A stretch of DNA of 64,000 nucleotides from Longimicrobium sp. GTDB lineage: Bacteria > Gemmatimonadota > Gemmatimonadetes > Longimicrobiales > Longimicrobiaceae. Positions 1 through 64,000 of this stretch are shown here, in pieces. How positions within the stretch are numbered: position 1 is the first letter of the stretch; the number at the start of each line of letters is the position of its first letter. A model generated the notes under the pieces. The model was given only the letters and a program-made list of their open reading frames with translations, was not told the origin of the DNA and did no database searches. The translations under genes and the position numbers were made by a program. The stretch spans positions 1-64,000 of the forward strand of contig DASUYB010000105.1 in NCBI GenBank assembly GCA_036377595.1, given 5' to 3'.

Positions 1-1
1 C

Positions 2-124
2 GAGCAGGCATCCGACCTGCCGAAGGGGCACCGCTACCGCAAGCGAACCCCCGCAATGGCCATCGGGCTGAGCGGCCACGTCTGGACCTGGGAGGAATTC
101 CTGACTCGGAGAATTCATCACTGA
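2..124 (+). CDS. C-terminal end of an IS-type transposase (5' end outside window)
   Basis: The frame is open from the first bases and stops at 122-124. The visible peptide contains RTPAMAIGLSGHVWTW, resembling the tail of IS1-like and related DDE transposases, where a TPAMxxGLxxHVW segment follows the catalytic domain. Only about 40 residues can be seen, so the catalytic residues and the terminal inverted repeats cannot be judged. It may be a whole element cut by the window edge or a remnant. Recognition rests on one short motif. Confidence 0.5.
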   Translation, partial: EQASDLPKGHRYRKRTPAMAIGLSGHVWTWEEFLTRRIHH

Positions 125-142
125 TGAGTAGAGTCACTACCT

Positions 143-262
143 ATAGATCCTTCGGCCTGCAAACGCTTGCGCAGACGCTGATTACGGTCTGACCGGCCTC
201 AGGATGACGTCAGCGGGCGATCAATCAAGATTCCCGGATTTCGGTCGGCCTCAGGACGAGCC
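143..262. repeat. Dispersed CCTCAGGATGAC / AGATCCTTCGG repeat; otherwise empty gap 125-444
   Basis: The gap between the transposase remnant and lepB holds the repeat words AGATCCTTCGG (about 145) and GGCCTCAGGATGACGTC (about 195), with a partial second copy near 245. The same two words recur at 14919-15113, 17006-17180 and 20907-20988. No gene is supported in this gap. Confidence 0.5.
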
Positions 263-444
263 AGCGCGGGGGATAATGATCAGCGTCCGATCCTGCATAT
301 CTTGCCCCTATCTCCCTGCCACGGCGAAACTTTCGGCTTGGCGCGGCGTACTGGACCGGGCCGGCGGCTTGTGCGCACCTGCCGTCCGGCGGATATTCGT
401 TCGGCCCCGCCCCACCCTCCCGGCGGGCCGCATCCACCGCATGC

Positions 445-1269
445 GTGAGCACAGTGTCGACCTCTCAGACCCGGGCCGCGGCGCGCTCCAAGGCCACCGC
501 CAAGGACAAGCCGGACGCGAAGAAGAAGAACGAGGCGCTCGAGTGGGCCAAGTCCATCGGCGCCGCCATCGTGCTCTTCCTGGTCATCCGCACCTTCCTG
601 ATCCAGGCGTACTCCATCCCCTCCAACAGCATGGAGCAGACGCTGCTGGTGGGTGACTACCTGATGGCCAACAACGCCGTCTTCGGCGCGCACATTCCGT
701 TCACCGGGTGGCGCGTTCCGGGCTTCCGCGACCCGCGCCACGGCGAGATCGTCGTCTTCCGCCCCACCTACAACCACCCCGAGGAAGACGTGGTCAAGCG
801 GGTGATCGGCATCCCCGGCGACACCCTGCAGGGGCGCGACGGCGCGGTCTATCGCAACGGCAGGAAGCTCGACGAGCCGTACGTGCAGCGCTCCGGCACC
901 CCCGACGCCGAGATCGGCTTCGATGGGCGCGTGGGCGTGCCGCCCGAGGTCATCCCCGAGCGCTACGGCTACCACAACCATCTCCCGGCGCTCGTCTCCT
1001 CCGTCGACAAGCCCGGCTATCACCCCACGCGCGACAACTGGGGCCCCGTCGTCGTCCCCCCGAACAGCTACTGGGTGATGGGCGACAACCGCGACGAGTC
1101 GCTGGACTCGCGCTTCATGGGCTTCATCCCGCGCCAGGTGATCCGCGGCAAGCCGCTGTTCATCTACTTCAGCGTCGACCCCGAGAAGGATTCGCCCTTC
1201 CCGCACTTCCTGACGGCGGCGCGGTGGGGCCGCATCGGCTCGGCGATCCACGCCTGCTGCTCGCGGTAG
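445..1269 (+). CDS. lepB: Signal peptidase I
   Basis: Type I signal peptidase, which cleaves signal peptides from exported proteins at the outer face of the inner membrane. It is 274 residues with a charged cytoplasmic N-terminus rich in Lys, one membrane helix at about residues 36-56, then the catalytic boxes. SNSM carries the nucleophile Ser62, VVKRVIGIPGD carries the general base Lys118, and GDNRDESLDSR is the conserved box E. The GTG at 445 is the best in-frame start; a second GTG lies at 454 and no strong Shine-Dalgarno sequence is visible for either. The gene ends one base before the P450 start, so the two are probably cotranscribed. Family assignment is secure; the start is less so. 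Confidence 0.95.
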   Translation: MSTVSTSQTRAAARSKATAKDKPDAKKKNEALEWAKSIGAAIVLFLVIRTFLIQAYSIPSNSMEQTLLVGDYLMANNAVFGAHIPFTGWRVPGFRDPRHGEIVVFRPTYNHPEEDVVKRVIGIPGDTLQGRDGAVYRNGRKLDEPYVQRSGTPDAEIGFDGRVGVPPEVIPERYGYHNHLPALVSSVDKPGYHPTRDNWGPVVVPPNSYWVMGDNRDESLDSRFMGFIPRQVIRGKPLFIYFSVDPEKDSPFPHFLTAARWGRIGSAIHACCSR

Positions 1270-1270
1270 C

Positions 1271-2686
1271 ATGACGGGGAGCGGGAGCGCGCCGCGCGCG
1301 GGATCCGGCGCCGCGCTCCTGCTTCCCGAGCCGCCGGGCCCGCCCACGCGCGGCCTCCCCTTCGCGCACCTCGCGCGCTTCCGCCGCGATCCCCTCGCCT
1401 TCCTCGAGAGCGTCCACCGCCGCTACGGTGACGTGGCGCGCTTCCGCTTCGGCCCGCGCCGGCTCTATCTCCTGGCGCACCCCGACCTGGTCCGCGACGT
1501 CCTGGTCACCCAGCACCGCAACTTCATCAAGAGCAAGGCGCTGCAGCGCGCCCGCGTGGTACTCGGCGAAGGGCTGCTGACCAGCGAGGGCGAGCATCAC
1601 CTGCGGCAGCGGCGTCTGGCGCAGCCCGCCTTCCACCGCGAGCGCATCGCCGCGCTGGGCGAGACGATGGTGGGCTACGCCGCGCGGATGGCGGAGGGCT
1701 GGATCTCCGGACGGGAGATGGAGGTGACGCGGGAGATGAACCGGCTGACGCTGGCCATCGCCGGGAAGACGCTCTTCGGCGCGGACGTGGAGGCCGAGGC
1801 GGACGAGATCGGCGGCGCGCTGACCACGGCGCTGGAGGCGTTCAAGCGGTTGACCAATCCCCTCGGCCCCCTCCTCGACCGCCTGCCGCTCCCCACCACC
1901 ATCCGGGTGAAGCGGGCCGCGGCGCGGCTCGACGCCACCATCTTCCGCATGATCGACGAGCGGCGCCGCGGCGGCGAGGACCGCGGCGACCTGCTGTCCA
2001 TGCTCCTGGCCGCGCGCGACGAGGAGGGCGACGGCGGAGGGATGACGGACACGCAGCTCCGCGACGAGGCGCTGACCCTCTTCCTCGCCGGCCACGAAAC
2101 CACGGCGAACGCGCTCGCCTGGACCTGGCACCTCCTCGCGCTCCATCCCGGCGCCGAGACGCGCCTCCACGCGGAGCTGGACAGCGTCCTCGCCGGCCGG
2201 GATCCGAGTGTGGAGGATCTGCCGCGGCTGCCGTACACGCGCGCCATGCTGGCCGAGTCGATGCGGCTCTACCCGCCCGCGTGGACCATCGGGCGCGAGC
2301 CGCTGGAGGCGTTCGAGGCAGGGGGATACCGCATCCGCGCGGGCTCGGTGGTGCTGGTGAGCCCGTGGATCACGCACCGCGACCCGCGCTGGTGGGCGGA
2401 GCCGGAGCGCTTCGATCCGGGGAGATGGACGCCGGAGATGGAGGCCGAGCGGGCGCGCTTCGCCTACTTCCCGTTCGGCGGCGGCCCGCGCAAGTGCATC
2501 GGCGAGGGGTTCGCGTGGACGGAGGGGATCCTGGTGCTGGCGACCGTCGCCCGGCGCTGGCGCCTGCGCCACGCGCCGGACGCGGAGGTCGGCCGCCAGC
2601 CGCTCATCACCCTCCGCCCCACGGGGCTGCGGATGATCGCGGAGCCGCGTCAGCCGTCCGCCGCTTCATCCTCCCGCTCGCCGTAG
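1271..2686 (+). CDS. Cytochrome P450
   Basis: Haem-thiolate monooxygenase of 471 residues with no membrane anchor, so probably soluble. The I-helix oxygen-activation motif AGHETT, the K-helix ExxR (ESMRLYPPAW) and the haem loop FGGGPRKCIGEG are all present; the haem ligand is Cys409. The substrate cannot be told from sequence, and no ferredoxin or ferredoxin reductase gene is adjacent, so electrons must come from elsewhere. It starts one base after lepB stops. Its 3' end overlaps the convergent gene on the other strand by 37 bases. Confidence 0.95.
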   Translation: MTGSGSAPRAGSGAALLLPEPPGPPTRGLPFAHLARFRRDPLAFLESVHRRYGDVARFRFGPRRLYLLAHPDLVRDVLVTQHRNFIKSKALQRARVVLGEGLLTSEGEHHLRQRRLAQPAFHRERIAALGETMVGYAARMAEGWISGREMEVTREMNRLTLAIAGKTLFGADVEAEADEIGGALTTALEAFKRLTNPLGPLLDRLPLPTTIRVKRAAARLDATIFRMIDERRRGGEDRGDLLSMLLAARDEEGDGGGMTDTQLRDEALTLFLAGHETTANALAWTWHLLALHPGAETRLHAELDSVLAGRDPSVEDLPRLPYTRAMLAESMRLYPPAWTIGREPLEAFEAGGYRIRAGSVVLVSPWITHRDPRWWAEPERFDPGRWTPEMEAERARFAYFPFGGGPRKCIGEGFAWTEGILVLATVARRWRLRHAPDAEVGRQPLITLRPTGLRMIAEPRQPSAASSSRSP

Positions 2687-3393
2687 TCGATCGACGACTG
2701 CAGCACCTCGGGGCGCCGGCCGCTGAACAGCGCGCCGAGCTGCTCCCACCCGCCGCGCCGCCGCACCAGCACCACGGCGACGTCCACGTCGTCGTCCCAC
2801 ACCCCGTCCACGTAGAGGAAGTGCACGTCGCCGAGCCGGTCCGGCAACGGCACGCCGATCTCCTCGCCGTCGATTGTGACGGTGATCCGGCCGCCGCGCT
2901 CGAACTCGTCGCGGCCGATCTCGCGCTCCACGAACAGGTCGCCGTCGACCTCCCACGCATGGTCGGAGACGGGCTCGCCTGCGCGGTAGAAGAACGGCTC
3001 GAAGTCGCGGCCGTCGCGGCGCTTCAGGTTCTCGTCCTCGGCCCAGTCCAGCTCCTCCAGCGCGTCCTCGCCCGCCGCCGATTCGCGGTGGTGGCGGATC
3101 TCGTGGGTGATGGTCTCCCACAGCTCCGCCTCCCAGTCGAAGTCCGGGTCGATCCTGGCCAGCTCGCGGAACGAACCGTGGTACAGGTGCACGCCCGAGC
3201 GGATCTCGTCGGGCCGGGCGCCGCCGGGGTCGTACTCGCCGGTGGCGCACTCGCCCAGCGTCCACACGTCGCGCATGGTGGGGTGCGGCACCGCCCGCCG
3301 CTCGACCGCGACGTACTCCACCCCGTGCCGCAGCTCCGCCGGGATCGCATCGAAGATCTCCCGCGCCCGCCGCTCGAACCGCTTGAAGTCCAT
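2650..3393 (-). CDS. Zincin-like putative metallopeptidase-fold protein
   Basis: Protein of 247 residues without a signal peptide. Residues 1-110 resemble the zincin-like family (DUF1025/Zincin_1 type): the opening FKRFERRAREIFDAIP is typical, and ITHEIRHHRE near residue 97 supplies an HExxH zinc site. The C-terminal half (about 120-247) is acidic and not recognised; it may bind a partner or substrate. Known relatives lack an established substrate, so proteolysis is not claimed. The gene converges on the P450 gene and overlaps its last 37 bases. Confidence 0.65.
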   Translation of the reverse strand: MDFKRFERRAREIFDAIPAELRHGVEYVAVERRAVPHPTMRDVWTLGECATGEYDPGGARPDEIRSGVHLYHGSFRELARIDPDFDWEAELWETITHEIRHHRESAAGEDALEELDWAEDENLKRRDGRDFEPFFYRAGEPVSDHAWEVDGDLFVEREIGRDEFERGGRITVTIDGEEIGVPLPDRLGDVHFLYVDGVWDDDVDVAVVLVRRRGGWEQLGALFSGRRPEVLQSSIDYGEREDEAADG

Positions 3394-3472
3394 CGCCGAT
3401 CACCGGGTGAAATCAAGGCGGTGAAGCACACCGCCACCCCGTAACCATCGCGGGCCAAGGGCGAAAACGTCA

Positions 3473-3500
3473 ACGACCGCTCCGGGTCCGGAGCGGTCGT
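3473..3500 (-). terminator. Intrinsic terminator after the PIN module
   Basis: Perfect 13-base arms (ACGACCGCTCCGG and its complement) with a 2-base loop. On the minus strand they are followed shortly by TTTTCG. The position, just after the small gene at 3546-3728, fits a terminator for the toxin-antitoxin-like operon. Confidence 0.6.
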
Positions 3501-3545
3501 CAAGCCGCTTGAATGGATGAGGTTGGGGCCCCACGCCTCTCCTAC

Positions 3546-3728
3546 TTACGAGCGCAAGGTGGCTCCCGACGCGTCCGGCGGGGGCACCAGTCGATCCGCG
3601 AACTGCTTCTGGTACTCCATGTAGTGCTCCACGAGCCGCTTGGGATCGTTGCCGTGCCGCGCGGCGATCTGGCGGCGGATCCGCCGGATCTCATCCACCA
3701 CGGGATCGGAGCAGTCGGTCGCCTTCAT
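3546..3728 (-). CDS. Small protein, paralogue of the PIN-module partner
   Basis: A 60-residue protein starting at the ATG complementary to 3726-3728, with GCGAGGG upstream as a plausible ribosome binding site. Its VDEIRRIRRQIAARHGND...YMEYQ segment matches the neighbouring 64-residue protein (EIWEIRRRIAEEFGHD...LLELQ). Both follow the pattern of short proteins encoded beside PIN-domain toxins. The open frame extends further upstream, but that extension is not conserved with the paralogue, so the shorter start is chosen. It is probably an antitoxin or its duplicate; function is inferred from position. Confidence 0.6.
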   Translation of the reverse strand: MKATDCSDPVVDEIRRIRRQIAARHGNDPKRLVEHYMEYQKQFADRLVPPPDASGATLRS

Positions 3729-3822
3729 GGGACCCTCGCCAGCATTTTTCAGGAGTGGCAGAGTCGGCACCTGCGTGCACCAAGGTGCTGTGAATGCAGC
3801 TGCTCGAAGGGCGACAATCCTC

Positions 3823-4017
3823 TCAAGCAGCAGGATTCTTCCGCTTCCGATCGAGTTCTTCCTTCGTGATGACCAGGTCGCGTAGCTCCGGAGAGTTCTG
3901 CAGCTCCAGCAGGTAGGCATAGTACTTATCGCGGTCGTGTCCGAACTCCTCCGCGATTCGGCGGCGGATTTCCCAGATCTCCTTCAGCGGAGCATCGGGA
4001 TCGTTTTCGTCAATCAT
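3823..4017 (-). CDS. Putative antitoxin paired with the PIN toxin
   Basis: A 64-residue, highly charged, probably helical protein. It begins inside the end of the PIN gene (8-base overlap), so translation is likely coupled. The core EIWEIRRRIAEEFGHDRDKYYAYL is of the type found in short proteins next to PIN-domain ribonucleases. A KRK-rich tail ends the protein. In this arrangement the toxin gene precedes the antitoxin gene, which is the reverse of classic VapBC. The role is inferred from context and length. Confidence 0.7.
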   Translation of the reverse strand: MIDENDPDAPLKEIWEIRRRIAEEFGHDRDKYYAYLLELQNSPELRDLVITKEELDRKRKNPAA

Positions 4018-4492
4018 CGCGTCCTCCCATCAGCGCTCGCGGGGTCACGATCGTCGGGACTGCCAAGCCCAGCTTTGTGTTCACACGCCGGACGTGTTGA
4101 AATTTGTTCGCGTTCGCGAGGTGTCGGTAGTCCCACGTAACCAGGTAGTCGCATGCGTAGTACGATGCGAACGCGAGGTGAAGCGCATCGCCGTCGCGGA
4201 CAGCGGGCATGAGCTTCTGCGCGATGTAGGTGTCTTCGATCCCCCTGAGTCGCGGTACGAGGGGAAGGAGCCGGATTTGCCGAAGAAACTGAATCCAATC
4301 ACCCTGACGATGATCGGGCCCGCGGAAAATCTCTCCCCACACGGTCACGCTCGTTACGAGCTCGTATCGAGCGGGCGCGATGTCCCACCAGGCTCGCGTC
4401 CAATGGCGCTGCGCGACGATTTCCGGCGCCTGCCGCTCATCGAAGTAGAAGCTCGGGATTGTGGTCTCGACATAGACGCGAGGTCTGCTCAT
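4010..4492 (-). CDS. PIN-domain protein, VapC-like toxin
   Basis: A 160-residue PIN domain, a fold that usually cuts RNA using Mg and a cluster of acidic residues. VYVETTIPSFYF holds the first acidic position (Glu instead of the usual Asp, as in a known PIN subgroup). WGEIFRG gives the central Glu, DGDALHLAF the third acidic pair, and VTWDYRHLAN the last Asp. The small partner gene overlaps its stop codon. A promoter-like pair of boxes lies directly before the start codon. RNA cleavage is a family expectation, not visible here. Confidence 0.85.
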   Translation of the reverse strand: MSRPRVYVETTIPSFYFDERQAPEIVAQRHWTRAWWDIAPARYELVTSVTVWGEIFRGPDHRQGDWIQFLRQIRLLPLVPRLRGIEDTYIAQKLMPAVRDGDALHLAFASYYACDYLVTWDYRHLANANKFQHVRRVNTKLGLAVPTIVTPRALMGGRDD

Positions 4493-4498
4493 CCAAAG

Positions 4499-4527
4499 AA
4501 TCTACTTGCACCACCAGCAGAAATCAA
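4499..4527 (-). promoter_or_regulatory. Candidate promoter of the PIN module
   Basis: On the minus strand TTGATT (-35) is followed after 17 bases by TAGATT (-10), which ends six bases before the ATG of the PIN gene. If real, the transcript would begin at or near the start codon and be leaderless. The surrounding stretch (about 4500-4620) is markedly lower in GC than its neighbours. Confidence 0.4.
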
Positions 4528-4660
4528 CATTGTTTACGATGGCGAAATGGGGATGGAACGTAGACTTCTCACTTGTAGATAAACAGAGAAGTCAGCACGG
4601 TTTGGTGAATTACGCAGGTGAGGGGAGTCGCGTCGCGCTGGTGTCACCGATGGCGAAAAA

Positions 4661-4690
4661 CGGGCGGGGTAGCGCGCAGCACCCCGCCCG
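4661..4690 (-). terminator. Intrinsic terminator after the propeller gene
   Basis: Perfect 10-base arms CGGGCGGGGT / ACCCCGCCCG separated by 10 bases. On the minus strand they are followed directly by TTTTTCG. It lies 30 bases after the stop codon of the large minus-strand gene. Confidence 0.85.
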
Positions 4691-4719
4691 TTCGTTTCGA
4701 TCCCCCGCCGGCCGACGCC

Positions 4720-7392
4720 CTACCGCGTCTCCAGCCCAGGCAGGATGTCGACGTGCACCTTCTGCGTCTCCTTCACGCTGCCGTAGGTGAGGGTGACGGT
4801 GTAGTCGCCGGTGCGGACGAAGCGCTGGCCCTCGCCACCGTACTCGGTCAGCAGGTCCTTACTCTGCTTCAGGTCCCAGTTGATGCGGTTCAGCCCCGGC
4901 ACTCCCGGCGCGGTGATGTTGGCCACCGTCGCGCCCGCCGCGTCGGTCACGCTGATCTTCACCTCGTCGCCCGTCAGCCGGCGGATGTAGTAGGTGATCA
5001 GCGCGCCGGCAGGTGGGTTGGCGCCGCGGAACACCCCGTTGCCTCCGCTGTCCGCCCATCCCGGGAACGGCTCGAACCCCGTGGCCGGGCGGATGGGGAA
5101 GAGCACCGCGTCCTTCCCCCGCGCCGTGTCGCCCAGCATCTCCAGCGCGCGGATGTCGTCGATCACGTACAGCGAGCGGCCGTGCGTGGCGGCCACCAAG
5201 TCCAGGTCGCGCGGGTGGATGAGGATGTCGTCCACCGCCACCGTCGGCAGGTCGCCGATCCTCCGCCACGTCCGCCCGCGGTCGAGCGAGGCGAAGAGCC
5301 CGAACTCCGTCCCCGCGAAGAGCAGGCTGGGGTTGTTGACGTCCTCGCGCAGCACCTTCACCGGGCCGTCGGGCGGGAGGTTGCCGGCCACGCTCTCCCA
5401 CGTCCGCCCCCCGTCCGCCGTACGGTACGCCAGCGGCGCGAACTTCCCGCTGCGGTGCGCATCGACCGCCAGATAGGCGACCCGTGCGTCGAAGTGGCCC
5501 GGCTCCACGCGGCTGATCCACTCGCCGCGCACCGCCGCGGGAAGGTTGCGGGTGAGGTCGGTCCAGTGCGCGCCCTCGTCCTCCGTCATCCACAGCCTGC
5601 CGTCGTCCGTCCCCGCCCACAGCAGGCCGCGGCGAAGCGGGCTCTCGGCGAGCGTGTAGACCACGCCGTAGCTCTCCGCGCCGCTGCCGGTGGTCTGGAT
5701 GCGCTCGAGGATCTGCGCGGAGAGATCGGGCGAGATCGCGCGCCAGGTCTCGCCGTTGTCCGTCAGCCGGAAGACGCGGTTGCCGGCCAGGTAGGCGACG
5801 CCGGGCGTGTGGCGGCTGGGGATCAGCGGCGAGTTCCAGTGGAAGCGGAAGCCCGTCTGCCCCTCGGCCGGCTCGGGACGCAGCCCCTTCACCGCGCCGC
5901 TGCGCAGGTCGAAGCGGTGCACGTAGCCCTGCTGCGATTCGGCGAAGACGACGTTGGGGTTCTGCGCGTCGAAGAAGCAGTAGAAGCCGTCGCCGCCCTG
6001 GATGTTGATCCAGTCGGCGTTGGCGATCCCCTCCTTGCTGCGCGTCTGGCTGGGGCCTACCCAGTTCAGGTTGTCCTGCAGCCCCCCGCAGATCCGGTAC
6101 GGCCGCGAGGAGTCTGCCTGGATGCGGTAGAACTCGCCCGCCGCGAAGCGGTTCATGAAGTCCCACCCCTCGCCCTTCTTGTAGCTCTGGTAGATGCCGC
6201 CGTCGGTGCCCAGCAGCAGGCGATTGGTGTTGCGGGGATCGATCGCCAGCGCGTGGTTGTCGGCGTGCACGTTCTTGAACAGGTCCTCGCGCCAGGTGCG
6301 GCCGCCGTCGTCGGAGACGTGCAGCATGAACCCGAGCACGTACACGCGCCTGTCGTTCTCCGGGTCCACGCGGATCTGCGAGAAGTAGAAGGGACGGGGA
6401 TTCAGGTTGCTCATCCGCGTCCAGTGCTCGCCGCCGTCGTCCGAGCGGAAGACGCCGCCGCTCTTGCTGTGCACGTCGTCGATGTTGCTCGTCCCCGAGG
6501 CGTCGCTCTGGACGACGGCGTAGAGGATGCGCGGGTCCTTGGCGTAGACCGAGAGCCCGATCCGCCCCGTTCCCGTCGGAAGTCCCGCGGTCAGCTTGCG
6601 CCACGTCTGGCCACCGTCGGTGGACTTGAAGATGCCGCCCAGGTCACGCCCGTCGGTGGCGTCCGGGCCCGCGGCGAACGACCACGGCGTGCGCCGCCGC
6701 GCGTAAAGCGCCGCGTACAGCACGTTCGGGTTCTTTGGGTCGACGGCGATGTCGCCGCAGCCGACGCGGTCCTGGTACGGCGCGGGCGCGGAGAGCGTCT
6801 TGCGCCACGTCGCGCCCGCATCCGTCGTGCGGTAGCACCCGCGCTCGCCCGGCGTCCACACGTCACCCGTGGCGGCGACCCACGCGGTGCGGGGATCGGT
6901 GGGGTGGACGACCACGCGGTTGATCATCCGCGTCGGCGCGAGGCCCACGCTGCGCCAGGTCGCGCCCGCATCGGTGGAGCGGTAGACGCCGGCGCCCCAG
7001 CTCACGCTGTTGCGGTCGTTGGCCTCACCGGTGCCGACCCAGATCACCTTGGGGTCGGAGGGGGAGACGGCGATGTCGCCGATGGCGGCCACGCGCTCGT
7101 GCTCGAAGATCGCCGACCAGGTGGCGCCGTTGTCGGTGGTCTTCATGATCCCGCCCGTGCCGAGCCCCACGTAGAAGGTGAAGGGATCGCTCGGATCGAG
7201 CTCCACGTCCGACACGCGACCGCCCATCACCGCCGGGCCGATGCTGCGGGCGCGCAGCGCGGGCACCAGCAGCGTGGAATCGAACGGCGCGCGGAACGGC
7301 GGCAGCCCACGTGGCTCGCCCCGCTGCTGCGCGGCCGCGGGGGACGTGAGGAGCGCTGCGGCGGCGAGCGGGACGAAAATCCTCCGGTTCAT
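4720..7392 (-). CDS. Secreted BNR/Asp-box propeller protein (VPS10/sortilin-like)
   Basis: Large exported protein of 890 residues from the chosen ATG, which begins a clear signal peptide (MNRRIFVPLAAAALL...AAAQ). The open frame extends 68 codons further upstream, but that part is repeat-derived. At least ten Asp-box motifs of the form [ST]xDxGxTW are spread along the chain (for example TTDNGATW, STDGGQTW, SDDGGRTW, TADGGRTW), marking a many-bladed beta-propeller of the sortilin/VPS10 or BNR type often annotated as glycosyl hydrolase. The last 130 residues form a beta-rich C-terminal domain. No sialidase active site can be confirmed, so a catalytic role is uncertain; binding or carbohydrate processing outside the cytoplasm is likely. 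Confidence 0.85.
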   Translation of the reverse strand: MNRRIFVPLAAAALLTSPAAAQQRGEPRGLPPFRAPFDSTLLVPALRARSIGPAVMGGRVSDVELDPSDPFTFYVGLGTGGIMKTTDNGATWSAIFEHERVAAIGDIAVSPSDPKVIWVGTGEANDRNSVSWGAGVYRSTDAGATWRSVGLAPTRMINRVVVHPTDPRTAWVAATGDVWTPGERGCYRTTDAGATWRKTLSAPAPYQDRVGCGDIAVDPKNPNVLYAALYARRRTPWSFAAGPDATDGRDLGGIFKSTDGGQTWRKLTAGLPTGTGRIGLSVYAKDPRILYAVVQSDASGTSNIDDVHSKSGGVFRSDDGGEHWTRMSNLNPRPFYFSQIRVDPENDRRVYVLGFMLHVSDDGGRTWREDLFKNVHADNHALAIDPRNTNRLLLGTDGGIYQSYKKGEGWDFMNRFAAGEFYRIQADSSRPYRICGGLQDNLNWVGPSQTRSKEGIANADWINIQGGDGFYCFFDAQNPNVVFAESQQGYVHRFDLRSGAVKGLRPEPAEGQTGFRFHWNSPLIPSRHTPGVAYLAGNRVFRLTDNGETWRAISPDLSAQILERIQTTGSGAESYGVVYTLAESPLRRGLLWAGTDDGRLWMTEDEGAHWTDLTRNLPAAVRGEWISRVEPGHFDARVAYLAVDAHRSGKFAPLAYRTADGGRTWESVAGNLPPDGPVKVLREDVNNPSLLFAGTEFGLFASLDRGRTWRRIGDLPTVAVDDILIHPRDLDLVAATHGRSLYVIDDIRALEMLGDTARGKDAVLFPIRPATGFEPFPGWADSGGNGVFRGANPPAGALITYYIRRLTGDEVKISVTDAAGATVANITAPGVPGLNRINWDLKQSKDLLTEYGGEGQRFVRTGDYTVTLTYGSVKETQKVHVDILPGLETR

Positions 7393-7505
7393 GAGACGGG
7401 ACTCGGCTGGTTGGAGGGATCGCCGGAGATCGCGGGGTGGTGGGAGCCGCGACGGGGGGTGCCTACGATAAAGCGCAATTCGTGGGGAATCAATTCGCGG
7501 GGAAT

Positions 7506-7596
7506 GTGCGTGAGTGCGGAAGTGCATGAGTGCGCGGGATCGTCGCGCTGATGCTGATCCCGCGCGGCGATCCAGCGCACTTCCGCACTTACGCAC
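7506..7596. repeat. Nested inverted repeat
   Basis: Outer arms GTGCGTGAGTGCGGAAGTGC (7506-7525) and its complement at 7577-7596 with one mismatch. Inner arms GCGCGGGATC (7532-7541) and GATCCCGCGC (7556-7565) are perfect. The outer arms are built from a TGCGTGAG/AGTGCGGAAGTGC word that continues past 7596. It sits between two minus-strand genes and could fold into a large cruciform or RNA hairpin. Confidence 0.75.
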
Positions 7597-7896
7597 TCAC
7601 GCACTTCCGCCGTCGTCTCTCGCCGCCTCGATCTCCCTCAGCAGCTCGTCGTCCGGCAGCGACTCCTCCCAGCCGCCAGGAAGCCGCAGCTCCACCGACT
7701 TCGCGCCACCGCTGGGCGTGCAAACCACGCGAAATCGCTCGCCCGCGCCGTCGGCTTTCGCCGCCTCGCCGCCGTTGCCGTCCGGCGAGAGGCCGGCGTA
7801 GGCTTCCACGCAGCTCCAGCGAACTCCTTGCTGATCCGTCACTTCGCGCACCACTCGCATCTCCCGTGAAAAGGGTCGATCGGTCGCGCGGGCCAT
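7597..7896 (-). CDS. Small conserved-looking hypothetical protein
   Basis: A 99-residue soluble protein. The segment REVTDQQGVRWSCVEAYAGL, then RFRVVCTPSGGAKSVELRLPGGW and an acidic end with LPDDELLREI, looks like a compact beta domain. I have the impression that similar small proteins occur in Gemmatimonadota, but I cannot confirm this. An internal ATG at 7860 is an alternative start just before the conserved-looking part. No function can be assigned. Confidence 0.55.
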   Translation of the reverse strand: MARATDRPFSREMRVVREVTDQQGVRWSCVEAYAGLSPDGNGGEAAKADGAGERFRVVCTPSGGAKSVELRLPGGWEESLPDDELLREIEAARDDGGSA

Positions 7897-8020
7897 GCGA
7901 GATGCAGGCCGGACGAACGGGACGCGGCACGTTATCCGCGAAAATCAACAAGTAGACACTTGCAGGCGCGTGTTCCGGCTCATAAGCTACCCAGTGTATT
8001 TATCTTGGCGGTTCACATGG

Positions 8021-8040
8021 TAAACGCCACCGGGCGTTTA
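8021..8040. promoter_or_regulatory. Operator-like inverted repeat upstream of HTH gene
   Basis: TAAACGCC and GGCGTTTA form perfect 8-base arms around ACCG, 18 bases before the ATG of the gene at 8058. The position and size suit a repressor site or a short hairpin in the leader. Confidence 0.35.
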
Positions 8041-8057
8041 CGGACGGGCGGGCCTGA

Positions 8058-8447
8058 ATGGGCGCGCCCGGCCGCGGCATACCTTCGGACGAGGTCCTCC
8101 GCACCGCGCTGCAGCGCGCGTGGGAGCAGGACGAGACCTCGCTGTACACGCTGGAGCGCGACATCGGCCGCTCTCCGGCGGGGCTGCTGAAGTTCCTCAA
8201 CGGCGCCGCCCCGCGCCCCGCCACCCGCAAGAAGCTCCTCGATTGGTACGTCACCCAGCCGCCGGTGGAAGACGAGCCGGAGCTGGCGCTGGCCAGGCCG
8301 CTCTTCGCGCGCCTCGTCCCCGGGCTGCCGGACGAGGACTGCGAGAAGCTGATGCGCGCGCTGGCCACCCGCGCGGTCGACCTCTACCGCCGCCGCAACA
8401 CCCCTGCCCCGCGCTGGATCGGCGAGCTCGCCGAGACGTCCGAATAG
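8058..8447 (+). CDS. Putative small helix-turn-helix protein
   Basis: A 129-residue protein. Residues 13-65 (SLYTLERDIGRSPAGLLKFL followed by RPATRKKLLDWYV) have the length and pattern of a lambda-repressor-like helix-turn-helix. The remaining part is helical, containing LFARLVPGLPDEDCEKLMRAL. It has no membrane or signal segment. A short perfect inverted repeat lies just upstream and could be its own operator. DNA binding is inferred from pattern only. Confidence 0.6.
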   Translation: MGAPGRGIPSDEVLRTALQRAWEQDETSLYTLERDIGRSPAGLLKFLNGAAPRPATRKKLLDWYVTQPPVEDEPELALARPLFARLVPGLPDEDCEKLMRALATRAVDLYRRRNTPAPRWIGELAETSE

Positions 8448-8469
8448 GCTCCGCTCTCGAAATCTCCCT

Positions 8470-9339
8470 TTATCGATCCGCAGGCTGGAGGAGCTCCAGC
8501 CAGATGCCGTGCGCCCGCTCCGGCCGGACGCGCAGCCATTCCCCGCGCGAATCGCGGCCGCTCATGGCCGCATCGGCGGGGAGATGGAGGGCCTGCCGCG
8601 CCGCAGCCAGGTTCGCGACCTCCAGCGTCACCCCCGCCACCATACGCCGCCCGCGCGACGGGAGCAGGTAGACGCTCGTGCTCGCCAGCCGCACCTCGCG
8701 CGCTTCGCCGCCCGGCAGGACGGTGCGGGACGCGCACCCGCCGAGCCGCTCCAGCATCCGCTGCTCGCGCCGGGGATCGGGCGTGCGCAGCCAGACGGCG
8801 CGTAGGCGTGCGGCGGTGTTGGCGTGCGTCACCTGCTCGGGGAGGTCAATCGGGCGCGAGCGGTAGCGGATGAAGAAGAGGTAGCGCAGGGGATGGCCGG
8901 CCGGGAAGCCGACGCCGTCCGCGTACGAGCCGGGCTCCAGCCGCGCGCCGGGCTCGATCGCGTGGATGGCGCGGAGGACGCTGTCCGCCGCGCCGTCGAA
9001 CGCGGCGAAGGCGCCGCCCTCGCCCTCGCGCAGGAAGTCGATATAGTAGCGGGCCAGGTTGTCGCGCGGCTCGGTGGCGGTGATCAGCTCCACCTCGGTG
9101 CCGTCGCGGAACTTGATGTGCTGGTTGAGGATGCTGTTGGGGTGCGGCCGCCCCGGCTTGAAGCTGAACCCCATCGCCGCGAAGTCGCGCGCGGCCGCGT
9201 CCAGGTCGCGCACCGCCACGGGGACGTGATCGACGCGCGCGATCGCCTGCGCCGGGTCGCAGCGCGCCTGCGCCGACGCGGACGAGGTAATGCAGACGAG
9301 CGCAGCGGTGGCGTAGATGGATCGAGCGCGGATCATCAT
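8470..9339 (-). CDS. Secreted glyoxalase-like domain protein
   Basis: About 289 residues from the ATG pair at 9334-9339, which opens a signal peptide (MIRARSIYATAALVCITSSASAQ). RVDHVPVAVRDLDAAARDFAAMGF is the usual opening of a vicinal-oxygen-chelate (glyoxalase/bleomycin-resistance) fold. A second half with VTLEVANLAAARQAL suggests the paired beta-alpha-beta unit of the Glyoxalase_3 type. Metal ligands cannot be assigned with confidence. The substrate is unknown. The frame is open further upstream to 9414, but the signal peptide fixes the likely start. Confidence 0.7.
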   Translation of the reverse strand: MMIRARSIYATAALVCITSSASAQARCDPAQAIARVDHVPVAVRDLDAAARDFAAMGFSFKPGRPHPNSILNQHIKFRDGTEVELITATEPRDNLARYYIDFLREGEGGAFAAFDGAADSVLRAIHAIEPGARLEPGSYADGVGFPAGHPLRYLFFIRYRSRPIDLPEQVTHANTAARLRAVWLRTPDPRREQRMLERLGGCASRTVLPGGEAREVRLASTSVYLLPSRGRRMVAGVTLEVANLAAARQALHLPADAAMSGRDSRGEWLRVRPERAHGIWLELLQPADR

Positions 9340-9490
9340 CAGAGGGATCAAGATCGAGATAGGCCGCGAATGGAGGGAGATCTCATCACCTCCGATCTCC
9401 GCAAATCTGTTCATCCCCCGGCGCGAACGCTACCGTACCTCTGCCCTCGATGGACGCCCGCCGCAACCCGACCCGAGCCCCGCTTCCGAC

Positions 9491-10588
9491 ATGATCCCCC
9501 GCGTCATCACCATCCGCATCACCGGCCGCGCCGTGGCCATCCTTCTGGCGGCGCTGGGGCTGGTGTGGCTGGTCGTCGGCTTCAGCGAGATCCTGTTCAT
9601 CCTCTTCCTGGCCATCCTCCTGGCCGTGGGCATCGACCCGCTGGTGGACCGGCTGGAGCGGTGGAAGCTACCCCGCTCGGTGGCCATCTTCGCCATCTAC
9701 CTGGCGATCCTGGGCGTGCTGGTGTCCGCCGTGGCGCTGCTCGTCCCCGTGCTGGTGGAGGAGAGCAGCCAGCTGGCCGACAGCCTGCCCAGGATCGCGC
9801 AACAGGTGGGCGACCTGGCCGGGAACGAGCGCTTCAGCATCCCCGGCGTGGGCGAGATCTCCACCAGCGAGCTGGGGCGCAAGCTGGGCGGCGAGGTCGG
9901 GTCGATCGTCGCCGGCGTGCCGCGCATCCTGGTCGGGGTGGGAAAGGCGGTCACCGGCGTGCTGGTGAGCTCGCTGTTGGTGCTGGTGGTGGGCTTCTTC
10001 CTGAGCGCCGACGCCAACTTCGCCCCGCGCTTCCTCGCGCGCTTCTTCCCTCCGCGCTCGCGGCCGACGGTGCAGGAACTGGCGCGCGAGATCAGCGGGC
10101 GGCTGGGGCACTGGGTGCGCGCGCAGCTGCTGGTGGGCGCGTTCTTCGGCGTCTTCTTCGGGGTGGGATTGGCGCTGCTCGGCGTGCCCTTCGCGCTGTC
10201 GCTGGGCGTGGCGGGCGCGGTGCTCGAGCTGATCCCCTATGTCGGCGGGGCGACGGTAACGGCGATCGCCATGCTGGTGGCGGTCACGATCTCGCCGTGG
10301 CGCGCGCTGGCCGTGCTGGTGCTGGAGATCATCGTCGCCAACGTGGAGAGCCACGTGCTGTATCCCAAGGTGGTGGGCGACGCGGTGGGTCTGCACCCGC
10401 TCACCATCATCCTGGCGCTGTTCATCGGCGCCGAGGCCAAGGGGATCATCGGCGCGCTGGTGGCGGTGCCGGTGGCGGTGGTGCTGCAGGTGGTGTTCGA
10501 CCGCTTCTACCGCTTCGAGGACACCGGTACGATCATCCTCCCTGAAACCACGCACGTCGAGCCCGAGCCAGCGCCGGCGGCGGAGTAA
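9491..10588 (+). CDS. AI-2E family transporter (PerM-like permease)
   Basis: Integral membrane protein of 365 residues with about eight hydrophobic helices in the PerM/AI-2E arrangement. Helix pairs near residues 12-45 and 60-82 are followed by a polar periplasmic domain (about 85-150) and a C-terminal block containing ELIPYVGG, HVLYPKVVG and GLHPLTIILAL, which are family hallmarks. Members export small molecules or ions; only some act on autoinducer-2. The ATG at 9491 begins the membrane region; upstream frame extension lacks hydrophobic content. It is divergent from the glyoxalase-like gene. Confidence 0.9.
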   Translation: MIPRVITIRITGRAVAILLAALGLVWLVVGFSEILFILFLAILLAVGIDPLVDRLERWKLPRSVAIFAIYLAILGVLVSAVALLVPVLVEESSQLADSLPRIAQQVGDLAGNERFSIPGVGEISTSELGRKLGGEVGSIVAGVPRILVGVGKAVTGVLVSSLLVLVVGFFLSADANFAPRFLARFFPPRSRPTVQELAREISGRLGHWVRAQLLVGAFFGVFFGVGLALLGVPFALSLGVAGAVLELIPYVGGATVTAIAMLVAVTISPWRALAVLVLEIIVANVESHVLYPKVVGDAVGLHPLTIILALFIGAEAKGIIGALVAVPVAVVLQVVFDRFYRFEDTGTIILPETTHVEPEPAPAAE

Positions 10589-10617
10589 ATCAGACGGCAT
10601 CTGAACAACTTTATTTG

Positions 10618-10687
10618 ACGCAGAGTCAGCAGGGTCAGCAGAGAGAACAACTGCAGCCAACTGCAGTTCTCTGCTGACCCTGCTGAC
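10618..10687. repeat. Palindromic repeat, CGCAGAGT-CAGCAG family, copy 1
   Basis: ACGCAGAGTCAGCAGGGTCAGCAG... is mirrored by CTGCAGTTCTCTGCTGACCCTGCTGAC, with CTGCAG arms meeting around CCAA. Related palindromes occur at 34818-34876 and 44835-44903. It follows the permease stop codon and could end its transcript. Confidence 0.8.
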
Positions 10688-10744
10688 ATGTACATGGCCT
10701 GAGACGAGAATGGGCCGCTCGACGGGCCCATACAGTCACTCAAA

Positions 10745-11170
10745 TCAGGTTTCCGGGGAGAAGAAACGGCTGAACCCACGAGCTTCCAAGCCTCTTCGGA
10801 GCACGCCATCTCCCGTCCACAGCCTGCCACCCAAAGCAAGCGTCAACGCGATGTGCGGAACGTCATCGGCATCAATTCCACCACAAAGCTCCGCCGCCCG
10901 CTCCCAATGTTCCACCGATATCAAATCCTCCTTGTAGATCTCGATGCGCCGCAGCATCCGATGATACATGCCCGCGACCTCATCCGGCGTAAGCTTGGAT
11001 GACTTGAGGATCTTTTCCTTATGCTCGAACAACTCTACGAGCGCCGTTTCACCGATGACAAAGCGGCGCTCGGAGAGAAAGAACGTGTTGAGGATGCGGC
11101 CCGCTCTCCCGAGCAAGGTCGAGAAGAGGATGTTCGTGTCGACGACGACCGGCTCGTCGTCAGCGAGCAC
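10745..11170 (-). CDS. PIN-domain protein, putative toxin
   Basis: A 141-residue PIN domain. VVVDTNILFSTLL holds the first catalytic Asp, ALVELFEHK the central Glu, and GIDADDVPHIALTLAL plus LWTGDGVL the remaining acidic residues. The start is the GTG at 11168-11170, which overlaps the stop codon of the upstream partner gene. That coupling, and the start of homology two residues before the core strand, decide the start. Likely an Mg-dependent RNase toxin by family. Confidence 0.8.
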   Translation of the reverse strand: MLADDEPVVVDTNILFSTLLGRAGRILNTFFLSERRFVIGETALVELFEHKEKILKSSKLTPDEVAGMYHRMLRRIEIYKEDLISVEHWERAAELCGGIDADDVPHIALTLALGGRLWTGDGVLRRGLEARGFSRFFSPET

Positions 11171-11459
11171 GCAACTTCTCCTCGACCATGGGGCGAAGAC
11201 GCTTCCACACGGCTCGGTCGACCTCATCCGCGAGCTCGGCAATTTGCTCGTCGCTCAACGAGGCCTTCCGGCGTACGTTTTCGAGGTAGAGATAGTCGAG
11301 GAAATCGGAGACTTCCTCTGCGCTGATCGCATCCGAATCCATACGGATGACGATCTTGCCATCCTCTACGTTCACACTATACGGATTCCCGCTCACAGAT
11401 ACCGGCGCCACGAAATCCTCCTCTCGGCTGTCGACCCGGAATCTAACGGCATCCGGCAC
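11160..11459 (-). CDS. Putative antitoxin of the PIN pair
   Basis: A 99-residue acidic protein starting with GTG at 11459. Residues 8-45 look like a small beta unit (PYSVNVEDGKIVIRMDSD). The rest is helical and charged, ending KRLRPMVEEKLRAR. It directly precedes and overlaps the PIN gene by 11 bases. This layout, and the lack of any other partner, suggest an antitoxin. No standard antitoxin DNA-binding motif is obvious. Confidence 0.6.
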   Translation of the reverse strand: MPDAVRFRVDSREEDFVAPVSVSGNPYSVNVEDGKIVIRMDSDAISAEEVSDFLDYLYLENVRRKASLSDEQIAELADEVDRAVWKRLRPMVEEKLRAR

Positions 11460-11497
11460 ATTGCCCAATGCACGAGCATCCAACCGCCCGATCTCCC

Positions 11498-12211
11498 CTA
11501 CTCCCCGAAGTTGCGGCGGAAGTCGTCGGTGACCTGGCGGAGGAGGCGGTCGACGGGGTCCCTGGCGCCGGGGAAAAAGACCCCGTCCGAGAGCGAGTTG
11601 AGCGCCGAGCGCACGTCGGCGAAGCGGTCGGAGACGCGCAGGAACAGGTCGCCCAGCCCGTGCCGCAGCGCCAGCTCGTCGGCCGCGGCGGTGCGGAAGC
11701 CGGTGGCGCCCATGGCGTCGAAGTACGAGATCGGCGGCGCCGCGCGGCGCTGCACCCGGTGCGTGATGTGGTCGGGGAACATCCCCGCCAGCCAGAGCGC
11801 GTAGTTGCCCAGGTGCACCCGCAGCAGGAACTCGCGCTCGCCGCGGGCGCGCTCGATGGCGGCCAGGATGTCGGCCAGGTAGGTGAACGGCTCCCCCTCG
11901 CCGCCGTCGACGCGGCCGGCGCGCCCCTGCATGCCGAACTCCAGCAGCACGGCGGCGGTGTAGTCGGCCAGCTGGCGGTCGTGCAGATCGCGCTGAAGCA
12001 GGGCATGCCGCACGAGCAGGTAGAACACCAGCGGCGCCGGCGCGCGGCTGATCCCGCCGCGGCGCAGCACCTCGCGGAGCACGCCCACGTCGTCCAGCAG
12101 CGCGTCCAGCCCCTCCTCGCGCAGCCGCTCTTCGCCCCCCGGCCCGACCACCGCCAGCAGGAGCTCGGCCTCGCGCCTGCCGAAGCTCGCCCGAACGTTG
12201 GGTTTGATCAT
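11498..12211 (-). CDS. Hypothetical protein, alpha-helical
   Basis: A 237-residue soluble protein, starting at the ATG preceded by AGGAGGGAGG at ideal spacing. It is mostly helical, with GRREAELLLAVVG near the start, LVFYLLVRHALLQRDLHDRQLADYTA in the middle, and LGNYALWLAGMFPDHI further on. Context gives no functional clue. It resembles lineage-restricted proteins of Gemmatimonadota, but that is an impression only. It is probably a monocistronic gene. Confidence 0.7.
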   Translation of the reverse strand: MIKPNVRASFGRREAELLLAVVGPGGEERLREEGLDALLDDVGVLREVLRRGGISRAPAPLVFYLLVRHALLQRDLHDRQLADYTAAVLLEFGMQGRAGRVDGGEGEPFTYLADILAAIERARGEREFLLRVHLGNYALWLAGMFPDHITHRVQRRAAPPISYFDAMGATGFRTAAADELALRHGLGDLFLRVSDRFADVRSALNSLSDGVFFPGARDPVDRLLRQVTDDFRRNFGE

Positions 12212-12416
12212 CGCCTCCCTCCTGGGTGGGACGTGTGTCGCCCTTCCTTGGAATATACCCGTCGCCGCGCGCCGGGTGTTCCCCCCGGATTCGCGGCCCG
12301 CCGTCTTCGTGGATTTGCAGGACGAATGCCGGTGACCGGCGCGGCATCCTACGTCTACTCCGTGCATGTTGGAATCACGCTTGCATCACCCGCGCGCATC
12401 ACCCCGGACCGGATGG

Positions 12417-13106
12417 ATGGCGATGAAGCTTCCCCTGCCCAAGTCGTGGCGCCCGCACCTGGACGCCGAGCTGGAAAAGCCGTACTGGACCAAGCTGCGC
12501 GAGTTCGTGGACCGCGAGCGGCGGACGCAGGCCGTGTTTCCGCCGGAGAGCGAGGTGTTCGCGGCGCTGGAGCTTACGCCGTACGAACGGGTGAGGGTGA
12601 TGATCCTGGGGCAGGACCCCTACCACGGGGCTGGGCAGGCGCACGGGCTGGCGTTCTCGGTGAGGCCCGGCATCACGCCGCCGCCGTCGCTGCGCAACAT
12701 GCTGCGCGAGCTGCGGGACGACGCGGGGTGCCCCGTCCCCGACAATGGTTATCTCGTGCCTTGGGCGGAGCAAGGGGTTCTGCTGCTGAACGCGGTGCTG
12801 ACGGTGCGCGAGGGGCAGCCCAACTCGCACAAGGGGAAGGGGTGGGAGACCTTCACCGACGCGGTGATCCGCGCCGTCGACGCCAGGCCGGAGCCGGTAG
12901 TGTTCGTGCTGTGGGGCGGCTACGCGGGAAAGAAGGAGGCGCTGATCGACGCGGGGCGGCACACGGTGATCAAGGCGGCGCACCCCTCCCCGCTCTCGGC
13001 GAAGAGGGGCTTCTTCGGCAGCCGCCCGTACACGGCCATCAACGCGGCCCTACAGCAGGCCGGTCAGGCGCCGGTCGACTGGTGCCTTCCGGATCTGGGC
13101 CGGTAG
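12417..13106 (+). CDS. ung: Uracil-DNA glycosylase, family 1
   Basis: Removes uracil from DNA in base-excision repair. At 229 residues it matches the usual family length. GQDPYHG holds the catalytic Asp67, AFSVRPG and PPSLRNM form the pocket, LNAVLTV is the strand before the helix, and HPSPLSA carries the leucine loop with the catalytic His. Two ATGs (12417, 12423) are possible starts, differing by two residues. No repair genes are adjacent. Confidence 0.97.
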   Translation: MAMKLPLPKSWRPHLDAELEKPYWTKLREFVDRERRTQAVFPPESEVFAALELTPYERVRVMILGQDPYHGAGQAHGLAFSVRPGITPPPSLRNMLRELRDDAGCPVPDNGYLVPWAEQGVLLLNAVLTVREGQPNSHKGKGWETFTDAVIRAVDARPEPVVFVLWGGYAGKKEALIDAGRHTVIKAAHPSPLSAKRGFFGSRPYTAINAALQQAGQAPVDWCLPDLGR

Positions 13107-13542
13107 CGGGGCGATCCTCAGCGCGGGGATGCGCGGCGCAGCCGGCAGCGGGGCGGGGTGGCGGAGCGACTCCTGGGGTGCGCTGCGATGGCCGTACCAG
13201 GTGCGCGCGCGGCGGTGGAGCGGGAGCGGGGCATGCATGGGGACCTCTGCCGATGCGAGCGTTCGCCGCGGAAATGGCTCCCGCGGCGTCCGCCGAGGCC
13301 GCACCGCAACCAACACGCCACCGTGGGCACGGCTCGTCGGTTTCCCAATCTACAGCAAATCCGCGGATTCCTGCAGTGGGGGAGATGAAAATCACGGCGG
13401 AACTCATGTTCCCTGCGGCGGCGGCGGGACAGGGGTGAGGCGGTCAGTCCCATCGTCATTCATCAGCCGACATGAAGTGACAATCACGGAGCGGTGAGAG
13501 CGCGCGTGGCGCCGATCTCGTCCGCGGCGCCGGCGACGGACG

Positions 13543-13591
13543 GGCGAATGAATTCGCGGCAACAACGGCCCGAAGTCCGCCTTCGCGGACT
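13543..13591. repeat. Dispersed GAAGTCCGCCTTCGCGGACT repeat, copy 1; gap 13107-13728
   Basis: The 620-base gap before apbE holds GGCGAATGAATTCGCGGC, then a spacer, then CCGAAGTCCGCCTTCGCGGACT. The same arrangement recurs at 16928, 17230, 23636, 23797, 24981 and 52791. I see no supported gene in the rest of the gap. Confidence 0.75.
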
Positions 13592-13728
13592 CCCGCCCCC
13601 AGCATCCGTGCAAGGAGCTGCACGCGGCCTCAAGGTTGCGCTGTGCGCCGCGTCGTTCCTCAAATTCACGGCAACCCGCTGACGGTCTCGTGCTTCTTCG
13701 TCCTCATCATCGTACCGCTCGAGGAGAT

Positions 13729-14895
13729 GTGGTTCACCGCGCGCGGCATCTGGCGCGCCCGATCGTCCTCGCGGCGGGGGTCGCGCTCGCCGCGTGCGTG
13801 CCGCCGCGGACGTCGCCCGCGCCCGTGTCCACCGGCGGGCAGCGCTACGTCGCGGAGGACTCGGTGCCCGCGCCGGTGGTGCGCGCGTGGCCGGCGATGG
13901 GGACGATGCTGGGGATCAGCGTGTGGGACGCGGACACCACGCGCGCGCTGGCCGCGATGGAGGCCGCGCGCGTCGCCGTCCTGCGTGCGGATTCGCTGAT
14001 CTCCGCCGATCTCGCCGCCGCCAACCGCCGCGCGGGGACGGATTCGGCGACGATCGTCTCCGCGTGGACGGCGGAGGTGCTGGACTCGGCGCTCGCGATC
14101 GCCGCCGCGTCGGGCGGGGGACTGGACGTGACCGCGGGGCCGCTGGCGGATGCCTGGGGATTCGATCGCCAGCAGGCCGCCGTTCCCCCGCAATCGGTGC
14201 AGGATTCCATCGCGCCGCTGGTGGGATGGCGGCAGGTGCGCTTCGACCGCGCGTCGCGCCGCGTCTCGCTGCCGCGGCGGGGGATGCGGCTGGAGCTCGG
14301 TGGGATCGCTCGGGGATTCGCGGTGGACCGGGGGATCGAGGCGCTGCGGGCGGCGGGGATCGCGCGGGCGGTGGTCGACCTGGGCGGCAACTTCCGCGTG
14401 CTCGGCCCGCCGCCGGTCCATCCCGGATGGACGATGGGGCTGAAGGATCCCCGCGATCCCGAGTCCGTCTTCGCCGCGGTGCGCATCGACGGTGGCGCCG
14501 TCAGCACGTCGGGAGACGACGGGCAGTTCTTCGAAGCAGGGGGAATGCGCTACTCACGCGTCCTCGACCCGCGTACGCGGCAGCCGGCGCGGGGCGTAGT
14601 CTCCGTCTCGGTGATCGCCCCCAGCGGCATCCTGTCCGAGGCACTGGCGACGCCGCTCTACGTGCTCGGCCCCGAGGAGGGGTGCCGCCTGGTCGCGCGC
14701 TGGCCCGGCGTGGACGCCGTCTGGGTGCGTGACTCCGGCGAGCGCGAGGAGAAGGAGGACGACGACGAGGGGCTGGATCCCGAGCTGGTCGTCATCACCG
14801 ACGCGCTGAAGGACCGGCTGGAGATTCTCACCGAGGAGCCGACGGACGAGCGCCCGACGACGTGCAGCGAGCTGCTCGCGCGGGCACGACACTGA
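13729..14895 (+). CDS. apbE: FAD:protein FMN transferase (ApbE), putative lipoprotein
   Basis: Attaches FMN covalently to a Thr or Ser of target proteins such as Nqr/Rnf subunits, acting outside the cytoplasm. AMGTMLGISVW, then LDVTAGPLADAWGFD, ELGGIARGFAVDRGIEAL with VVDLGGNFRVLG, and STSGDDGQFF...YSRVLDPRTRQPA match the FAD- and Mg-binding blocks in order. The GTG start at 13729 is chosen because it is preceded by GAGGAG and opens a lipoprotein signal ending in a LAAC lipobox. The open frame begins earlier. A run of Glu/Asp (EREEKEDDDEG) near the C-terminus is unusual. No Rnf or Nqr gene is adjacent. Confidence 0.85.
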   Translation: MVHRARHLARPIVLAAGVALAACVPPRTSPAPVSTGGQRYVAEDSVPAPVVRAWPAMGTMLGISVWDADTTRALAAMEAARVAVLRADSLISADLAAANRRAGTDSATIVSAWTAEVLDSALAIAAASGGGLDVTAGPLADAWGFDRQQAAVPPQSVQDSIAPLVGWRQVRFDRASRRVSLPRRGMRLELGGIARGFAVDRGIEALRAAGIARAVVDLGGNFRVLGPPPVHPGWTMGLKDPRDPESVFAAVRIDGGAVSTSGDDGQFFEAGGMRYSRVLDPRTRQPARGVVSVSVIAPSGILSEALATPLYVLGPEEGCRLVARWPGVDAVWVRDSGEREEKEDDDEGLDPELVVITDALKDRLEILTEEPTDERPTTCSELLARARH

Positions 14896-14918
14896 TTTCA
14901 GCGCGACACCCCTCTGCG

Positions 14919-15113
14919 TGTCATCCTGAGGCAGCCGTGCGCCGAACTCGCATCCGCACCTGACTCGACGGTTGCCGAAGGATCTTGCCTGGGAAGGAGC
15001 GAGGCAGGTCTCGCGCAGAGAATCCGGCATCTCTCCGCCCGGATCAGATCCTTCGGTCGCGCCGGAGTTTTTTGCGGCCGCCGGTTCTCAGCGGCGCGCC
15101 CTCAGGATGACAC
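14919..15113. repeat. Dispersed TCATCCTGAGG / CGAAGGATCT repeat, paired copies; gap 14896-15233
   Basis: TGTCATCCTGAGG near 14920 and CGAAGGATCT near 14976 are mirrored by AGATCCTTCGG near 15047 and CCTCAGGATGACACC near 15100, so two copies lie face to face. No gene is supported in the gap. Confidence 0.65.
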
Positions 15114-15233
15114 CATGGGTGTCGCGGTGACCCATCACCTCCTGCAATCCTCGAATCCCGGGCTGGACAGACGCACGGCGCCGCGCTACGCTGCAACCCG
15201 GTCCTCCGCCGCCCATCCCCCGTCCACGCCCCG

Positions 15234-16901
15234 ATGTCGACCCAAGCCGCACGCAAACCCTTCGGCCGCCTGGCGCAGGCCGACGAGCAGGGACGCCCCG
15301 TCGCCGCGTCGCCCGCGCAGCGGCTGGCGCTGGGCATCCTGCAGGCGGCGTGCATCCTCGCGGTTCTGGCGGCGGCCACGTACAAGTCGTTCGAGCTGGA
15401 CCGCTTCTTCATCCCCAAGGAGCTGACGCTGAACCTGGCGGCGCTCCTGGCGGCCGTGCTCTGCCTGGGCGCGGCGCGGCGCGCACAGCTCGCGCGGGTG
15501 GACCTGCTGCTGGGCGGCTTCCTGCTGCTGAGCGCCGCGAGCGCCGCGCTGGCGCAGAACCCGTGGAACGGCGTGCGCGCGCTGGCCGTCACCGCGTCGG
15601 GAATCGCGGTGTTCTGGGCCGCACGGTCGCTGGCGCGCGCGGGGCTGGGGCGGCCGCTGCTGGTGGCCATCGCCGCCGCGGTGGCGGTGGGCGCGGGGAT
15701 GTCGCTGGCGCAGACGTACGGCGTGCGCACCGACTTCTTCTCGCTGAACCGGGCGCCGGGCGGCACGCTGGGGAACCGCAACTTCGTGGCGCACCTCTGC
15801 GCCTTCGGCCTTCCCGTCCTCTTCCTCTGCGCGCTGCGCGCCTACCGCCTGCTGGGGACGATCCTCGGCGCGCTCGGGGTGGCGATGGTGTGCGGCACCC
15901 TCGTCCTCACCCGCTCGCGCGCGGCGTGGCTGGGGGTGGCCGCGGTGATCGCCATCTTCCTGGTCGGCTGGCTGCTGGTGCCGCCCGCGCGCCGCAGCCT
16001 GCGGCACTGGTCGCGGCTGATGCTGCTGCTGGTGTGCGCCGGCGGCGGCGCGGTGGCCGTCGTCTCGCTCCCCAACACGCTGCACTGGGCCAGCGACAAC
16101 CCGTACGCCGAGACCGCCGCCGGGCTGGTGAACGCGAAGGAGGGGAGCGGCCGCGGGCGGTTGCTGCAGTGGAAGAACTCGATGAAGATGGCCGTGCACC
16201 ACCCGCTCCTGGGCGTCGGCCCGGGGAACTGGCCGGTGCACTACCCCGAGTTCGCGCCGCGTCGCGACCCGTCGATGAACGACAACGAGCCGGGGACCAC
16301 GTCGAACCCCTGGCCCAGCAGCGACTGGGTGGCGTTCGTGGCGGAGCGGGGGATCGCGGCCACGGCGTTGCTCGTGCTCGCCTTCGTCGGCCTGGGGATC
16401 GCCGCGCTGCACCGCATGCGCGCCGCGCGGGACGCGGACGAGGGCCTCGCCGCGCTCGCGCTGGCGGCGATGGTGGCGGGCGCGGTGGTGGTCGGCGCGT
16501 TCGACGCGGTGCTGCTGCTGGCGCTCCCGTCGCTCCTGATCTGGGCCGCGCTGGGCGCGCTCTCGGCCACCGAGCCGGGGAAGTGGGACGTGCGCGTTCC
16601 CCTTCCCGTGCGCGCGCTGGGGATGCTGCTCGCCCTCGCCGTCTTCGGCGCGTTCACCGTGAAGAGCGCCGCGCAGCTGCTGGCGATGGGCGTGTACGAC
16701 GGCGCCAGTCGCGTGGCCGACCTGCGGCAGGCCGCTCGGCTGGACCCGGGGAGCTACCGCATCCAGATGAAGCTCGCGCGCAGCGGCGCCAGCTGCGACG
16801 TCCGCCGCGCCGCCGCCGAGACGGCTCACTCGCTCTTCCCCAACGCCTCCGCGCCCAAGGGCCTGCGTACGACGTGCGGAAGACGGCGGCGGCGGGGATA
16901 G
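15234..16901 (+). CDS. O-antigen ligase / Wzy-like family membrane protein
   Basis: A 555-residue polytopic membrane protein with about ten to twelve hydrophobic helices. The Wzy_C-type region is recognisable by GNRNFVAHL, then LTRSRAAWLG, and the large periplasmic loop with GRGRLLQWKNSMKM and HPLLGVGPGNW. In the family, such proteins join polysaccharide to lipid A or another acceptor, or polymerise repeat units. The C-terminal tail is polar and includes a short AARLDPGSY repeat-like stretch. No other polysaccharide genes are nearby, so the substrate is unknown. Confidence 0.8.
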   Translation: MSTQAARKPFGRLAQADEQGRPVAASPAQRLALGILQAACILAVLAAATYKSFELDRFFIPKELTLNLAALLAAVLCLGAARRAQLARVDLLLGGFLLLSAASAALAQNPWNGVRALAVTASGIAVFWAARSLARAGLGRPLLVAIAAAVAVGAGMSLAQTYGVRTDFFSLNRAPGGTLGNRNFVAHLCAFGLPVLFLCALRAYRLLGTILGALGVAMVCGTLVLTRSRAAWLGVAAVIAIFLVGWLLVPPARRSLRHWSRLMLLLVCAGGGAVAVVSLPNTLHWASDNPYAETAAGLVNAKEGSGRGRLLQWKNSMKMAVHHPLLGVGPGNWPVHYPEFAPRRDPSMNDNEPGTTSNPWPSSDWVAFVAERGIAATALLVLAFVGLGIAALHRMRAARDADEGLAALALAAMVAGAVVVGAFDAVLLLALPSLLIWAALGALSATEPGKWDVRVPLPVRALGMLLALAVFGAFTVKSAAQLLAMGVYDGASRVADLRQAARLDPGSYRIQMKLARSGASCDVRRAAAETAHSLFPNASAPKGLRTTCGRRRRRG

Positions 16902-16927
16902 GCGGATCGGGACGGTTGCGGACAATG

Positions 16928-17279
16928 CGACTGAAGTCGCGGCTACAACGACACGCAGTCCGCCTTCGCGGACTTCGCTCGGCGGAGGCGATCCAGCGCC
17001 GAGGCTGTCATCCCGAGGGCGCCGCTCCGCAGCTCGCTGCGCGCCGGGGTTGGCGCCCGAGGGATCTATCGCCTGTCGCGGCGCAAACGGTTGGGTCTTG
17101 CGCATGCCGCGGCTATGGATTCCTCGGCCTGCGGAAATCGGGACTGACGAGGCGACGGTGTGGCCGGCCTCGGAATGACATGCCACGGGTCTGTCGCGCG
17201 AACCGATGCTGCGGCTGCACGGAGGCCGGTAGTCCGCGAAGGCGGACTTCGTGTGGTTGTAGCCGCGACTTCAGTCGCA
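16928..17279. repeat. Inverted pair of GAAGTCCGCC repeats flanking a CATCCCGAGG repeat; gap 16902-17385
   Basis: CGACTGAAGTCGCGGCTACAAC...AGTCCGCCTTCGCGGACT (16928-16975) is repeated in reverse orientation at 17230-17279. Between them lie TGTCATCCCGAGGG (17006) and a GAGGGATCTATCGCC word, with GGAATGACA at 17170. The gap is made of repeats with no supported gene. Confidence 0.75.
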
Positions 17280-17385
17280 CACTTCCTCCGGAAATCGGCC
17301 GCTCTCCGTCATCGTTGCCCCGCACCCGATCCCGCCGCAACTTACCGCGTCCCCGCAGCCCACTCTCCATCCTCCACCCGCCCGC

Positions 17386-18186
17386 GTGGACTTTCCCGTC
17401 CTGATCCGCATCGGCTCGCTCGCGATCCCGCCGCACCAGGTGCTGGAGGGGGTGGGATGCTTCCTCGCGTTCCGCCTCTACCTCGCGCTCCGCCGGCGCG
17501 GCGGCGATCCGCTGCGGAGCGAGCGGCGGCTGGTGCTGCTGGCGGCGGCCACGGTGGGCGCGGCGCTCGGCTCCAAGCTGCTGGCGCTGGCCGACAACCC
17601 CGCGCCGGTGCTCGCCCACCCCGACCTGCGCGTGCTGATGGCGGGGAAGACCATCGTCGGGGGGCTGCTGGGTGGGCTCGTGGCCGTGGAGCTGGCGAAG
17701 AAGTGGGTGGGGGAGACGACGCCCACGGGCGACCTGTACGTTTTCCCGCTGATCGTGGGGATCGGGATCGGGCGGATCGGGTGCTTCCTGACGGGGCTGG
17801 CGGACGACACCTACGGCATCGCCACGCGCCTGCCGTGGGGGATCGACTTCGGCGACGGCATCGCCCGCCATCCCACGCAGCTGTACGAGATCGCCTTCCT
17901 TGTCTTTCTCGCCGCCGCGCTGGCGTGGCGCGCGCGACGGCCGTATCCCCGCGGCGACCTGTTCAAGCTCTTCATGGCCGCCTACCTGGCCTGGCGGCTG
18001 GCGGTGGATTTCATCAAGCCGCAGCACGTCACCCTGCTGGGGATGACGCCCATCCAGCTCGCCTGTCTCGCCGGGCTCGTCTGGTACGCGCCGCACCTGC
18101 CGCGGCTGCTCGGCTTCGCGTCTCCCTCCCCATCTCCATCCCCCACCAACCCCGACGCAGCGGGACCCGCATGGCAGACAAGGTAA
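17386..18186 (+). CDS. Divergent Lgt-like membrane protein (prolipoprotein diacylglyceryl transferase family)
   Basis: A 266-residue integral membrane protein with about seven helices. True Lgt moves diacylglycerol from phosphatidylglycerol to prolipoproteins. Family blocks are visible: GKTIVGGLLGGL, GIGIGRIGCF around residues 126-134 and RHPTQLYE. However, the Lgt signature GRxGNFxNxExxG reads GRIGCFLTGLADDTYG here, so the expected Asn at 133 is Cys and other signature residues are lost. It is therefore probably a paralogue with another lipid substrate. The GTG start follows a repeat-filled gap, and the gene overlaps the radical SAM gene by 16 bases. Confidence 0.8.
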   Translation: MDFPVLIRIGSLAIPPHQVLEGVGCFLAFRLYLALRRRGGDPLRSERRLVLLAAATVGAALGSKLLALADNPAPVLAHPDLRVLMAGKTIVGGLLGGLVAVELAKKWVGETTPTGDLYVFPLIVGIGIGRIGCFLTGLADDTYGIATRLPWGIDFGDGIARHPTQLYEIAFLVFLAAALAWRARRPYPRGDLFKLFMAAYLAWRLAVDFIKPQHVTLLGMTPIQLACLAGLVWYAPHLPRLLGFASPSPSPSPTNPDAAGPAWQTR

Positions 18187-19625
18187 GGCCGTACCTGTAC
18201 TACGACGTGGCGCTCGCCCTCTGCTCGCGCTGCCTGCGCAAGGTGGAGGGGAAAATCCTGTTCGCCGAGGGAAAGGTGATCCTGGAGAAGCGCTGCCCCG
18301 AGCACGGCCGCGAGCGCGTCCTCGTCGCCGACGACGTTGAGTACTACAAACGCTGCCGCGAGGTCTTCATCAAGCCGCCCGAGCAGCCCAACCACAACCA
18401 GACGCCCGTCCGCTACGGCTGCCCGTACGACTGCGGGCTGTGCCCCGACCACGAGCAGCACTCCTGCCTGGCGCTGATCGAGGTCACCGACGCGTGCAAC
18501 CTGAAGTGCCCGGTGTGCTACGCCGAGAGCGGGCCGCACCGCCCCGACTTCCGCCCGCTGGAGTTGATCGAGCGGATGATGGACGCGCTGGTGGCCAGCG
18601 AGACATCCCCCGACGTGGTGCAGATCTCCGGTGGCGAGCCGACGCTGCATCCCCACTTCTTCGAGATCCTCGAGGCGGCGCGGGCGCGGCCCATCAAGCA
18701 CGTGATGGTAAACACCAACGGGCTGCGCATCGCCGAGGACCGCGAGTTCGTGCGGCGGATGGCGGAGCACCGGCAGAACTTCGAGATCTACCTGCAGTTC
18801 GACTCGTTCAAGCGCGACGCGCTGATGGAGCTGCGCGGCGCCGACCTGCGCCGCATCCGCCGGCAGGCGCTGGAGCACCTGAACGAGTTCGACATCTCCA
18901 CCACCCTCGTCGTCACGCTGAAGAAGGGGGTGAACGACGACGAGGTGGGCGAGATCATCCGCCATGCGATCGAGCAGCCGTGCGTGCGCGGCGTGACCTT
19001 CCAGCCGGTGCAGGCGGCGGGGCGGCTGGAGGAGTTCGACCCCGCGACCGACCGGCTGACGCTGACCGAGGTGCGGCGGGCGATCTACGAGCAGTCGGGC
19101 GTGTTCCGCGAGGAGGACGTGGTGCCCGTCCCCTGCCACCCCGACTGCCTGGCGATGGCGTACGCGCTGAAGCTGGGCGGCTGCGTGACGCCGCTGACGG
19201 GGATGATCGATCCGCGGATCCTGATCGAGGGCGGGCGCAACACCATCGTGTTCGAGCAGGACGAGGGGCTGCGCACGGCGCTGTTCCGCGCGTTCAGCAC
19301 CAACCACTCGCCCGAGAGCGGCGCCCAGAGCCTGCGCGAGCTGCTCTGCTGCCTGCCGATGGTGGCGGTGCCCGAGGGATTCGGCTACGCGAACGTGTTC
19401 CGCGTGCTGGTGGTGCAGTTCATGGACGCGTACTCGATGGACATCCGCTCGGTGAAGAAGAGCTGCATCCACATCGTGCACCCCGACGGGCGGCTGATCC
19501 CCTTCGACACCTACAACCTGTTCTACCGCGACGGCCGCGAGCAGCACTGGAAGCCGCGGCTGGCCGACCCGTGGGCCGAGCGCGGCCGCCTGCCGCTGCT
19601 GCAGACGCACGGCGGCATCGCGTGA
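18171..19625 (+). CDS. Radical SAM protein of the MJ0619 / tetraether lipid synthase (Tes) type
   Basis: A 484-residue radical SAM enzyme. The cluster motif is CNLKCPVC (Cys109, 113, 116) and ISGGEPTLHP binds SAM. The N-terminus has a rubredoxin-like CSRC (18, 21) with RCPEHG (42). CPYDCGLCPDHEQHSC (84, 88, 91, 99) suggests an additional Fe-S site. This layout is that of the MJ0619 class, in which archaeal Tes joins two lipid tails between methyl carbons. The gene starts inside the Lgt-like gene and ends on the next start codon (GTGA). Substrate here is unproven; a membrane-lipid tail is a reasonable guess because of the neighbour. Confidence 0.85.
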   Translation: MADKVRPYLYYDVALALCSRCLRKVEGKILFAEGKVILEKRCPEHGRERVLVADDVEYYKRCREVFIKPPEQPNHNQTPVRYGCPYDCGLCPDHEQHSCLALIEVTDACNLKCPVCYAESGPHRPDFRPLELIERMMDALVASETSPDVVQISGGEPTLHPHFFEILEAARARPIKHVMVNTNGLRIAEDREFVRRMAEHRQNFEIYLQFDSFKRDALMELRGADLRRIRRQALEHLNEFDISTTLVVTLKKGVNDDEVGEIIRHAIEQPCVRGVTFQPVQAAGRLEEFDPATDRLTLTEVRRAIYEQSGVFREEDVVPVPCHPDCLAMAYALKLGGCVTPLTGMIDPRILIEGGRNTIVFEQDEGLRTALFRAFSTNHSPESGAQSLRELLCCLPMVAVPEGFGYANVFRVLVVQFMDAYSMDIRSVKKSCIHIVHPDGRLIPFDTYNLFYRDGREQHWKPRLADPWAERGRLPLLQTHGGIA

Positions 19626-20068
19626 GCGACGAGCGCCCCGCCGCCGAGCGGCCCGATCCCATCCGAGAGACGCCCGCGCCGGAGCGCGCCGAGATCTCCG
19701 CGTTCGGCGCCGGTCGCCCGGCGTCGCGGGGCGGCGGAGAGCGTCCCGCGCGCCGCGAGCCGCCCAGCCTTACGTGGCAGGGCGTCCGCGCCGCGCTGGC
19801 GATGTTCGTGGCCTCCGGCTTCGTGTCGGTCGGCACGCTCGTGTGGGCGCAGCTCTCCGACGCCAGCTCGGACCAGGCGCTCAGCGCGTTCGTCACCGTC
19901 GGCGGGGCGATGGCCGTCGTGGCGGTGCTCGCCGCGCCGGCGGTGTCGCTCTGGCTGCCGCGCGGCGCGCGCGGGCCGTTCTGGGCGATGGGGATCATCA
20001 TGGCGTTCCTGGGCTTCATCCTGTGGGGCGGCACCTGCGGCCTCGCTACCATCGCCGCGGGCGGGTGA
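19622..20068 (+). CDS. Small three-helix membrane protein A of paralogous trio
   Basis: A 148-residue protein starting with GTG that overlaps the radical SAM stop by four bases. The first 50 residues are hydrophilic, rich in Pro, Arg and Glu. Three membrane helices follow (about 55-78, 88-112, 119-145). The last helix region is ARGPFWAMGII...GFILWGGTCGL, which is shared with the next two genes. I recognise no family. Translational coupling with the radical SAM gene suggests it acts with it, for example as a membrane scaffold or substrate handler. Confidence 0.75.
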   Translation: MSDERPAAERPDPIRETPAPERAEISAFGAGRPASRGGGERPARREPPSLTWQGVRAALAMFVASGFVSVGTLVWAQLSDASSDQALSAFVTVGGAMAVVAVLAAPAVSLWLPRGARGPFWAMGIIMAFLGFILWGGTCGLATIAAGG

Positions 20069-20424
20069 TGACGAACGACGACCTGCCGCCGCGCGAGCGC
20101 CCCGCGCCCGAGCACCTTCCCGCGCCCGAGACGGCGGGGCGCACGCCGTTCCTGCAGGGCGTGATCTCCGCGCTGGCGATCCTCGCGGGGATCGTGGTGC
20201 TGGAGGGGATCACGCTGCTGGGGAACTGGCTGACCGGCGGGCGGCAGGCCGCGCTCTTCATCATCCTGGGCCTGCTGATCGCCGGCGGGGGGATCGCGGT
20301 GCTGGTGCTGGCGGGGAGCCGGCTCCCGCGCGCGGCCCGCATCCCGTTCTGGGCCATCGGCGTGATCTGCGTGGCCATCGCGTTCATCCTGTGGGGCGTC
20401 ACCTGCGGCCTGATGGTCGGGTGA
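20068..20424 (+). CDS. Small three-helix membrane protein B of paralogous trio
   Basis: A 118-residue protein whose ATG overlaps the preceding stop (TGATG). A short Pro-rich N-terminus (about 30 residues) is followed by three helices. The C-terminal helix carries ARIPFWAIGVI...AFILWGVTCGL, matching proteins A and C. No enzyme motif is visible. The single conserved Cys sits near the end of the last helix. Confidence 0.75.
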   Translation: MTNDDLPPRERPAPEHLPAPETAGRTPFLQGVISALAILAGIVVLEGITLLGNWLTGGRQAALFIILGLLIAGGGIAVLVLAGSRLPRAARIPFWAIGVICVAIAFILWGVTCGLMVG

Positions 20425-20458
20425 GCCCGGTCCGATCCACCCGCAACCGCAACGGACC

Positions 20459-20863
20459 ATGCCAGAGTATCCGGAAGACGAACTGCCGCCGCGGCCCGAG
20501 CTGGGCAACATCCCCCCGGGCGCGCCGGGCGGCGCGGGCGGCGGCGGCCGCGAGTGGCCGGCCTACGAGCCGCAGCAGCCCGACCCCACGCGGCTGGGCG
20601 TGCGCGCGGCGTTCATGATCTTCGGCGTGGTGGTAGTCATCCACCTGCTGCTGCTGGCGTTCGTGAAGCTCTCCGGCAACTCCGAGAACGCCTGGCTCTT
20701 CCTTCCCGAGGGGCTGCTGGTGATCGCCGGCGCGCTGGGCGCGGCGATCTTCGTCACCCTCAAGCTGCCGCCCCCGGCGCGCGGACCGTTCTGGGCCGCG
20801 GGCGTGGCGTGCATGTTCCTCTCCTTCATCATCTGGGGCGCCACCTGCGCCGTCGCGCTGTAG
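20459..20863 (+). CDS. Small three-helix membrane protein C of paralogous trio
   Basis: A 134-residue protein, 34 bases after protein B. The first 45 residues are Pro-, Gly- and Glu-rich (GAPGGAGGGGRE), then three hydrophobic helices follow. The last contains ARGPFWAAGVA...SFIIWGATCAV, the same signature as A and B. The three copies diverge except for this helix and its preceding Arg-Pro turn, so that part is probably functional. Confidence 0.75.
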   Translation: MPEYPEDELPPRPELGNIPPGAPGGAGGGGREWPAYEPQQPDPTRLGVRAAFMIFGVVVVIHLLLLAFVKLSGNSENAWLFLPEGLLVIAGALGAAIFVTLKLPPPARGPFWAAGVACMFLSFIIWGATCAVAL

Positions 20864-20906
20864 GAATGTCAGGGGGATCGAACCATGTCCATCCCTCACC
20901 CGGAGA

Positions 20907-20988
20907 CGTCATCCTGAGGCCGGCCACACCGTAACCAGCTTCTGTGCAAGAAGTTGCAGGCCGAAGGATCTATCGCCGCGCCGGCACG
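20907..20988. repeat. Dispersed TCATCCTGAGG / CGAAGGATCT repeat
   Basis: GTCATCCTGAGGCCGG at 20907 is followed by GCCGAAGGATCTATCGCC near 20970, the same word pair as at 14919-15113 and 17006-17074. It lies just after the five-gene run. Confidence 0.65.
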
Positions 20989-21030
20989 ACAGCAGGTCGA
21001 AGCGCACGGATGATGGGGGATGCAGAAACA

Positions 21031-21062
21031 CAGCGAGGGCACGCAATCGCGTGCCCTCGCTG
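21031..21062 (-). terminator. Hairpin, probable terminator of the DUF5995 gene
   Basis: Perfect 13-base arms CAGCGAGGGCACG / CGTGCCCTCGCTG around six bases. On the minus strand they are followed by TGTTTCTG. It lies 22 bases after the stop codon of the minus-strand gene. Confidence 0.55.
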
Positions 21063-21083
21063 CGTTGTCGGCGGCGGAGCGGA

Positions 21084-21881
21084 TCACCCCGTCGGCGTGC
21101 CGATCAGCGCGGGGACGGTGTTCTTGAACTGGCCTTGGGAGAGGACCTCGATGTTGCGCGACACGTCGTCCTTCTCTCTCGCGCGGATCAGGCGCACCAC
21201 CAGGCCGTCGTTCAGCACCGCGTCGCAGATCAGGGAGACGGCGGCGTCGCGCATGGCCATCTTCGCCACCTGCGGCAGGTGCCGGAGCGGCGCCAGCTCC
21301 TGCGCGAACGCCCACGACGCCGCGCGCGCCTTGTCCATCGAGAAGCCCACCATCTTCAGCTCGAGCTTCGGCGCCATCGCTGTCACGGCCTTGAAGTCGG
21401 GGCTGAGCTCGTCCAGCTCCTGCTCCACGACGGGAGTCAACGCGGCCAGCACCTGGTTGATCCTGTCGAAATCCCCCTTCAGCCCGGTGATCTGGCTCCC
21501 CGCCGCCGTGCGCGCGGCGGCAACGCCGAGGTCGAGGTTGATGTGCGCGTTCATCCCGGCCAGCAGGTGCTGCAGGACGATGTGGTTGGAGGTCTGCGCC
21601 GCCTGGAACGCCTTGAGCCACGACAGCGGCGGCAGCTCGCCCGCGCGGTAGGTGTCGTACGCGCTGATGTAGCGGCTGGCGAAGATCACGTCGAGCCGCT
21701 CCATCCGCGCGCCGTCCTGGAACTCGCCCTTCTTGATGCCGTCGCGCACGGCCAGGGTCACGCGGTTGTAGAGCGCGGCGAAGTAGCCCAGCCGGTCCTT
21801 CCGCGCGATGCAGTCCTTGATGATCGCGGAGAGGCGTTCGATGACACCGTCGATGTCGGTGGGTAGCGCAGTTGTCGTCAT
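21084..21881 (-). CDS. DUF5995 family protein
   Basis: A 265-residue soluble helical protein. RLGYFAALYNRVTLAV, FQDGARMERLDVIFASRY, LSWLKAF and LQHLLAGMNAHINLDLG are the characteristic blocks of DUF5995, a family of unknown function found in several soil phyla. The conserved His and Asn residues in the last block could bind metal or a ligand, but this is not established. The ATG at 21881 is chosen; the upstream part of the open frame is not conserved in type. Confidence 0.8.
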   Translation of the reverse strand: MTTTALPTDIDGVIERLSAIIKDCIARKDRLGYFAALYNRVTLAVRDGIKKGEFQDGARMERLDVIFASRYISAYDTYRAGELPPLSWLKAFQAAQTSNHIVLQHLLAGMNAHINLDLGVAAARTAAGSQITGLKGDFDRINQVLAALTPVVEQELDELSPDFKAVTAMAPKLELKMVGFSMDKARAASWAFAQELAPLRHLPQVAKMAMRDAAVSLICDAVLNDGLVVRLIRAREKDDVSRNIEVLSQGQFKNTVPALIGTPTG

Positions 21882-21975
21882 GGTCGGGGAGATCTGAAGC
21901 GTGGACGGAAGGAGGGACCGCGAAAGGGTACCGCCAGATGTGGTGATGAACAGATAACGGAAAGCGCCGCCGCGC

Positions 21976-23586
21976 TCAAGCGCCGCGAGACGCATCCACC
22001 GCGTCGAGCATCGCCCGGATGGTCTCCAGCGAGTCCGCGTCCTCCGGCCGCTTGTCGGTGCGCCAGCGCAGCATCCGCGGGAAGCGCACGGCGATGCCGC
22101 TCTTGTGGCGGGGCGAGCGCTGGATCCCCTCGAAGCCGAGCTCGAACACCAGCTCCGGCTTCACCGCGCGGACGGGGCCGAAGCGCTGCAGCGTGTTGCG
22201 GCGCACGAAGCTGTCCACGCGTCGGATCTCCTCGTCCGTCAGCCCGCTGTACGCCTTGGCGAAGGGCACCAGCTCGCCGCCGCTCCACACGGCGAAGGTG
22301 TAGTCGGTGTAGAGCGACGCCCGCCGACCGTGCCCGCGCTGCGCGTAGATCAGCACCGCATCGACGGTGAACGGCTCCACCTTCCACTTCCACCAGTCGC
22401 CGCGCTTGCGGCCCACGCGGTAGGGGCTGTCGGCGCGCTTCAGCATCAGCCCCTCGCGGCTGGCCTGCCGCGCCTCGCGATACGCCTGCCGCACGTCGTC
22501 CCAGCTGGCCGTCGCTACCACGGGGGAGAGGAGGAAGCGGCCGGCGGTGGGGATGCCCGCCAGCAGCTCCTCCAGCCGTGCCCGCCGCCAGGCGATCGGC
22601 CTTTCGCGCACGTCCTCTCCATCGATCTCCAGCAGGTCGTACGCGAGAAGGACGATGGGGATCTCGGCCAGGATCTTCGGCCCCAGCGCCTTCCGTCCGA
22701 TCCGCCGCTGCAGCTGCGCGAAGGGGAGCGGGCCGCCGTCCTGCCAGGGAAGGATCTCGCCATCCAGCACGGTACCGTCGGGGAGATACGACGCCGCGGC
22801 CGCCAGCTCGGGGAAGCGCTCCGTCACCAGTTCCTCGCCGCGCGACCAGATGAACGTGGTCCCCGCGCGGCGGACGACCTGCGCGCGGATGCCGTCCCAC
22901 TTCCACTCCACCTGCCACTCGTGGGGCTCGCCCAGCGCGTCGGGTTCGCCCTCCAGCGCGTGCGCCAGGAAGAAGGGGTAGGGGCGGGAGACGTCGGTGT
23001 CGCGCGTGTCCTCGCCCACCAGGCGGTCGTAGAACTCGGGCGACGGGTCCCACGCGCCCATCAGCCGGTGCGCGATGGCCGCCTCGTCGACGCCGCTGAC
23101 GCGGGCCAGCGCGCGCACCACCAGCTTCTGCGACACGCCCACGCGGAACGAGCCGGTGATCAGCTTGTTCCACACGTACGCCTGCTCGCCGTCCAGCTCG
23201 CTCCACGCGCGCAGGATGGCCTCGCGCTGCGTCCCCTCGCTCTCGCCGCGCAGGGGGAGGAGACGGTCTTCGACCCAGACGCGGAGCGGGAGGTCGCTGG
23301 ACGCGCCGGAGGGCGGGAGGAGGAGGGAGATGGTCTCGGCCAGGTCACCGACGGACTCGTAGCACTCGCCGAAGAGCCACTCGGGGGTGCCGGTGAAGTC
23401 CATCGCCCAGTCGGCCAGCTTGCGCGCGCCGACCAGACGCTTGGGCCGCCGCCCGCTCAGGAAGTGCACCGCCCACGCCGCGTCCGCCGGCGAGACGGAC
23501 GCGAAGTAGCGGGCAAGCGCGTCGACCTTCTCGCCCGTCTTTGTGGTCTCGTCCAGCGCGGCGTACAGCTCGGCGAAGGCTTTCAC
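21976..23586 (-). CDS. ATP-dependent DNA ligase (ligase-associated exonuclease cluster type)
   Basis: Seals DNA nicks using ATP. At 536 residues it has an N-terminal helical DNA-binding domain (about 1-210) and the nucleotidyltransferase core with EWKWDGIR (adenylated Lys229), LDGEILPW, EGLMLKR and GDWWKWK. A C-terminal OB domain ends with RHKSGIAVRFPRML. It belongs to the bacterial type found with an MBL-fold exonuclease and a DExH helicase. The exonuclease gene lies upstream on the same strand, 253 bases away. The helicase and phosphoesterase of the full cluster are not in this window. Confidence 0.95.
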   Translation of the reverse strand: MKAFAELYAALDETTKTGEKVDALARYFASVSPADAAWAVHFLSGRRPKRLVGARKLADWAMDFTGTPEWLFGECYESVGDLAETISLLLPPSGASSDLPLRVWVEDRLLPLRGESEGTQREAILRAWSELDGEQAYVWNKLITGSFRVGVSQKLVVRALARVSGVDEAAIAHRLMGAWDPSPEFYDRLVGEDTRDTDVSRPYPFFLAHALEGEPDALGEPHEWQVEWKWDGIRAQVVRRAGTTFIWSRGEELVTERFPELAAAASYLPDGTVLDGEILPWQDGGPLPFAQLQRRIGRKALGPKILAEIPIVLLAYDLLEIDGEDVRERPIAWRRARLEELLAGIPTAGRFLLSPVVATASWDDVRQAYREARQASREGLMLKRADSPYRVGRKRGDWWKWKVEPFTVDAVLIYAQRGHGRRASLYTDYTFAVWSGGELVPFAKAYSGLTDEEIRRVDSFVRRNTLQRFGPVRAVKPELVFELGFEGIQRSPRHKSGIAVRFPRMLRWRTDKRPEDADSLETIRAMLDAVDASRGA

Positions 23587-23635
23587 GAGACAGCCTCGGC
23601 GAGCAGGTGGGAGGGGCCGGAATTGGTTGAGGGGG

Positions 23636-23850
23636 CGAATAATAAATTCGCTGCAACAACTACACGAAGTCCCCCTGCGGGGACTACAGAGTTGGGTGTG
23701 AGACGAAGCTTCGTCGCGCGAATCCGGTCTCCGTCAAAGCCCGGGGCCACATCGTGGCTCGTCGCGCGCACCGAAGCTTCGGAATGAGCAGATGCCGGTA
23801 GTCCGCGAAGGCGGACTTCGTGTGGTTGTTGCAGCGAATTCATTCGCCCG
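23636..23850. repeat. Inverted pair of AAGTCCGCC-type repeats between exonuclease and ligase
   Basis: GCGAATAATAAATTCGCTGCAACAAC...AAGTCCCCCTGCGGGGACT (23636-23686) faces a reversed copy at 23797-23850 (AGTCCGCGAAGGCGGACTTCG...GCAGCGAATTC). Between them GAAGCTTCG (about 23704) and CGAAGCTTC (about 23772) also form an inverted pair. The second copy reaches into the last codons of the exonuclease gene. Confidence 0.75.
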
Positions 23851-24928
23851 CCTCCCCCGGCTCCACTTCCGTCTCCCCTTCCGCCCCGGTGACAGGATTT
23901 TCGTCGCCCCCCTCCGCCTCCGGCGCGATCTCCACGTCGCCCGCGTCCTCCTCGCCCTCCCAGCGGCTGGCGACGGCCTGCGCCTCGAGGCCGTGCTGGC
24001 GCAGCCACCGCACGACGGGCTCGCGGTAGCCGTGCGTCACCCACACGCACTCCGCGCCGGTCGCGTCGATGGCGGTGAGGAGCGAGGGCCAGTCCACGTG
24101 GTCGGAGAGGACGAAGCCGCGGTCGACGGAGCGGCGGCGGCGCTGGCCGCGCACCCGCATCCACCCGCTGGCGAAGGCGGTGCTCACCGCGCCGAACCTG
24201 CGCATCCACGGCGTGCCGTGCGCGGACGGCGGGGCGACGATCAGCGCTCGGCTCCAGTCGTGCCCGCGCGGCTGCGCGCCGGCGTACTGCGTGGTCGGAA
24301 GCGCGACGCCGGTGTCGCGATAGTCGCGCGTGAGCCGGGCCACCGCGCCGTGCTCGTAGATCGGCCCGATCGACGCATCCACGCCCGCGAGCAGCCGCTG
24401 CGCCTTTCCCAGCGCGTAGCCGTAGATGATGGACGCCTTCCCCGCCTCGCGGTTGGCGCGCCACCACGCGTCGATGCCGGCGAACACCTCGCGCTGCGGC
24501 GCCCAGCGGTAGATCGGCAGGCCGAAGGTAGACTCGGTGACGAAGGTGTGGCAGCGCACCGGCTCGAAGGGCGTGCAGGTGGGGTCCGGCTCGATCTTGT
24601 AATCCCCCGACACCACCCACACCTCGCCGCCGTGCTCCACGCGCACCTGCGCCGAGCCCAGGATGTGCCCGGCCGGGTGCAGGGAGATGCGCACGCCGTT
24701 CACGTCGATCGCCTCACCCCAGTCGAGCGTGCGGATGTTCGCGTCCGAGCCCAGGCGCGTGCGCATCACCCGCTCGCCCTCGCGCGAGCCCAGGTACCGG
24801 CGCGATCCCCAGCGCGCGTGGTCGCCGTGCGCGTGCGTGATCACGGCGCGGTCTACGGGCATCCACGGGTCCACGTAGAAGTCGCCCGCGTCGCAATACA
24901 GCCCCCGCTCCGTGATCCGCATCAGCAT
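23840..24928 (-). CDS. Ligase-associated DNA exonuclease (MBL fold)
   Basis: A 362-residue metallo-beta-lactamase-fold nuclease of the SNM1/CPSF-like class that accompanies ATP-dependent ligases in bacteria. THAHGDHARWG carries the metal ligands. LHPAGHILGSAQ, VSGDYK and VLSDHVDW follow in family order, and the central ESTFGLPIYRW is typical. The C-terminal 45 residues are acidic and Gly-rich, unlike the core, and their end falls in an intergenic repeat copy. It lies upstream of the ligase on the same strand. Confidence 0.92.
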   Translation of the reverse strand: MLMRITERGLYCDAGDFYVDPWMPVDRAVITHAHGDHARWGSRRYLGSREGERVMRTRLGSDANIRTLDWGEAIDVNGVRISLHPAGHILGSAQVRVEHGGEVWVVSGDYKIEPDPTCTPFEPVRCHTFVTESTFGLPIYRWAPQREVFAGIDAWWRANREAGKASIIYGYALGKAQRLLAGVDASIGPIYEHGAVARLTRDYRDTGVALPTTQYAGAQPRGHDWSRALIVAPPSAHGTPWMRRFGAVSTAFASGWMRVRGQRRRRSVDRGFVLSDHVDWPSLLTAIDATGAECVWVTHGYREPVVRWLRQHGLEAQAVASRWEGEEDAGDVEIAPEAEGGDENPVTGAEGETEVEPGEAGE

Positions 24929-24980
24929 GCGAGATCGATCTCCATCAACGGACGATATCTCCGGCGGCTCGAAATCCCCG

Positions 24981-25031
24981 GTGGGTTGAAACCCGCCGCT
25001 GGAACTTCAAGAAGTCCGCCTTCGCGGACTG
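24981..25031. repeat. AAGTCCGCCTTCGCGGACT repeat copy
   Basis: GTGGGTTGAAACCCGCCGCTGGAAC followed by AAGAAGTCCGCCTTCGCGGACT. The 3' part matches the dispersed family. The 5' part resembles the GGGTAAACCCGCGGCTGGAAC word at 42683-42701. Confidence 0.65.
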
Positions 25032-25101
25032 CGCGGGCGCAGGATTCTCTCCATCACCCTCATCTCCAGCAAGCGCGATGACGAGTATCCACATGCGAAA
25101 A

Positions 25102-25128
25102 GCCCGCCCGGCGCGCTGCCGGACGGGC
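25102..25128 (-). terminator. Intrinsic terminator after class V PLP enzyme gene
   Basis: GCCCGCCCGGC and GCCGGACGGGC pair around GCGCT with one mismatch. On the minus strand they are followed by TTTTCGC. It lies 23 bases past the minus-strand stop codon. Confidence 0.7.
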
Positions 25129-25150
25129 ATTTCATCTCAATAGCGATCGA

Positions 25151-26539
25151 TCAGTCGATCGTGGCGAGTTGGGGGAGGGGGGCGAGGCGCACCGATGCGT
25201 CGGCGTCGCGGAAGGTGGCCAGCACTTCCATCAGCCGCGCGATGTCGGCCTCGTTGCTGGCGATGCCGAGCGACGCGCGCACCGCGCCCACCGCCTGGTC
25301 GCCCATGCAGTCGGAGAACTGCTGCAGCGTGAACGTCTCCGCCGTCAGCGTGCTGATGCAGCGGAATGCCTCTTCATCGTGGTAGTCGAACGCGAACTCG
25401 GCCGCGCCGGGGTTGCAGAAGAAGCCCGTGCGGATGGAGATGCCGGCCTCGTTCGCGCGCTGCTCCACGATGCGGAAGTCCACCAGCTCGCCCGCGGGAT
25501 CCAGCAGGTTGAAGGCGACCGTGCCGCCGCGCATCTCCAGCCCCTGCGGCCCGTAGATGCGCACCAGCGGCGCGCCGTTCGAGTGCCGCAGCCCCTTCAG
25601 CCGCTCGAGCAGCAGCCCCGTCAGCCGCATCACGTGCGCGTTGATGCGCTCGATCCCGATCTCCCGCATGAAGTCCAGCCCCGCCGCCGCGGCCGCGATC
25701 CCCTGGTAGTTGGGGGTGCCGTCCTCGAACGCGCGCCCGGTGACGTGCGAGAGGAAGACGGGGTTCTGCGCGGAGACGAAGCGCACCGTCCCCCCCGCGA
25801 ACCAGGGCCGGTGCAGCTCGCCGAGCTCGTTGCGCCGCGCCAGCAGCACCCCCACGCCGGTGGGGAAGCCGAACATCTTGTAGAACGACAGGCAGACGAA
25901 GTCCGGCGTCCACCGCCCCAGGTCGAGCGGGCTGGTGGGAACGAACGCCGCCGCGTCGAGCAGCACGTGGTAGCCGTGCGCCCGGGCGACCTCGATCCAC
26001 TCCAGCGGGTGCTTCACGCCGGAGAAGTTGGACTGCGCGGGGAAGGCGAACAGGTTCGGCTTGCTGCAGTCCTGGCAGGTCAGGTGCGACTCCAGGTCGG
26101 CCACGCGCAGGTCGTGGCCCAGCGGCACGTAGCGCACCTCGGCGCCGCGCGCGGCCGCGTACTCGCGGATGCCGTTGACGGAGTTGTGGTTGTCGGCCGT
26201 CAGCAGGAACTCGACGCCGGGCTCCCAGGGATACGCCTCGGCCACCAGCTTCAGCGCGCCGCTGGCGTTCAGCGTGAAGACCACCTCGTAGCTGTCGGGG
26301 TCGGCGTTGAAGAACTCCAGCACCTTCAGCCGCGCCTCTTCAACCTTCCGCGTGGCCGCCTGCGAGGTGGGGTTGCGCGAGTGCGGGTTCCCCAGGATGG
26401 CGCCGCACAGGTAGTCCGCGTGGGTGCGCACCTGGCTCTCGGCGTACAGGCCGGCGCCGGTGTAGTCCAGGTACACGTGCCCCTGCTCGTCCAGCCGGCT
26501 GAACTCGCGGCGGCGCAGCCCGGCGAAGAAGTCGGTCAT
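25151..26539 (-). CDS. Class V aminotransferase-fold PLP enzyme (cysteine desulfurase / Moco sulfurase-like)
   Basis: A 462-residue PLP enzyme of the aminotransferase class V fold. LDYTGAGLY opens the domain, TADNHNSVNGIREYA is the substrate-side loop, AFPAQSNFSG follows, and SFYKMFGFPTGVG carries the Schiff-base Lys. FEDGTPNYQGI and TGFFCNPGAAE come later; the Cys in that loop is a candidate sulfur carrier. This pattern is closest to molybdenum-cofactor sulfurase-like proteins rather than IscS. A paralogue is encoded at 44925-46337. The neighbours do not reveal the substrate. Confidence 0.85.
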   Translation of the reverse strand: MTDFFAGLRRREFSRLDEQGHVYLDYTGAGLYAESQVRTHADYLCGAILGNPHSRNPTSQAATRKVEEARLKVLEFFNADPDSYEVVFTLNASGALKLVAEAYPWEPGVEFLLTADNHNSVNGIREYAAARGAEVRYVPLGHDLRVADLESHLTCQDCSKPNLFAFPAQSNFSGVKHPLEWIEVARAHGYHVLLDAAAFVPTSPLDLGRWTPDFVCLSFYKMFGFPTGVGVLLARRNELGELHRPWFAGGTVRFVSAQNPVFLSHVTGRAFEDGTPNYQGIAAAAAGLDFMREIGIERINAHVMRLTGLLLERLKGLRHSNGAPLVRIYGPQGLEMRGGTVAFNLLDPAGELVDFRIVEQRANEAGISIRTGFFCNPGAAEFAFDYHDEEAFRCISTLTAETFTLQQFSDCMGDQAVGAVRASLGIASNEADIARLMEVLATFRDADASVRLAPLPQLATID

Positions 26540-26633
26540 CCCCGGATCGGTCGGAGGAAACGTAAGGCGCAGTCCCGCAAGCGCTTCGCAAAAGTAGCGG
26601 GATGGGCCGGAGTATGGAAGGCGAGGGGCGCCG

Positions 26634-27455
26634 TCACTCCGGCAGGATCGCCTGCATCCCCTCCCACCGCCCGCCCGGCTCCAGCCGCACCGGCTCGCCG
26701 GCGCACGCGGCCTCCACGCAGACGAAGCGGTGGAACTGGTCCGCCCCCAGGTCGTCCATCACCCCAGCCTTCTCATCCCACGGGTTCCACACCACCACGT
26801 CCCGGAAGCCGCGCTTGCGGACGAGGGTACTCTCCCATGAGCGGCCGTCGATCACCCGGAGCTCGTTGGGTGCGTCGAGATAGATGCGGTCCGTCTCGCT
26901 GGCGAAGCGAAGGTCGCGCTCCATCTGCACCTGCTCGCCGCCGGTTACCTTGTCGCGATAGCGGAGCCCCTTCAACTCGGTGATCCACGCCGAGCGGATG
27001 TCGCTCACGCGCAGGTAGGTGTGCAGCGCGCAGGTGAACTCGAACGCGTGGTCGCCGGTGTTGTGGACGGCGAGGGAGACGGAGAGCTCGGGCCCGGTCT
27101 CCACCCGCAACTCGAGGCGGAAGGCATGGTCCCACACCGCGCGCGTGGCGGGCGAGTCGGTGAGCGCGAGGATCGCGCGCCCGGTGCCGGTCTCCATCAC
27201 CTCCCACTCCGCCGTCCGCGCGAACCCGTGCTTCGGCAACGGCCCCTGCTCCGCGAACTGCGGGAAGATCACGGGGATGCCGCCGCGGATGGCCGATCCG
27301 GGCTCGAAACGCGAGCGCGGGCTCAGGTACAGCACGTCCTCCGCGGCTGCGGTGATCCACTGCACCACGTGCGCCCCATGCCGGCGGATCTCCACGCGCC
27401 CGCCCGCGCGCGAGGCAAGGGCGATCTTCTCGGGGTCTTCCGTCTGATGATCCAT
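26634..27455 (-). CDS. D-hexose-6-phosphate mutarotase (aldose 1-epimerase-like, YeaD type)
   Basis: Interconverts anomers of hexose 6-phosphates in the cytoplasm. The 273-residue protein starts at an ATG with GGGGAG at good spacing; the open frame upstream is spurious. GGIPVIFPQF, PKHGFART (catalytic His), FTCALHTYLRVSDI (second His) and DVVVWNPWDEKA match the family in order. It is probably a housekeeping gene, transcribed alone or with the class V enzyme downstream. Confidence 0.93.
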   Translation of the reverse strand: MDHQTEDPEKIALASRAGGRVEIRRHGAHVVQWITAAAEDVLYLSPRSRFEPGSAIRGGIPVIFPQFAEQGPLPKHGFARTAEWEVMETGTGRAILALTDSPATRAVWDHAFRLELRVETGPELSVSLAVHNTGDHAFEFTCALHTYLRVSDIRSAWITELKGLRYRDKVTGGEQVQMERDLRFASETDRIYLDAPNELRVIDGRSWESTLVRKRGFRDVVVWNPWDEKAGVMDDLGADQFHRFVCVEAACAGEPVRLEPGGRWEGMQAILPE

Positions 27456-27525
27456 TCGATCTCCCCTGCTATTCCTTGCATTTCTCGCCCATCGAAGAAC
27501 AAGCAGAACCGCACACTCTGCGTGT

Positions 27526-27572
27526 AAATCAACCACTGCGTGGCTGAAATTCAGCCACATGATGGTTGATTT
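27526..27572. repeat. Nested inverted repeat, terminator-like
   Basis: Outer arms AAATCAACCA / TGGTTGATTT and inner arms GTGGCTGA / TCAGCCAC are all perfect. The structure lies three bases after the M20 peptidase stop codon (minus strand) and just upstream of the mutarotase gene. Confidence 0.6.
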
Positions 27573-27575
27573 TCG

Positions 27576-28886
27576 TCACCGCGTCAGGCGGTAGATCAGC
27601 AGCGCGGCTCGCTTGATCTGCTGCGGAAGCGTCTCGAGGTTCACCGTCTCGCGCTCGGTGTGCGAGCCGGTGCCGTGCGCGCCCAGTCCCCCGATGCCGC
27701 TGACGTACGGGGCGACGAACGAGATGTCGCCCGCGCCGCGGCGGCCGGGGTCGTTGGGCGCGGCCTCGCGCAGGCCCAGCGAGCGGTTGACCCCGTTCAG
27801 CACCCCCAGGATCTCCAGGTTCCCCGGCGTGGGCGGCATGGACGGGTAGCCGTCGCTGAAGCTGATCTCCGACGCGGCGCCTGCCAGGGGCGTCGCCAGC
27901 ACCTGCCGCATCCGGTCGCGCGTGCGCTGCAGCTGCTCGTCCGTCAGCGTGCGGATGTCGCCCGTCACCACCGCCGTGGCGGCGATCACGTTCGACTTGC
28001 CGAACGCGGTGCCGCGGCTCTCCGCGCCGTCGAACTGCACCTCGGTGCCGCCCAGGATCAGCCCCGGGCTGTAGGTGAGCCCCGGCTCGCGCAGGGTGGA
28101 CTGGAACGCGTCCAGCACGCGCGCCGCCTCGTAGATCGCCCCGCTCCCCACGCCCTCGGCGAAGATGCCGGACGAGTGCGACGGCCGCGCCCGCACCCGC
28201 AGCGTCCACCCGCTGGAGCTGCGGCGCGAGGTCACCACCGTCTCCGAGCCGTCCTCGTCGCGCGAGGCGCCCTCGAACTCCAGCGCCGCGTCGCTCGCCC
28301 GCCCCGCCTCGATCAGCGCCGCGCGCGCCACGGACAGCGGCCGCCCCGGCGCCTCCTCATCTCCCGTGAAGGCCACGACGATGCGCCGGTCGCGCAGCGC
28401 ACCCGCGGCCTGCAGCGCGCGCAGGGCGTAGATCACGATCACGTCGCCGCCCTTCATGTCGTTCGCGCCGGGGCCGTTCGCCGTGGCGCCGCTGCGCACG
28501 AAGCGCTGGAACGGGTTGTCGGGCTCGAACACCGTGTCCAGGTGGCCGATCAGCAGCACGCGCTTGCCGCGGCTCCCGCGCAGCTCGCCGAACAGGTGCC
28601 CGGCGCGGCGCAGCGAGTCGGGCATCTCCACCCAGCGCGTCTGGAAGCCGAGCGAGTCGAGCTGGGCGCGGAAGACGTCGCCCACCTGGCGGACGCCGCG
28701 CAGGTTGTGCGTGCCGCTGTTGATGTTGACCGTGCGCTCCAGCAGCGCGACGGCCTCGTCCACGTGCGCGTCGACGTACGCGGTGATGCGGCGCTCGGCA
28801 GCCGTCAGCTGCTGCGCGTGAGCGGGAGTCGGCGCGAGGCCGAGGGCGGCGGCGACGAGGGAGATGAAGAGGCGCGTGCGGAGCAT
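27576..28886 (-). CDS. Secreted M20 family metallopeptidase
   Basis: Zinc peptidase or amidohydrolase of the M20/glutamate carboxypeptidase type, 436 residues, exported by a signal peptide (MLRTRLFISLVAAALG...AHAQ). GHLDTVFE gives the first metal His115 and the Asp117 behind it, GANDMKGG the bridging Asp143, and TGDEE the catalytic Glu177 and metal Glu178. The dimerisation domain (about 210-330) is present, and a final metal His lies in HGTGSHTERE. The natural substrate is unknown. Confidence 0.92.
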   Translation of the reverse strand: MLRTRLFISLVAAALGLAPTPAHAQQLTAAERRITAYVDAHVDEAVALLERTVNINSGTHNLRGVRQVGDVFRAQLDSLGFQTRWVEMPDSLRRAGHLFGELRGSRGKRVLLIGHLDTVFEPDNPFQRFVRSGATANGPGANDMKGGDVIVIYALRALQAAGALRDRRIVVAFTGDEEAPGRPLSVARAALIEAGRASDAALEFEGASRDEDGSETVVTSRRSSSGWTLRVRARPSHSSGIFAEGVGSGAIYEAARVLDAFQSTLREPGLTYSPGLILGGTEVQFDGAESRGTAFGKSNVIAATAVVTGDIRTLTDEQLQRTRDRMRQVLATPLAGAASEISFSDGYPSMPPTPGNLEILGVLNGVNRSLGLREAAPNDPGRRGAGDISFVAPYVSGIGGLGAHGTGSHTERETVNLETLPQQIKRAALLIYRLTR

Positions 28887-29000
28887 GGGCGTGCGCGGGC
28901 GGCGGTGGCGCCGCGGCTCCCGAGGATGGAAAGCCGCGGGCGATGGAGATCGGGGTGACGGCGGCGAATCTCGCTCGCGGCCGCGCGCGCCGCAAACCCG

Positions 29001-30659
29001 CTACGGCGTCGGCGAGGTGGGGATGACGATGGTGTCGCGCGGCGCGTTCGGATTCGGGATCGGCACCACCACCGGCGGCGGAGGCGGTGGAGGCGGCGGT
29101 GGGGGAGGTGGCGGCGGCAGCGGCACGGGCTCCGGTGCCGGCGGCGGCGGAGCCGGTGCGGGCGCCGGAGGCGGAGACGGCCGCGGCGTGGGTTGCGTCG
29201 GCGGCGCAGCGGGCGGCGCGCTCGGCGGCGTCACCGGCGCGGGCGGCGGCGCCGGAGCAGGCGCGGGCGCGGGAGACGGCGCCACCGGCGGCGCGGGCTC
29301 CGGCGCGATCCCCGGCGTGCGGATGATCGGCGGCAGCGTCTCGGGGGTGACGGAATCGATGCCCGACGGCGGCGGCACGGGAGCCGGCGCCGGCGCGGTG
29401 ACGACAGGCGCGGGCGCGGGGGAGACGTCCGTCCCCCCGCCGTCCTCCTCCGGCGCGGGCTCGGCGGCCGCCGAGTCGCGGCCCGGGATGCGGTCGGCCG
29501 ACCTGTCCCGGCCGCCCATCGCCCACACGGCCGCGGCGGCCCCTCCGGCCAGCAGAAGCAGGAGAAGGAGCAGCATCGGCGCGCGGCTCCGTCTCCGCGC
29601 GGAAACGGGCGCGATGCGCGGCGCGGCCGCCGCGGGCGCCGCCACGACGGGCCCGGCGGCGGGGACGGTCTCCACCACGCGCGGCCGCTCGGACATCGGC
29701 GGGGGCGGCGGCGCGACGACGGTGTGGTCCTCCTCGGGATGCGGCGCGCCGGCGAGACCCGCCGTGGCGAAGATCGTCTGGTCCCCCTCCGCCGCGGCGC
29801 CGGTCAGCGCGTCGGCGAAGGCGTTCGCGTCGGGGTAGCGCGCGGCGGGATCCTCCGCCATCGCCCGCATGATCACCCGCTCCACGGCGCGCGGCACGTC
29901 GCGGTTCAGCTCGTGGACGGGGCGCACCGGGTCGCGGCCGCGCAGCCGCTGGCCGTCGGGCCCGCTGAACGGCTTCTCCCCCGTCAACAGCTGGTAGCCC
30001 ACCACGCCCAGGCTGAACACGTCGGCCGCGGGTGTCAGCTCCCCGTCGCCGCGCATCTGCTCGGGGGCTGCGTAGGCGGCGGTCAGCGGGTTCTCGGCGC
30101 CCATGGTGCGCGTGAGCTCGCCGTCCTCCGCCGCGATGCGGGCGATGCCGAAGTCGAGCACGCAGACGCGAAAGGGCTCGTCGTCGTGCGGCTCGGCCAG
30201 GAAGATGTTCCCCGGCTTCACGTCGCGGTGGATGATCCCCGCCGCGTGGCCCACGCCCACCCCCTGCGCCGCCTCGCGCAGGATGCCGATGGCCACGTCC
30301 ACCGGCGGCCGGCCCTCGCGCTTGAAGCGCTCGGCCAGGTTCTCGCCGACCAGCAGCTCCATCACCAGGAAGTCCAGCCCCAGCTCCGGGTCGGTGCCGA
30401 AGTCGTGGACGGTGACCACGTTGGGGTGGTGCGGCAGGCCGGCGGCGGCGCGCGCCTCGCGCTCGAAGCGCTGGCGCAGCCGCTCGCGCGAGGGCGCGTC
30501 GGGGGTCGCAAGGGTGATGACCTTGACGGCCACGGGCCGGCCCAGGCGCAGGTCCTCGGCGCGGTATACGGCCGCGAACCCGCCCAGCCCGATCACTTCG
30601 TCGATTCGGTACCGCTTCACCAGCGTCTTGCCGGCGAGCAGGTTCTCCAGTCCAGGCAT
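29001..30659 (-). CDS. Membrane Ser/Thr protein kinase with long Pro-rich extracytoplasmic tail
   Basis: Hanks-type kinase of 552 residues from the second start (30659). The glycine loop [10 protein letters not shown], Lys46, [11 protein letters not shown] (169-171) and the APE at 198-200 show an intact catalytic domain. One membrane helix at about 361-380 is mostly Leu. The remaining 170 residues outside the membrane are a low-complexity Pro/Ala tract ending in a run of about fifteen prolines and [10 protein letters not shown]. No PASTA or other sensor domain is visible. An upstream TTG at 30716 would add 19 residues. It is divergent from nadE. Confidence 0.9.
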
Positions 30660-30920
30660 CCCGCCGTCGTTCCCCGATCCATGCGTGAAGGAGCTCAGGG
30701 GGGAGTCGTGTGGCAAGATGCGAACCGGTCTTCGTCCGCCCTGTCATCACTCTGGAACGGTGAGACAAACCGTCCGTCCGCGGATGGACCGGCCGTCGTC
30801 CCTCCGTCTGGTCCGGAGACGGCGCGAACCACGGTGTATCAGCACGCACCGTGCGATTGCGCCCGCACGGGCTCCGGTCCACTTTGCAGGCGCACCCGAA
30901 CCCGGACGGACACGCCGCCC

Positions 30921-32987
30921 ATGGATCGCCCCTTCCACAACCCCTACTCGCACGGCTTCGTCCGCGCGGCCGTGTGCATCCCGTTCGTGCGCGTGGCCGA
31001 TCCCGCGTACAACGCCGAGCGCACGCTGGGGCTGGCCCGCCGCGCCTCGGAGCTGCACGCCGCGGTGGCGCTCTTCCCCGAGCTGGGGATCAGCGCCTAC
31101 ACCAACGAGGACCTGTTCCACCAGAGCGCGCTCCTCGACGGCGTGGTGCAGGCGCTCGCGCGCATCGTCCGCGAGAGCATCGCCCTCACCCCCGTCCTGC
31201 TGGTCGGTGCGCCGCTGCTGTTCGAGGGGAAGCTGTTCAACTGCGCGGTCGTGATCCACCGCGGGCGGGTGCTGGGGATCGTGCCCAAGAGCTTTCTCCC
31301 CAACTACCGCGAGTTCTACGAGAAGCGCCAGTTCACCTCCGGGCGGATGGCGGTGGCCACGGCGGTGCAGCTCCTGGGGCAGATGGTGCCGTTCGGGACC
31401 GATCTCGTCTTCGATGCGGTCAACGTGGACGGGTTCCGGCTGGCGGTGGAGATCTGCGAGGACGTGTGGGTGCCCATCCCCCCCAGCACCTGGCTGGCGC
31501 TGGCGGGGGCGACGGTGATCGCAAACCTGAGCGCCAGCAACATCACCGTCGGCAAGGCCGAGTACCGCCGCGAGCTGTGCGCCGCGCAGTCCGGCAAGTG
31601 CGTGTGCGCCTACCTCTACTCCGCCGCCGGCCCGGGCGAGTCGACCACCGACCTCGCGTGGGACGGGCACTCGATGATCTTCGAGAACGGCGAGCTGGTC
31701 TCCGAGAGCCGCCGCTTCAGCGACGAGGAGCAGGTGATCGCGGGCGACGTGGACCTGGAGCGGCTGGCGCAGGACCGGATGCGCATGAGCTCGTTCAACG
31801 ACTCGGTGGGCGCCTACCGCGAGCGCGTCCGCCAGGTGCGCACCGTCCCCTTCGAGTTCGCCGTCCCCACGGGCGCCATCGCGCTGGAGCGCAAGGTCCC
31901 GCGCTTCCCCTACGTTCCCGACGACCCGGCGCTGCTCGACCAGCGCTGCTTCGAGGCGTACAACATCCAGGTGCACGGCCTGATGAAGCGCCTGACCGCC
32001 ACGGGGATCGAGAAGATCGTGATCGGCGTCTCCGGGGGACTGGATTCGACGCAGGCGCTGATCGTGGCCGCGCGGACGATGGACCGGCTGGGGCTGCCGC
32101 GGACCAACATCCTGGGCTACACCATGCCGGGATTCGCGACGAGCAGCGGCACGAAGTCCAACGCCTGGGCGCTGATGCGGGCGCTGGGAGTGACGGCGGA
32201 GGAGATCGACATCCGCCCGTCCGCCACGCAGATGCTGAAGGACATCGGCCACCCGTACGCGTCGGGCCAGGCGACGTACGACGTGACCTTCGAGAACGTG
32301 CAGGCGGGCGAGCGCACCTCGCACCTCTTCCGCCTGGCCAACCGGCACAACGCGATCGTGCTGGGGACGGGGGACCTGAGCGAGCTGGCGCTGGGGTGGG
32401 CCACGTACGGCGTGGGCGACCAGATGTCGCACTACAACGTGAACGCCTCGGTGCCGAAGACGCTGATCCAGTACCTGATCCGCTGGGTGATCGGGAGCAA
32501 ACAGTTCGACGACGAGACCGGGCGCGTGCTGCAGGCCATCGTCGACACCGAGATCAGCCCCGAGCTCGTCCCCCACGCCGAGGGCGCGGACGACACCTCG
32601 GCGCCCGCGCAGAAGACGGAAGAGGTGGTGGGGCCGTATGAGCTGCAGGACTTCAACACCTACTACATCACCCGCTTCGGCTTCCGCCCCAGCAAGGTGG
32701 CGTTCCTCGCCCTGCACGCATGGGGGGATGTGGAGCGCGGCGCCTGGCCCGCGCTGGTGCCGGCGGAGAAGCGCCGCGCGTACGACCTCGCGGCGATCCG
32801 GAAGTGGCTGGAGGTGTTCGCCTGGCGCTTCTTCAAGATCAGCCAGTTCAAGCGCTCGGCGCTGCCCAACGGGCCCAAGGTCGGCTCCGGCGGCTCGCTC
32901 TCCCCCCGCGGCGACTGGCGCGCGCCGAGCGACTCCGAGGCCGCGGTATGGCTGGACGAGCTGCGGCGGAACGTGCCGGAGGATTGA
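30921..32987 (+). CDS. nadE: Glutamine-dependent NAD+ synthetase
   Basis: Final step of NAD synthesis: amidates nicotinic acid adenine dinucleotide, with ammonia taken from glutamine. The 688-residue chain has an N-terminal nitrilase-like glutaminase with the Glu54-Lys-Cys triad ([25 protein letters not shown]). The C-terminal synthetase has the ATP loop GVSGGLDST and downstream [12 protein letters not shown]. The length matches the long two-domain form. The ATG at 30921 begins the conserved domain; the upstream open frame is antisense to the kinase gene. Confidence 0.96.
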
Positions 32988-32990
32988 AAG

Positions 32991-33067
32991 AAGTCCTAAG
33001 TCCTGAGTCCCAAGTCCTAAGTTGGCACTTACTCCACTTAGGACTTGGGACTCAGGACTTAGGACTT
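32991..33067. repeat. Perfect 32-base inverted repeat made of AAGTCCTAAG words
   Basis: Arms 32991-33022 and 33036-33067 are perfectly complementary around a 13-base loop. Each arm is itself built from repeats of AAGTCCTAAG/AAGTCCTGAG/CAAGTCCTAAG. It begins three bases after the nadE stop codon and could act as its terminator. Confidence 0.85.
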
Positions 33068-33125
33068 TCTTAATGGCTCCCCGCCTCCTTGCGCGCGCCG
33101 GACCCCCGGCGTACGCTCCCGCCCC

Positions 33126-34070
33126 ATGATCCACCTGGACGACGTCGCGAAGGAATACGGAAGCTGGCCGACGCCGCCGCGGAACCGCGTCCGCGCGCTG
33201 GACGGCGTGACGCTGCACGTGCCGCCCGGCACCGTGATGGGCATCGTGGGCCCCAACGGCGCGGGAAAGAGCACGCTGATCAAGCTCCTGCTCGGCTATC
33301 TCCGCCCCACGCACGGCACGGTGCGCATCGGGGGGATGGAGCCGCGCGCGTGGGCGCAGACCCGCGGCGTGGCCTACGTCCCCGAGCTCCCCACCATCCC
33401 CGGCGCGTGGACGGTGGGCTACGCGATGCGCTTCTTCGCCTCGCTCGGCGAGCTGGACGACCCCAGTCCCCGGATCGCCGCGGCGCTGGAGCGGGTGGCG
33501 ATGGCGGGGGTGGCGGAGCGGAAGATCCGCACGCTGTCGAAGGGGATGCTGCAGCGCGTCGCCATCGCCCAGGCGCTGATGGGCCCGCGCGAGGTGATGA
33601 TCCTCGACGAGCCGACCAGCGGGCTGGATCCCGAGTGGATCGCCGAGCTGCGGGCGATCGTGGCCGAGTGGAAGGCCGCCGCGCCGAACCGCGTGGCGCT
33701 GATCGCCTCGCACGACCTGGACGAGCTGGAGCGCACCGCCGACCGCGTGGCCGTGCTCAACGAGGGGAAGGTGTCGGAGGTGATCGACCTGCGCGCCGCC
33801 GAGACCGTCTTCCCCGCCTACCGCATCGTCGTCGAGTCCACCCCGCACGCGGCGCAGGCGGTGCTCGCCTGCTTTCCCGACGCGGTGGCGGAGAAGGGGT
33901 CGCCGCTCACCTTCCGCGTGCACCCGGCGGACGTGGACGACCTGGACCGGCGCGTGGCCGCGCTGCTGGCGCGCGGCGTGGCGCTGCGCGCGCTGGCGCC
34001 CGAGCGCGAGACGCTGGAGGAGCGCTTCCACGGCATCCGCAAGCGCGGGAAGGGGAAGGGGCGCGCGTGA
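33126..34070 (+). CDS. ABC transporter ATP-binding protein
   Basis: ATPase subunit of an exporter, 314 residues. Walker A is GPNGAGKST, the Q-loop region follows, the signature is LSKGMLQRVA, Walker B is MILDEPTSGLD, and the switch His is in IASHDLDEL. A C-terminal extension (about 225-314) is typical of ABC-2-type drug or lipid exporters. The last four bases overlap the permease start, so the two are translated together. Confidence 0.95.
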   Translation: MIHLDDVAKEYGSWPTPPRNRVRALDGVTLHVPPGTVMGIVGPNGAGKSTLIKLLLGYLRPTHGTVRIGGMEPRAWAQTRGVAYVPELPTIPGAWTVGYAMRFFASLGELDDPSPRIAAALERVAMAGVAERKIRTLSKGMLQRVAIAQALMGPREVMILDEPTSGLDPEWIAELRAIVAEWKAAAPNRVALIASHDLDELERTADRVAVLNEGKVSEVIDLRAAETVFPAYRIVVESTPHAAQAVLACFPDAVAEKGSPLTFRVHPADVDDLDRRVAALLARGVALRALAPERETLEERFHGIRKRGKGKGRA

Positions 34071-34798
34071 TCACGCTCTATCTCTGGCAGCTGCGCTGGC
34101 GGCTCCTGCTCGTCGCGCTGGTCATGCTGGTGCTGTACGCGTACGAGCCCGGCTTTCACCTCCACGACGCGGCCGGCGCGGAGCTGGACCCGCTCGTCAC
34201 CGACCCGCGCGGGGTGGGGTTCACGCTGGCGAACCTCTCCGCCGCGTCGATGCTGGTGCTGCTGGCCGGCTTCGTCTCCACCGACCGGCGGCGCGGCTAT
34301 TACCGCATCTACTTCTCCCACGTCACCCGCCCGCTCGGCTTCTACCTGCTGCGCTGGACGGTGGCGTACGCGCTGTCGCTCCTGGCCGCGCTGGCGTTCC
34401 TCGTCGTCGGCCAGCTGGCGGCGTGGGGCGAGCTGCGCGCGGGCCTGGGCGTGATGGTGCAGCCGGCCGTGTTCGCGCTGGTGTACGGGGGGATGGTGGC
34501 GTTCTTCTCCGTCGTCCTGCCGAAAGGCGACTCGTTCGCCGCGCTGGCGGCGTACGCCGTCACCTCGCTGTGGGAATACACGATCTCGGTGTTCGCGGAG
34601 ATGGAGAGGCAGCCGATCTCGCCCGCCCTGCGCGACGCCATCTCCCTGGTGCTCCCGCCGCACGTGGCGCTGCGCCACTTCTTCGACGTCACGCTGGCGG
34701 GGGGCAGCGCTTGGGGCGACGTGGCGTTCGCGGGGGGATACGGCCTGTTCTGGCTGATCCTCGCCGGCCTCCTCCTCTGGTTGCGCGAGTGGCCGTGA
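34067..34798 (+). CDS. ABC-2 type transporter permease
   Basis: A 243-residue membrane protein of about six helices. Its GTG start overlaps the ATPase stop (GTGA). VSTDRRRGYYRIYFSHVTRP, on the cytoplasmic side after helix two, is typical of the region that contacts the ATPase. It has no known substrate specificity motif. A dispersed palindrome follows the stop codon. Confidence 0.8.
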   Translation: MITLYLWQLRWRLLLVALVMLVLYAYEPGFHLHDAAGAELDPLVTDPRGVGFTLANLSAASMLVLLAGFVSTDRRRGYYRIYFSHVTRPLGFYLLRWTVAYALSLLAALAFLVVGQLAAWGELRAGLGVMVQPAVFALVYGGMVAFFSVVLPKGDSFAALAAYAVTSLWEYTISVFAEMERQPISPALRDAISLVLPPHVALRHFFDVTLAGGSAWGDVAFAGGYGLFWLILAGLLLWLREWP

Positions 34799-34817
34799 TC
34801 CGTTGAAAGACCTGGTT

Positions 34818-34876
34818 TCACGCAGAGTTAGCAGGGTGAGCAGTTGAACCGCAGTTCTCTGCTGACTCTGCGTGAG
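34818..34876. repeat. Palindromic repeat, CGCAGAGT-CAGCAG family, copy 2
   Basis: TCACGCAGAGTTAGCAGGGTGAGCAG is mirrored by CTGCTGACTCTGCGTGA, with a shortened right arm. It follows the permease stop codon, as copy 1 follows the AI-2E permease. Confidence 0.75.
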
Positions 34877-34904
34877 CCTTCTTTTCTAGGAGATGGAGGA
34901 ACGA

Positions 34905-34945
34905 CGAAGCGGCGGCACGGGGAAAGATCCCGCGCCGCCGCTTCG
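34905..34945 (-). terminator. Hairpin after the seven-helix protein gene
   Basis: Perfect arms CGAAGCGGCGGC / GCCGCCGCTTCG, 18 bases after the minus-strand stop codon. There is no T-run on the minus strand, so the terminator role is tentative. Confidence 0.4.
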
Positions 34946-34962
34946 TTTCCGATCATCCGCGG

Positions 34963-35739
34963 TCAGCGGAGCGCGGAGATCTGCATCCGCTCGGGGCCCA
35001 GCATCCCGCGCATCGGGCGGCCGCGGCGGCCCACGCGCCAGCGCCGGAAGGCGATCGCCGCCATGGTGCCGTAGAGGATCAGCCGCATCACGCTGAACGT
35101 CCACAGCGGGGGATGCCAGGCGCCGGGCGTGTCGATCGGCGCCACCACCACCAGCCAGGCGATCCCCAGCGCCACGCTGGCGGCGTACACGGCCAGCAGG
35201 GCCCAGAGATAACGGTCGGCGCGGTTGGACACCAGGAGCGCGAACAGCATCCCCATCAGCACCAGCAACTCGACCACGTCGAGGACGGCCACGGTGGTCA
35301 GGTGCAGCAGCGTCTTCAGCGTGCCCTCGATCGTGCCTCCGACCGCGCCGGCCGCCATCCCCGCGGCCATGAGCAGCGCCGCGGCCACGGCGAAACGGCG
35401 GCCGGGCTCGGCGCGGGCCATCGCGAGCGCCGCGAGCGCCGCCGAGGTGCCGACCATCAGGAAGGTGCGGCTGTGCTCCAGCGCCGGGCGCCAGCGCAGG
35501 TAGTCCGCCCATTCGGCGGAGTGCTTCCCGGCGAACCACGCCACCGCCCCGAACACGGTCTGCGTGCCCAGGCAGAGGGTGAAGGTGGTGAAGGCGACGC
35601 CCACGAGCGTCCACGCCGCCAGGTGATACCGGCTCCCCGCGCGCTCAGAGCCGATCCGCAGCGCGAAGACGGCCACCAGCATCAGCGGCAGCGGCAGCGG
35701 CCACTGCAGCACCAGGCTCAAGGGAATCGGCTCAGGCAT
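34963..35739 (-). CDS. Seven-helix membrane protein of unknown function
   Basis: A 258-residue protein with about seven hydrophobic helices and short loops. FGAVAWFAGKHSAEWADYLRW lies between helices two and three. EGTLKTLLHLTTVAVLDVVELL contains a charged residue pattern in the membrane. The tail is basic (RRWRVGRRGRP). I recognise no family. Confidence 0.7.
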   Translation of the reverse strand: MPEPIPLSLVLQWPLPLPLMLVAVFALRIGSERAGSRYHLAAWTLVGVAFTTFTLCLGTQTVFGAVAWFAGKHSAEWADYLRWRPALEHSRTFLMVGTSAALAALAMARAEPGRRFAVAAALLMAAGMAAGAVGGTIEGTLKTLLHLTTVAVLDVVELLVLMGMLFALLVSNRADRYLWALLAVYAASVALGIAWLVVVAPIDTPGAWHPPLWTFSVMRLILYGTMAAIAFRRWRVGRRGRPMRGMLGPERMQISALR

Positions 35740-35934
35740 CCTGCAAAACGGAGGTTCGGGTTACGGGGCGTGCCGGCCGGCGCCGCACGCGCGCAGCAAC
35801 GGTGGCGCGGACGCCGGCCAATCACCGGCACCCCCGGTACGGGAAAAAAAAGGCCTCAGGACTCGGATCGGGCGGAGGTCATCCTCCCGCACGGAACGCG
35901 CGGCAGGCGCGCCCGGCCGGAGTTGAGAGGTGGC

Positions 35935-36339
35935 TCAGCAGTTCGGCGGGCAGAGGAGCGCGGTGTTGGTCACGGTGATCTTGTCGGGGCCCTCCTCGGT
36001 GTCGCCCGAGAACGCCATCACCCCGCCGCCGGCCTTCGGCTTCAGCGTGATCTCGATCTTGTCCACCACGTGGTCCGGATCCTCCACGTGCAGCACGAAC
36101 GAGTAGCCCTTGGTGCTCGACAGCTCGATCGCGCAGCGGCCCAGCGGCTTGTCGTGGCCGTCGGGAAGAACGAAGGGATACGGCCCGTGCTTCTGCTGCT
36201 CGTACACTTCCTCGCCGTTCACGAGGATGGAGCGCGCGAATCCCGGATAGAAGCCCGCCGTGAACTCGTGCCTGCCGATGTTCTTCTTCTGGACGTGACG
36301 CTCCGGCGAGGGGTCGCGCGTCTTGGTTGCTCCGTTCAT
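35935..36339 (-). CDS. Small protein of unknown function with CPPNC end
   Basis: A 134-residue soluble protein, started at the ATG with AGGAGG seven bases upstream. It looks beta-rich (ARSILVNGEEVY, CAIELSSTKGYSFVLHVE, DKIEITLKPKAGGG) and ends in ALLCPPNC, a paired Cys motif at the C-terminus. It has no signal peptide. I do not recognise it, and the neighbours give no clue. Confidence 0.65.
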   Translation of the reverse strand: MNGATKTRDPSPERHVQKKNIGRHEFTAGFYPGFARSILVNGEEVYEQQKHGPYPFVLPDGHDKPLGRCAIELSSTKGYSFVLHVEDPDHVVDKIEITLKPKAGGGVMAFSGDTEEGPDKITVTNTALLCPPNC

Positions 36340-36474
36340 TGAAGTGCCTCCTGGGGGCGGTTGAAAGGGTGTGAAGCACCAACGGTGTAAAAATGTCCGC
36401 ACCTTACGTGCACGGCAAGTCTTTTCTCATCCGGCGCGAAGTGGTCGGGAAGGGTGCGGGTTCGGGTACACGCG

Positions 36475-36507
36475 CGAGCGCCCGCCCCGGCGTGGGGCGG
36501 GCGCTCG
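36475..36507 (-). terminator. Strong hairpin after the RDD gene
   Basis: CGAGCGCCCGCCCC and GGGGCGGGCGCTCG pair perfectly around GGCGT, 18 bases after the minus-strand stop. No T-run follows. Confidence 0.45.
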
Positions 36508-36525
36508 GACGCGGTTGCGAGACGG

Positions 36526-37080
36526 TCAGATGGCGATGGCGGGCTGACCCTGGAACACGACCTGGGTGCCGCCGGCCAGCTTGTCGCCCAGGCGCGGCTG
36601 GTTGGTGGCCACCAGGTAGATCTCGTACAGCCCCACCAGCCCGCCCACCAGGTACAGCGGGAACGCCAGCAGCCCCAGCACGGGCACGGCGCCGAAGATA
36701 CTGGCCGCGGCGGCGATGGCCAGCGTGGCGTTGCGCCGGATGGACTCCTGGATGGTGATGGGCCCGCCCTGCGCGGTGACCACCGCCAGCCCGATGATCT
36801 TCTTGCCGGGCGAGCGCCCCTCGAGCAGCACGTCGCGCGACAGGATCAGCGCGGTGCCCACCGCGGCCGCGGCCGCCGTCCCGATCCAGCCCAGCACCAT
36901 GGTGAACGCGAAGCTCACGATGGTGTTCACGATGGCGATGGCGACGAAGTCGATGATCGCGGCGATCGCCCGCTTCGCCAAGTCGGGGCGGCCCGTCTGC
37001 GCGACCTGCGCGCCGGGCGCCGGGGCGCCATAGGGACCGCCGGCGGGGTTGCTGCGGGTCTCGGGGGCTTGCGGGTCCAT
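36526..37080 (-). CDS. RDD family membrane protein
   Basis: A 184-residue protein with a Pro-rich cytoplasmic N-terminus and three or four helices. KRAIAAIIDFVAI holds the Arg and Asp of the RDD signature, then GRSPGKKIIGL, and RLGDKLAGGTQVV at the end. RDD proteins are small membrane proteins; some are proposed ion exchangers or chaperones of the cell envelope. It appears monocistronic. Confidence 0.88.
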   Translation of the reverse strand: MDPQAPETRSNPAGGPYGAPAPGAQVAQTGRPDLAKRAIAAIIDFVAIAIVNTIVSFAFTMVLGWIGTAAAAAVGTALILSRDVLLEGRSPGKKIIGLAVVTAQGGPITIQESIRRNATLAIAAAASIFGAVPVLGLLAFPLYLVGGLVGLYEIYLVATNQPRLGDKLAGGTQVVFQGQPAIAI

Positions 37081-37500
37081 GGAGAACCTCCTGCGGGAGA
37101 AAAGACAGGCGGGCGAACCCCGCCGGGGGCGGCGGCACCGGCGCTACGCCGGCCGGCCGCCAGGAAAAGGGCTGGGCCGCCGGTGGAATGGCGGCGCGGA
37201 GAGGGCTCTTACGGACCCTGCCGCCCACGGGGGCGCGGCCGGGTGGAGGTCCGTGGGGTGGTGGCGCACGCGGCTGGTCTGGGGGAGACGCGGAGCCTGA
37301 ACCGTGTTCACTGTGCAACAAGGATCGTAAACGGGCTTTTCGGCGGTGTCAAGCGTCGAAGCTCCACGGACTTGCGTGGCGTTCCCCCACGCGCGCGAAT
37401 TGGTCCCTCACGGGCTGTCGCGGTCACGGGACAGAAACGGATGAACGGCGGGATGCGAGGATCGACCCCGTTCCACAGGGCAAGCCTGTCCGCGGCCGCA

Positions 37501-37551
37501 GACGGCCCCCTCCCCCCGACCCCCTCCCCCGCTGCGCAGGGGCGGGGGAGC
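37501..37551. repeat. CCCCTCCCC-GCTGCGCAGGGG repeat; gap 37081-37712
   Basis: GGCCCCCTCCCCCCGACCCC followed by CTCCCCCGCTGCGCAGGGGCGGGGGAG forms an imperfect hairpin. A near copy lies at 49501-49545. No gene is supported in the rest of this gap. Confidence 0.6.
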
Positions 37552-37712
37552 ACTCAGCTTCGAATCAGGCGCCAGCGCTGGGTCTCCCTCCTTCCCCGCA
37601 GGAACTCGTCGTGGTGAGATCCCGCCTCACCAGCCGGCACGGCGATCCGCATCGTCTGAATCTCCCCGAAAAATCCTATCCCCAACCCACGCCACGACTT
37701 GCGTTCGAGGCC

Positions 37713-37754
37713 TTGACCTGTGCGTCCTAATCCTTATCTTACTGACCAGTCAGT
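37713..37754 (+). promoter_or_regulatory. Promoter and TetR-type operator of the efflux operon
   Basis: TTGACC (37713-37718) and TATCTT (37735-37740) are spaced by 16 bases. Directly after the -10 box lies ACTGAC-CA-GTCAGT (37741-37754), a perfect dyad of the length bound by TetR-family dimers, 28 bases before the regulator's ATG. The layout suggests the regulator represses its own operon by blocking transcription start. Confidence 0.65.
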
Positions 37755-37782
37755 TATTTAACCGTCGACGCAGGTCCCACAC

Positions 37783-38463
37783 ATGAGCGACGAGATCAGG
37801 ACGCAGTACGACGACGAGCAGGACGGCCCGCGATGGCGGCGCCGCAGCGAGGCGCGCCCCGGCGAGATCGTGGAGGCCGCGCTGGACCTGTTCGTGGAGA
37901 AGGGCTTCGCGGCCACCAGGATGGACGAGATCGCGAAGCGCGCCGGGGTGACCAAGGGCACCGTGTACCTCTACTTCCCCAGCAAGGAAGACCTCTTCCG
38001 CGCCGTGGTGGAGGAGATGATGGGGCCCAACATCGAGACCGGCGAGCGGATGCTGGCCGAGCACACGGGCTCGGCCGCGGAGCTGATCCGCACGCTGATC
38101 CGCGGCTGGTGGGAGCTGATCGGCAACCAGCGCGTGGCCTGCCTGAGCAAGCTGATGACGGGCGAGGCGGCCAACTTCCCCCACCTAGCCCAGTACTACG
38201 TGGAGCACGTGGTGCTCCGCGGGCGCCGCATCTTCCAGGCGGCCATCCAGCGCGGCATCGACAGCGGCGAGTTCCGCCCGGTGCCGGTGACCGATTCGGC
38301 CCGGCTGGCCATCGCGCCGCTGGTGCAGGCGTCGATCTACAAGCGCTCCATGATCCAGTACGACCCCGACGGGTGGGACATGGAGCGGTACCTCCAGCTC
38401 CACATGGACATCTTCCTTCGCGGACTGGCGAAGGACCCGGAAGACGGAGACCAGACCCGATGA
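37783..38463 (+). CDS. TetR/AcrR family transcriptional regulator
   Basis: A 226-residue repressor. The N-terminal helix-turn-helix is typical: [44 protein letters not shown] spans about residues 28-72. The C-terminal ligand domain contains [17 protein letters not shown] and resembles regulators of tripartite drug pumps. It is the first gene of the efflux operon and overlaps the TolC-like gene by four bases. A dyad between the -10 box and the start codon is its likely operator. Confidence 0.93.
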
Positions 38464-39797
38464 AGCTCGAGCTCGCGCCGGCCGCGGTGGCCGCGCTGCT
38501 GTTTACGGCCGGGGCCGCCGCCGCGCAGAACGCGCAGCCGGTGACCCTGACCCTTTCGCGGGCGGTGGCCGTGGCCGCCGACACCGCGCCCGCCGTGCAG
38601 ATCGCCGGCCTCCGCGCCGAGCAGGCGCAGGAGCGCATCCGCGAGACGCGCGGCGCGCTCCTTCCCAACCTGTCCGCCGCCGTGGCCGAAGACCGGCGCA
38701 CGCAGAACCTGGAGACCTTCGGCTTCCAGCTGCCGCTTCCGCCCGGGCAGTCCATCCCCCCCAAGATCGGGCCGGTGGACGTGTTCGACGCGCGGCTGCG
38801 GGCCTCGACGCCGCTCTTCGACCCCGCGGGGCTCGTCCGCGTGCAGGCCGTCCGTGCCGCGGCCGCCGGGTCGCAGGCGGACGTCGCCACCGCGGCGGAG
38901 ACCTCGGGCGCCCGCGCGGCGCAGGCCTTCGTGACCGCCGAGCGCGCCGCCGCCACCATCACCGCGCGGCGCGAGGACGTGCGCCTGGCGGGCGAGCTGG
39001 TGACGCTGGCGCAGGCGCAGCTGGACCGCGGGGTGGCCACGGCGCTCGACGTCACCCGCGCGCGGACGCAGCTGGCCGCCGCGCAGGGCCTTCTCTCCGT
39101 GGCCGAGAACCAGTTCGCGCAGGCGCGGGTGAACCTGGCGCGGGCGATGGGGATCGATCCCCGCACGCCGATCTCCCTGGGCGAGGCGCTGGGGCCGCAG
39201 ACGGCGGCCACCTCCGTCCCCGCAGACGAGGCGGCGGCGCTGCAAGCCGCGCTGGCGAACCGGCCGGAGCTGAAGAGCGCGCAGGCGCAGCAGCGGGCGG
39301 CGCAGCTGGGGTCGAAGGCCATCCGCGCGGAGCGGCTTCCCCGGCTGGACCTCTCCGCCGACTACGGGCTTTCCGGGCTGAACCCGCACGACGCCTTCCC
39401 CACCTACAACATCGCCGTGCAGGTGTCGGCGCCGCTGTTCGACGGCTTCCGCCGCGAGGCGCGCCAGCAGCAGCAGGCGCTGGCCGCCGACGAGGCGCGG
39501 GTGCGCGAGGCCGACGTGCGCGAGCAGGTGGCCGCCGAGGTGCGGTCGGCGCTGCTCGACGTGGCCACCGGGCTGGACCAGCAGCGCATCGCCGCCGAGC
39601 GGCTGCGGCTGGCCAACGAGGAGCTCTCGCAGGCGCAGGAGCGCTTCGCCAACGGCCTGGCCACGAACATCGAAGTGATCAACGCGCAGCAGAACCTGGT
39701 GCGCGCGAAGGACGCCGTGATCGACGCGCAGGCCGCCTCGGCCGCCGCGCGCGTGAACCTGGCCCGGGCCACCGGGACCACCCTGAACATCCGCTGA
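38460..39797 (+). CDS. TolC family outer membrane efflux protein
   Basis: Outer membrane channel of the tripartite pump, 445 residues with a signal peptide ([22 protein letters not shown]). Two tandem repeats of coiled helices are visible: [20 protein letters not shown] closes the first and [27 protein letters not shown] the second, as in OEP family proteins. The ATG overlaps the regulator's stop codon (ATGA). Confidence 0.92.
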
Positions 39798-39824
39798 CGG
39801 ATGCATCGCGAGGACGAAGAGACC

Positions 39825-40967
39825 ATGGCCAACGCCACTGCAAAGCTGAACACGGCCGACGCTCCCGCCGGTCCGCAGCGCGTCACCCTTTCCGCCGACG
39901 GCGCGGGCGCGCCCGAGGCCGTCGAGGCGCCGAAGAAGAAGCGCCCCGTGCTCCCCATCCTGGCCGTGCTCCTGCTGGCCCTGGTCGGCTACTTCGGCTA
40001 CCGCTGGTGGCAGGGGCGGAACTGGGAGACCACCGACAACGCGCAGGTCGAGGGGCACATCACCCCCATCCTGCCGCGCGTGGGCGGCTACGTGGCCGGC
40101 GTTCGAGTCGTGGAGAACCAGCCGGTTCATAAGGGCGATACGCTGGCATTGCTCGACGACCGTGATCTGCGCGCACGGTTGGAACAGGCCGAGGCCGATC
40201 TTGCGGCTGCTGAAGAGCAGACGGCGGGCAACGGTGGGCAAGCCGTGGCGCAGGCGGCCGCGGCAGAGGCACAGGCTGGCGCCGCTCGCGCCAACATCGC
40301 AGCAGCGATGGCGAACGCAGAGAAGGCACACCGCGATGTGGAGCGCCTTCGCCCGCTTGCCGAGCGTAACATCGTCAGCAAGCAGCAGTACGACGCAGTG
40401 GTTGCCGCTGCGAGCGCCGCAGACGCGCAGGTACAGGCAGCCCGGGAGAATGCGAATGCGGCCAGTAGCCAAGCCACGGCTGCTGGAGCGGGAGTACGCG
40501 TGACTCGCTCGAAGATCGAGTCTGCCCGCGCCGCCCGCGACGCGGCAGCTTTGCAGCTCAGTTACGCAGTGATCACCGCACCGCGCGATGGTGTCGTGGC
40601 CCGGAAATCCCTTGATGTGGGACAGCTGGTGCAGCCTGGCCAGCCAGTCATGAGCGTGGTCGACCTCGCCGACGTGTGGGTGACGGCCAACCTCAAAGAG
40701 ACACAGACGCGCGACCTGCGTCCCGGCGACCCGGTGGAGGTGGAGGTCGACGCGTACTCCGGTCACACCTTCCACGGGCGGCTGCAGAGCATCAGCCCGG
40801 CCACGGGCGCGCGGTTCTCGCTGCTGCCGCCGGACAACGCCACGGGCAACTACACCAAGGTGGTGCAGCGCATTCCGGTGCGCATCCGCTTCGACGGGCG
40901 CGGCGACGCGGGCTTCCCGCTGCGCCCCGGGATGAGCGCCTTCGTCCGCATCAAGGCGCGGAGTTGA
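39825..40967 (+). CDS. HlyD/EmrA-type membrane fusion protein
   Basis: Periplasmic adaptor, 380 residues, with one membrane helix near residues 41-62 (VLPILAVLLLALVGYF). The lipoyl half GHITPILPRVGGYVAGVRV, a long coiled hairpin (about 95-235) and the second lipoyl half APRDGVVARKSLDVGQLV follow, then the beta-barrel domain. An in-frame ATG at 39801 is an alternative start; 39825 has GAAGAG before it. Codons from about 40101 to 40680 use A or T at third position far more often than the flanks, suggesting a segment of foreign origin inside the gene. Confidence 0.92.
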   Translation: MANATAKLNTADAPAGPQRVTLSADGAGAPEAVEAPKKKRPVLPILAVLLLALVGYFGYRWWQGRNWETTDNAQVEGHITPILPRVGGYVAGVRVVENQPVHKGDTLALLDDRDLRARLEQAEADLAAAEEQTAGNGGQAVAQAAAAEAQAGAARANIAAAMANAEKAHRDVERLRPLAERNIVSKQQYDAVVAAASAADAQVQAARENANAASSQATAAGAGVRVTRSKIESARAARDAAALQLSYAVITAPRDGVVARKSLDVGQLVQPGQPVMSVVDLADVWVTANLKETQTRDLRPGDPVEVEVDAYSGHTFHGRLQSISPATGARFSLLPPDNATGNYTKVVQRIPVRIRFDGRGDAGFPLRPGMSAFVRIKARS

Positions 40968-40974
40968 GCCGGCC

Positions 40975-42573
40975 GTGAGCACGCAGACGCTGACGTTCCC
41001 CGCCGCACGCGCGAAGGCGCGCGCGGCGGCGGACGATCCGTACCGCAACCGGTACCTGATCGCGCTGACGGTCACCCTGGCATCGGTGCTGGAGCTGCTG
41101 GACACCAGCATCGTCAACGTCGCGGTGCCGCACATGATGGGCACGCTGGGGGCCACGCTCGACCAGATCGCCTGGGTGTCGACGGGCTACGTCGTCGCGA
41201 ACGTGATCGTCCTCCCCATCACCGGCTGGCTGTCGGCGCGCTTCGGGCGGCGGCGCTACTTCGCCGCCTCCATCGCGCTCTTCACCCTGGCCTCCTTCTT
41301 CTGCGGCAACGCGGGGTCGCTCGAGGCGCTGGTGTTCTGGCGCATCGTGCAGGGGATCGGGGGCGGAGCGCTGCTGTCGACCTCGCAGTCCATCCTCTAC
41401 GAGGTGTTCCCGAGGGAGGAGTTCGGGACGGCGATGGCCATCTTCGGGATGGGGGTGATGGTGGGGCCGACCCTCGGGCCCACGCTCGGCGGCTACATCA
41501 CCGACGCGCTCAGCTGGCCGTGGATCTTCTACATCAACGTGCCGCTGGGGATGATCGCGCTGGCGATGACGCTGGGCTTCATCCGCGACTCGCGCTTCGC
41601 GCAGAAGGTGGAGAAGGTCGACTGGCTGGGCCTCGGCCTGCTGATCGCGGGGATCGGGTGCCTGCAGACCATGCTGGAGCGCGGCGAGCGACTGGACTGG
41701 TTCGACTCGGGCGAGGTGGTGCTGTACGGGGTGGTGAGCGCCGTCTCCCTCGCCTGGTTCGTGTGGCACGAGCTGCACACCGAGCACCCCGTCGTGGACC
41801 TGCGCATCCTGAAGAGCCGCCAGTTCACCGCGGGGATCACCTTCGCGGCGATGCTGGGGTGCTGCCTCTACGCGACGGTGTTCGTGCTCCCCGTGTACCT
41901 GCAGACGCTGCTGGGCTTCACGGCCGAGCAGACGGGGTTCGTGATCCTTCCCGGCGCGCTGGCCAGCGCGTTCACCATGGCGGCCATGGCGCGGACGACG
42001 GGAAAGATCGACGGGCGCATCCTGGTGGTGTGCGGCGTGGCCATCTTCGGCGCGTCGATGTGGATGCACGGCCACTTCACCACCGAGAGCGGGCAGCACG
42101 ACTTCTTCCTGCCGCTGATCCTGCGCGGGGTGGGGCTGGGGCTGATCTTCGTGCCGATGACCAACCTGGCGCTGGCCGACCTGCCGATGGAGAAGATCCC
42201 CAACGGCACGGGGCTGTACAACCTGACGCGGCAGCTGGGCGGCAGCATCGGCATCGCGGTGACGGCCACGCTGGTGAGCCGCTTCCGCGAGACCAACTAC
42301 GCCGTGCTGAGCGAGCACGTGAGCCGCTACGGCGAGGTCACGCGCGAGCGCCTGGCCATGATCACGCAGGCGCTGATCGCGAAGGGAACGCCCGCGCCGC
42401 TGGCCGAGACCAAGGCCATCGCGGTGATCCAGGGCCAGGTGATGCGGCAGGCCGCGATGCTCAGCTACGAGCACCTGTTCCTGATGTTCGGGCTGGGGAT
42501 GGTGCTCACCCTCCCCCTCCTGCTCCTGATGCGCCGCGGCAAGGCCAGCGCCGGCGGCGGGATGGCACACTGA
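40975..42573 (+). CDS. DHA2 family MFS multidrug transporter (EmrB type)
   Basis: Inner membrane proton-driven pump of 532 residues with 14 helices. LDTSIVNVAVPHMMG is the DHA2 signature in helix one, WVSTGYVVANVIVLPITGWLS follows, and ARFGRRRYF is motif A; motif C-like GPTLGPTLGG is in helix five. The GTG start lies seven bases after the adaptor stop. With TolC and EmrA-like partners it completes a tripartite pump; substrates are unknown. Confidence 0.95.
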   Translation: MSTQTLTFPAARAKARAAADDPYRNRYLIALTVTLASVLELLDTSIVNVAVPHMMGTLGATLDQIAWVSTGYVVANVIVLPITGWLSARFGRRRYFAASIALFTLASFFCGNAGSLEALVFWRIVQGIGGGALLSTSQSILYEVFPREEFGTAMAIFGMGVMVGPTLGPTLGGYITDALSWPWIFYINVPLGMIALAMTLGFIRDSRFAQKVEKVDWLGLGLLIAGIGCLQTMLERGERLDWFDSGEVVLYGVVSAVSLAWFVWHELHTEHPVVDLRILKSRQFTAGITFAAMLGCCLYATVFVLPVYLQTLLGFTAEQTGFVILPGALASAFTMAAMARTTGKIDGRILVVCGVAIFGASMWMHGHFTTESGQHDFFLPLILRGVGLGLIFVPMTNLALADLPMEKIPNGTGLYNLTRQLGGSIGIAVTATLVSRFRETNYAVLSEHVSRYGEVTRERLAMITQALIAKGTPAPLAETKAIAVIQGQVMRQAAMLSYEHLFLMFGLGMVLTLPLLLLMRRGKASAGGGMAH

Positions 42574-42619
42574 CGCGGCGATCGACCGACGGAGCAACGA
42601 GCCGCCGGTCGCGGAAGGA

Positions 42620-42655
42620 CGAAGGGCCGGCACCCGCGCGGATGCCGGCCCTTCG
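42620..42655 (+). terminator. Hairpin after the efflux operon
   Basis: Arms CGAAGGGCCGGCA / TGCCGGCCCTTCG are perfect around ten bases, 46 bases past the pump stop codon. Only a weak T-rich tail (GTGTGT) follows. Confidence 0.55.
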
Positions 42656-42708
42656 TGTGTCCGGCGGGGATTGGGACGGGCGGGTAAACCCGCGGCTGGA
42701 ACATTGGA

Positions 42709-42733
42709 AAGCCTCGCAAACGGCGCGAGGCTT
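42709..42733 (-). terminator. Hairpin ending the third PIN operon
   Basis: AAGCCTCGC / GCGAGGCTT pair around seven bases, two bases beyond the PIN stop codon on the minus strand. A wider pair, GGGCGGGTAAA (42679) and TTTACCCGCCC (42735), encloses it. Confidence 0.5.
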
Positions 42734-42735
42734 CT

Positions 42736-43251
42736 TTACCCGCCCGTGGACCATGCGTTATCGGAGATCCGCGCGAGGTCTTCAGGCCGCTCTTGCTCGG
42801 GATCGAACGTCCGGAACCCGGCCCGCTGGGCGACGTGCCTCAGCTTCCGATCCGCGGCGACGAACACCAGCTTCTCATCGGGTACGTTGCGCTGCACCTG
42901 GAACGCCGACGCGAGGTGGATCAGGTCCAGCGTTCCCGCTCCGGAGTCGGTAAACCGAGTCGCGAGCACCTCGGCATCCAAGAGCAGGTGCCGTTCGAGC
43001 GCAAGGACATTGAAGTTGCGGGCTCGGTGCGTTTCGAACTGCCGAAGTCCGTGCTGGAACGCTCGCCGCCCCTGCCGGGATGCGGACCGTTTGTGCTTGT
43101 GGAGCCGGACGAACACCTCAAGTCCCACGTAATCGGAGATGTAGAATCTGCCGCTGAAGCGCCGCGCCTCGAACATGTCACGCATGGCCGAGCTGCCGCT
43201 CTCCTCGAGGTAGAGCTTCACGAGAGCGCTGGCGTCGAGGAAGAGGATCAT
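42736..43251 (-). CDS. PIN-domain protein, VapC-like toxin
   Basis: A 171-residue PIN domain. LFLDASALVKLYLEE carries the first Asp, LEVFVRLHKHKR the Glu region, GTLDLIHLASAF the third acidic site and VAADRKLRHVAQRAGF the last Asp. These are standard VapC positions, so it is probably an Mg-dependent RNase. It starts 13 bases after the stop of an unusual partner gene with two internal repeats. Confidence 0.85.
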   Translation of the reverse strand: MILFLDASALVKLYLEESGSSAMRDMFEARRFSGRFYISDYVGLEVFVRLHKHKRSASRQGRRAFQHGLRQFETHRARNFNVLALERHLLLDAEVLATRFTDSGAGTLDLIHLASAFQVQRNVPDEKLVFVAADRKLRHVAQRAGFRTFDPEQERPEDLARISDNAWSTGG

Positions 43252-43264
43252 GGGACAGATCCGA

Positions 43265-43708
43265 TTAACGGCGCCCGAACTTTCGAATCAGGAATCGCCG
43301 CAGCGATGGGCGCAGGCGAATGGGTTCGAAGGGCGTTGGCGGCTCGTCACTCTCGGCGGGCCGAATACCGGCGGCACGAAGGATCGCCTCGCGATCCGCC
43401 TTCGGCCGCGAGTAGAACGGAACGACCACGTTCTCTTCTGTCTGGTGCTCCTCTGTCTGTGGTCGACCCGACCTATGGAATCGCTTCGGAAAACGTGGCC
43501 GCTCGAACCAGAGTCCGTCAGGGAAGATTCGATACCACAACGAGCGTAGCGACCATCTGACCCGGATCGGCTCGAAATCCAGGCGAGGCGTCTCGTCACT
43601 CAGCGCGGGCCGAATGCCGGCGGCGCGGAGAATCTCGTCCCGCTCCGCTTTGGGACGGGAGTAGAACGGGATCGTATCGCCGGCTTGTTCCTTTGGTCGG
43701 GTGCCCAT
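43265..43708 (-). CDS. Putative antitoxin with tandem internal duplication
   Basis: A 147-residue protein made of two similar halves. IPFYSRPKAERDEILRAAGIRP with FEPIRVRWSLRSL (about 13-65) and VPFYSRPKADREAILRAAGIRP with FEPIRLRPSLRRF (about 95-144) differ at only a few positions. A linker between them is rich in Glu, Gln and His. It is encoded just before a PIN toxin gene, the normal place for an antitoxin. I know no family with this repeat; the role is inferred from position. Confidence 0.7.
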   Translation of the reverse strand: MGTRPKEQAGDTIPFYSRPKAERDEILRAAGIRPALSDETPRLDFEPIRVRWSLRSLWYRIFPDGLWFERPRFPKRFHRSGRPQTEEHQTEENVVVPFYSRPKADREAILRAAGIRPAESDEPPTPFEPIRLRPSLRRFLIRKFGRR

Positions 43709-43987
43709 TCAATCCCCCGATTTGAGCGCGTCGGCAGCGACATCGAATCTACGCTGGCGTACAGATATTTACAAGCTGCACACGAGGCCGTTTTTACGCT
43801 GCCGATTTCCCGCACGGCGGCAGCGAAATCCCCGTTATCCACAAATCGAAAAGGGCGAGTTTTGGCGCATGTGGCCGCAGAAGAGCGGAGACGCGGCCGC
43901 TTCGGCGGACTAGCCGCTCGCACGCTTGCCGCGCTACGTTCCGCCGCTCGAAATCCTCGGCAAACAATGGAGGCAGGCGAACGGAAG

Positions 43988-44809
43988 ATGATGGCGGAGA
44001 ACCCGATCCTGGCGCACACGCGCGTGGCGGCGGCGGGGCGCGAGCCGGAGCGCTGGCTGCTGGTGCTGCACGGCATCTACGGCGCCGGGCGCAACTGGGG
44101 CTCCATCGCGCGGCGGCTGGTGGAGGCGCGGCCGGAGTGGGGCGCGGTGCTGGTGGACCTGCGCAACCACGGCCAGTCGCGCGGCTTCGCGGGGCCGCAC
44201 ACGATCGCGTCGAGCGCGGCGGACGTGGACCGGCTGGTGGAGGAGATGGACCTGCACGCGGCCGCCGTCCTGGGGCACTCGTTCGGGGGGAAGGTGGCGC
44301 TGACGTACGCCGACCACCACGGCGCGGAGCTGCGCCAAGTGTGGGTGATGGACAGCACCCCCGCCGTACGCGGGCCGGAGGGCACCGCGTGGGAGATGCT
44401 GGAATCGGTGCGCGCCATGCCGCCCGACTTCGACTCGCGCAACGAGCTGGTGGAGCGGCTGATCGCGGCGGACTACGCGCCGGGGGTGGCGCAGTGGATG
44501 GCCATCAACCTCGAGCCGCACGGCGGGCGCTATCACTGGCGCATCGACCTCGACGCGATGGAGGAGATGATGCGCGACTTCTACCGCACCGACCTGTGGC
44601 ACGTGATCGAAAACCCGCCGCCCGGCGTGGAGATCCACGTGGTGAAGGCGACGGAGTCCGACACGCTCGATCCCGCGTCGGTCGCGCGCATCGAGGCGGC
44701 GGGGCGCGCGAACGGCCGCGTCTTCCTGCATCTGCTCGAAGGCGGCCACTGGATCAACACCGACAACCCCGACGCGGTGCTGAAGCTGCTCGCCGACACA
44801 CTGCCGTAA
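43988..44809 (+). CDS. Alpha/beta hydrolase
   Basis: A 273-residue serine hydrolase of the YbfF-like type. LVLHGIYGAGRNW forms the oxyanion hole, DLRNHGQS follows, and GHSFGGK carries the nucleophile Ser98. An acidic residue in VKATESDTLD and the late His in LEGGHWINTDNP complete the triad. An upstream ATG at 43967 would add seven residues. Substrate is unknown; esterase or thioesterase activity is plausible. Confidence 0.9.
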   Translation: MMAENPILAHTRVAAAGREPERWLLVLHGIYGAGRNWGSIARRLVEARPEWGAVLVDLRNHGQSRGFAGPHTIASSAADVDRLVEEMDLHAAAVLGHSFGGKVALTYADHHGAELRQVWVMDSTPAVRGPEGTAWEMLESVRAMPPDFDSRNELVERLIAADYAPGVAQWMAINLEPHGGRYHWRIDLDAMEEMMRDFYRTDLWHVIENPPPGVEIHVVKATESDTLDPASVARIEAAGRANGRVFLHLLEGGHWINTDNPDAVLKLLADTLP

Positions 44810-44834
44810 CGAGAAATCCCGAAAACGATTTTTT

Positions 44835-44903
44835 TCACGCAGAGTTAGCAAAGTCAGCAGATAACTGCAGCTTTTTACTGCTGACTCTGCTAACTCTGCG
44901 TGA
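44835..44903. repeat. Palindromic repeat, CGCAGAGT-CAGCAG family, copy 3
   Basis: 26-base arms (44835-44860 and 44878-44903) pair with one mismatch: TCACGCAGAGTTAGC... mirrored by ...GCTAACTCTGCGTGA. It lies between two convergent genes and may terminate both. Confidence 0.8.
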
Positions 44904-44924
44904 GCCAATTCTTTAGAGGGCTTT

Positions 44925-46337
44925 TCACCGCGACACCGCCTCCGGTCGCGACGGTCGGCCGGCGCGGGACGGAGTCGTCGTCTTCGCCTGCTCGCGGAAG
45001 GTGGAGAGGAGGGCGAGGAGGCGCATCGCGTCGCGCTCCAGGCTGGCGATGCCGAAGGAGACGCGGATGGCGCCGACGGGGGCGCCGCGCATCACGATCT
45101 TCATCCGGTCCAGGCTGAAGCCGTTCGCCCGCGCGTCGTCCCAGGCGCGCTCCGCATCCTCCGCGGCGAACCCGAACGCGTGCTCGGCCGCGCCGGGGTT
45201 GCAGAAGCAGCCGCCCCGCAGCGAGATCCCCGCCTCGCGCGCCCGCGCCTCCACGATCCGGTAGTCGATCACCCGCCCCTTCGCATCCAGCACGTTCAGC
45301 GCGACAGTGCCGCCGCGCTCGCGCCCGTCCACGGGGCCGTGGATGCGCGCGAGCGGCGTTCCATCTCCATGACGCAGCTCGGCCAGCTCGCCCAGCAGCG
45401 TGCGCGTCAGCGAGGCGACGTGGTAGCCCAGGCGCGGCATCCCCACGCGCTCCAGCAGCTCAAGGCCGCAGGGGACGGCGGAGATGGAGAGGAAGTTGGG
45501 CGTGCCGTCCTCGAACGCCTCGGCGCCGGGCTTGAGCAGGTGACGCGGCGCGTGCGTGGCGACGAAGTCCACCGTGCCGCCCGCGAACCACGGGCGCTCC
45601 AGCCGCGCCAGCGCGTCCCGCCGGGCGATCAGCGCGCCAAGGCCGGTCGGGTAGCCGAACATCTTGTAGAAGGAGATCGCCACGAAGTCCGCCGGCACGT
45701 CGCGCAGGCTGAGCGCGGCGGTGGAAACGTACGACGCCGCGTCCACCAGCACCCGCCATCCCAGCTCCCGCGCCGTCGAGACGAGCGACAGCGGGTGCCG
45801 TACTCCCGAGAAGTTGGACTGCGCGGGGAAGGCGAACAGGCGCGGACGCGATGCATCTCCATCCGCAAGAAGAGAGATGGGATCGCGCATGCGGAGCTCG
45901 TCGTCGAGCGGGACGTAGCGCACCTCGGCGCCGCGGCGGGCGGCGAGCTCGCGGATGCCGTTGACCGAGTTGTGGTTGTCGGCGGAGAGGAGAAGGCGCG
46001 AGCCGGGCGCGAACGGGAACGCCTCGCCCACCAGCCGCAGCGCACCGGTGGCGTTGGGGGTGAAGACGACCTCGTACTCGGCCGGGTCCGCGTCGAACCA
46101 GCGCAGGACCTGCGTCCGCACCATGTCCATCGCCGCGGTGCTGGCGCGCGACGCAGGGCTCTCGGAGTGCGGGTTGCCGAACACGCCCGCCTCCAGCAGC
46201 GCCGCGTGGTGGCGGACGTGGCCCTCGGCGTGGAGGCCGCTGCCGGTGTAGTCCAGGTACGCCTGCCCGGCAGCATCCAGCCGGCCGAACTCGCGCTCGC
46301 GGAGGGCGCGGAAGAAGGGCTCGATCTCGCTCGGCAT
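44925..46337 (-). CDS. Class V aminotransferase-fold PLP enzyme in sulfur operon
   Basis: A 470-residue paralogue of the protein at 25151-26539. The same blocks occur: LDYTGSGLH, SADNHNSVNGIRELA, AFPAQSNFSG, SFYKMFGYPTGLG with the PLP Lys, FEDGTPNFL and GGCFCNPGAAEHAF with two Cys residues. Its ATG overlaps the rhodanese stop by one base (TGATG), so it is the last gene of the sulfur operon. Being there, it likely moves sulfur from or to a carrier, as cysteine desulfurases and Moco sulfurases do. This is inference from context. Confidence 0.87.
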   Translation of the reverse strand: MPSEIEPFFRALREREFGRLDAAGQAYLDYTGSGLHAEGHVRHHAALLEAGVFGNPHSESPASRASTAAMDMVRTQVLRWFDADPAEYEVVFTPNATGALRLVGEAFPFAPGSRLLLSADNHNSVNGIRELAARRGAEVRYVPLDDELRMRDPISLLADGDASRPRLFAFPAQSNFSGVRHPLSLVSTARELGWRVLVDAASYVSTAALSLRDVPADFVAISFYKMFGYPTGLGALIARRDALARLERPWFAGGTVDFVATHAPRHLLKPGAEAFEDGTPNFLSISAVPCGLELLERVGMPRLGYHVASLTRTLLGELAELRHGDGTPLARIHGPVDGRERGGTVALNVLDAKGRVIDYRIVEARAREAGISLRGGCFCNPGAAEHAFGFAAEDAERAWDDARANGFSLDRMKIVMRGAPVGAIRVSFGIASLERDAMRLLALLSTFREQAKTTTPSRAGRPSRPEAVSR

Positions 46338-46963
46338 CAGCAGCCTCGCTGGCGGATGCGGCGCACGGCCGCGGCTTCACCCGACGGCGCGCGGGACGGA
46401 AGCGCGGCATAGGGATCGTCCGCCGGCGGCGCGGAGACACCGGTGCGCGGCACGCCGCCGAAGTAGCGGGCGAGCGCGGCGGCGGAGTCGAACGCGGCCT
46501 GCTGGCGCGCCGTGGGGTTGGCCGGCAGGGCGGGATTCATCACCTCCGCCAGCCACTCGTACAGCCCGCCGCGGAGGAAGTAGACGCGCTCCACCCCGCT
46601 CGCGCGCAGGAAGAACCACCCCTGCGCCGCGTGCGTGCCGCCCTCGGAGTAGAGCACCACCGTCTCGTCCGGGCGGAAGCCGGCGCGCGTCAGCGCGGTG
46701 AGCGACAGGTTCTCCGCGCGCGGGAGGTGGTACGCGGCGAAGTCGTCCGCGCCACGCACGTCGATCACCCGCAGCCCCGGCTTCCGCTCGCGGATCCATC
46801 CCGCCAGCTCCAGCGCGGTGACGTGATCCTCCTCGTTCTCCACGATCCGCGCGAGTCGATCGACATCAACTGATCGATTCCGCGGCTCGCCGGCGGCGAC
46901 GGCGAGGAGGGCGAGGACCGCGGCGGCGCCGGCCAGCAGGCGGTGGGCGACGCGCGCGCTCAT
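46337..46963 (-). CDS. Secreted rhodanese-like protein lacking the catalytic Cys
   Basis: A 208-residue protein with an N-terminal membrane or signal segment (MSARVAHRLLAGAAAVLALLAVAAG). VIDVRGADDFAAYHLPRAENL is the usual rhodanese core. The active-site loop reads VVLYSEGGTHAAQ: a Ser stands where the sulfur-carrying Cys should be, so it may bind but not transfer sulfur. It overlaps the transporter gene upstream by four bases and the PLP enzyme gene downstream by one. Confidence 0.85.
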   Translation of the reverse strand: MSARVAHRLLAGAAAVLALLAVAAGEPRNRSVDVDRLARIVENEEDHVTALELAGWIRERKPGLRVIDVRGADDFAAYHLPRAENLSLTALTRAGFRPDETVVLYSEGGTHAAQGWFFLRASGVERVYFLRGGLYEWLAEVMNPALPANPTARQQAAFDSAAALARYFGGVPRTGVSAPPADDPYAALPSRAPSGEAAAVRRIRQRGC

Positions 46964-47538
46964 CCCCACCCCCGCGCGCGGGCCTCGATGCGCTCGGCGG
47001 CGGCGAACGCGCCCAGCGCCATCGCCACCACCAGCGCGACCGTGGCGCCGTAGCCGAGATGGAGGAGATCGGGGAAGGTGAGCACGCCGGCCGGGGTGCT
47101 CTCGTACAACGGCTGGACGAGGGGGAAGGCTTCGGCGAAGACGAGCACACCCGCCAGCATCCCCGCGACGACCGCCAGCCCGTCGCGCCGGCCGGCGGCG
47201 GCGGCGACGCACGAGGTGCCGGGGCAGAGGCCGCCCATCACCATCCCCACCCCGAACACCGCGCCACCGACAGCCTGCGGCAGCACGTGCGTCTCGGGGA
47301 CGTAGACCCGCGCGAGGTCGAGCACGCCGAGACGGGAGAGCCAGAACACGCCGAGCGCGGCGGTGACGATGGCGCTGAACATCACCTTCAGCACCGTGAG
47401 ATCGCGTCCGTAGAACTGCGCCGCCAGCTTGCGCGCACTCCCCAGCCCCGCGCGCTCGAGACACCATCCGAACGCGGCGCCGATCGCCAGCGCGACGGCG
47501 AGGGACGCCGCGTCGCCGGGAAGGAGGGGGAAGGTCAT
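46960..47538 (-). CDS. YeeE/YedE family transporter, second half
   Basis: A 192-residue membrane protein with about five or six helices. GWCLERAGLGSARKLAAQFYGRDL and VGMVMGGLCPGTSCVAAAAGR are YeeE/YedE signatures; the Cys in the latter is proposed in the thiosulfate transporter TsuA to relay sulfur. The ATG at 47538 overlaps the stop of the first half (ATGA). The alternative ATG at 47544 adds two residues. Together the two halves make the full pore. Confidence 0.88.
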   Translation of the reverse strand: MTFPLLPGDAASLAVALAIGAAFGWCLERAGLGSARKLAAQFYGRDLTVLKVMFSAIVTAALGVFWLSRLGVLDLARVYVPETHVLPQAVGGAVFGVGMVMGGLCPGTSCVAAAAGRRDGLAVVAGMLAGVLVFAEAFPLVQPLYESTPAGVLTFPDLLHLGYGATVALVVAMALGAFAAAERIEARARGWG

Positions 47539-48110
47539 CTCCATTCCCTCCGGAAGAGCGGCGCCGCCGCGTAGGCCGCCGCGAAGGCGGTGGCGATGAA
47601 CAGCCAGCTCCCCACGCTCAGCAGCGCGCCGCCGGTGAGCGCCTGCCCGCTCGTGCATCCCCGCGCCAGCCGCGCGCCGATGCCCATCACCGCGCCGCCG
47701 CCGAACGCGTAGAAGATCCGCGCGCGGTCGGTGATCCCATCTCCACGCTCGACCGTCCGCCCGAAGCGCCCGCCCAGCCGCGCGGACGCGAAGCCGCCCA
47801 GCGCGATCCCCATCACCTCCACCACCAGCCAGTCGCCCAGCGGACCGCGCGCGCCGTCGCCCAGGTAGCCGGCGAGCGCGGGATTCGCCGCGGCGTGGGC
47901 GGGCGCCACGGCGGCCACGCCCGCCGCGGCGACGGAGGAGAAGGCGCCCGACGCGCCCAGTCCGCGGCCCATCACCACGAACGCGGCCAGCAGCACCAGC
48001 CCGATCCCGACGCCGGCCAGGTACGGGCTGGCGTACGGCCGCGCGACGGCCTCCGCCCCCGCGCGCGCGGGGGCTAGGGAGAGCGGAGCGGCGGCGTCGA
48101 TCGCGCTCAC
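47535..48110 (-). CDS. YeeE/YedE family transporter, first half
   Basis: A 191-residue membrane protein starting at the GTG that overlaps the sulfurtransferase stop. GARLARGCTSGQALTGGALL is the first of the two Cys-containing signatures of the YeeE/YedE (sulfur transport) family. With the next gene it forms a two-part transporter, probably for thiosulfate or another sulfur species into the cell. Helices number about five. Confidence 0.88.
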   Translation of the reverse strand: MSAIDAAAPLSLAPARAGAEAVARPYASPYLAGVGIGLVLLAAFVVMGRGLGASGAFSSVAAAGVAAVAPAHAAANPALAGYLGDGARGPLGDWLVVEVMGIALGGFASARLGGRFGRTVERGDGITDRARIFYAFGGGAVMGIGARLARGCTSGQALTGGALLSVGSWLFIATAFAAAYAAAPLFRREWR

Positions 48111-49048
48111 CGGCTCCCCCCGGAGGGCGCGGACGGGTTCTCGACGGGAAGGTCGGTGCGCGCGTCCCAGTCCTGGAACGAGCCGTCGTACAGCCTGACG
48201 TCGTAGCCCAGCGTCCGTGCGGCGAAGAGCATGGCGGTGGCCTGCTGGCCGATGTGGCAGTAGCCGACCACGGTGTCGCCCGGCCTGACGCCGGCGTTGC
48301 GGAAGAGTGCCGCGAGCTGCGCCGGGCTCTTCACCCGCAGCCGCGCGTCGGTGATCTCGGTGAAGGGGATGCTGCGCGCGCCGGGGATGTGGCCGTAGCG
48401 CTTGTCGGTGGCCTGCACGCCGTCGTAGAACGCCGCCGCGCGTCCGTCGACCAGCGCCACGTGCGGGTCGCGCGCGTGCTGCCGCACCCACTGCGCGTCG
48501 ACGATCAGCTCCTGCGTGCGCAGCGGCGACAGTCGCCCGCGGCGCGCGGGCGGAACCGCGGCGGTGACGGGGCGACGCGCCTCCGTCCACGCCGGCATCC
48601 CCCCGTCCAGCAGCGAGACGCGGTCGCCGAGCCCCGCGTACGCGAGGGTGAAGACGACGCGCGTGCTGGGGCTGACCCAGTCGTTGCCATAGTAGACGAC
48701 AATGCGCGAGTCGTCGGAGATGCCGAGCGCCTCCAGCCGGTCGTGCAGCTCGGCGGCGGGCGGCATCTCCAGCATCAGCGCGCCCTCGCGGTGCGGCGTG
48801 GAAACGTCCTGCAGCCGGATCAGCCGCGCGCCAGGGATGTGCGTCCGCGCGTACTCGGCCGGGTCGCCCACGTGCAGGAGCACGAGGTCGGGGTCGTTCA
48901 GGTGCGCCGCGAGCCACTGCGGCGTCACCAGCAGCCGGTCGCGCGGAGACTGCGCGGACGCGCCCGTAGCCAGCTCCGCAACGGCGATGGTGGTGGAGAC
49001 GAGCGCACGGGCGATGGCGCGCCGCACGGGGAAGTACGTTCGAATCAT
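48107..49048 (-). CDS. Exported thiosulfate/mercaptopyruvate-type sulfurtransferase
   Basis: Tandem rhodanese enzyme of 313 residues with a signal peptide (MIRTYFPVRRAIARAL...GASAQ). The N-terminal inactive domain has HVGDPAEYARTHIPGA. The C-terminal domain has VDGRAAAFYDG, RYGHIPGARSIPF and VVGYCHIGQQAT with the sulfur-accepting Cys. It works outside the cytoplasm and is the first gene of the operon, followed by the transporter halves. Likely it passes or releases sulfur near the transporter. Confidence 0.92.
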   Translation of the reverse strand: MIRTYFPVRRAIARALVSTTIAVAELATGASAQSPRDRLLVTPQWLAAHLNDPDLVLLHVGDPAEYARTHIPGARLIRLQDVSTPHREGALMLEMPPAAELHDRLEALGISDDSRIVVYYGNDWVSPSTRVVFTLAYAGLGDRVSLLDGGMPAWTEARRPVTAAVPPARRGRLSPLRTQELIVDAQWVRQHARDPHVALVDGRAAAFYDGVQATDKRYGHIPGARSIPFTEITDARLRVKSPAQLAALFRNAGVRPGDTVVGYCHIGQQATAMLFAARTLGYDVRLYDGSFQDWDARTDLPVENPSAPSGGSR

Positions 49049-49370
49049 CGGGATCGGCTCCGGATGGGGTGGATGCATCGCGATCCGTCAGGACCGTGAG
49101 CCGCACATTCGTCCCGGAGCCTCGTCGCCGCCACGCGATTGCAGCGAACGACGGTGTCCGTGCAGGGAACGCCGCCCCGCGCGCGGCGGCCGTTTCGTCC
49201 GACGGGAGACGGGGGAGATGGAGATTGGAAGACGCGAGGAATCACGCGCTCGCCGCGTCGCATCCGGCGTTCGCGGACGCGGAGAGGGCGCTCGCTGCAC
49301 GGAACGCGGCCTTCGCTGCACGCGCATTCCGCGGAGGTGCGGGGAGATTTAGGTTTGGCGCGGACCCGGT

Positions 49371-49677
49371 TCGCCCTCTCCGGCTCGCCCTCTCCGGCTC
49401 GCTGGGGCTCGCCACCTCTCCCGTACCGGGGCCTGTACCGGGAGAGGTAGGGGTGAGGACATCTGCGCGGGTGGCGGAGTTCTGTGCGGCCGCTGGCTGG
49501 CCCCCTCCCCCGGCCCCTCCCCCGCTGCGCAGGGGAGGGGAGAACAAAGCGCGGCGACGGAGATGGCGCGGAGAGCGGGACCTGCCGCCACGATCGCGTC
49601 GCACCGGACTTTCTGAGTGTGCCGTGGGCTGCGGCGGCGCGATCGAAGTTACCCCCTCCCGTTATCGGGAGGGGGTA
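49371..49677. repeat. Repeats in the gap 49049-49756
   Basis: TCGCCCTCTCCGGC is tandemly doubled at 49371-49398. CCCCTCCCCCGGCCCC followed by CTCCCCCGCTGCGCAGGGGAGGGG lies at 49501-49545, matching 37501-37551. TACCCCCTCCCG / CGGGAGGGGGTA form perfect 12-base arms at 49650-49677, 80 bases before the kinase gene. No gene is supported in the gap. Confidence 0.65.
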
Positions 49678-49756
49678 CGCGGCCCCAGCCGCGGGGGGAG
49701 GGTCTCGCGGCCGTATCCCCCAAATCGCAATCCCATCTCCATTTCTTGGATCATTG

Positions 49757-50875
49757 ATGCGAGCCGACGCCACGCCCGGAGTGCGGATCCCGCCGCTGCT
49801 GCTGGTCCTGCTGGCCACGCTGTTCGGGATGGTGGCCGCGTGGCAGCACGTCTACGGGATGGCGCAGTACCCCCCGCACGTGCACGCGCCGCTGGCGCAC
49901 GGGATGGCCATGCGCATGCCGTTCTGGTTCCTCTGGGCGCTGTTCGTTCCCGGGATGCAGTGGTTCGCGCGCCGCTGGCCGCTGGACCGCATGCGCTGGC
50001 TTCCCGGCACCGCGCTGATGCTGTCCGTGGCCATCGCCGCGGTGCTGGCGCACGGCGCGCTGGAGCTGGGGGTGCAGCGCCTGCTGCCGCAACGGCTGTT
50101 CCTGATGGGGAGCCCGTATCCGCGAACCTTCGAGCAATTCGTCATCGGCGCGGTCACTTCGCGGCTGGGGCTGTACGCGATCCTGCTGGGCGGCGTGTAT
50201 TGCGCCGCCTACTACGCGCGTTACCGCGAGCGCGAGCTGGCCGCTTCGCAGCTGCAGGGGCAGCTGGCGCGGGCCCAGCTGCAGGCGCTGCGGATGCAGC
50301 TGAACCCGCACTTCCTGTTCAACGCCATGAACAGCATCTCCATGCTGGTCCGCGGCGGGCGCAACGCCGAGGCGGTGCGGATGCTGGCCGGGCTGGGCGA
50401 CCTGCTGCGCGACGTGCTGGAGGAGGACCGACCGCACGAGGTGCCGTTGCGCGACGAGCTGGCGTTCCTGGAGCGTTATCTCGCGATCGAGCAGATCCGC
50501 GCCGACCGCTTGGAGGTGCGAATCGACGCGGAGCCGGAGACGCTCGACGCGCGCGTGCCCACGCTGATCCTGCAGCCGATCGTGGAGAACGCCATCCGGC
50601 ACGGCATCGCCCGCAGCCGCGCAGCGGGGCTGCTGGAGATCGAGGCGCGGCGCGAGGGCGGCACGCTGCGGCTGTCCGTGCGCGACGACGGCCCGGGGAT
50701 CGCCGCGAACGGGCGCGACGGCGTGGGGCTGGCCAACACGCGCGCGCGCCTGGCGCGGATGTACGGCGACGAGCAGGCGCTCGACCTCGAGTCGCCCGCG
50801 GGCGGCGGCGCGCGGGTGACCATCCGCCTCCCCTTCCACCGCCGCGACGCCTTCGCCGACGAGGAGGCGGCGTGA
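49757..50875 (+). CDS. LytS-type sensor histidine kinase
   Basis: A 372-residue kinase with about four membrane helices in the first 155 residues and no large external domain. QLNPHFLFNAMNSI carries the phosphorylated His185, and VENAIRHG and DDGPGIAANG form the ATP site. It belongs to the HPK8 group (His_kinase plus HATPase). Its last four bases overlap the response regulator start. Signal is unknown. Confidence 0.95.
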   Translation: MRADATPGVRIPPLLLVLLATLFGMVAAWQHVYGMAQYPPHVHAPLAHGMAMRMPFWFLWALFVPGMQWFARRWPLDRMRWLPGTALMLSVAIAAVLAHGALELGVQRLLPQRLFLMGSPYPRTFEQFVIGAVTSRLGLYAILLGGVYCAAYYARYRERELAASQLQGQLARAQLQALRMQLNPHFLFNAMNSISMLVRGGRNAEAVRMLAGLGDLLRDVLEEDRPHEVPLRDELAFLERYLAIEQIRADRLEVRIDAEPETLDARVPTLILQPIVENAIRHGIARSRAAGLLEIEARREGGTLRLSVRDDGPGIAANGRDGVGLANTRARLARMYGDEQALDLESPAGGGARVTIRLPFHRRDAFADEEAA

Positions 50876-51678
50876 CGCAGGCGCCGTTGCGCGTGGTGGT
50901 GGTCGACGACGAGCCGCTGGCGCGCTCGGGGATGGCCGGGCTGCTGGCGCGCGATCCGGACGTCGCCGTGGTGGCCGAGTGCGCGGACGGGCGCGAGGCG
51001 GTGGACGCCATCTCCCGCCTCCGCCCCGACCTGGTGCTGCTGGACGTGCAGATGCCGGAGATGGACGGCTTCGAGGTGCTGCGCGAGCTGGGGCCCGAGC
51101 GGCTGCCCGTGGTCGTCTTCGTCACCGCCTTCGACCGCTTCGCGCTGCGCGCGTTCGACGTGGCGGCGGTGGACTACCTGCTGAAGCCGTTCGACGACGA
51201 GCGCTTCGCGCTGGCGATGGGCCGCGCCAAGCACGCCGTCCGCAACGCCGAGGCGGGCGAGCTGGGGCGCCGGGTGCTGGCGATGCTGGAGCGCGGCGGA
51301 ACGCCGTCGCCGGTGGCCGAATCCCCGCGCCCCGAACCGGCCGGCTACGCGACGCGGCTGACGGTGAAGGGAAGCGGGCGCACGGTCTTCGTCCGCGTCG
51401 ACGAGGTGGACTGGATCGAGGCCGACGACTACTACGCGAAGCTGCATGTGAGCGGCAAATCGCACCTCCTGCGCGAGACCATGGGCTCGCTCGAGACGCG
51501 GCTGGACCCGCTCCGCTTCTTCCGGGTGCACCGCTCGGCCATCGTGAACCTCGACCGCGTGCGCGAGGTGCAGTTCCTCTTCCGCGGCGAGCACGTCGTC
51601 ATCCTGCACGACGGCACCAGGCTCAAGCTCAGCCGCGGCCGCCTCGACAAGCTGGAGGCGATGCTGGCGGGGCGGTGA
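50872..51678 (+). CDS. LytTR-type response regulator
   Basis: A 268-residue regulator. The receiver has DDE at 12-14, the phosphorylated Asp58 in LLDVQMPEMDG, the Thr in FVTAFD and Lys in LLKPFD. The C-terminal LytTR DNA-binding domain (about 160-268) contains VDEVDWIEADDYYAKLH and RFFRVHRSAIVN. GTG start overlaps the kinase stop. It is the partner of the LytS-type kinase. Confidence 0.95.
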   Translation: MTQAPLRVVVVDDEPLARSGMAGLLARDPDVAVVAECADGREAVDAISRLRPDLVLLDVQMPEMDGFEVLRELGPERLPVVVFVTAFDRFALRAFDVAAVDYLLKPFDDERFALAMGRAKHAVRNAEAGELGRRVLAMLERGGTPSPVAESPRPEPAGYATRLTVKGSGRTVFVRVDEVDWIEADDYYAKLHVSGKSHLLRETMGSLETRLDPLRFFRVHRSAIVNLDRVREVQFLFRGEHVVILHDGTRLKLSRGRLDKLEAMLAGR

Positions 51679-51725
51679 GCCTCCGCAGACGACCGCCCTT
51701 GAGTCGGTGTATCACCAGTCACTGG

Positions 51726-51950
51726 TTAGTTGAACACTTCCGAGTAATAGCAGATGACGTAAGTCTGTCCGCCCTCCGAGTATTGCCAGCAGCCCTGGTA
51801 GTAATAGATCTCCCCATCCGCGACGGTGAAGTAGCCGAAATGATAGATGCAGCCGAAGAAGCATGCCTGCGCTGCTTGGGCCGTCATTGCCATCAGCCCG
51901 AACAGGACGACGACAGGCACGAAAATGCGTCGGACGAGCAGATTTCGCAT
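51726..51950 (-). CDS. Small secreted Cys-rich protein
   Basis: A 74-residue protein from the ATG at 51950. The signal peptide (RRIFVPVVVLFGLMAMTAQAAQA) is followed by a short mature part rich in Tyr and Cys: CFFGCIYHFGYF, then YYYQGCWQYSEGG and VICYY. Four Cys residues could form two disulfides. Local GC is lower than in flanking genes. I recognise no family. Earlier ATGs at 51965 and 51986 are possible. Confidence 0.55.
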   Translation of the reverse strand: MRNLLVRRIFVPVVVLFGLMAMTAQAAQACFFGCIYHFGYFTVADGEIYYYQGCWQYSEGGQTYVICYYSEVFN

Positions 51951-51996
51951 GAATACACCACGCATTTCACACCAGCCTTTCATCACAGAAAGTGGC

Positions 51997-52512
51997 TCAC
52001 GGAGCGAATTGGATGCTCATGCGCAGCCTGAATGGAACGGGCTGACCATCCCGCATTGCGGGAGTGAACCGGACTTCGCGGAGTGCAGCCTTCGCGGCCT
52101 CGCCAAATGCCGGATCCGAGGTGCTGTTGCCTAACGTACGCCGCGTCTCCGCGCCCGTTGCCCGATCCCGCGAGATCAGCACGGCCTGGTGTGGCGGCCC
52201 GTCCGGACTCGGAAGCACGTCGACGTCCGTTACTTTCCCCGTCTCATCGATCATCGCGTCCACAAGAACGAATCCCGTCACGCCCCGCTCCCTCAGCGCA
52301 GCCGGATAGTGCCGCTGCACCGCTGCCGGTAGTGCAGAGCGATCCGCCGGTTTGGGGAACTCCGAGACCCCCGCCATCGCCTTCAAGGCCTCGGGGGTAA
52401 GGTGCTCGCGCATTCGGCCTCCACGCGGATTGGAAGGATCGGCGCCACACGCGACAACATGCGAGAGCAACATCAAACCGAGAATACGCCACGATATGCT
52501 CGCTTTCGACAT
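51997..52512 (-). CDS. Lipoprotein with TonB C-terminal-like domain
   Basis: A 171-residue lipoprotein. The ATG has GGGAGGG at good spacing; MSKASISWRILGLML leads to a VVAC lipobox. VTGFVLVDAMIDETGKVTDVDVL and FGEAAKAALREVRFTPAMRDGQPVPFRLRM match the TonB C-terminal fold that usually contacts outer membrane receptors. It lacks the TonB membrane anchor and Pro-rich linker, so it is probably not an energy transducer. Function is unknown. Confidence 0.8.
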   Translation of the reverse strand: MSKASISWRILGLMLLSHVVACGADPSNPRGGRMREHLTPEALKAMAGVSEFPKPADRSALPAAVQRHYPAALRERGVTGFVLVDAMIDETGKVTDVDVLPSPDGPPHQAVLISRDRATGAETRRTLGNSTSDPAFGEAAKAALREVRFTPAMRDGQPVPFRLRMSIQFAP

Positions 52513-52747
52513 TAAACCCTCCCAGAACATGAGGTGAAGCCGTTGCAGAGCGTTTGGCGCTCGGCAGTGCCGAACGGATGATACAGCACAGGGTACATAC
52601 GCTCGTTTCTAAAAACAAGCTTATTAAGAGCGCTCTCGAAATGATTTTGGAATCAGCAACAGGTGCGGCGGCACGCTGAGATCGCTTATCTACCGCTTCC
52701 ACTACCGAACCATTCCCCCTCAGGAAGAGCGGTGTGACGTAGAAAAC

Positions 52748-52780
52748 CAGCCCCGCACGTCCGACGGACGTGCGGGGCTG
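52748..52780 (-). terminator. Intrinsic terminator after the TPR protein gene
   Basis: Perfect 16-base arms CAGCCCCGCACGTCCG / CGGACGTGCGGGGCTG around a single A. On the minus strand they are followed by GTTTTCT. It lies 109 bases past the TPR gene stop, with a repeat copy in between. The rest of the gap 52513-52747 is AT-richer and holds no supported gene. Confidence 0.75.
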
Positions 52781-52790
52781 CGCTTCGTGA

Positions 52791-52840
52791 AGTCCGCGAA
52801 GGCGGACTGCGTGTGGTCGTAGCCGCGGCTTCAGCCGCAT
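52791..52840. repeat. AGTCCGCGAAGGCGGACT repeat copy
   Basis: AGTCCGCGAAGGCGGACTGC, then GTGTGGTCGTAGCCGCGGCTTCAGCCGCA, the same order and orientation as at 17230-17279. Confidence 0.75.
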
Positions 52841-52888
52841 CCTCCACCCTCGAACCGCGTCTGGCCGACGGCGGACCTTCGCCTCGCC

Positions 52889-54385
52889 TCACGGCGTTTC
52901 GGCGCGGCGGACGGCGTCCTTCTGCACCAGCGCGATCCCGGCATTGTTGAAGTGGTACTCGGCCACGCGCTGGAACAGCCGCCGCGCCTCGTCCGCGCGC
53001 CCGGCGCCATCCAGCGCCAGCGCGCGGTGATAGGTGGCATACGGATCGTTCGGATCGGCGTGCTCGAAGTGCGCGGCCGCCTGCGCGTAGTGCTGCTGCA
53101 GCAGCTCGATCATCCCCATCAGCTCGTGCGCCGCCTCGGCCTTGCGCGGGTCGGAGAGCGGCTCCACCGCCGTCATGTAGCGGCGATACGCCTCACCCGC
53201 CGCCGCGTAGTCGCCGCGGCGCGCGGCCAGCATCCCCTCCCAGTACGCCGCGTTGGCCTCCGCGCGGCGCCGGAAGTTGGCCGAGCCGCTCCCCTCCGCC
53301 TCGCTCGCGGCCAGCTGGTTGCGTTGGGTGACGGCGCGGCCGGCGGCATCCAGCAGGTTCGCGTGCAGCGCGACGACGGCCTCCGTCTCCAGCGCGAAGA
53401 TCTTCGAGCCGAGCGGGTCGGGCACGTTCATCCCGTCGATCGACGCCACCAGCCGGTCCAGCTCCTCCACCGCGGCCCGCGGGTTCCCCTGGTGCACCGA
53501 CACCAGCGCGCGCCAGACGGGATACGTCGCCTTCTCGTTCCCCCGCCCCAAAGCGGCCGCCGTCTCGTAGTCGGCGCGCGCCTGGTCGTACCGGCCCAGG
53601 AACGAGTTCACGTGCCCGCGCTGCTGCAGCGGCGATCCCTCGCGCGGCGCCAGCTGGGCCGAGCGCGTGTACGCCGCCCGCGCGGCCTCCAGCTGCCCCT
53701 GCATGCGGAAAACGTCGCCCTGCACGTCGTACACGTAGCTCTCGTCGGGCGCGGCGGCCACGGCGACGCGGATCGCCTCCTCCGCCTTCGGCAGGTCGCG
53801 CGGCTCGGCGAGGTACTGGTTGGCCAGCGTCATCAGCGCCGGCGCGAACTGCGCCGCCGCCTGGGTGGCCTGCCGCAGCGTGGCGCGGGCGTCCTCTTCG
53901 CGCCCCAGGAGCGCCTGTACGCGGGCCAGCTCCATCAGCGCGCGCGGGGTGTTCGGCTGCGCGGCCACGAGCTGCTGCGCCAGGGTGAGCTCACCCTGCA
54001 CGTCGTTGTCGAGGTCCTTCCGCGCCATCTGGATCAGCAGCCGCTCGGCCGGCGTAGCTTGCGCCGCGTTCGCCTCCGCGCGCTCCAGGTTGGCGCGGAA
54101 CTCGTCCAGCGAGTTGGCGTTCTCGGCCAGCTGGAGATAGGCGAACGCGAACGCCGGGTCCGCCTGCACCGCCATCGCGAAGTGCTCGCGCGCGGAGACG
54201 GGGTTCCCGAAGTCCATGTCGTGCTGCCCGGCCGCGAAGTGCTCCATGGCCGCCTGCGGGTGCTGCGCGGACGGGAACATCATCGTGGCGCGGCGGATCT
54301 GCGGCTGGGGCTGCGCCGCCAGTACGTGCGCGGACAACACGGCCAGCGCGGCGGCCAGCAGCGGCGCGAGGCGTGGGAGCTTCAT
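52889..54385 (-). CDS. Secreted TPR-repeat protein
   Basis: A 498-residue exported protein (signal MKLPRLAPLLAAALAVLSAHVLA). At least eight tetratricopeptide units can be followed: AREHFAMAVQADPAFAFAYLQLAE, DARATLRQATQAAAQFAPALMTL, AYTRSAQLAPREGSPLQQRG, YHRALALDGAGRADEARRLF and others. TPR arrays bind other proteins; no enzyme domain is present. Confidence 0.85.
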   Translation of the reverse strand: MKLPRLAPLLAAALAVLSAHVLAAQPQPQIRRATMMFPSAQHPQAAMEHFAAGQHDMDFGNPVSAREHFAMAVQADPAFAFAYLQLAENANSLDEFRANLERAEANAAQATPAERLLIQMARKDLDNDVQGELTLAQQLVAAQPNTPRALMELARVQALLGREEDARATLRQATQAAAQFAPALMTLANQYLAEPRDLPKAEEAIRVAVAAAPDESYVYDVQGDVFRMQGQLEAARAAYTRSAQLAPREGSPLQQRGHVNSFLGRYDQARADYETAAALGRGNEKATYPVWRALVSVHQGNPRAAVEELDRLVASIDGMNVPDPLGSKIFALETEAVVALHANLLDAAGRAVTQRNQLAASEAEGSGSANFRRRAEANAAYWEGMLAARRGDYAAAGEAYRRYMTAVEPLSDPRKAEAAHELMGMIELLQQHYAQAAAHFEHADPNDPYATYHRALALDGAGRADEARRLFQRVAEYHFNNAGIALVQKDAVRRAETP

Positions 54386-54476
54386 GGGGCCTCCGTGGGC
54401 TGGAGGAGACGGATGACGGGCCCGGCGCGGAATCGCCCCGTGCTCGCCGGCCGGAGGGGACGGCAGGGTGGATACG

Positions 54477-54510
54477 CGCGGCGGGCGGAGATGGATCTCC
54501 GCCCGCCGCG
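54477..54510. repeat. Perfect 16-base palindrome between minus-strand genes
   Basis: CGCGGCGGGCGGAGAT and ATCTCCGCCCGCCGCG are perfect arms around GG, 14 bases past the flavoenzyme stop codon. No T-run follows on the minus strand, so terminator or binding site both remain possible. Confidence 0.6.
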
Positions 54511-54523
54511 GGTCGTTCAGGAC

Positions 54524-55978
54524 TCAGGACGACGAGCCCGGTGCGATGTTCTGGTTCACCCGGAAGAGGTTCTCCGGGTCGTACCGCCGCTTCACCTCCA
54601 CCAAGCGGGCGTAGTTGGCGCCGTACGCGGCGGGAACGCGGTCGGTCTCGTCCTGCGTGAGGAAGTTCACGTACACGGCGCCGGTGGCGAACGGCGCCGC
54701 CGCGTCGAACAGGCCACGTGCCCAGCCGATGCACGCCTCGTCCTTCGCGGGATCGGCCCAGCGGCCGTGCACGTTGATGGCGAACTCGGCGTTGCGGTGG
54801 CCATACGCCGTCGCGCCGTCGGGAACGCGCGCCATCGCTCCGCCCAGCAGCGCGAACGCGATCTCCGTCTGCGGGTCGGGAATGTGCCGCGCGGCGTCCA
54901 CCAGCACGTCGATCAGCCCGTCGCTCAGCCCGGTGAAGTCGTGCGACTTCCAGTAGTTCCGCATCCCCGGCGTCAGCAGCGGGTCGAGGATCTGCTGCCA
55001 CGCGGTGAACGGCATCGGCCCCACGTGCACGCCCACGGGATGGCCGAACTCGCGCAGCGGCGCGGTCGCGGCATCCGCGCCGTTCAGGTCGCCGGAGTGG
55101 CAGATGGCCAGCGCCAGGATCTCCCTGCCGTGCCACTCGGGCGGGAGGAAGGGGAGCGGCGGCGCCAGGCGCAGCACGAACCAGCACACCAGCTCCTCGG
55201 GCGCGGTGCGAACGAACTCGCGGTAGAAGCGCAGCACGGCGGGCGCGTCGTCCAGCGGGTGGACCACGAGGCCGGCGAACACGTCCGGACCGACCGGGTG
55301 CAGCCGGAACTCGAACGAGGTGACCACTCCGAAGTTGCCACCGCCGCCGCGGATGGCCCAGAACAGGTCCGGGTTCTCCGTCTCGCTGGCGCGCACCAGC
55401 TCGCCGTCCGCGGTCACCACGTCGGCGGAGACCAGGCTGTCGATCGTCATCCCCCGGCTGCGGCTGAGCCATCCGAATCCCCCGCCCAGCGTCAGCCCGG
55501 CGATCCCCGTGGTCGAGTTGATCCCCATCGGCAGCGCCAGCCCGTGCGCCTGCGTCTCGTGGTCGACGTCGCCCAGCGTGCACCCGGCCTCCACGCGGGC
55601 GATGCGGCTCGCGGGGTCGACCCAGACGGAGCGCATGGGCGAGAGGTCCATCACCACGCCGCCGTCGCACACCGCGTTGCCGGCGATGTTGTGCCCGCCG
55701 CCGCGCACCGCCAGCGGCAGCCCGCTCCCGCGCGCGAAGCGCACCGCGCGGCGCACGTCGGCCGCGCCGCGGCAGCGCACGATCACCGCGGGGCGCCGGT
55801 CGATCATCGCGTTCCACACCGCGCGCGCCTCGTCGTAGCCCGTGTCGCCGGGGAGGACGATCTCGCCGCGAATGGCCGCGCGCAGCTCGGCGATCGCCAC
55901 CTCGAGCTCCGCACCCGCCAGGATGCGAACGTCGGTCAGGTCGATATGGGTGGACGGGGTGGAGACGGTGTCGGACAT
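54524..55978 (-). CDS. FAD-binding oxidoreductase, berberine bridge enzyme type
   Basis: A 484-residue flavoprotein. The FAD domain includes AVRGGGHNIAGNAVCDGG, where the His attaches FAD and the Cys may do so too. The GINSTTGIAGLTLGGGFGWLSR block follows, with FWAIRGGGGNFGVVTSFEF in the middle. The C-terminal BBE motif is YDPENLFRVNQNI. The ATG is preceded by GGGAGGGAAG. Relatives oxidise sugars or alkaloid-like substrates; the substrate here is unknown. Confidence 0.93.
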   Translation of the reverse strand: MSDTVSTPSTHIDLTDVRILAGAELEVAIAELRAAIRGEIVLPGDTGYDEARAVWNAMIDRRPAVIVRCRGAADVRRAVRFARGSGLPLAVRGGGHNIAGNAVCDGGVVMDLSPMRSVWVDPASRIARVEAGCTLGDVDHETQAHGLALPMGINSTTGIAGLTLGGGFGWLSRSRGMTIDSLVSADVVTADGELVRASETENPDLFWAIRGGGGNFGVVTSFEFRLHPVGPDVFAGLVVHPLDDAPAVLRFYREFVRTAPEELVCWFVLRLAPPLPFLPPEWHGREILALAICHSGDLNGADAATAPLREFGHPVGVHVGPMPFTAWQQILDPLLTPGMRNYWKSHDFTGLSDGLIDVLVDAARHIPDPQTEIAFALLGGAMARVPDGATAYGHRNAEFAINVHGRWADPAKDEACIGWARGLFDAAAPFATGAVYVNFLTQDETDRVPAAYGANYARLVEVKRRYDPENLFRVNQNIAPGSSS

Positions 55979-56273
55979 GCTTCCCTCCCTCTCGAAAACG
56001 AGCACGCGGCCACCGGCATAGGCGCCAGCGGCCGGCGGTGGGGCCGATCTCAGCGGAGTGGGGCGTGGGATTCGTGGCGCATGGGACCTCTTCGACGCGT
56101 TCGCACGCGGCCACGAGAGGTGCGGCAAGGACGCGCCGCATCGCCGCCGGATGAACGGAGGTCAACCCGGGGGTGATGAAGCTAAGGAGCGCGAGGTGGA
56201 TGTCCAGCAAACGTTTGTGGATGAACGACTTGTCCGGGCAACGCAAATCACGGAAAGCCGGGAGCGGACGCAA

Positions 56274-56307
56274 AACGGGGCAGCCGGTGGATGCAGGCCG
56301 CCCCGTT
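56274..56307 (-). terminator. Intrinsic terminator after the LigD-type ligase gene
   Basis: AACGGGGC / GCCCCGTT arms enclose GC-rich sequence; on the minus strand TTTTGCG follows. It lies 16 bases past the stop. The remaining gap to 55979 holds no supported gene. Confidence 0.55.
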
Positions 56308-56323
56308 CACGTCGATGCGGCCA

Positions 56324-57121
56324 TCACGGCGCGGCAGGATCGCCCTCCGGCGCCATTACGGCGTGCCGCAGCTTCGTCCCCGGCCTCCACGCCAGCGCCT
56401 TCACCGCCACCTCCATCCCGGGCGCCAGCGACGCGAGCGCGCGGCGCGACCAGATGGAAACCATCCCCGCCGGGTTCCCGTCCCCGTCCGCCACCTTCAC
56501 GCCATCCGCGAGCACGGTGGTGACGGTGAAGCGGTAGGGGTGCCAGCACTTCACCTTCAGCCAGTCGCGCGAGCGCACGCCGGGTCGGTAGTGGCTGCGG
56601 ATGCGCTTGGAGACGATCCCTTCGAGCCCCAGCTCGTACGCGCGGCGATGCAGCGCGGGGCCGCTACCCACCATGTGGTCGCAGTAGCGCACCACGTCGC
56701 AGCGCCCGGCGATCAGCTCGCGCAGCATCTCCTTGCGCAGGAGCAGGTCCACCTCGAGCAGCGTGCGGCCGCCGGCGTGCAGCACGTCGAACACCTGGTA
56801 CCCCAGCGCCGGCGCAAAACGGCCGCCGCGCATCGCCCGGTGCAGCGCGTTGAAGTCGGGGAGCCCGTCCGCGCCGACGGCCACCACCTCGCCGTCCAGG
56901 TACGCGCGCTCGATCCCGAGCGCCTCCACGGCGTCGGCCACGCGCCGCAGATTCGGCGTCCAGTCGTTGCCGTTGCGCGTCAGCAGCCGCGCGCGGCCGT
57001 GCTCGATGCGGCAGAGGAGGCGGTAGCCGTCGTACTTGACCTCGTGGATCCACCGCTCGCCCTCGGGCGCGGCGGGGGCGACGGTCAGGAGCTGCGGGGC
57101 GATGGTGGCGGGCAGCGGCAT
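56324..57121 (-). CDS. ATP-dependent DNA ligase, LigD ligase-domain type
   Basis: A 265-residue ligase from the ATG at 57121. EVKYDGYR carries the adenylated Lys29, LDGEVVAV, LGLEGIVSKR and RDWLKVKC follow, and a short OB domain ends the protein. It corresponds to the ligase part of LigD used in non-homologous end joining, but has no polymerase or phosphoesterase part and no Ku gene nearby. This is the second ATP-dependent ligase in the window. Confidence 0.9.
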   Translation of the reverse strand: MPLPATIAPQLLTVAPAAPEGERWIHEVKYDGYRLLCRIEHGRARLLTRNGNDWTPNLRRVADAVEALGIERAYLDGEVVAVGADGLPDFNALHRAMRGGRFAPALGYQVFDVLHAGGRTLLEVDLLLRKEMLRELIAGRCDVVRYCDHMVGSGPALHRRAYELGLEGIVSKRIRSHYRPGVRSRDWLKVKCWHPYRFTVTTVLADGVKVADGDGNPAGMVSIWSRRALASLAPGMEVAVKALAWRPGTKLRHAVMAPEGDPAAP

Positions 57122-57354
57122 CGGACGAAGAGCCGGCGCTCTCCGCGTCCACTTGCCGCGAAAACGAAAGCGCCTCCGCGGCCGGATGGTGGCGGAGGCG
57201 CTGTACGATTCTGAATCGGCGTCGGCTCGCACGAGGCGAGCTTCCCCAGTCTACGGCTCGCCGGCCGGCGGATCAATCGCAACACCGTGCACCTTTTGAA
57301 GATGCGCGGTGGTGGACAGTCTCCCTACGGTGGCGAAGAACGAGCGGAAAACAG

Positions 57355-57390
57355 AGCGCCCCGGCGAGCCTGAAGGCTTGCCGGGGCGCT
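57355..57390 (-). terminator. Terminator of the tRNA Leu-fMet-Val operon
   Basis: AGCGCCCCGGCGAGCC and GGCTTGCCGGGGCGCT pair with one G-T wobble around TGAA. On the minus strand CTGTTTTCC follows. It sits 16 bases past tRNA-Val. Confidence 0.75.
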
Positions 57391-57405
57391 GATTCTGTTT
57401 CCGGA

Positions 57406-57479
57406 TGGTCGATCAGGGACTCGAACCCCGGACCTCTCGCATGTGAGGCGAGCGCTCTAACCAGCTGAGCTAATCGACC
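57406..57479 (-). tRNA. tRNA-Val (CAC)
   Basis: Cloverleaf with acceptor GGTCGAT/ATCGACC, D-arm AGCTCAGCTGGTTAGAGC, anticodon loop CTCACAT giving CAC, and T-arm GGGGTTCGAGTCCC. CCA is not encoded. Confidence 0.95.
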
Positions 57480-57485
57480 TTGCAG

Positions 57486-57559
<74 letters not shown>

Positions 57560-57573
57560 ACACGTCCAACAAG

Positions 57574-57657
57574 TGCTCCCGAGAGGACTCGAACCTCCAC
57601 GAGCTTGCGCCCACTAGATCCTGAATCTAGCGCGTCTACCAATTCCGCCACAGGAGC
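57574..57657 (-). tRNA. tRNA-Leu (CAG)
   Basis: 84 bases with acceptor GCTCCTG/CGGGAGC, anticodon loop TTCAGGA (CAG) and the long variable arm of class II tRNAs. First of three cotranscribed tRNAs on the minus strand. Confidence 0.95.
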
Positions 57658-57662
57658 ACGAA

Positions 57663-57724
57663 GGTGCGCCCGAAGGCGCACCAGCAAGGCCCTAATTATA
57701 ACCAGATTCCCCTCGTTGGGGAAG
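57663..57724 (-). promoter_or_regulatory. Candidate promoter and leader hairpin of the tRNA operon
   Basis: On the minus strand a consensus TATAAT (57695-57700) lies 38 bases before tRNA-Leu. A weak TTCCCC box lies 17 bases further up. The short leader holds a perfect GGTGCGCC-CGAA-GGCGCACC hairpin (57663-57682). Confidence 0.5.
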
Positions 57725-58025
57725 CCCCACCCGATCCGTTTCCTCTCGCGCCGACGGACTCCTCACCGCCGCAATTCGATCACCTTGTTTCTCCTGTTTA
57801 GACACTATCCAAACGCTTCGGGCACTGCCTCGCACATGTACGAGTGCGAAATAGAATTGCCATTCTCCGTCATCTCACTGTCCAAGCTACATGGTGCGGG
57901 ATGAAAATTGCAGCGCAAAAGAAGTGATCAAGCGCGGCGAGGGATGACTGCGGTTGGTGTCACCCAGGCATCCCGGAAGTCACCGCGTGCGCGGCATCCT
58001 TTTCCACTTATCCTGGAGGAAGCCC

Positions 58026-58256
58026 ATGGCCCGGGTGAACATGAGCGTGGAGAAGCTCGAGGTGCAGTCGTTCTCGACCAGCGACAGCGGCGGCACCGCG
58101 GTGCTGGACGCGCCGCGGCGGGAGGAGAAGCGGAAGGGGAACGCGATCGTCGCGGGCGACTACTCGGACATGCTGGGCAACACCGCGTGGTGCGACACGG
58201 ACCGCGACTGCAGCGGCGTCTGCCTGGTGGCCACCAACGTCTGCTACGCCTGCTGA
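58026..58256 (+). CDS. Orphan RiPP precursor, pinensin/lanthipeptide-like leader
   Basis: A 76-residue peptide with GGAGGA six bases before the ATG. The N-terminal part (SVEKLEVQSFSTSDS) resembles the leader of pinensin-type class I lanthipeptide precursors, in which an LxVxSFxT segment is recognised by modifying enzymes. The C-terminal 25 residues are the likely core: five Cys (WC, DC, VC, VC, AC) among Thr and Ser residues. A charged linker (RREEKRKGN) lies between. No LanB, LanC, protease or exporter gene is in the window, so maturation enzymes must be encoded elsewhere. A hairpin terminator follows. Confidence 0.7.
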   Translation: MARVNMSVEKLEVQSFSTSDSGGTAVLDAPRREEKRKGNAIVAGDYSDMLGNTAWCDTDRDCSGVCLVATNVCYAC

Positions 58257-58288
58257 CGAGCCGCGAGAGCGCGCGCAGCACGTGAACA

Positions 58289-58314
58289 CCCCGGCAGCGC
58301 AGGAGCTGCCGGGG
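58289..58314 (+). terminator. Terminator after the peptide precursor
   Basis: Perfect 10-base arms CCCCGGCAGC / GCTGCCGGGG around six bases, 32 bases past the precursor stop, followed by CGTTCGTGT. It may also serve the convergent amidohydrolase gene. Confidence 0.6.
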
Positions 58315-58374
58315 CGTTCGTGTCGTCAGGTCTGGTGACCTGTGTCCGCGCAGGCCACGCCGTTGGCCGGGTAC

Positions 58375-59598
58375 TCAGGGCCGACCGCCGGTGCTCGTGC
58401 GGTCGACGACCACCCGGCCGCGCGCCATCACGAAGGCGGGCCGCTGCAGCACGGTCAGGTCGAGCAGCGGGTTCTCGGCCACGGCGACCAGCGAGGCCTC
58501 GCCTCCCTCGCGAAGCGCGCCGTAACCCGCGGGCAGGCCCAGGCAATCGGCGGCCACGACCGTCGCGGCGCGCAGCACCTCCGCCTCGCCGAAGCCGATG
58601 GCGCGCAGCGCGAGCAGCTCCGCCGCGTTGGTGCCGTGCGCCAGCACGCCCGCGTCCGTCCCCACGACGATGCGCGCCCCCGCCGCGCGCAGCCGGAGGA
58701 GCGCCCGCGCGGCCGCGTCCCGCGGCGCTCCCTCCGAGACGGTGGCGAGGGTGGACGCCACGCACATCCGCTCGCGGCCCAGCACCCCGGCGGCCGTGGA
58801 GTCCACGATCGGCGTGTGCGCGAGCAGGCGCGCTCCCGCCCGCGTGGCCTGCAGCGCGCCCGCCTGCCCGATCGCGTGCGCGGCGACCGGGACGCGGGCG
58901 GCCGCCGCCTCGGCCGCGACCGCGCCGAGCTCGCCCGGGGTGAGCTCCACCGAATCGGGGTAAGCGAGCGCCGTCTCCGTCCACCCCGTGACGCAGACCT
59001 TCAGCAGCGACGCGCCGGCGGCGAGGTCCGCGCGCGCACGGGAGCGTGCCTCCTCCTCCCCGCGCACGGTCGCGCCGCCGAACTCGCAGACGCCGCCCCG
59101 CCCGCCGATCCACGAGCCGGCGGCGATGATCGCCGGGCCCGGGATGCTGTCGGCCGCGATCCGGGCGCGGAGCCGCAGCGCCTGGTGTGCGGCCGAGCCG
59201 AGGTCCGCCACGGTGGTGAACCCCGCTTCCACCGTCCTGCGCGCGTTCTCCGCGGGCGGCCCGCCCAGGGTGAGGTGCACGTGCGCATCGATCAGCCCCG
59301 GCAGCACGGTGTAGCGGGAGAGATCGACCACCGTCGCTCCGACCGGCAGGGTACCCGGCGGGGCGCCGCTCCAGCGCCGCGTGACCACGCCGTTCTCCAC
59401 CAGCAGCGTCACCCCGTCCTGCAGCGTCATGCTGGAGACGTCGAGGACGTGTCCCGTCCGGATCACGTACGCCTGCGCCGCCGCCGGCGTGCCGGCGCAG
59501 GCCAGGAGCGCGGCGGCGAGGAGGGGACGGAGGCGGACGAGCGCCTCCCTAGGCCCCCTGGGGGCGGGCGTGGCGCGGCGGAGGTCGGGCCTGGCCAT
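58375..59598 (-). CDS. Secreted amidohydrolase family protein
   Basis: A 407-residue metal-dependent hydrolase with an N-terminal export segment (LRPLLAAALLACAGTPAAAQ). DAHVHL gives two metal His residues, LLKVCVTGW the Lys that is usually carbamylated, VAAHAIG and LAHTPIVD further His ligands, and VVGTDAG the last Asp. Relatives cleave imidazole, dipeptide or organophosphate substrates. The upstream stretch 59599-59951 holds no supported feature. Confidence 0.9.
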   Translation of the reverse strand: MARPDLRRATPAPRGPREALVRLRPLLAAALLACAGTPAAAQAYVIRTGHVLDVSSMTLQDGVTLLVENGVVTRRWSGAPPGTLPVGATVVDLSRYTVLPGLIDAHVHLTLGGPPAENARRTVEAGFTTVADLGSAAHQALRLRARIAADSIPGPAIIAAGSWIGGRGGVCEFGGATVRGEEEARSRARADLAAGASLLKVCVTGWTETALAYPDSVELTPGELGAVAAEAAAARVPVAAHAIGQAGALQATRAGARLLAHTPIVDSTAAGVLGRERMCVASTLATVSEGAPRDAAARALLRLRAAGARIVVGTDAGVLAHGTNAAELLALRAIGFGEAEVLRAATVVAADCLGLPAGYGALREGGEASLVAVAENPLLDLTVLQRPAFVMARGRVVVDRTSTGGRP

Positions 59599-59951
59599 GC
59601 GTCCTCCTGCGAAAGGCGTTTTCCGTTTCAGGTTGCGGATAGGTTCCGCTCGGGTGCGCCCGCCAGACCGGCTGACTGGCAGACCGGCTTTCGCTCTGGT
59701 CGAGGCCGGGCAGGGGAGGAGTGGATGAGCGGCGCCGATCTCTGGACACGAGCGGGCACGACGACCGACGTGTTGCTACGAACCATCGTCGCACGCGCCG
59801 TGATACCTCGCCCGGGAAACCAAAGTGCCTCCTGAGACGGCGATGGCGGCGATCGCTCCGCGGGCGCAGGTTGCCGCCGCGGTCGGGGGAACGCGGTACA
59901 CGCATGTGCACGCGACCCCACCAACCCATCCCCTCCGGTACGGACAAGCGA

Positions 59952-59985
59952 AAGCCCCGGCAGCGTTAATCCGCTGTCGGGGCTT
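59952..59985 (-). terminator. Terminator of tRNA-Arg
   Basis: AAGCCCCGGCAGCG and CGCTGTCGGGGCTT pair with one wobble around six bases. On the minus strand TTTCGC follows. It lies 12 bases past tRNA-Arg. Confidence 0.75.
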
Positions 59986-59997
59986 CACTTGAGAAGG

Positions 59998-60071
<74 letters not shown>

Positions 60072-60219
60072 AAAAAAGCAACGAGCTAACTCGTTGCGCG
60101 GAGATAAGTTATCACCTTCCATCCACCGAGTCAACCCCGTGGCTAAGCCGTTGGCCGGCCATGGCTTGGAGGTCGGACGAGCGCTGCAGCAGGTTGCGGA
60201 ATCGGCAGGCGCCCTCCGA

Positions 60220-61716
60220 TCATCCTTCGCGGAGAATCCGCTTCAGGATCTTCCCCGTCGGGCTCTTGGGGATCGCGTCCACGAAGGCGATCCGGCGCGG
60301 CACCTTGTACGCGGCCATGCGCTCGCGGCAGAACGCCTCCACCTCGCCTTCCGTGCACGCGCCGGCACCCTGGAGGACGACGAAGGCGGCGACGGCCTCG
60401 CCCTTCACCTCGTCGGGGAGGCCGACGACGGCGCACTCCTTTACGGCCGGATGCGTGTACAGCACCTCCTCGACCTCGCGCGGCCAGACCTTGAATCCCG
60501 CCGCGTTGATCATGTCCTTCACCCGGTCCACCAGCCAGTAGAAGCCATCGCCGTCGCGGTAGCCCACGTCGCCGGTGTGGAACCAGCCGCCGCGCAGCGC
60601 CTCGGCCGACTCGGCGGGACGGTTGAAATAGCCCAGCATCACGTTGGGCCCGCGGATGCAGATCTCCCCCCACTCGCCGTCGGGCACCTCGGCGTCGTCG
60701 GGGCCGACGACCTTCATCTCCACATTCTCGATGGGCGTGCCGATGGAGCCGGGCCGGTATGCGTACTCGTGGTTGTACGCGGCGAACGGGCTCGTCTCCG
60801 TCAGCCCGTATCCCTCGAACACCGGCATGCCGAACGTTTCCTGCCACCGGCGCGCCACTTCCACCGGCATCGTGGCCGCGGCGGAGAAGCAGTAGCGGAC
60901 GTCCGGCAGCTCCACGGGGGTCACGCCGGCGTTCAGCAGGTAGATGTAGATGGTGGGAACGGCGTACAGGTGCGTCATCCGCTGCGCGCGCAGCTGCGCC
61001 GGCGTGGTCTCGGGATCGAAGCGCCGGTGCAGGAGCACGGTGCCGCCGGAGTTGAGCGCGGAGTTGAGGATGAAGTCCTGCGCGAAGCAGTGGAACAGCG
61101 GCACGAACAGGCCATGCCGGTCACCCGGCCGCGAGCCGACGCAGTAGCAGGTGGAGTGGTAGTTGGAGACCACGTTCCCGTGCGAAAGCACCGCGCCCTT
61201 CTGCTTTCCCGTGGTTCCCGAGGTGTAGAGGATGGCCGCCGGGTCGTCGCGCTCCATCTCCCGCGCGCGGTACCGATCGGGCCGCCCCGCGCACAGCTCG
61301 TCGAGCGTGCGCTCCCCCGCCGCGTCGCCTTCGCAGACCACCAGCTCGCGCAGCGTGGCGAGCTCCCCGCGCAGCGGCGCCACTTCCGGCAGCAGCGCGG
61401 CGGTGGTGAAGACGACGCCCGCGCCGCTGTCGCCCAGCACGTAGCGCAGCTCGTCGGTCTTCAGCAGCGCGTTCACCGAGACGGCCACCGCGCCCACCTT
61501 CTGCGCGGCCAGGTAGGCGACGGCGAACTCAGGAAGGTTGGGAAGGAAGAGGGCGATGCGATCCCCAGCCGCCACGCCCAGCGCGCTCAGCCCGTGCGCC
61601 GCGCGGCTCGCCTGTGTCTCCAACTGCGCGTAGGTGATGGAGCGGCCCTCGAACTCGATGGCGACGGCGTCGGGAAAGAGCCGTGCGGAGCGCTCCAGGT
61701 TCTGCGCGACGTTCAT
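60220..61716 (-). CDS. Acyl-CoA synthetase (AMP-binding, long-chain fatty acid ligase type)
   Basis: A 498-residue adenylating enzyme that activates a carboxylic acid with ATP and CoA. ILYTSGTTGKQKGAV binds phosphate, EGYGLTETSP is motif A5, GWFHTGDVGYRDGDGFYWLVDRVKD the hinge region, and KSPTGKILKRILRE holds the catalytic Lys near the C-terminus. Start at the ATG at 61716, where homology begins; the upstream frame is not conserved in type. Probable fatty acid substrate is inferred from overall similarity. Confidence 0.93.
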   Translation of the reverse strand: MNVAQNLERSARLFPDAVAIEFEGRSITYAQLETQASRAAHGLSALGVAAGDRIALFLPNLPEFAVAYLAAQKVGAVAVSVNALLKTDELRYVLGDSGAGVVFTTAALLPEVAPLRGELATLRELVVCEGDAAGERTLDELCAGRPDRYRAREMERDDPAAILYTSGTTGKQKGAVLSHGNVVSNYHSTCYCVGSRPGDRHGLFVPLFHCFAQDFILNSALNSGGTVLLHRRFDPETTPAQLRAQRMTHLYAVPTIYIYLLNAGVTPVELPDVRYCFSAAATMPVEVARRWQETFGMPVFEGYGLTETSPFAAYNHEYAYRPGSIGTPIENVEMKVVGPDDAEVPDGEWGEICIRGPNVMLGYFNRPAESAEALRGGWFHTGDVGYRDGDGFYWLVDRVKDMINAAGFKVWPREVEEVLYTHPAVKECAVVGLPDEVKGEAVAAFVVLQGAGACTEGEVEAFCRERMAAYKVPRRIAFVDAIPKSPTGKILKRILREG

Positions 61717-61979
61717 CGGTGTAGCGGGACTGGGAGATGACGGAGGTGCCGTCCGCAACCTAGGTACCGATTCGGCCACCGGGAAGACGGAATGCCGCTC
61801 TCCGCCGGATACGCGGTCGTGGCGCCGGAGGATCGTACCAGCCGTTGCCGCATCGAGACGCCTGCCCGCTTGGCATCGCCGCGACGAAGGCGATACGTTG
61901 CGCGGCACCAGGCCCCTCGCGATCACCGACCGACGCCCAGCCCGCGGCCGGCCATCTCCCGACCCGGAGACGTTCCCTT

Positions 61980-63551
61980 ATGCTCCGCCGCCTTGCCCTC
62001 GCCGGCGCGCTGGCGTGCGCCGCCGTGCCCGCCGTGGCGCAAACCGCGCCGCAGAAGCCGAAGCTGCTGGTGTTCATCACCGTGGACCAGCTCCGGCCCG
62101 AGTACTTCACCCGCTGGCCGGGGCAGCTGAACGGCGGGCTGGCGCGGCTGTGGAACGGCGGCGCGGTGTTCACCAACGCGCACCAGGACCACGCCATCAC
62201 CGAGACGGCGCCCGGCCACGCGTCGGTGATGTCGGGCCGCTTCCCGCGCGGCACCGGCATCGTCAGCAACCCGGCCGGCGTGCATCCCGACCCGCAGACG
62301 CGGCTGGTGGGCTACGATTCCGTCGGCTCGTCGCCGTTCCGCTTCCGCGGGAGCGTGCTGCTCGACTGGATGCGCGTGGCCGACCCGCGCTCGCGCGCGC
62401 TCTCGGTGTCGCGCAAGGATCGCGGCGCCATCCTCCCCCTGGGCCGCGCGCACCAGAGCGTCTTCTGGTACGCGCCGAACGGGTCGTTCGTCACCAGCAC
62501 CTACTACGCGGATTCGCTGCCGGCTTGGGTGCGCGAGCTCAACGCGCGTCGCATCCCGCAGAGCTACGCCGGGCAGCGGTGGGACCTCGCCGCGCCCGCG
62601 TCGTCCTATCCCGAGCGCGACAGCGTGCCGATCGAGAACCGCGGGCGGGACTTCACCTTCCCGCACCGCTTCCCGACCACGCCCGACAGCGCCGCGCTGG
62701 TGTTCGCCTCGTATCCGGCGATGGACTCGCTGACGATGCAGATGGCGCTCAGGGGGTTGCGCACGATGCGCCTGGGCGAGGGGCCTGCGACAGACCTGCT
62801 GGCCGTTTCGCTCTCCACAACCGACGCGGTGGGCCACGCCTTCGGGCCGGACTCGCGCGAGATCCACGACCAGGTGCTGCGACTGGACCGCTGGCTCGGC
62901 GCGTTTCTCGACTCCGTCTACGCGGGGCGCGACCCGTCCACGGTCATCGTCGCGCTCACCGCGGACCACGGCGTGACGCCGTATCCCGAGGTGGCGGACC
63001 CTGCGCACGCCGCGCAGATGCACGTGAGCGACGAGGCACTGGTGCGGTGGACGCGCGACGCGGCCACGCGGTACGGCGTGGACGCCGGCGCGGTGCGCTG
63101 GGACGACGCCGGGCTGCTGCGGCTGGATCCGGCCGCATTGGCGCGCGCCGGACGCGACCCCCAGGCGCTCGCGCGCGAGTTCGCGGCCACCGCGCGCGCC
63201 ATCCCCGGCGTGCTGCGCGCGGACCTCGTCTCCGCTCTCGCGTCGGGCGACACCGTCGACGACGCGGTGAAGCGGCGGTGGCTGCACATGCTCCCGCGCG
63301 ACCTGCCGTTCTACGCCACGGTCACGCTTCGCCCCGGCTACGTCTGGGGAGCCAGCACGTACGCGCAGCACGGCTCGCCGTGGGACATGGACTCGCACGT
63401 TCCCATCATCTTCTACGGCGCGCCGTTCCGGCCGGGGAAGTACGACGTCTTCGCGCGCACGGTCGACATCGCCCCGACACTGGCGCGCGCGCTCGGCGTG
63501 GCGCCGACGGAGCCGATCGACGGACGCGTCCTTGCACCGGCGCTGCGGTGA
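61980..63551 (+). CDS. Secreted alkaline phosphatase-superfamily phosphodiesterase/phosphatase
   Basis: A 523-residue exported enzyme (signal MLRRLALAGALACAAVPAVA). FITVDQLRPEYF gives the first metal Asp, ITETAPGHAS the nucleophile Thr76, SLSTTDAVGHAFGPDS further metal ligands (Asp and His), LTADHGVTPYPE more ligands and SPWDMDSHVPIIFYG the last His. This is the pattern of PafA-like monoesterases and nucleotide pyrophosphatase/phosphodiesterases. It is the only plus-strand gene in this part and is divergent from the acyl-CoA synthetase. Confidence 0.9.
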   Translation: MLRRLALAGALACAAVPAVAQTAPQKPKLLVFITVDQLRPEYFTRWPGQLNGGLARLWNGGAVFTNAHQDHAITETAPGHASVMSGRFPRGTGIVSNPAGVHPDPQTRLVGYDSVGSSPFRFRGSVLLDWMRVADPRSRALSVSRKDRGAILPLGRAHQSVFWYAPNGSFVTSTYYADSLPAWVRELNARRIPQSYAGQRWDLAAPASSYPERDSVPIENRGRDFTFPHRFPTTPDSAALVFASYPAMDSLTMQMALRGLRTMRLGEGPATDLLAVSLSTTDAVGHAFGPDSREIHDQVLRLDRWLGAFLDSVYAGRDPSTVIVALTADHGVTPYPEVADPAHAAQMHVSDEALVRWTRDAATRYGVDAGAVRWDDAGLLRLDPAALARAGRDPQALAREFAATARAIPGVLRADLVSALASGDTVDDAVKRRWLHMLPRDLPFYATVTLRPGYVWGASTYAQHGSPWDMDSHVPIIFYGAPFRPGKYDVFARTVDIAPTLARALGVAPTEPIDGRVLAPALR

Positions 63552-63580
63552 CGCGAAGCGAGCGAGATCGGAGAGAAGCC

Positions 63581-63608
63581 GGGGCCGGCGACGTGGATCG
63601 CCGGCCCC
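63581..63608. terminator. Hairpin between convergent genes
   Basis: GGGGCCGGCG and CGCCGGCCCC pair perfectly around eight bases. Extension by AGAAGC/GCTTCT is possible with a bulge. It lies between the phosphodiesterase and GNAT genes and could serve both. Confidence 0.55.
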
Positions 63609-63634
63609 GCTTCTTATCTCCCCATCGACGCCGC

Positions 63635-64000
63635 TCACATCGGGTCGGCGGCGCGCCACTCCGGGTTGGTGAGGCTGGTGAGCACGTGGTCCTCCCAGCG
63701 GCCATCGATCAGCAGGTAGTCGCGCGCGTAGCCCTCCACCTGGAAGCCGAGCGCCTTCAGCAGGTTGCCGCTGCGGCGGTTGTGCGGGAGGTAGTTGGCC
63801 ATGATGCGGTGCAAGCGCAGCTCGCCGAACACGTGGGCGATGGCCGCCGTGAGCGCCTCACGCATGTATCCGCGTCCCTCACGCGCCGCGGAGAGCCCGT
63901 ATCCCAGGTAGCACGCCTGGAACATCCCGCGTACGAACTCGCTGAAGCCGAGGTTGCCGATCACCTCGCCCGGCGCATCCCTGGGGAAGATGAAGAGGCG
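63635..64000 (-). CDS. GNAT family N-acetyltransferase, RimJ-like (5' end outside window)
   Basis: At least 121 residues of an acetyltransferase; the frame is open to the window edge, so the start is unseen. [19 protein letters not shown] is the acetyl-CoA-binding loop (R/QxxGxG/A form), then [45 protein letters not shown], the usual end of ribosomal-protein-alanine acetyltransferases. It probably acetylates protein N-termini or a small molecule. Confidence 0.9.

Follow-up and report, generated by a model that had tools for sequence, protein, structure and literature searches.

A conserved bacterial gene module pairing an Lgt-like protein and a Tes-related radical SAM enzyme with small membrane proteins that share a cysteine

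Among described systems, the closest to the operon analysed here are the radical SAM enzyme Tes/GDGT-MAS (MJ0619, PDB 7TOL, NCBIfam NF045702) with the bacterial Mss enzymes, the radical SAM family TrsS (NF045646), the prolipoprotein-modifying Lgt (PF01790; E. coli structure 5AZB) and the MYXO-CTERM/myxosortase system. Tes homologues are used to infer the makers of tetraether lipids in nature, and to our knowledge no role has been assigned to thousands of Tes relatives in bacteria. The work on Tes (PMC9433317) describes a C-terminal cluster that adjoins the lipid pocket and whose sulfur carries the substrate in an intermediate, a Met439 and Tyr459 that are fully conserved among archaeal homologues, and an M439A variant that still works. 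Judging from conservation, C455 and C470 are probably two of the three cysteine ligands of this C-terminal cluster. In E. coli Lgt, changes of H103, Y26 or R143 abolish function, and H103 has been proposed to bind the acceptor peptide (PMC4728403). For MYXO-CTERM proteins it has already been proposed that Lgt, or an enzyme like it, lipidates a conserved cysteine linked to a membrane helix (PMC11980579); in these proteins the cysteine stands ahead of the helix, an Arg-rich cytoplasmic tail follows it and MrtX cleaves.

The operon lies in a window of 64,000 nucleotides from the 7.2 Mb genome of Longimicrobium sp., a member of the Gemmatimonadota, and its five genes are all on the + strand. An Lgt-like membrane transferase of 266 aa with a GTG start (17386..18186) is followed by a radical SAM enzyme of 484 aa (18171..19625) and by three small membrane proteins: TM1 of 148 aa with three predicted helices and the terminal motif ILWGGTCG (19622..20068), TM2 of 118 aa ending in ILWGVTCG (20068..20424) and TM3 of 134 aa ending in IIWGATCA (20459..20863). 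The gene order given by the first-pass annotation, with overlaps of 16, 4 and 1 bases and then a gap of 34 bases before TM3, was borne out and all five reading frames are open. The same holds for its identification of the two enzymes (PF01790 LGT, E 6e-25; Radical_SAM, E 2e-25) and for its view of the small proteins as paralogues, which are 37-38% identical in the aligned part and have a C-terminal W-G-x-T-C in common. The operon contains no protease gene, and a scan of it for promoters and terminators gave nothing informative. Its neighbours are ordinary in appearance, an O-antigen-ligase-like gene 484 bases upstream and a convergent DUF5995 gene downstream, neither of which looks like a member of the unit. 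A defence system was considered and rejected, as the radical SAM core gave only weak viperin matches, the other proteins gave none and the neighbours look ordinary.

The radical SAM enzyme has an HMPTM zinc-ribbon and a Radical_SAM domain, and resembles Tes and Mss in its rubredoxin-like site (C18/C21/C42/H45), its N-terminal cluster (C84/C88/C91), its CX3CX2C core (C109/C113/C116) and its C-terminal domain. The Tes-class cysteine layout noted in the first-pass annotation thus stands for the first three of these sites, but part of the C-terminal set of Tes is missing. The counterparts of Tes C455, C470, Met439 and Tyr459 are S431, D446, V415 and I435 in the window enzyme, and in all 38 members of its clade the C455 position is S, T or A and the C470 position D or E. 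The clade has instead a cysteine set of its own, C322 and C432 in 38/38 and C393-C394 in 37/38, which might hold a different cluster. The best sequence match in the PDB is the Tes crystal structure (7TOL, 1e-72), which is also the best fold match of the AlphaFold model (pLDDT 83, with the residues just ahead of C393 poorly predicted) over its whole length with a TM score of 0.75. The fold matches after Tes are the peptide-modifying radical SAM enzymes SkfB and SuiB, in the common core only, and no SPASM domain was reported by Pfam and NCBIfam profile searches.

Against the NCBIfam Tes model the enzyme scored 285 bits, below the cut-off of 450. Its best NCBIfam score, 327 bits over the full length, was to TrsS, where the cut-off is 490, and the window gene has no in-frame TGA; the assignment to TrsS was rejected on the missed cut-off. 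In a maximum-likelihood tree of 79 sequences, in which MJ0619 Tes was included as a fragment only and no named Mss was present, the window enzyme fell in its own clade with support of 100/100, apart from MJ0619, which joined other bacterial proteins, presumed to be of the Mss type, with support of 100/99; the branches are long, so that the deep order is uncertain. With its separate clade, its score below the Tes cut-off and the missing residues of the C-terminal domain that holds the lipid intermediate in Tes, the enzyme was rejected as a Tes, and the membrane-spanning-lipid role that had been suggested for it is not supported. A deeply divergent group of these enzymes has lost the N-terminal cluster instead, and one Bacillota relative, read through a TGA (L150), adjoins an Lgt-like gene and a three-helix small protein ending in VVLCF.

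The Lgt-like protein belongs to the same profile family as Lgt (88.4 bits against PF01790, gathering threshold 24.9), but reaches only 40.2 bits against TIGR00544, whose cut-off is 118.9, and is paired with the radical SAM enzyme. Counterparts of the E. coli residues R143, Y235 and R239 are retained as R130, Y200 and R204, which are invariant across 44 aligned relatives. V91, H17 and C133 stand in place of H103, Y26 and N146; among the same 44 relatives at least 90% have V at the H103 position, and the Y26 and N146 positions are invariant H and C. The essential Lgt set of H103 (in HGGL), Y26, R143 and R239 is thus incomplete, and membership in classical Lgt was rejected on the missed TIGR00544 cut-off and the replacement of H103 and Y26. 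Since R143, Y235 and R239 are kept and H103, Y26 and N146 are lost, donor binding seems to be preserved and the acceptor side remodelled. As substitution of H103 and Y26 inactivates E. coli Lgt, the chemistry of the Lgt-like enzyme may be other than diacylglyceryl transfer. The host has two further LGT-family genes besides the operon copy, which argues that the latter is a specialised paralogue.

When a collection of 84,980 species was searched with the radical SAM motifs as the sole criterion, at least 80 loci were found, with enzymes of approximately 59-81% identity. The 80 loci listed are from Bacillota (40), Acidobacteriota (14), Pseudomonadota (7), Cyanobacteriota (7), Planctomycetota (6) and others. 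Of these 80 listed loci, from about ten phyla, 77 have an Lgt-like gene on the same strand near the radical SAM gene, a recurrence that places the operon arrangement far beyond chance and supports the earlier proposal of one functional unit. The Lgt-like gene is the upstream member, and most pairs overlap or are at most 60 bases apart. The three loci without a nearby Lgt-like gene are L086, which is at a contig end, and the cyanobacterial L116 and L125, whose genomes have a second LGT-family gene elsewhere. An apparent Lgt-radical SAM gene fusion at L118 was rejected because the open frame crosses a stretch of Ns.

Within the host family the radical SAM gene is present in only 3 of 21 genomes, and the small proteins occur in exactly these three, without further copies in the same genomes. 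In the host's own phylum the radical SAM gene was found in 12 of the 14 genomes with the Lgt-like gene, against 25/395 overall. The module was found in 8/244 genomes of Cyanobacteria and, at about 59-81% similarity, in 2/299 genomes of Bacillota. The module is conserved yet patchily distributed, and this patchy spread suggests that it has moved between lineages as a unit.

The small proteins TM1 to TM3 had no family in Pfam and NCBIfam searches, and most of the small proteins in the other loci were likewise without a family match. TM3 scored 21.1 bits against MARVEL (PF01284), below the gathering threshold of 32.8, and no other member of the set matched. The AlphaFold model of TM3 has helices at 43-72, 75-102 and 105-133, the motif cysteine falling close to the end of the third, and a fold search with this model found nothing. 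Across the loci these proteins are encoded directly after the radical SAM gene, between both enzymes or just before the Lgt-like gene, in one to three copies. They are highly diverse, with one, two or three helices and some with a zinc-ribbon-like head. What they most clearly share is a cysteine placed towards the outer end of a helix, in motifs such as NAACFG, VAACFG, GLCG, TICG and WGVTCG; the invariance of this cysteine in alignment A4 was set aside as evidence, most A4 sequences having been picked by motif.

The cysteine helix is helix 1 in the one- and two-helix forms and helix 3 in the three-helix forms. A crude helix counter placed the cysteine in an odd helix in 73/86 proteins, the rest being by eye largely three-helix forms with a missed first helix, although helix parity is weak evidence alone since the few control hits were also mostly odd. 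The cysteine helix is flanked on average by 2.5 Lys/Arg residues on its N-side and by 0.45 on its C-side, and therefore its C-end should face out, which makes it an inside-to-outside helix with the cysteine predicted in its outer half. The motif departs from a true lipobox: position −1 is mostly A, with L, I and T also occurring, and the residues after the cysteine are hydrophobic. It also differs from MYXO-CTERM, as the cysteine is predicted in the distal half of the helix, the Lys/Arg residues are on the N-side and no protease gene is in the operon, and the module was accordingly not assigned to that system.

The small proteins are conserved beside the radical SAM gene, as the first-pass annotation had supposed: a small membrane protein with this cysteine was found in the operon in 71/84 loci, against 10/150 control windows (p 4e-35, a value that overstates independence as the loci are related). 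Without selection on the cysteine, 47 of 56 directly coupled small membrane proteins carry it, compared to 71/203 (35%) of controls. The cysteine protein was also present in 7/8 newly found cyanobacterial and Bacillota loci, a set not used to form the idea, and the cysteine layout, again counted without selecting on the cysteine, in 5/7 loci of the deeply divergent radical SAM group, where the gene of the small protein comes right behind the Lgt-like gene. Three of the newly found loci, all cyanobacterial, encode a lipoprotein-like form with one helix, the cysteine and then a proline-rich tail. No clear cysteine protein was found at L107, L109, L114, L118 and L123. Outside the cysteine region the sequence is highly variable and tandem duplicates are frequent, as expected for substrates.

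The observations show that the genes are coupled across phyla, that the small proteins have a conserved cysteine with a predicted outward topology, and that both enzymes have lost and gained specific residues. Tentatively, with confidence a little short of even, we propose that the operon is a dedicated modification module with the small membrane proteins as its substrates. We infer a substrate role, a chemistry and an order of steps in which the two enzymes would modify the miniprotein cysteine with an unusual lipid or a thioether, with bulk tetraether synthesis as the less likely outcome. Each small protein would offer a single conserved cysteine, in the outer part of its in-to-out helix, at a site and in an orientation like those in which the lipobox cysteine of a prolipoprotein is presented to Lgt. 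The Lgt-like enzyme would transfer a lipid group from phosphatidylglycerol, or a derivative, onto this cysteine, and the radical SAM enzyme in the cytoplasm would make a radical-based change, e.g. a C-C or C-S bond, on the lipid tail or on the uninserted miniprotein. The radical SAM enzyme is expected to be cytoplasmic and the cysteine outward, and therefore the same atom would not be reachable by both enzymes in place; this compartment problem would be best solved if the radical SAM step came first, with the lipid donor or the not yet inserted protein as its target. The outcome would be a small proteolipid whose lipid anchor is non-standard. A more far-reaching form of the proposal, a new kind of protein lipidation in which an Lgt-type transferase lacking H103 works with a Tes-type radical enzyme to make a lipid anchor by radical chemistry, possibly one with a tail joined across the membrane, on dedicated cysteine miniproteins throughout bacteria, we regard as doubtful. 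The loss of H103, Y26 and N146, the improper lipobox, the different compartments of the radical SAM enzyme and the cysteine, and the five loci without a clear cysteine protein count against the substrate reading.

Its best rival makes the small proteins required subunits, whose cysteine, catalytic or redox-active, would complete the Lgt-like active site in place of the lost H103. The Lgt-like enzyme indeed lacks an essential acceptor-side residue and a small protein is nearly always encoded close by, directly after the Lgt-like gene in the divergent group, but two to three divergent tandem copies with strong variation in length and sequence would be unusual for a catalytic subunit, and we consider this explanation unlikely. 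Rather improbable in our estimate is the proposal of the first-pass annotation that the operon serves lipid synthesis, the radical SAM enzyme joining or altering lipid tails, the Lgt-like enzyme handling phosphatidylglycerol and the small proteins being anchors or scaffolds. A conserved outer-face cysteine in tandem copies would not be needed by a mere scaffold, and we know of no production of membrane-spanning lipids in Paenibacillus and Nostoc, which both host the module. For lipid synthesis speak the whole-length match to Tes as the nearest solved structure, the binding of phosphatidylglycerol by Lgt and the bacterial Mss enzymes, which are thought to act on PG-type lipids (PMC13274423). 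The clade is however separate from Tes and the presumed Mss proteins, and the counterparts of C455, C470, Met439 and Tyr459 are missing from the domain that, according to PMC9433317, lies beside the Tes-bound lipid.

The least probable of the explanations weighed, and in our view quite improbable, is a RiPP-like one in which the radical SAM enzyme modifies the not yet inserted cysteine miniprotein directly, e.g. by a thioether, and the role of the Lgt-like protein is membrane handling. It would fit the variation of the small proteins, which is like that of substrates, and the place of SkfB and SuiB as next fold matches, again in the common core only, but no SPASM domain was reported for the enzyme and the cysteine is predicted to end in the outer leaflet.

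A link to lipids, as the first-pass annotation proposed, is likely from the two enzyme families. Its statement that no described system has this gene set agrees with the literature searched, which left most subscription journals outside and in which no paper was found with this set or with an Lgt and a radical SAM enzyme joined in one system. Neither NCBIfam nor Pfam showed a specific model for the radical SAM clade, for the Lgt paralogue or for the small proteins. The parts belong to known superfamilies, but the system, whose function is putative, lies outside any described one that we found. Since most members of this large radical SAM clade occur with an Lgt-like gene and a cysteine miniprotein, and part of the Tes C-terminal set is missing from the clade, counting them as tetraether synthases would mislead. 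The module occurs in the culturable Brevibacillus, Paenibacillus and Nostoc, which makes the substrate reading directly testable, and if that reading is true, the module would represent a new type of protein-lipid modification whose targets are encoded next to the modifying enzymes.

The small membrane protein of the operon has a different form in Paenibacillus-type loci (L104, L105, L108, L117, L119 and L149). Instead of the three-helix form, these loci carry, upstream of the Lgt-like gene, a protein that combines a B-box-like zinc-ribbon with only one helix, and TICGAL or AICG stands at the end of that helix. Directly 3′ of the radical SAM gene in the deeply divergent group of relatives lies a further conserved two-helix miniprotein (L019, L020, L021, L023 and L026) with the motif DPVRFC..TTVALLAW..PP....GLWAYARA...GL..SRC. 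A relative of this miniprotein was found downstream of the radical SAM gene at L153, with no Lgt-like gene nearby.

An adjacent Lgt-like gene is also absent from L034 in genome G123, where the gene for a relative of the radical SAM protein overlaps by 4 bases that of a membrane-anchored protein, presumably DUF547-like. The Bacillota genome G592 harbours three radical SAM genes of the Tes/TrsS superfamily (contig C39, positions 241796, 277034 and 278443), and the one read through an in-frame TGA is accompanied by an Lgt-like gene and a small membrane protein with the helix cysteine.

In the window, the 19-base element TCCGCGAAGGCGGACTTCG occurs six times, counting both strands, when up to 2 mismatches are allowed (positions 13571, 16954, 17233, 23802, 25010 and 52793; expected 0), and two of these copies are situated just upstream of the operon.

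Elsewhere in the host genome, the second of its two other LGT-family genes (contig C139, 23350-24123) has WYGG where HGG is expected, together with GRGGCFLVGDDYG, and these residues suggest that it may be non-classical too.
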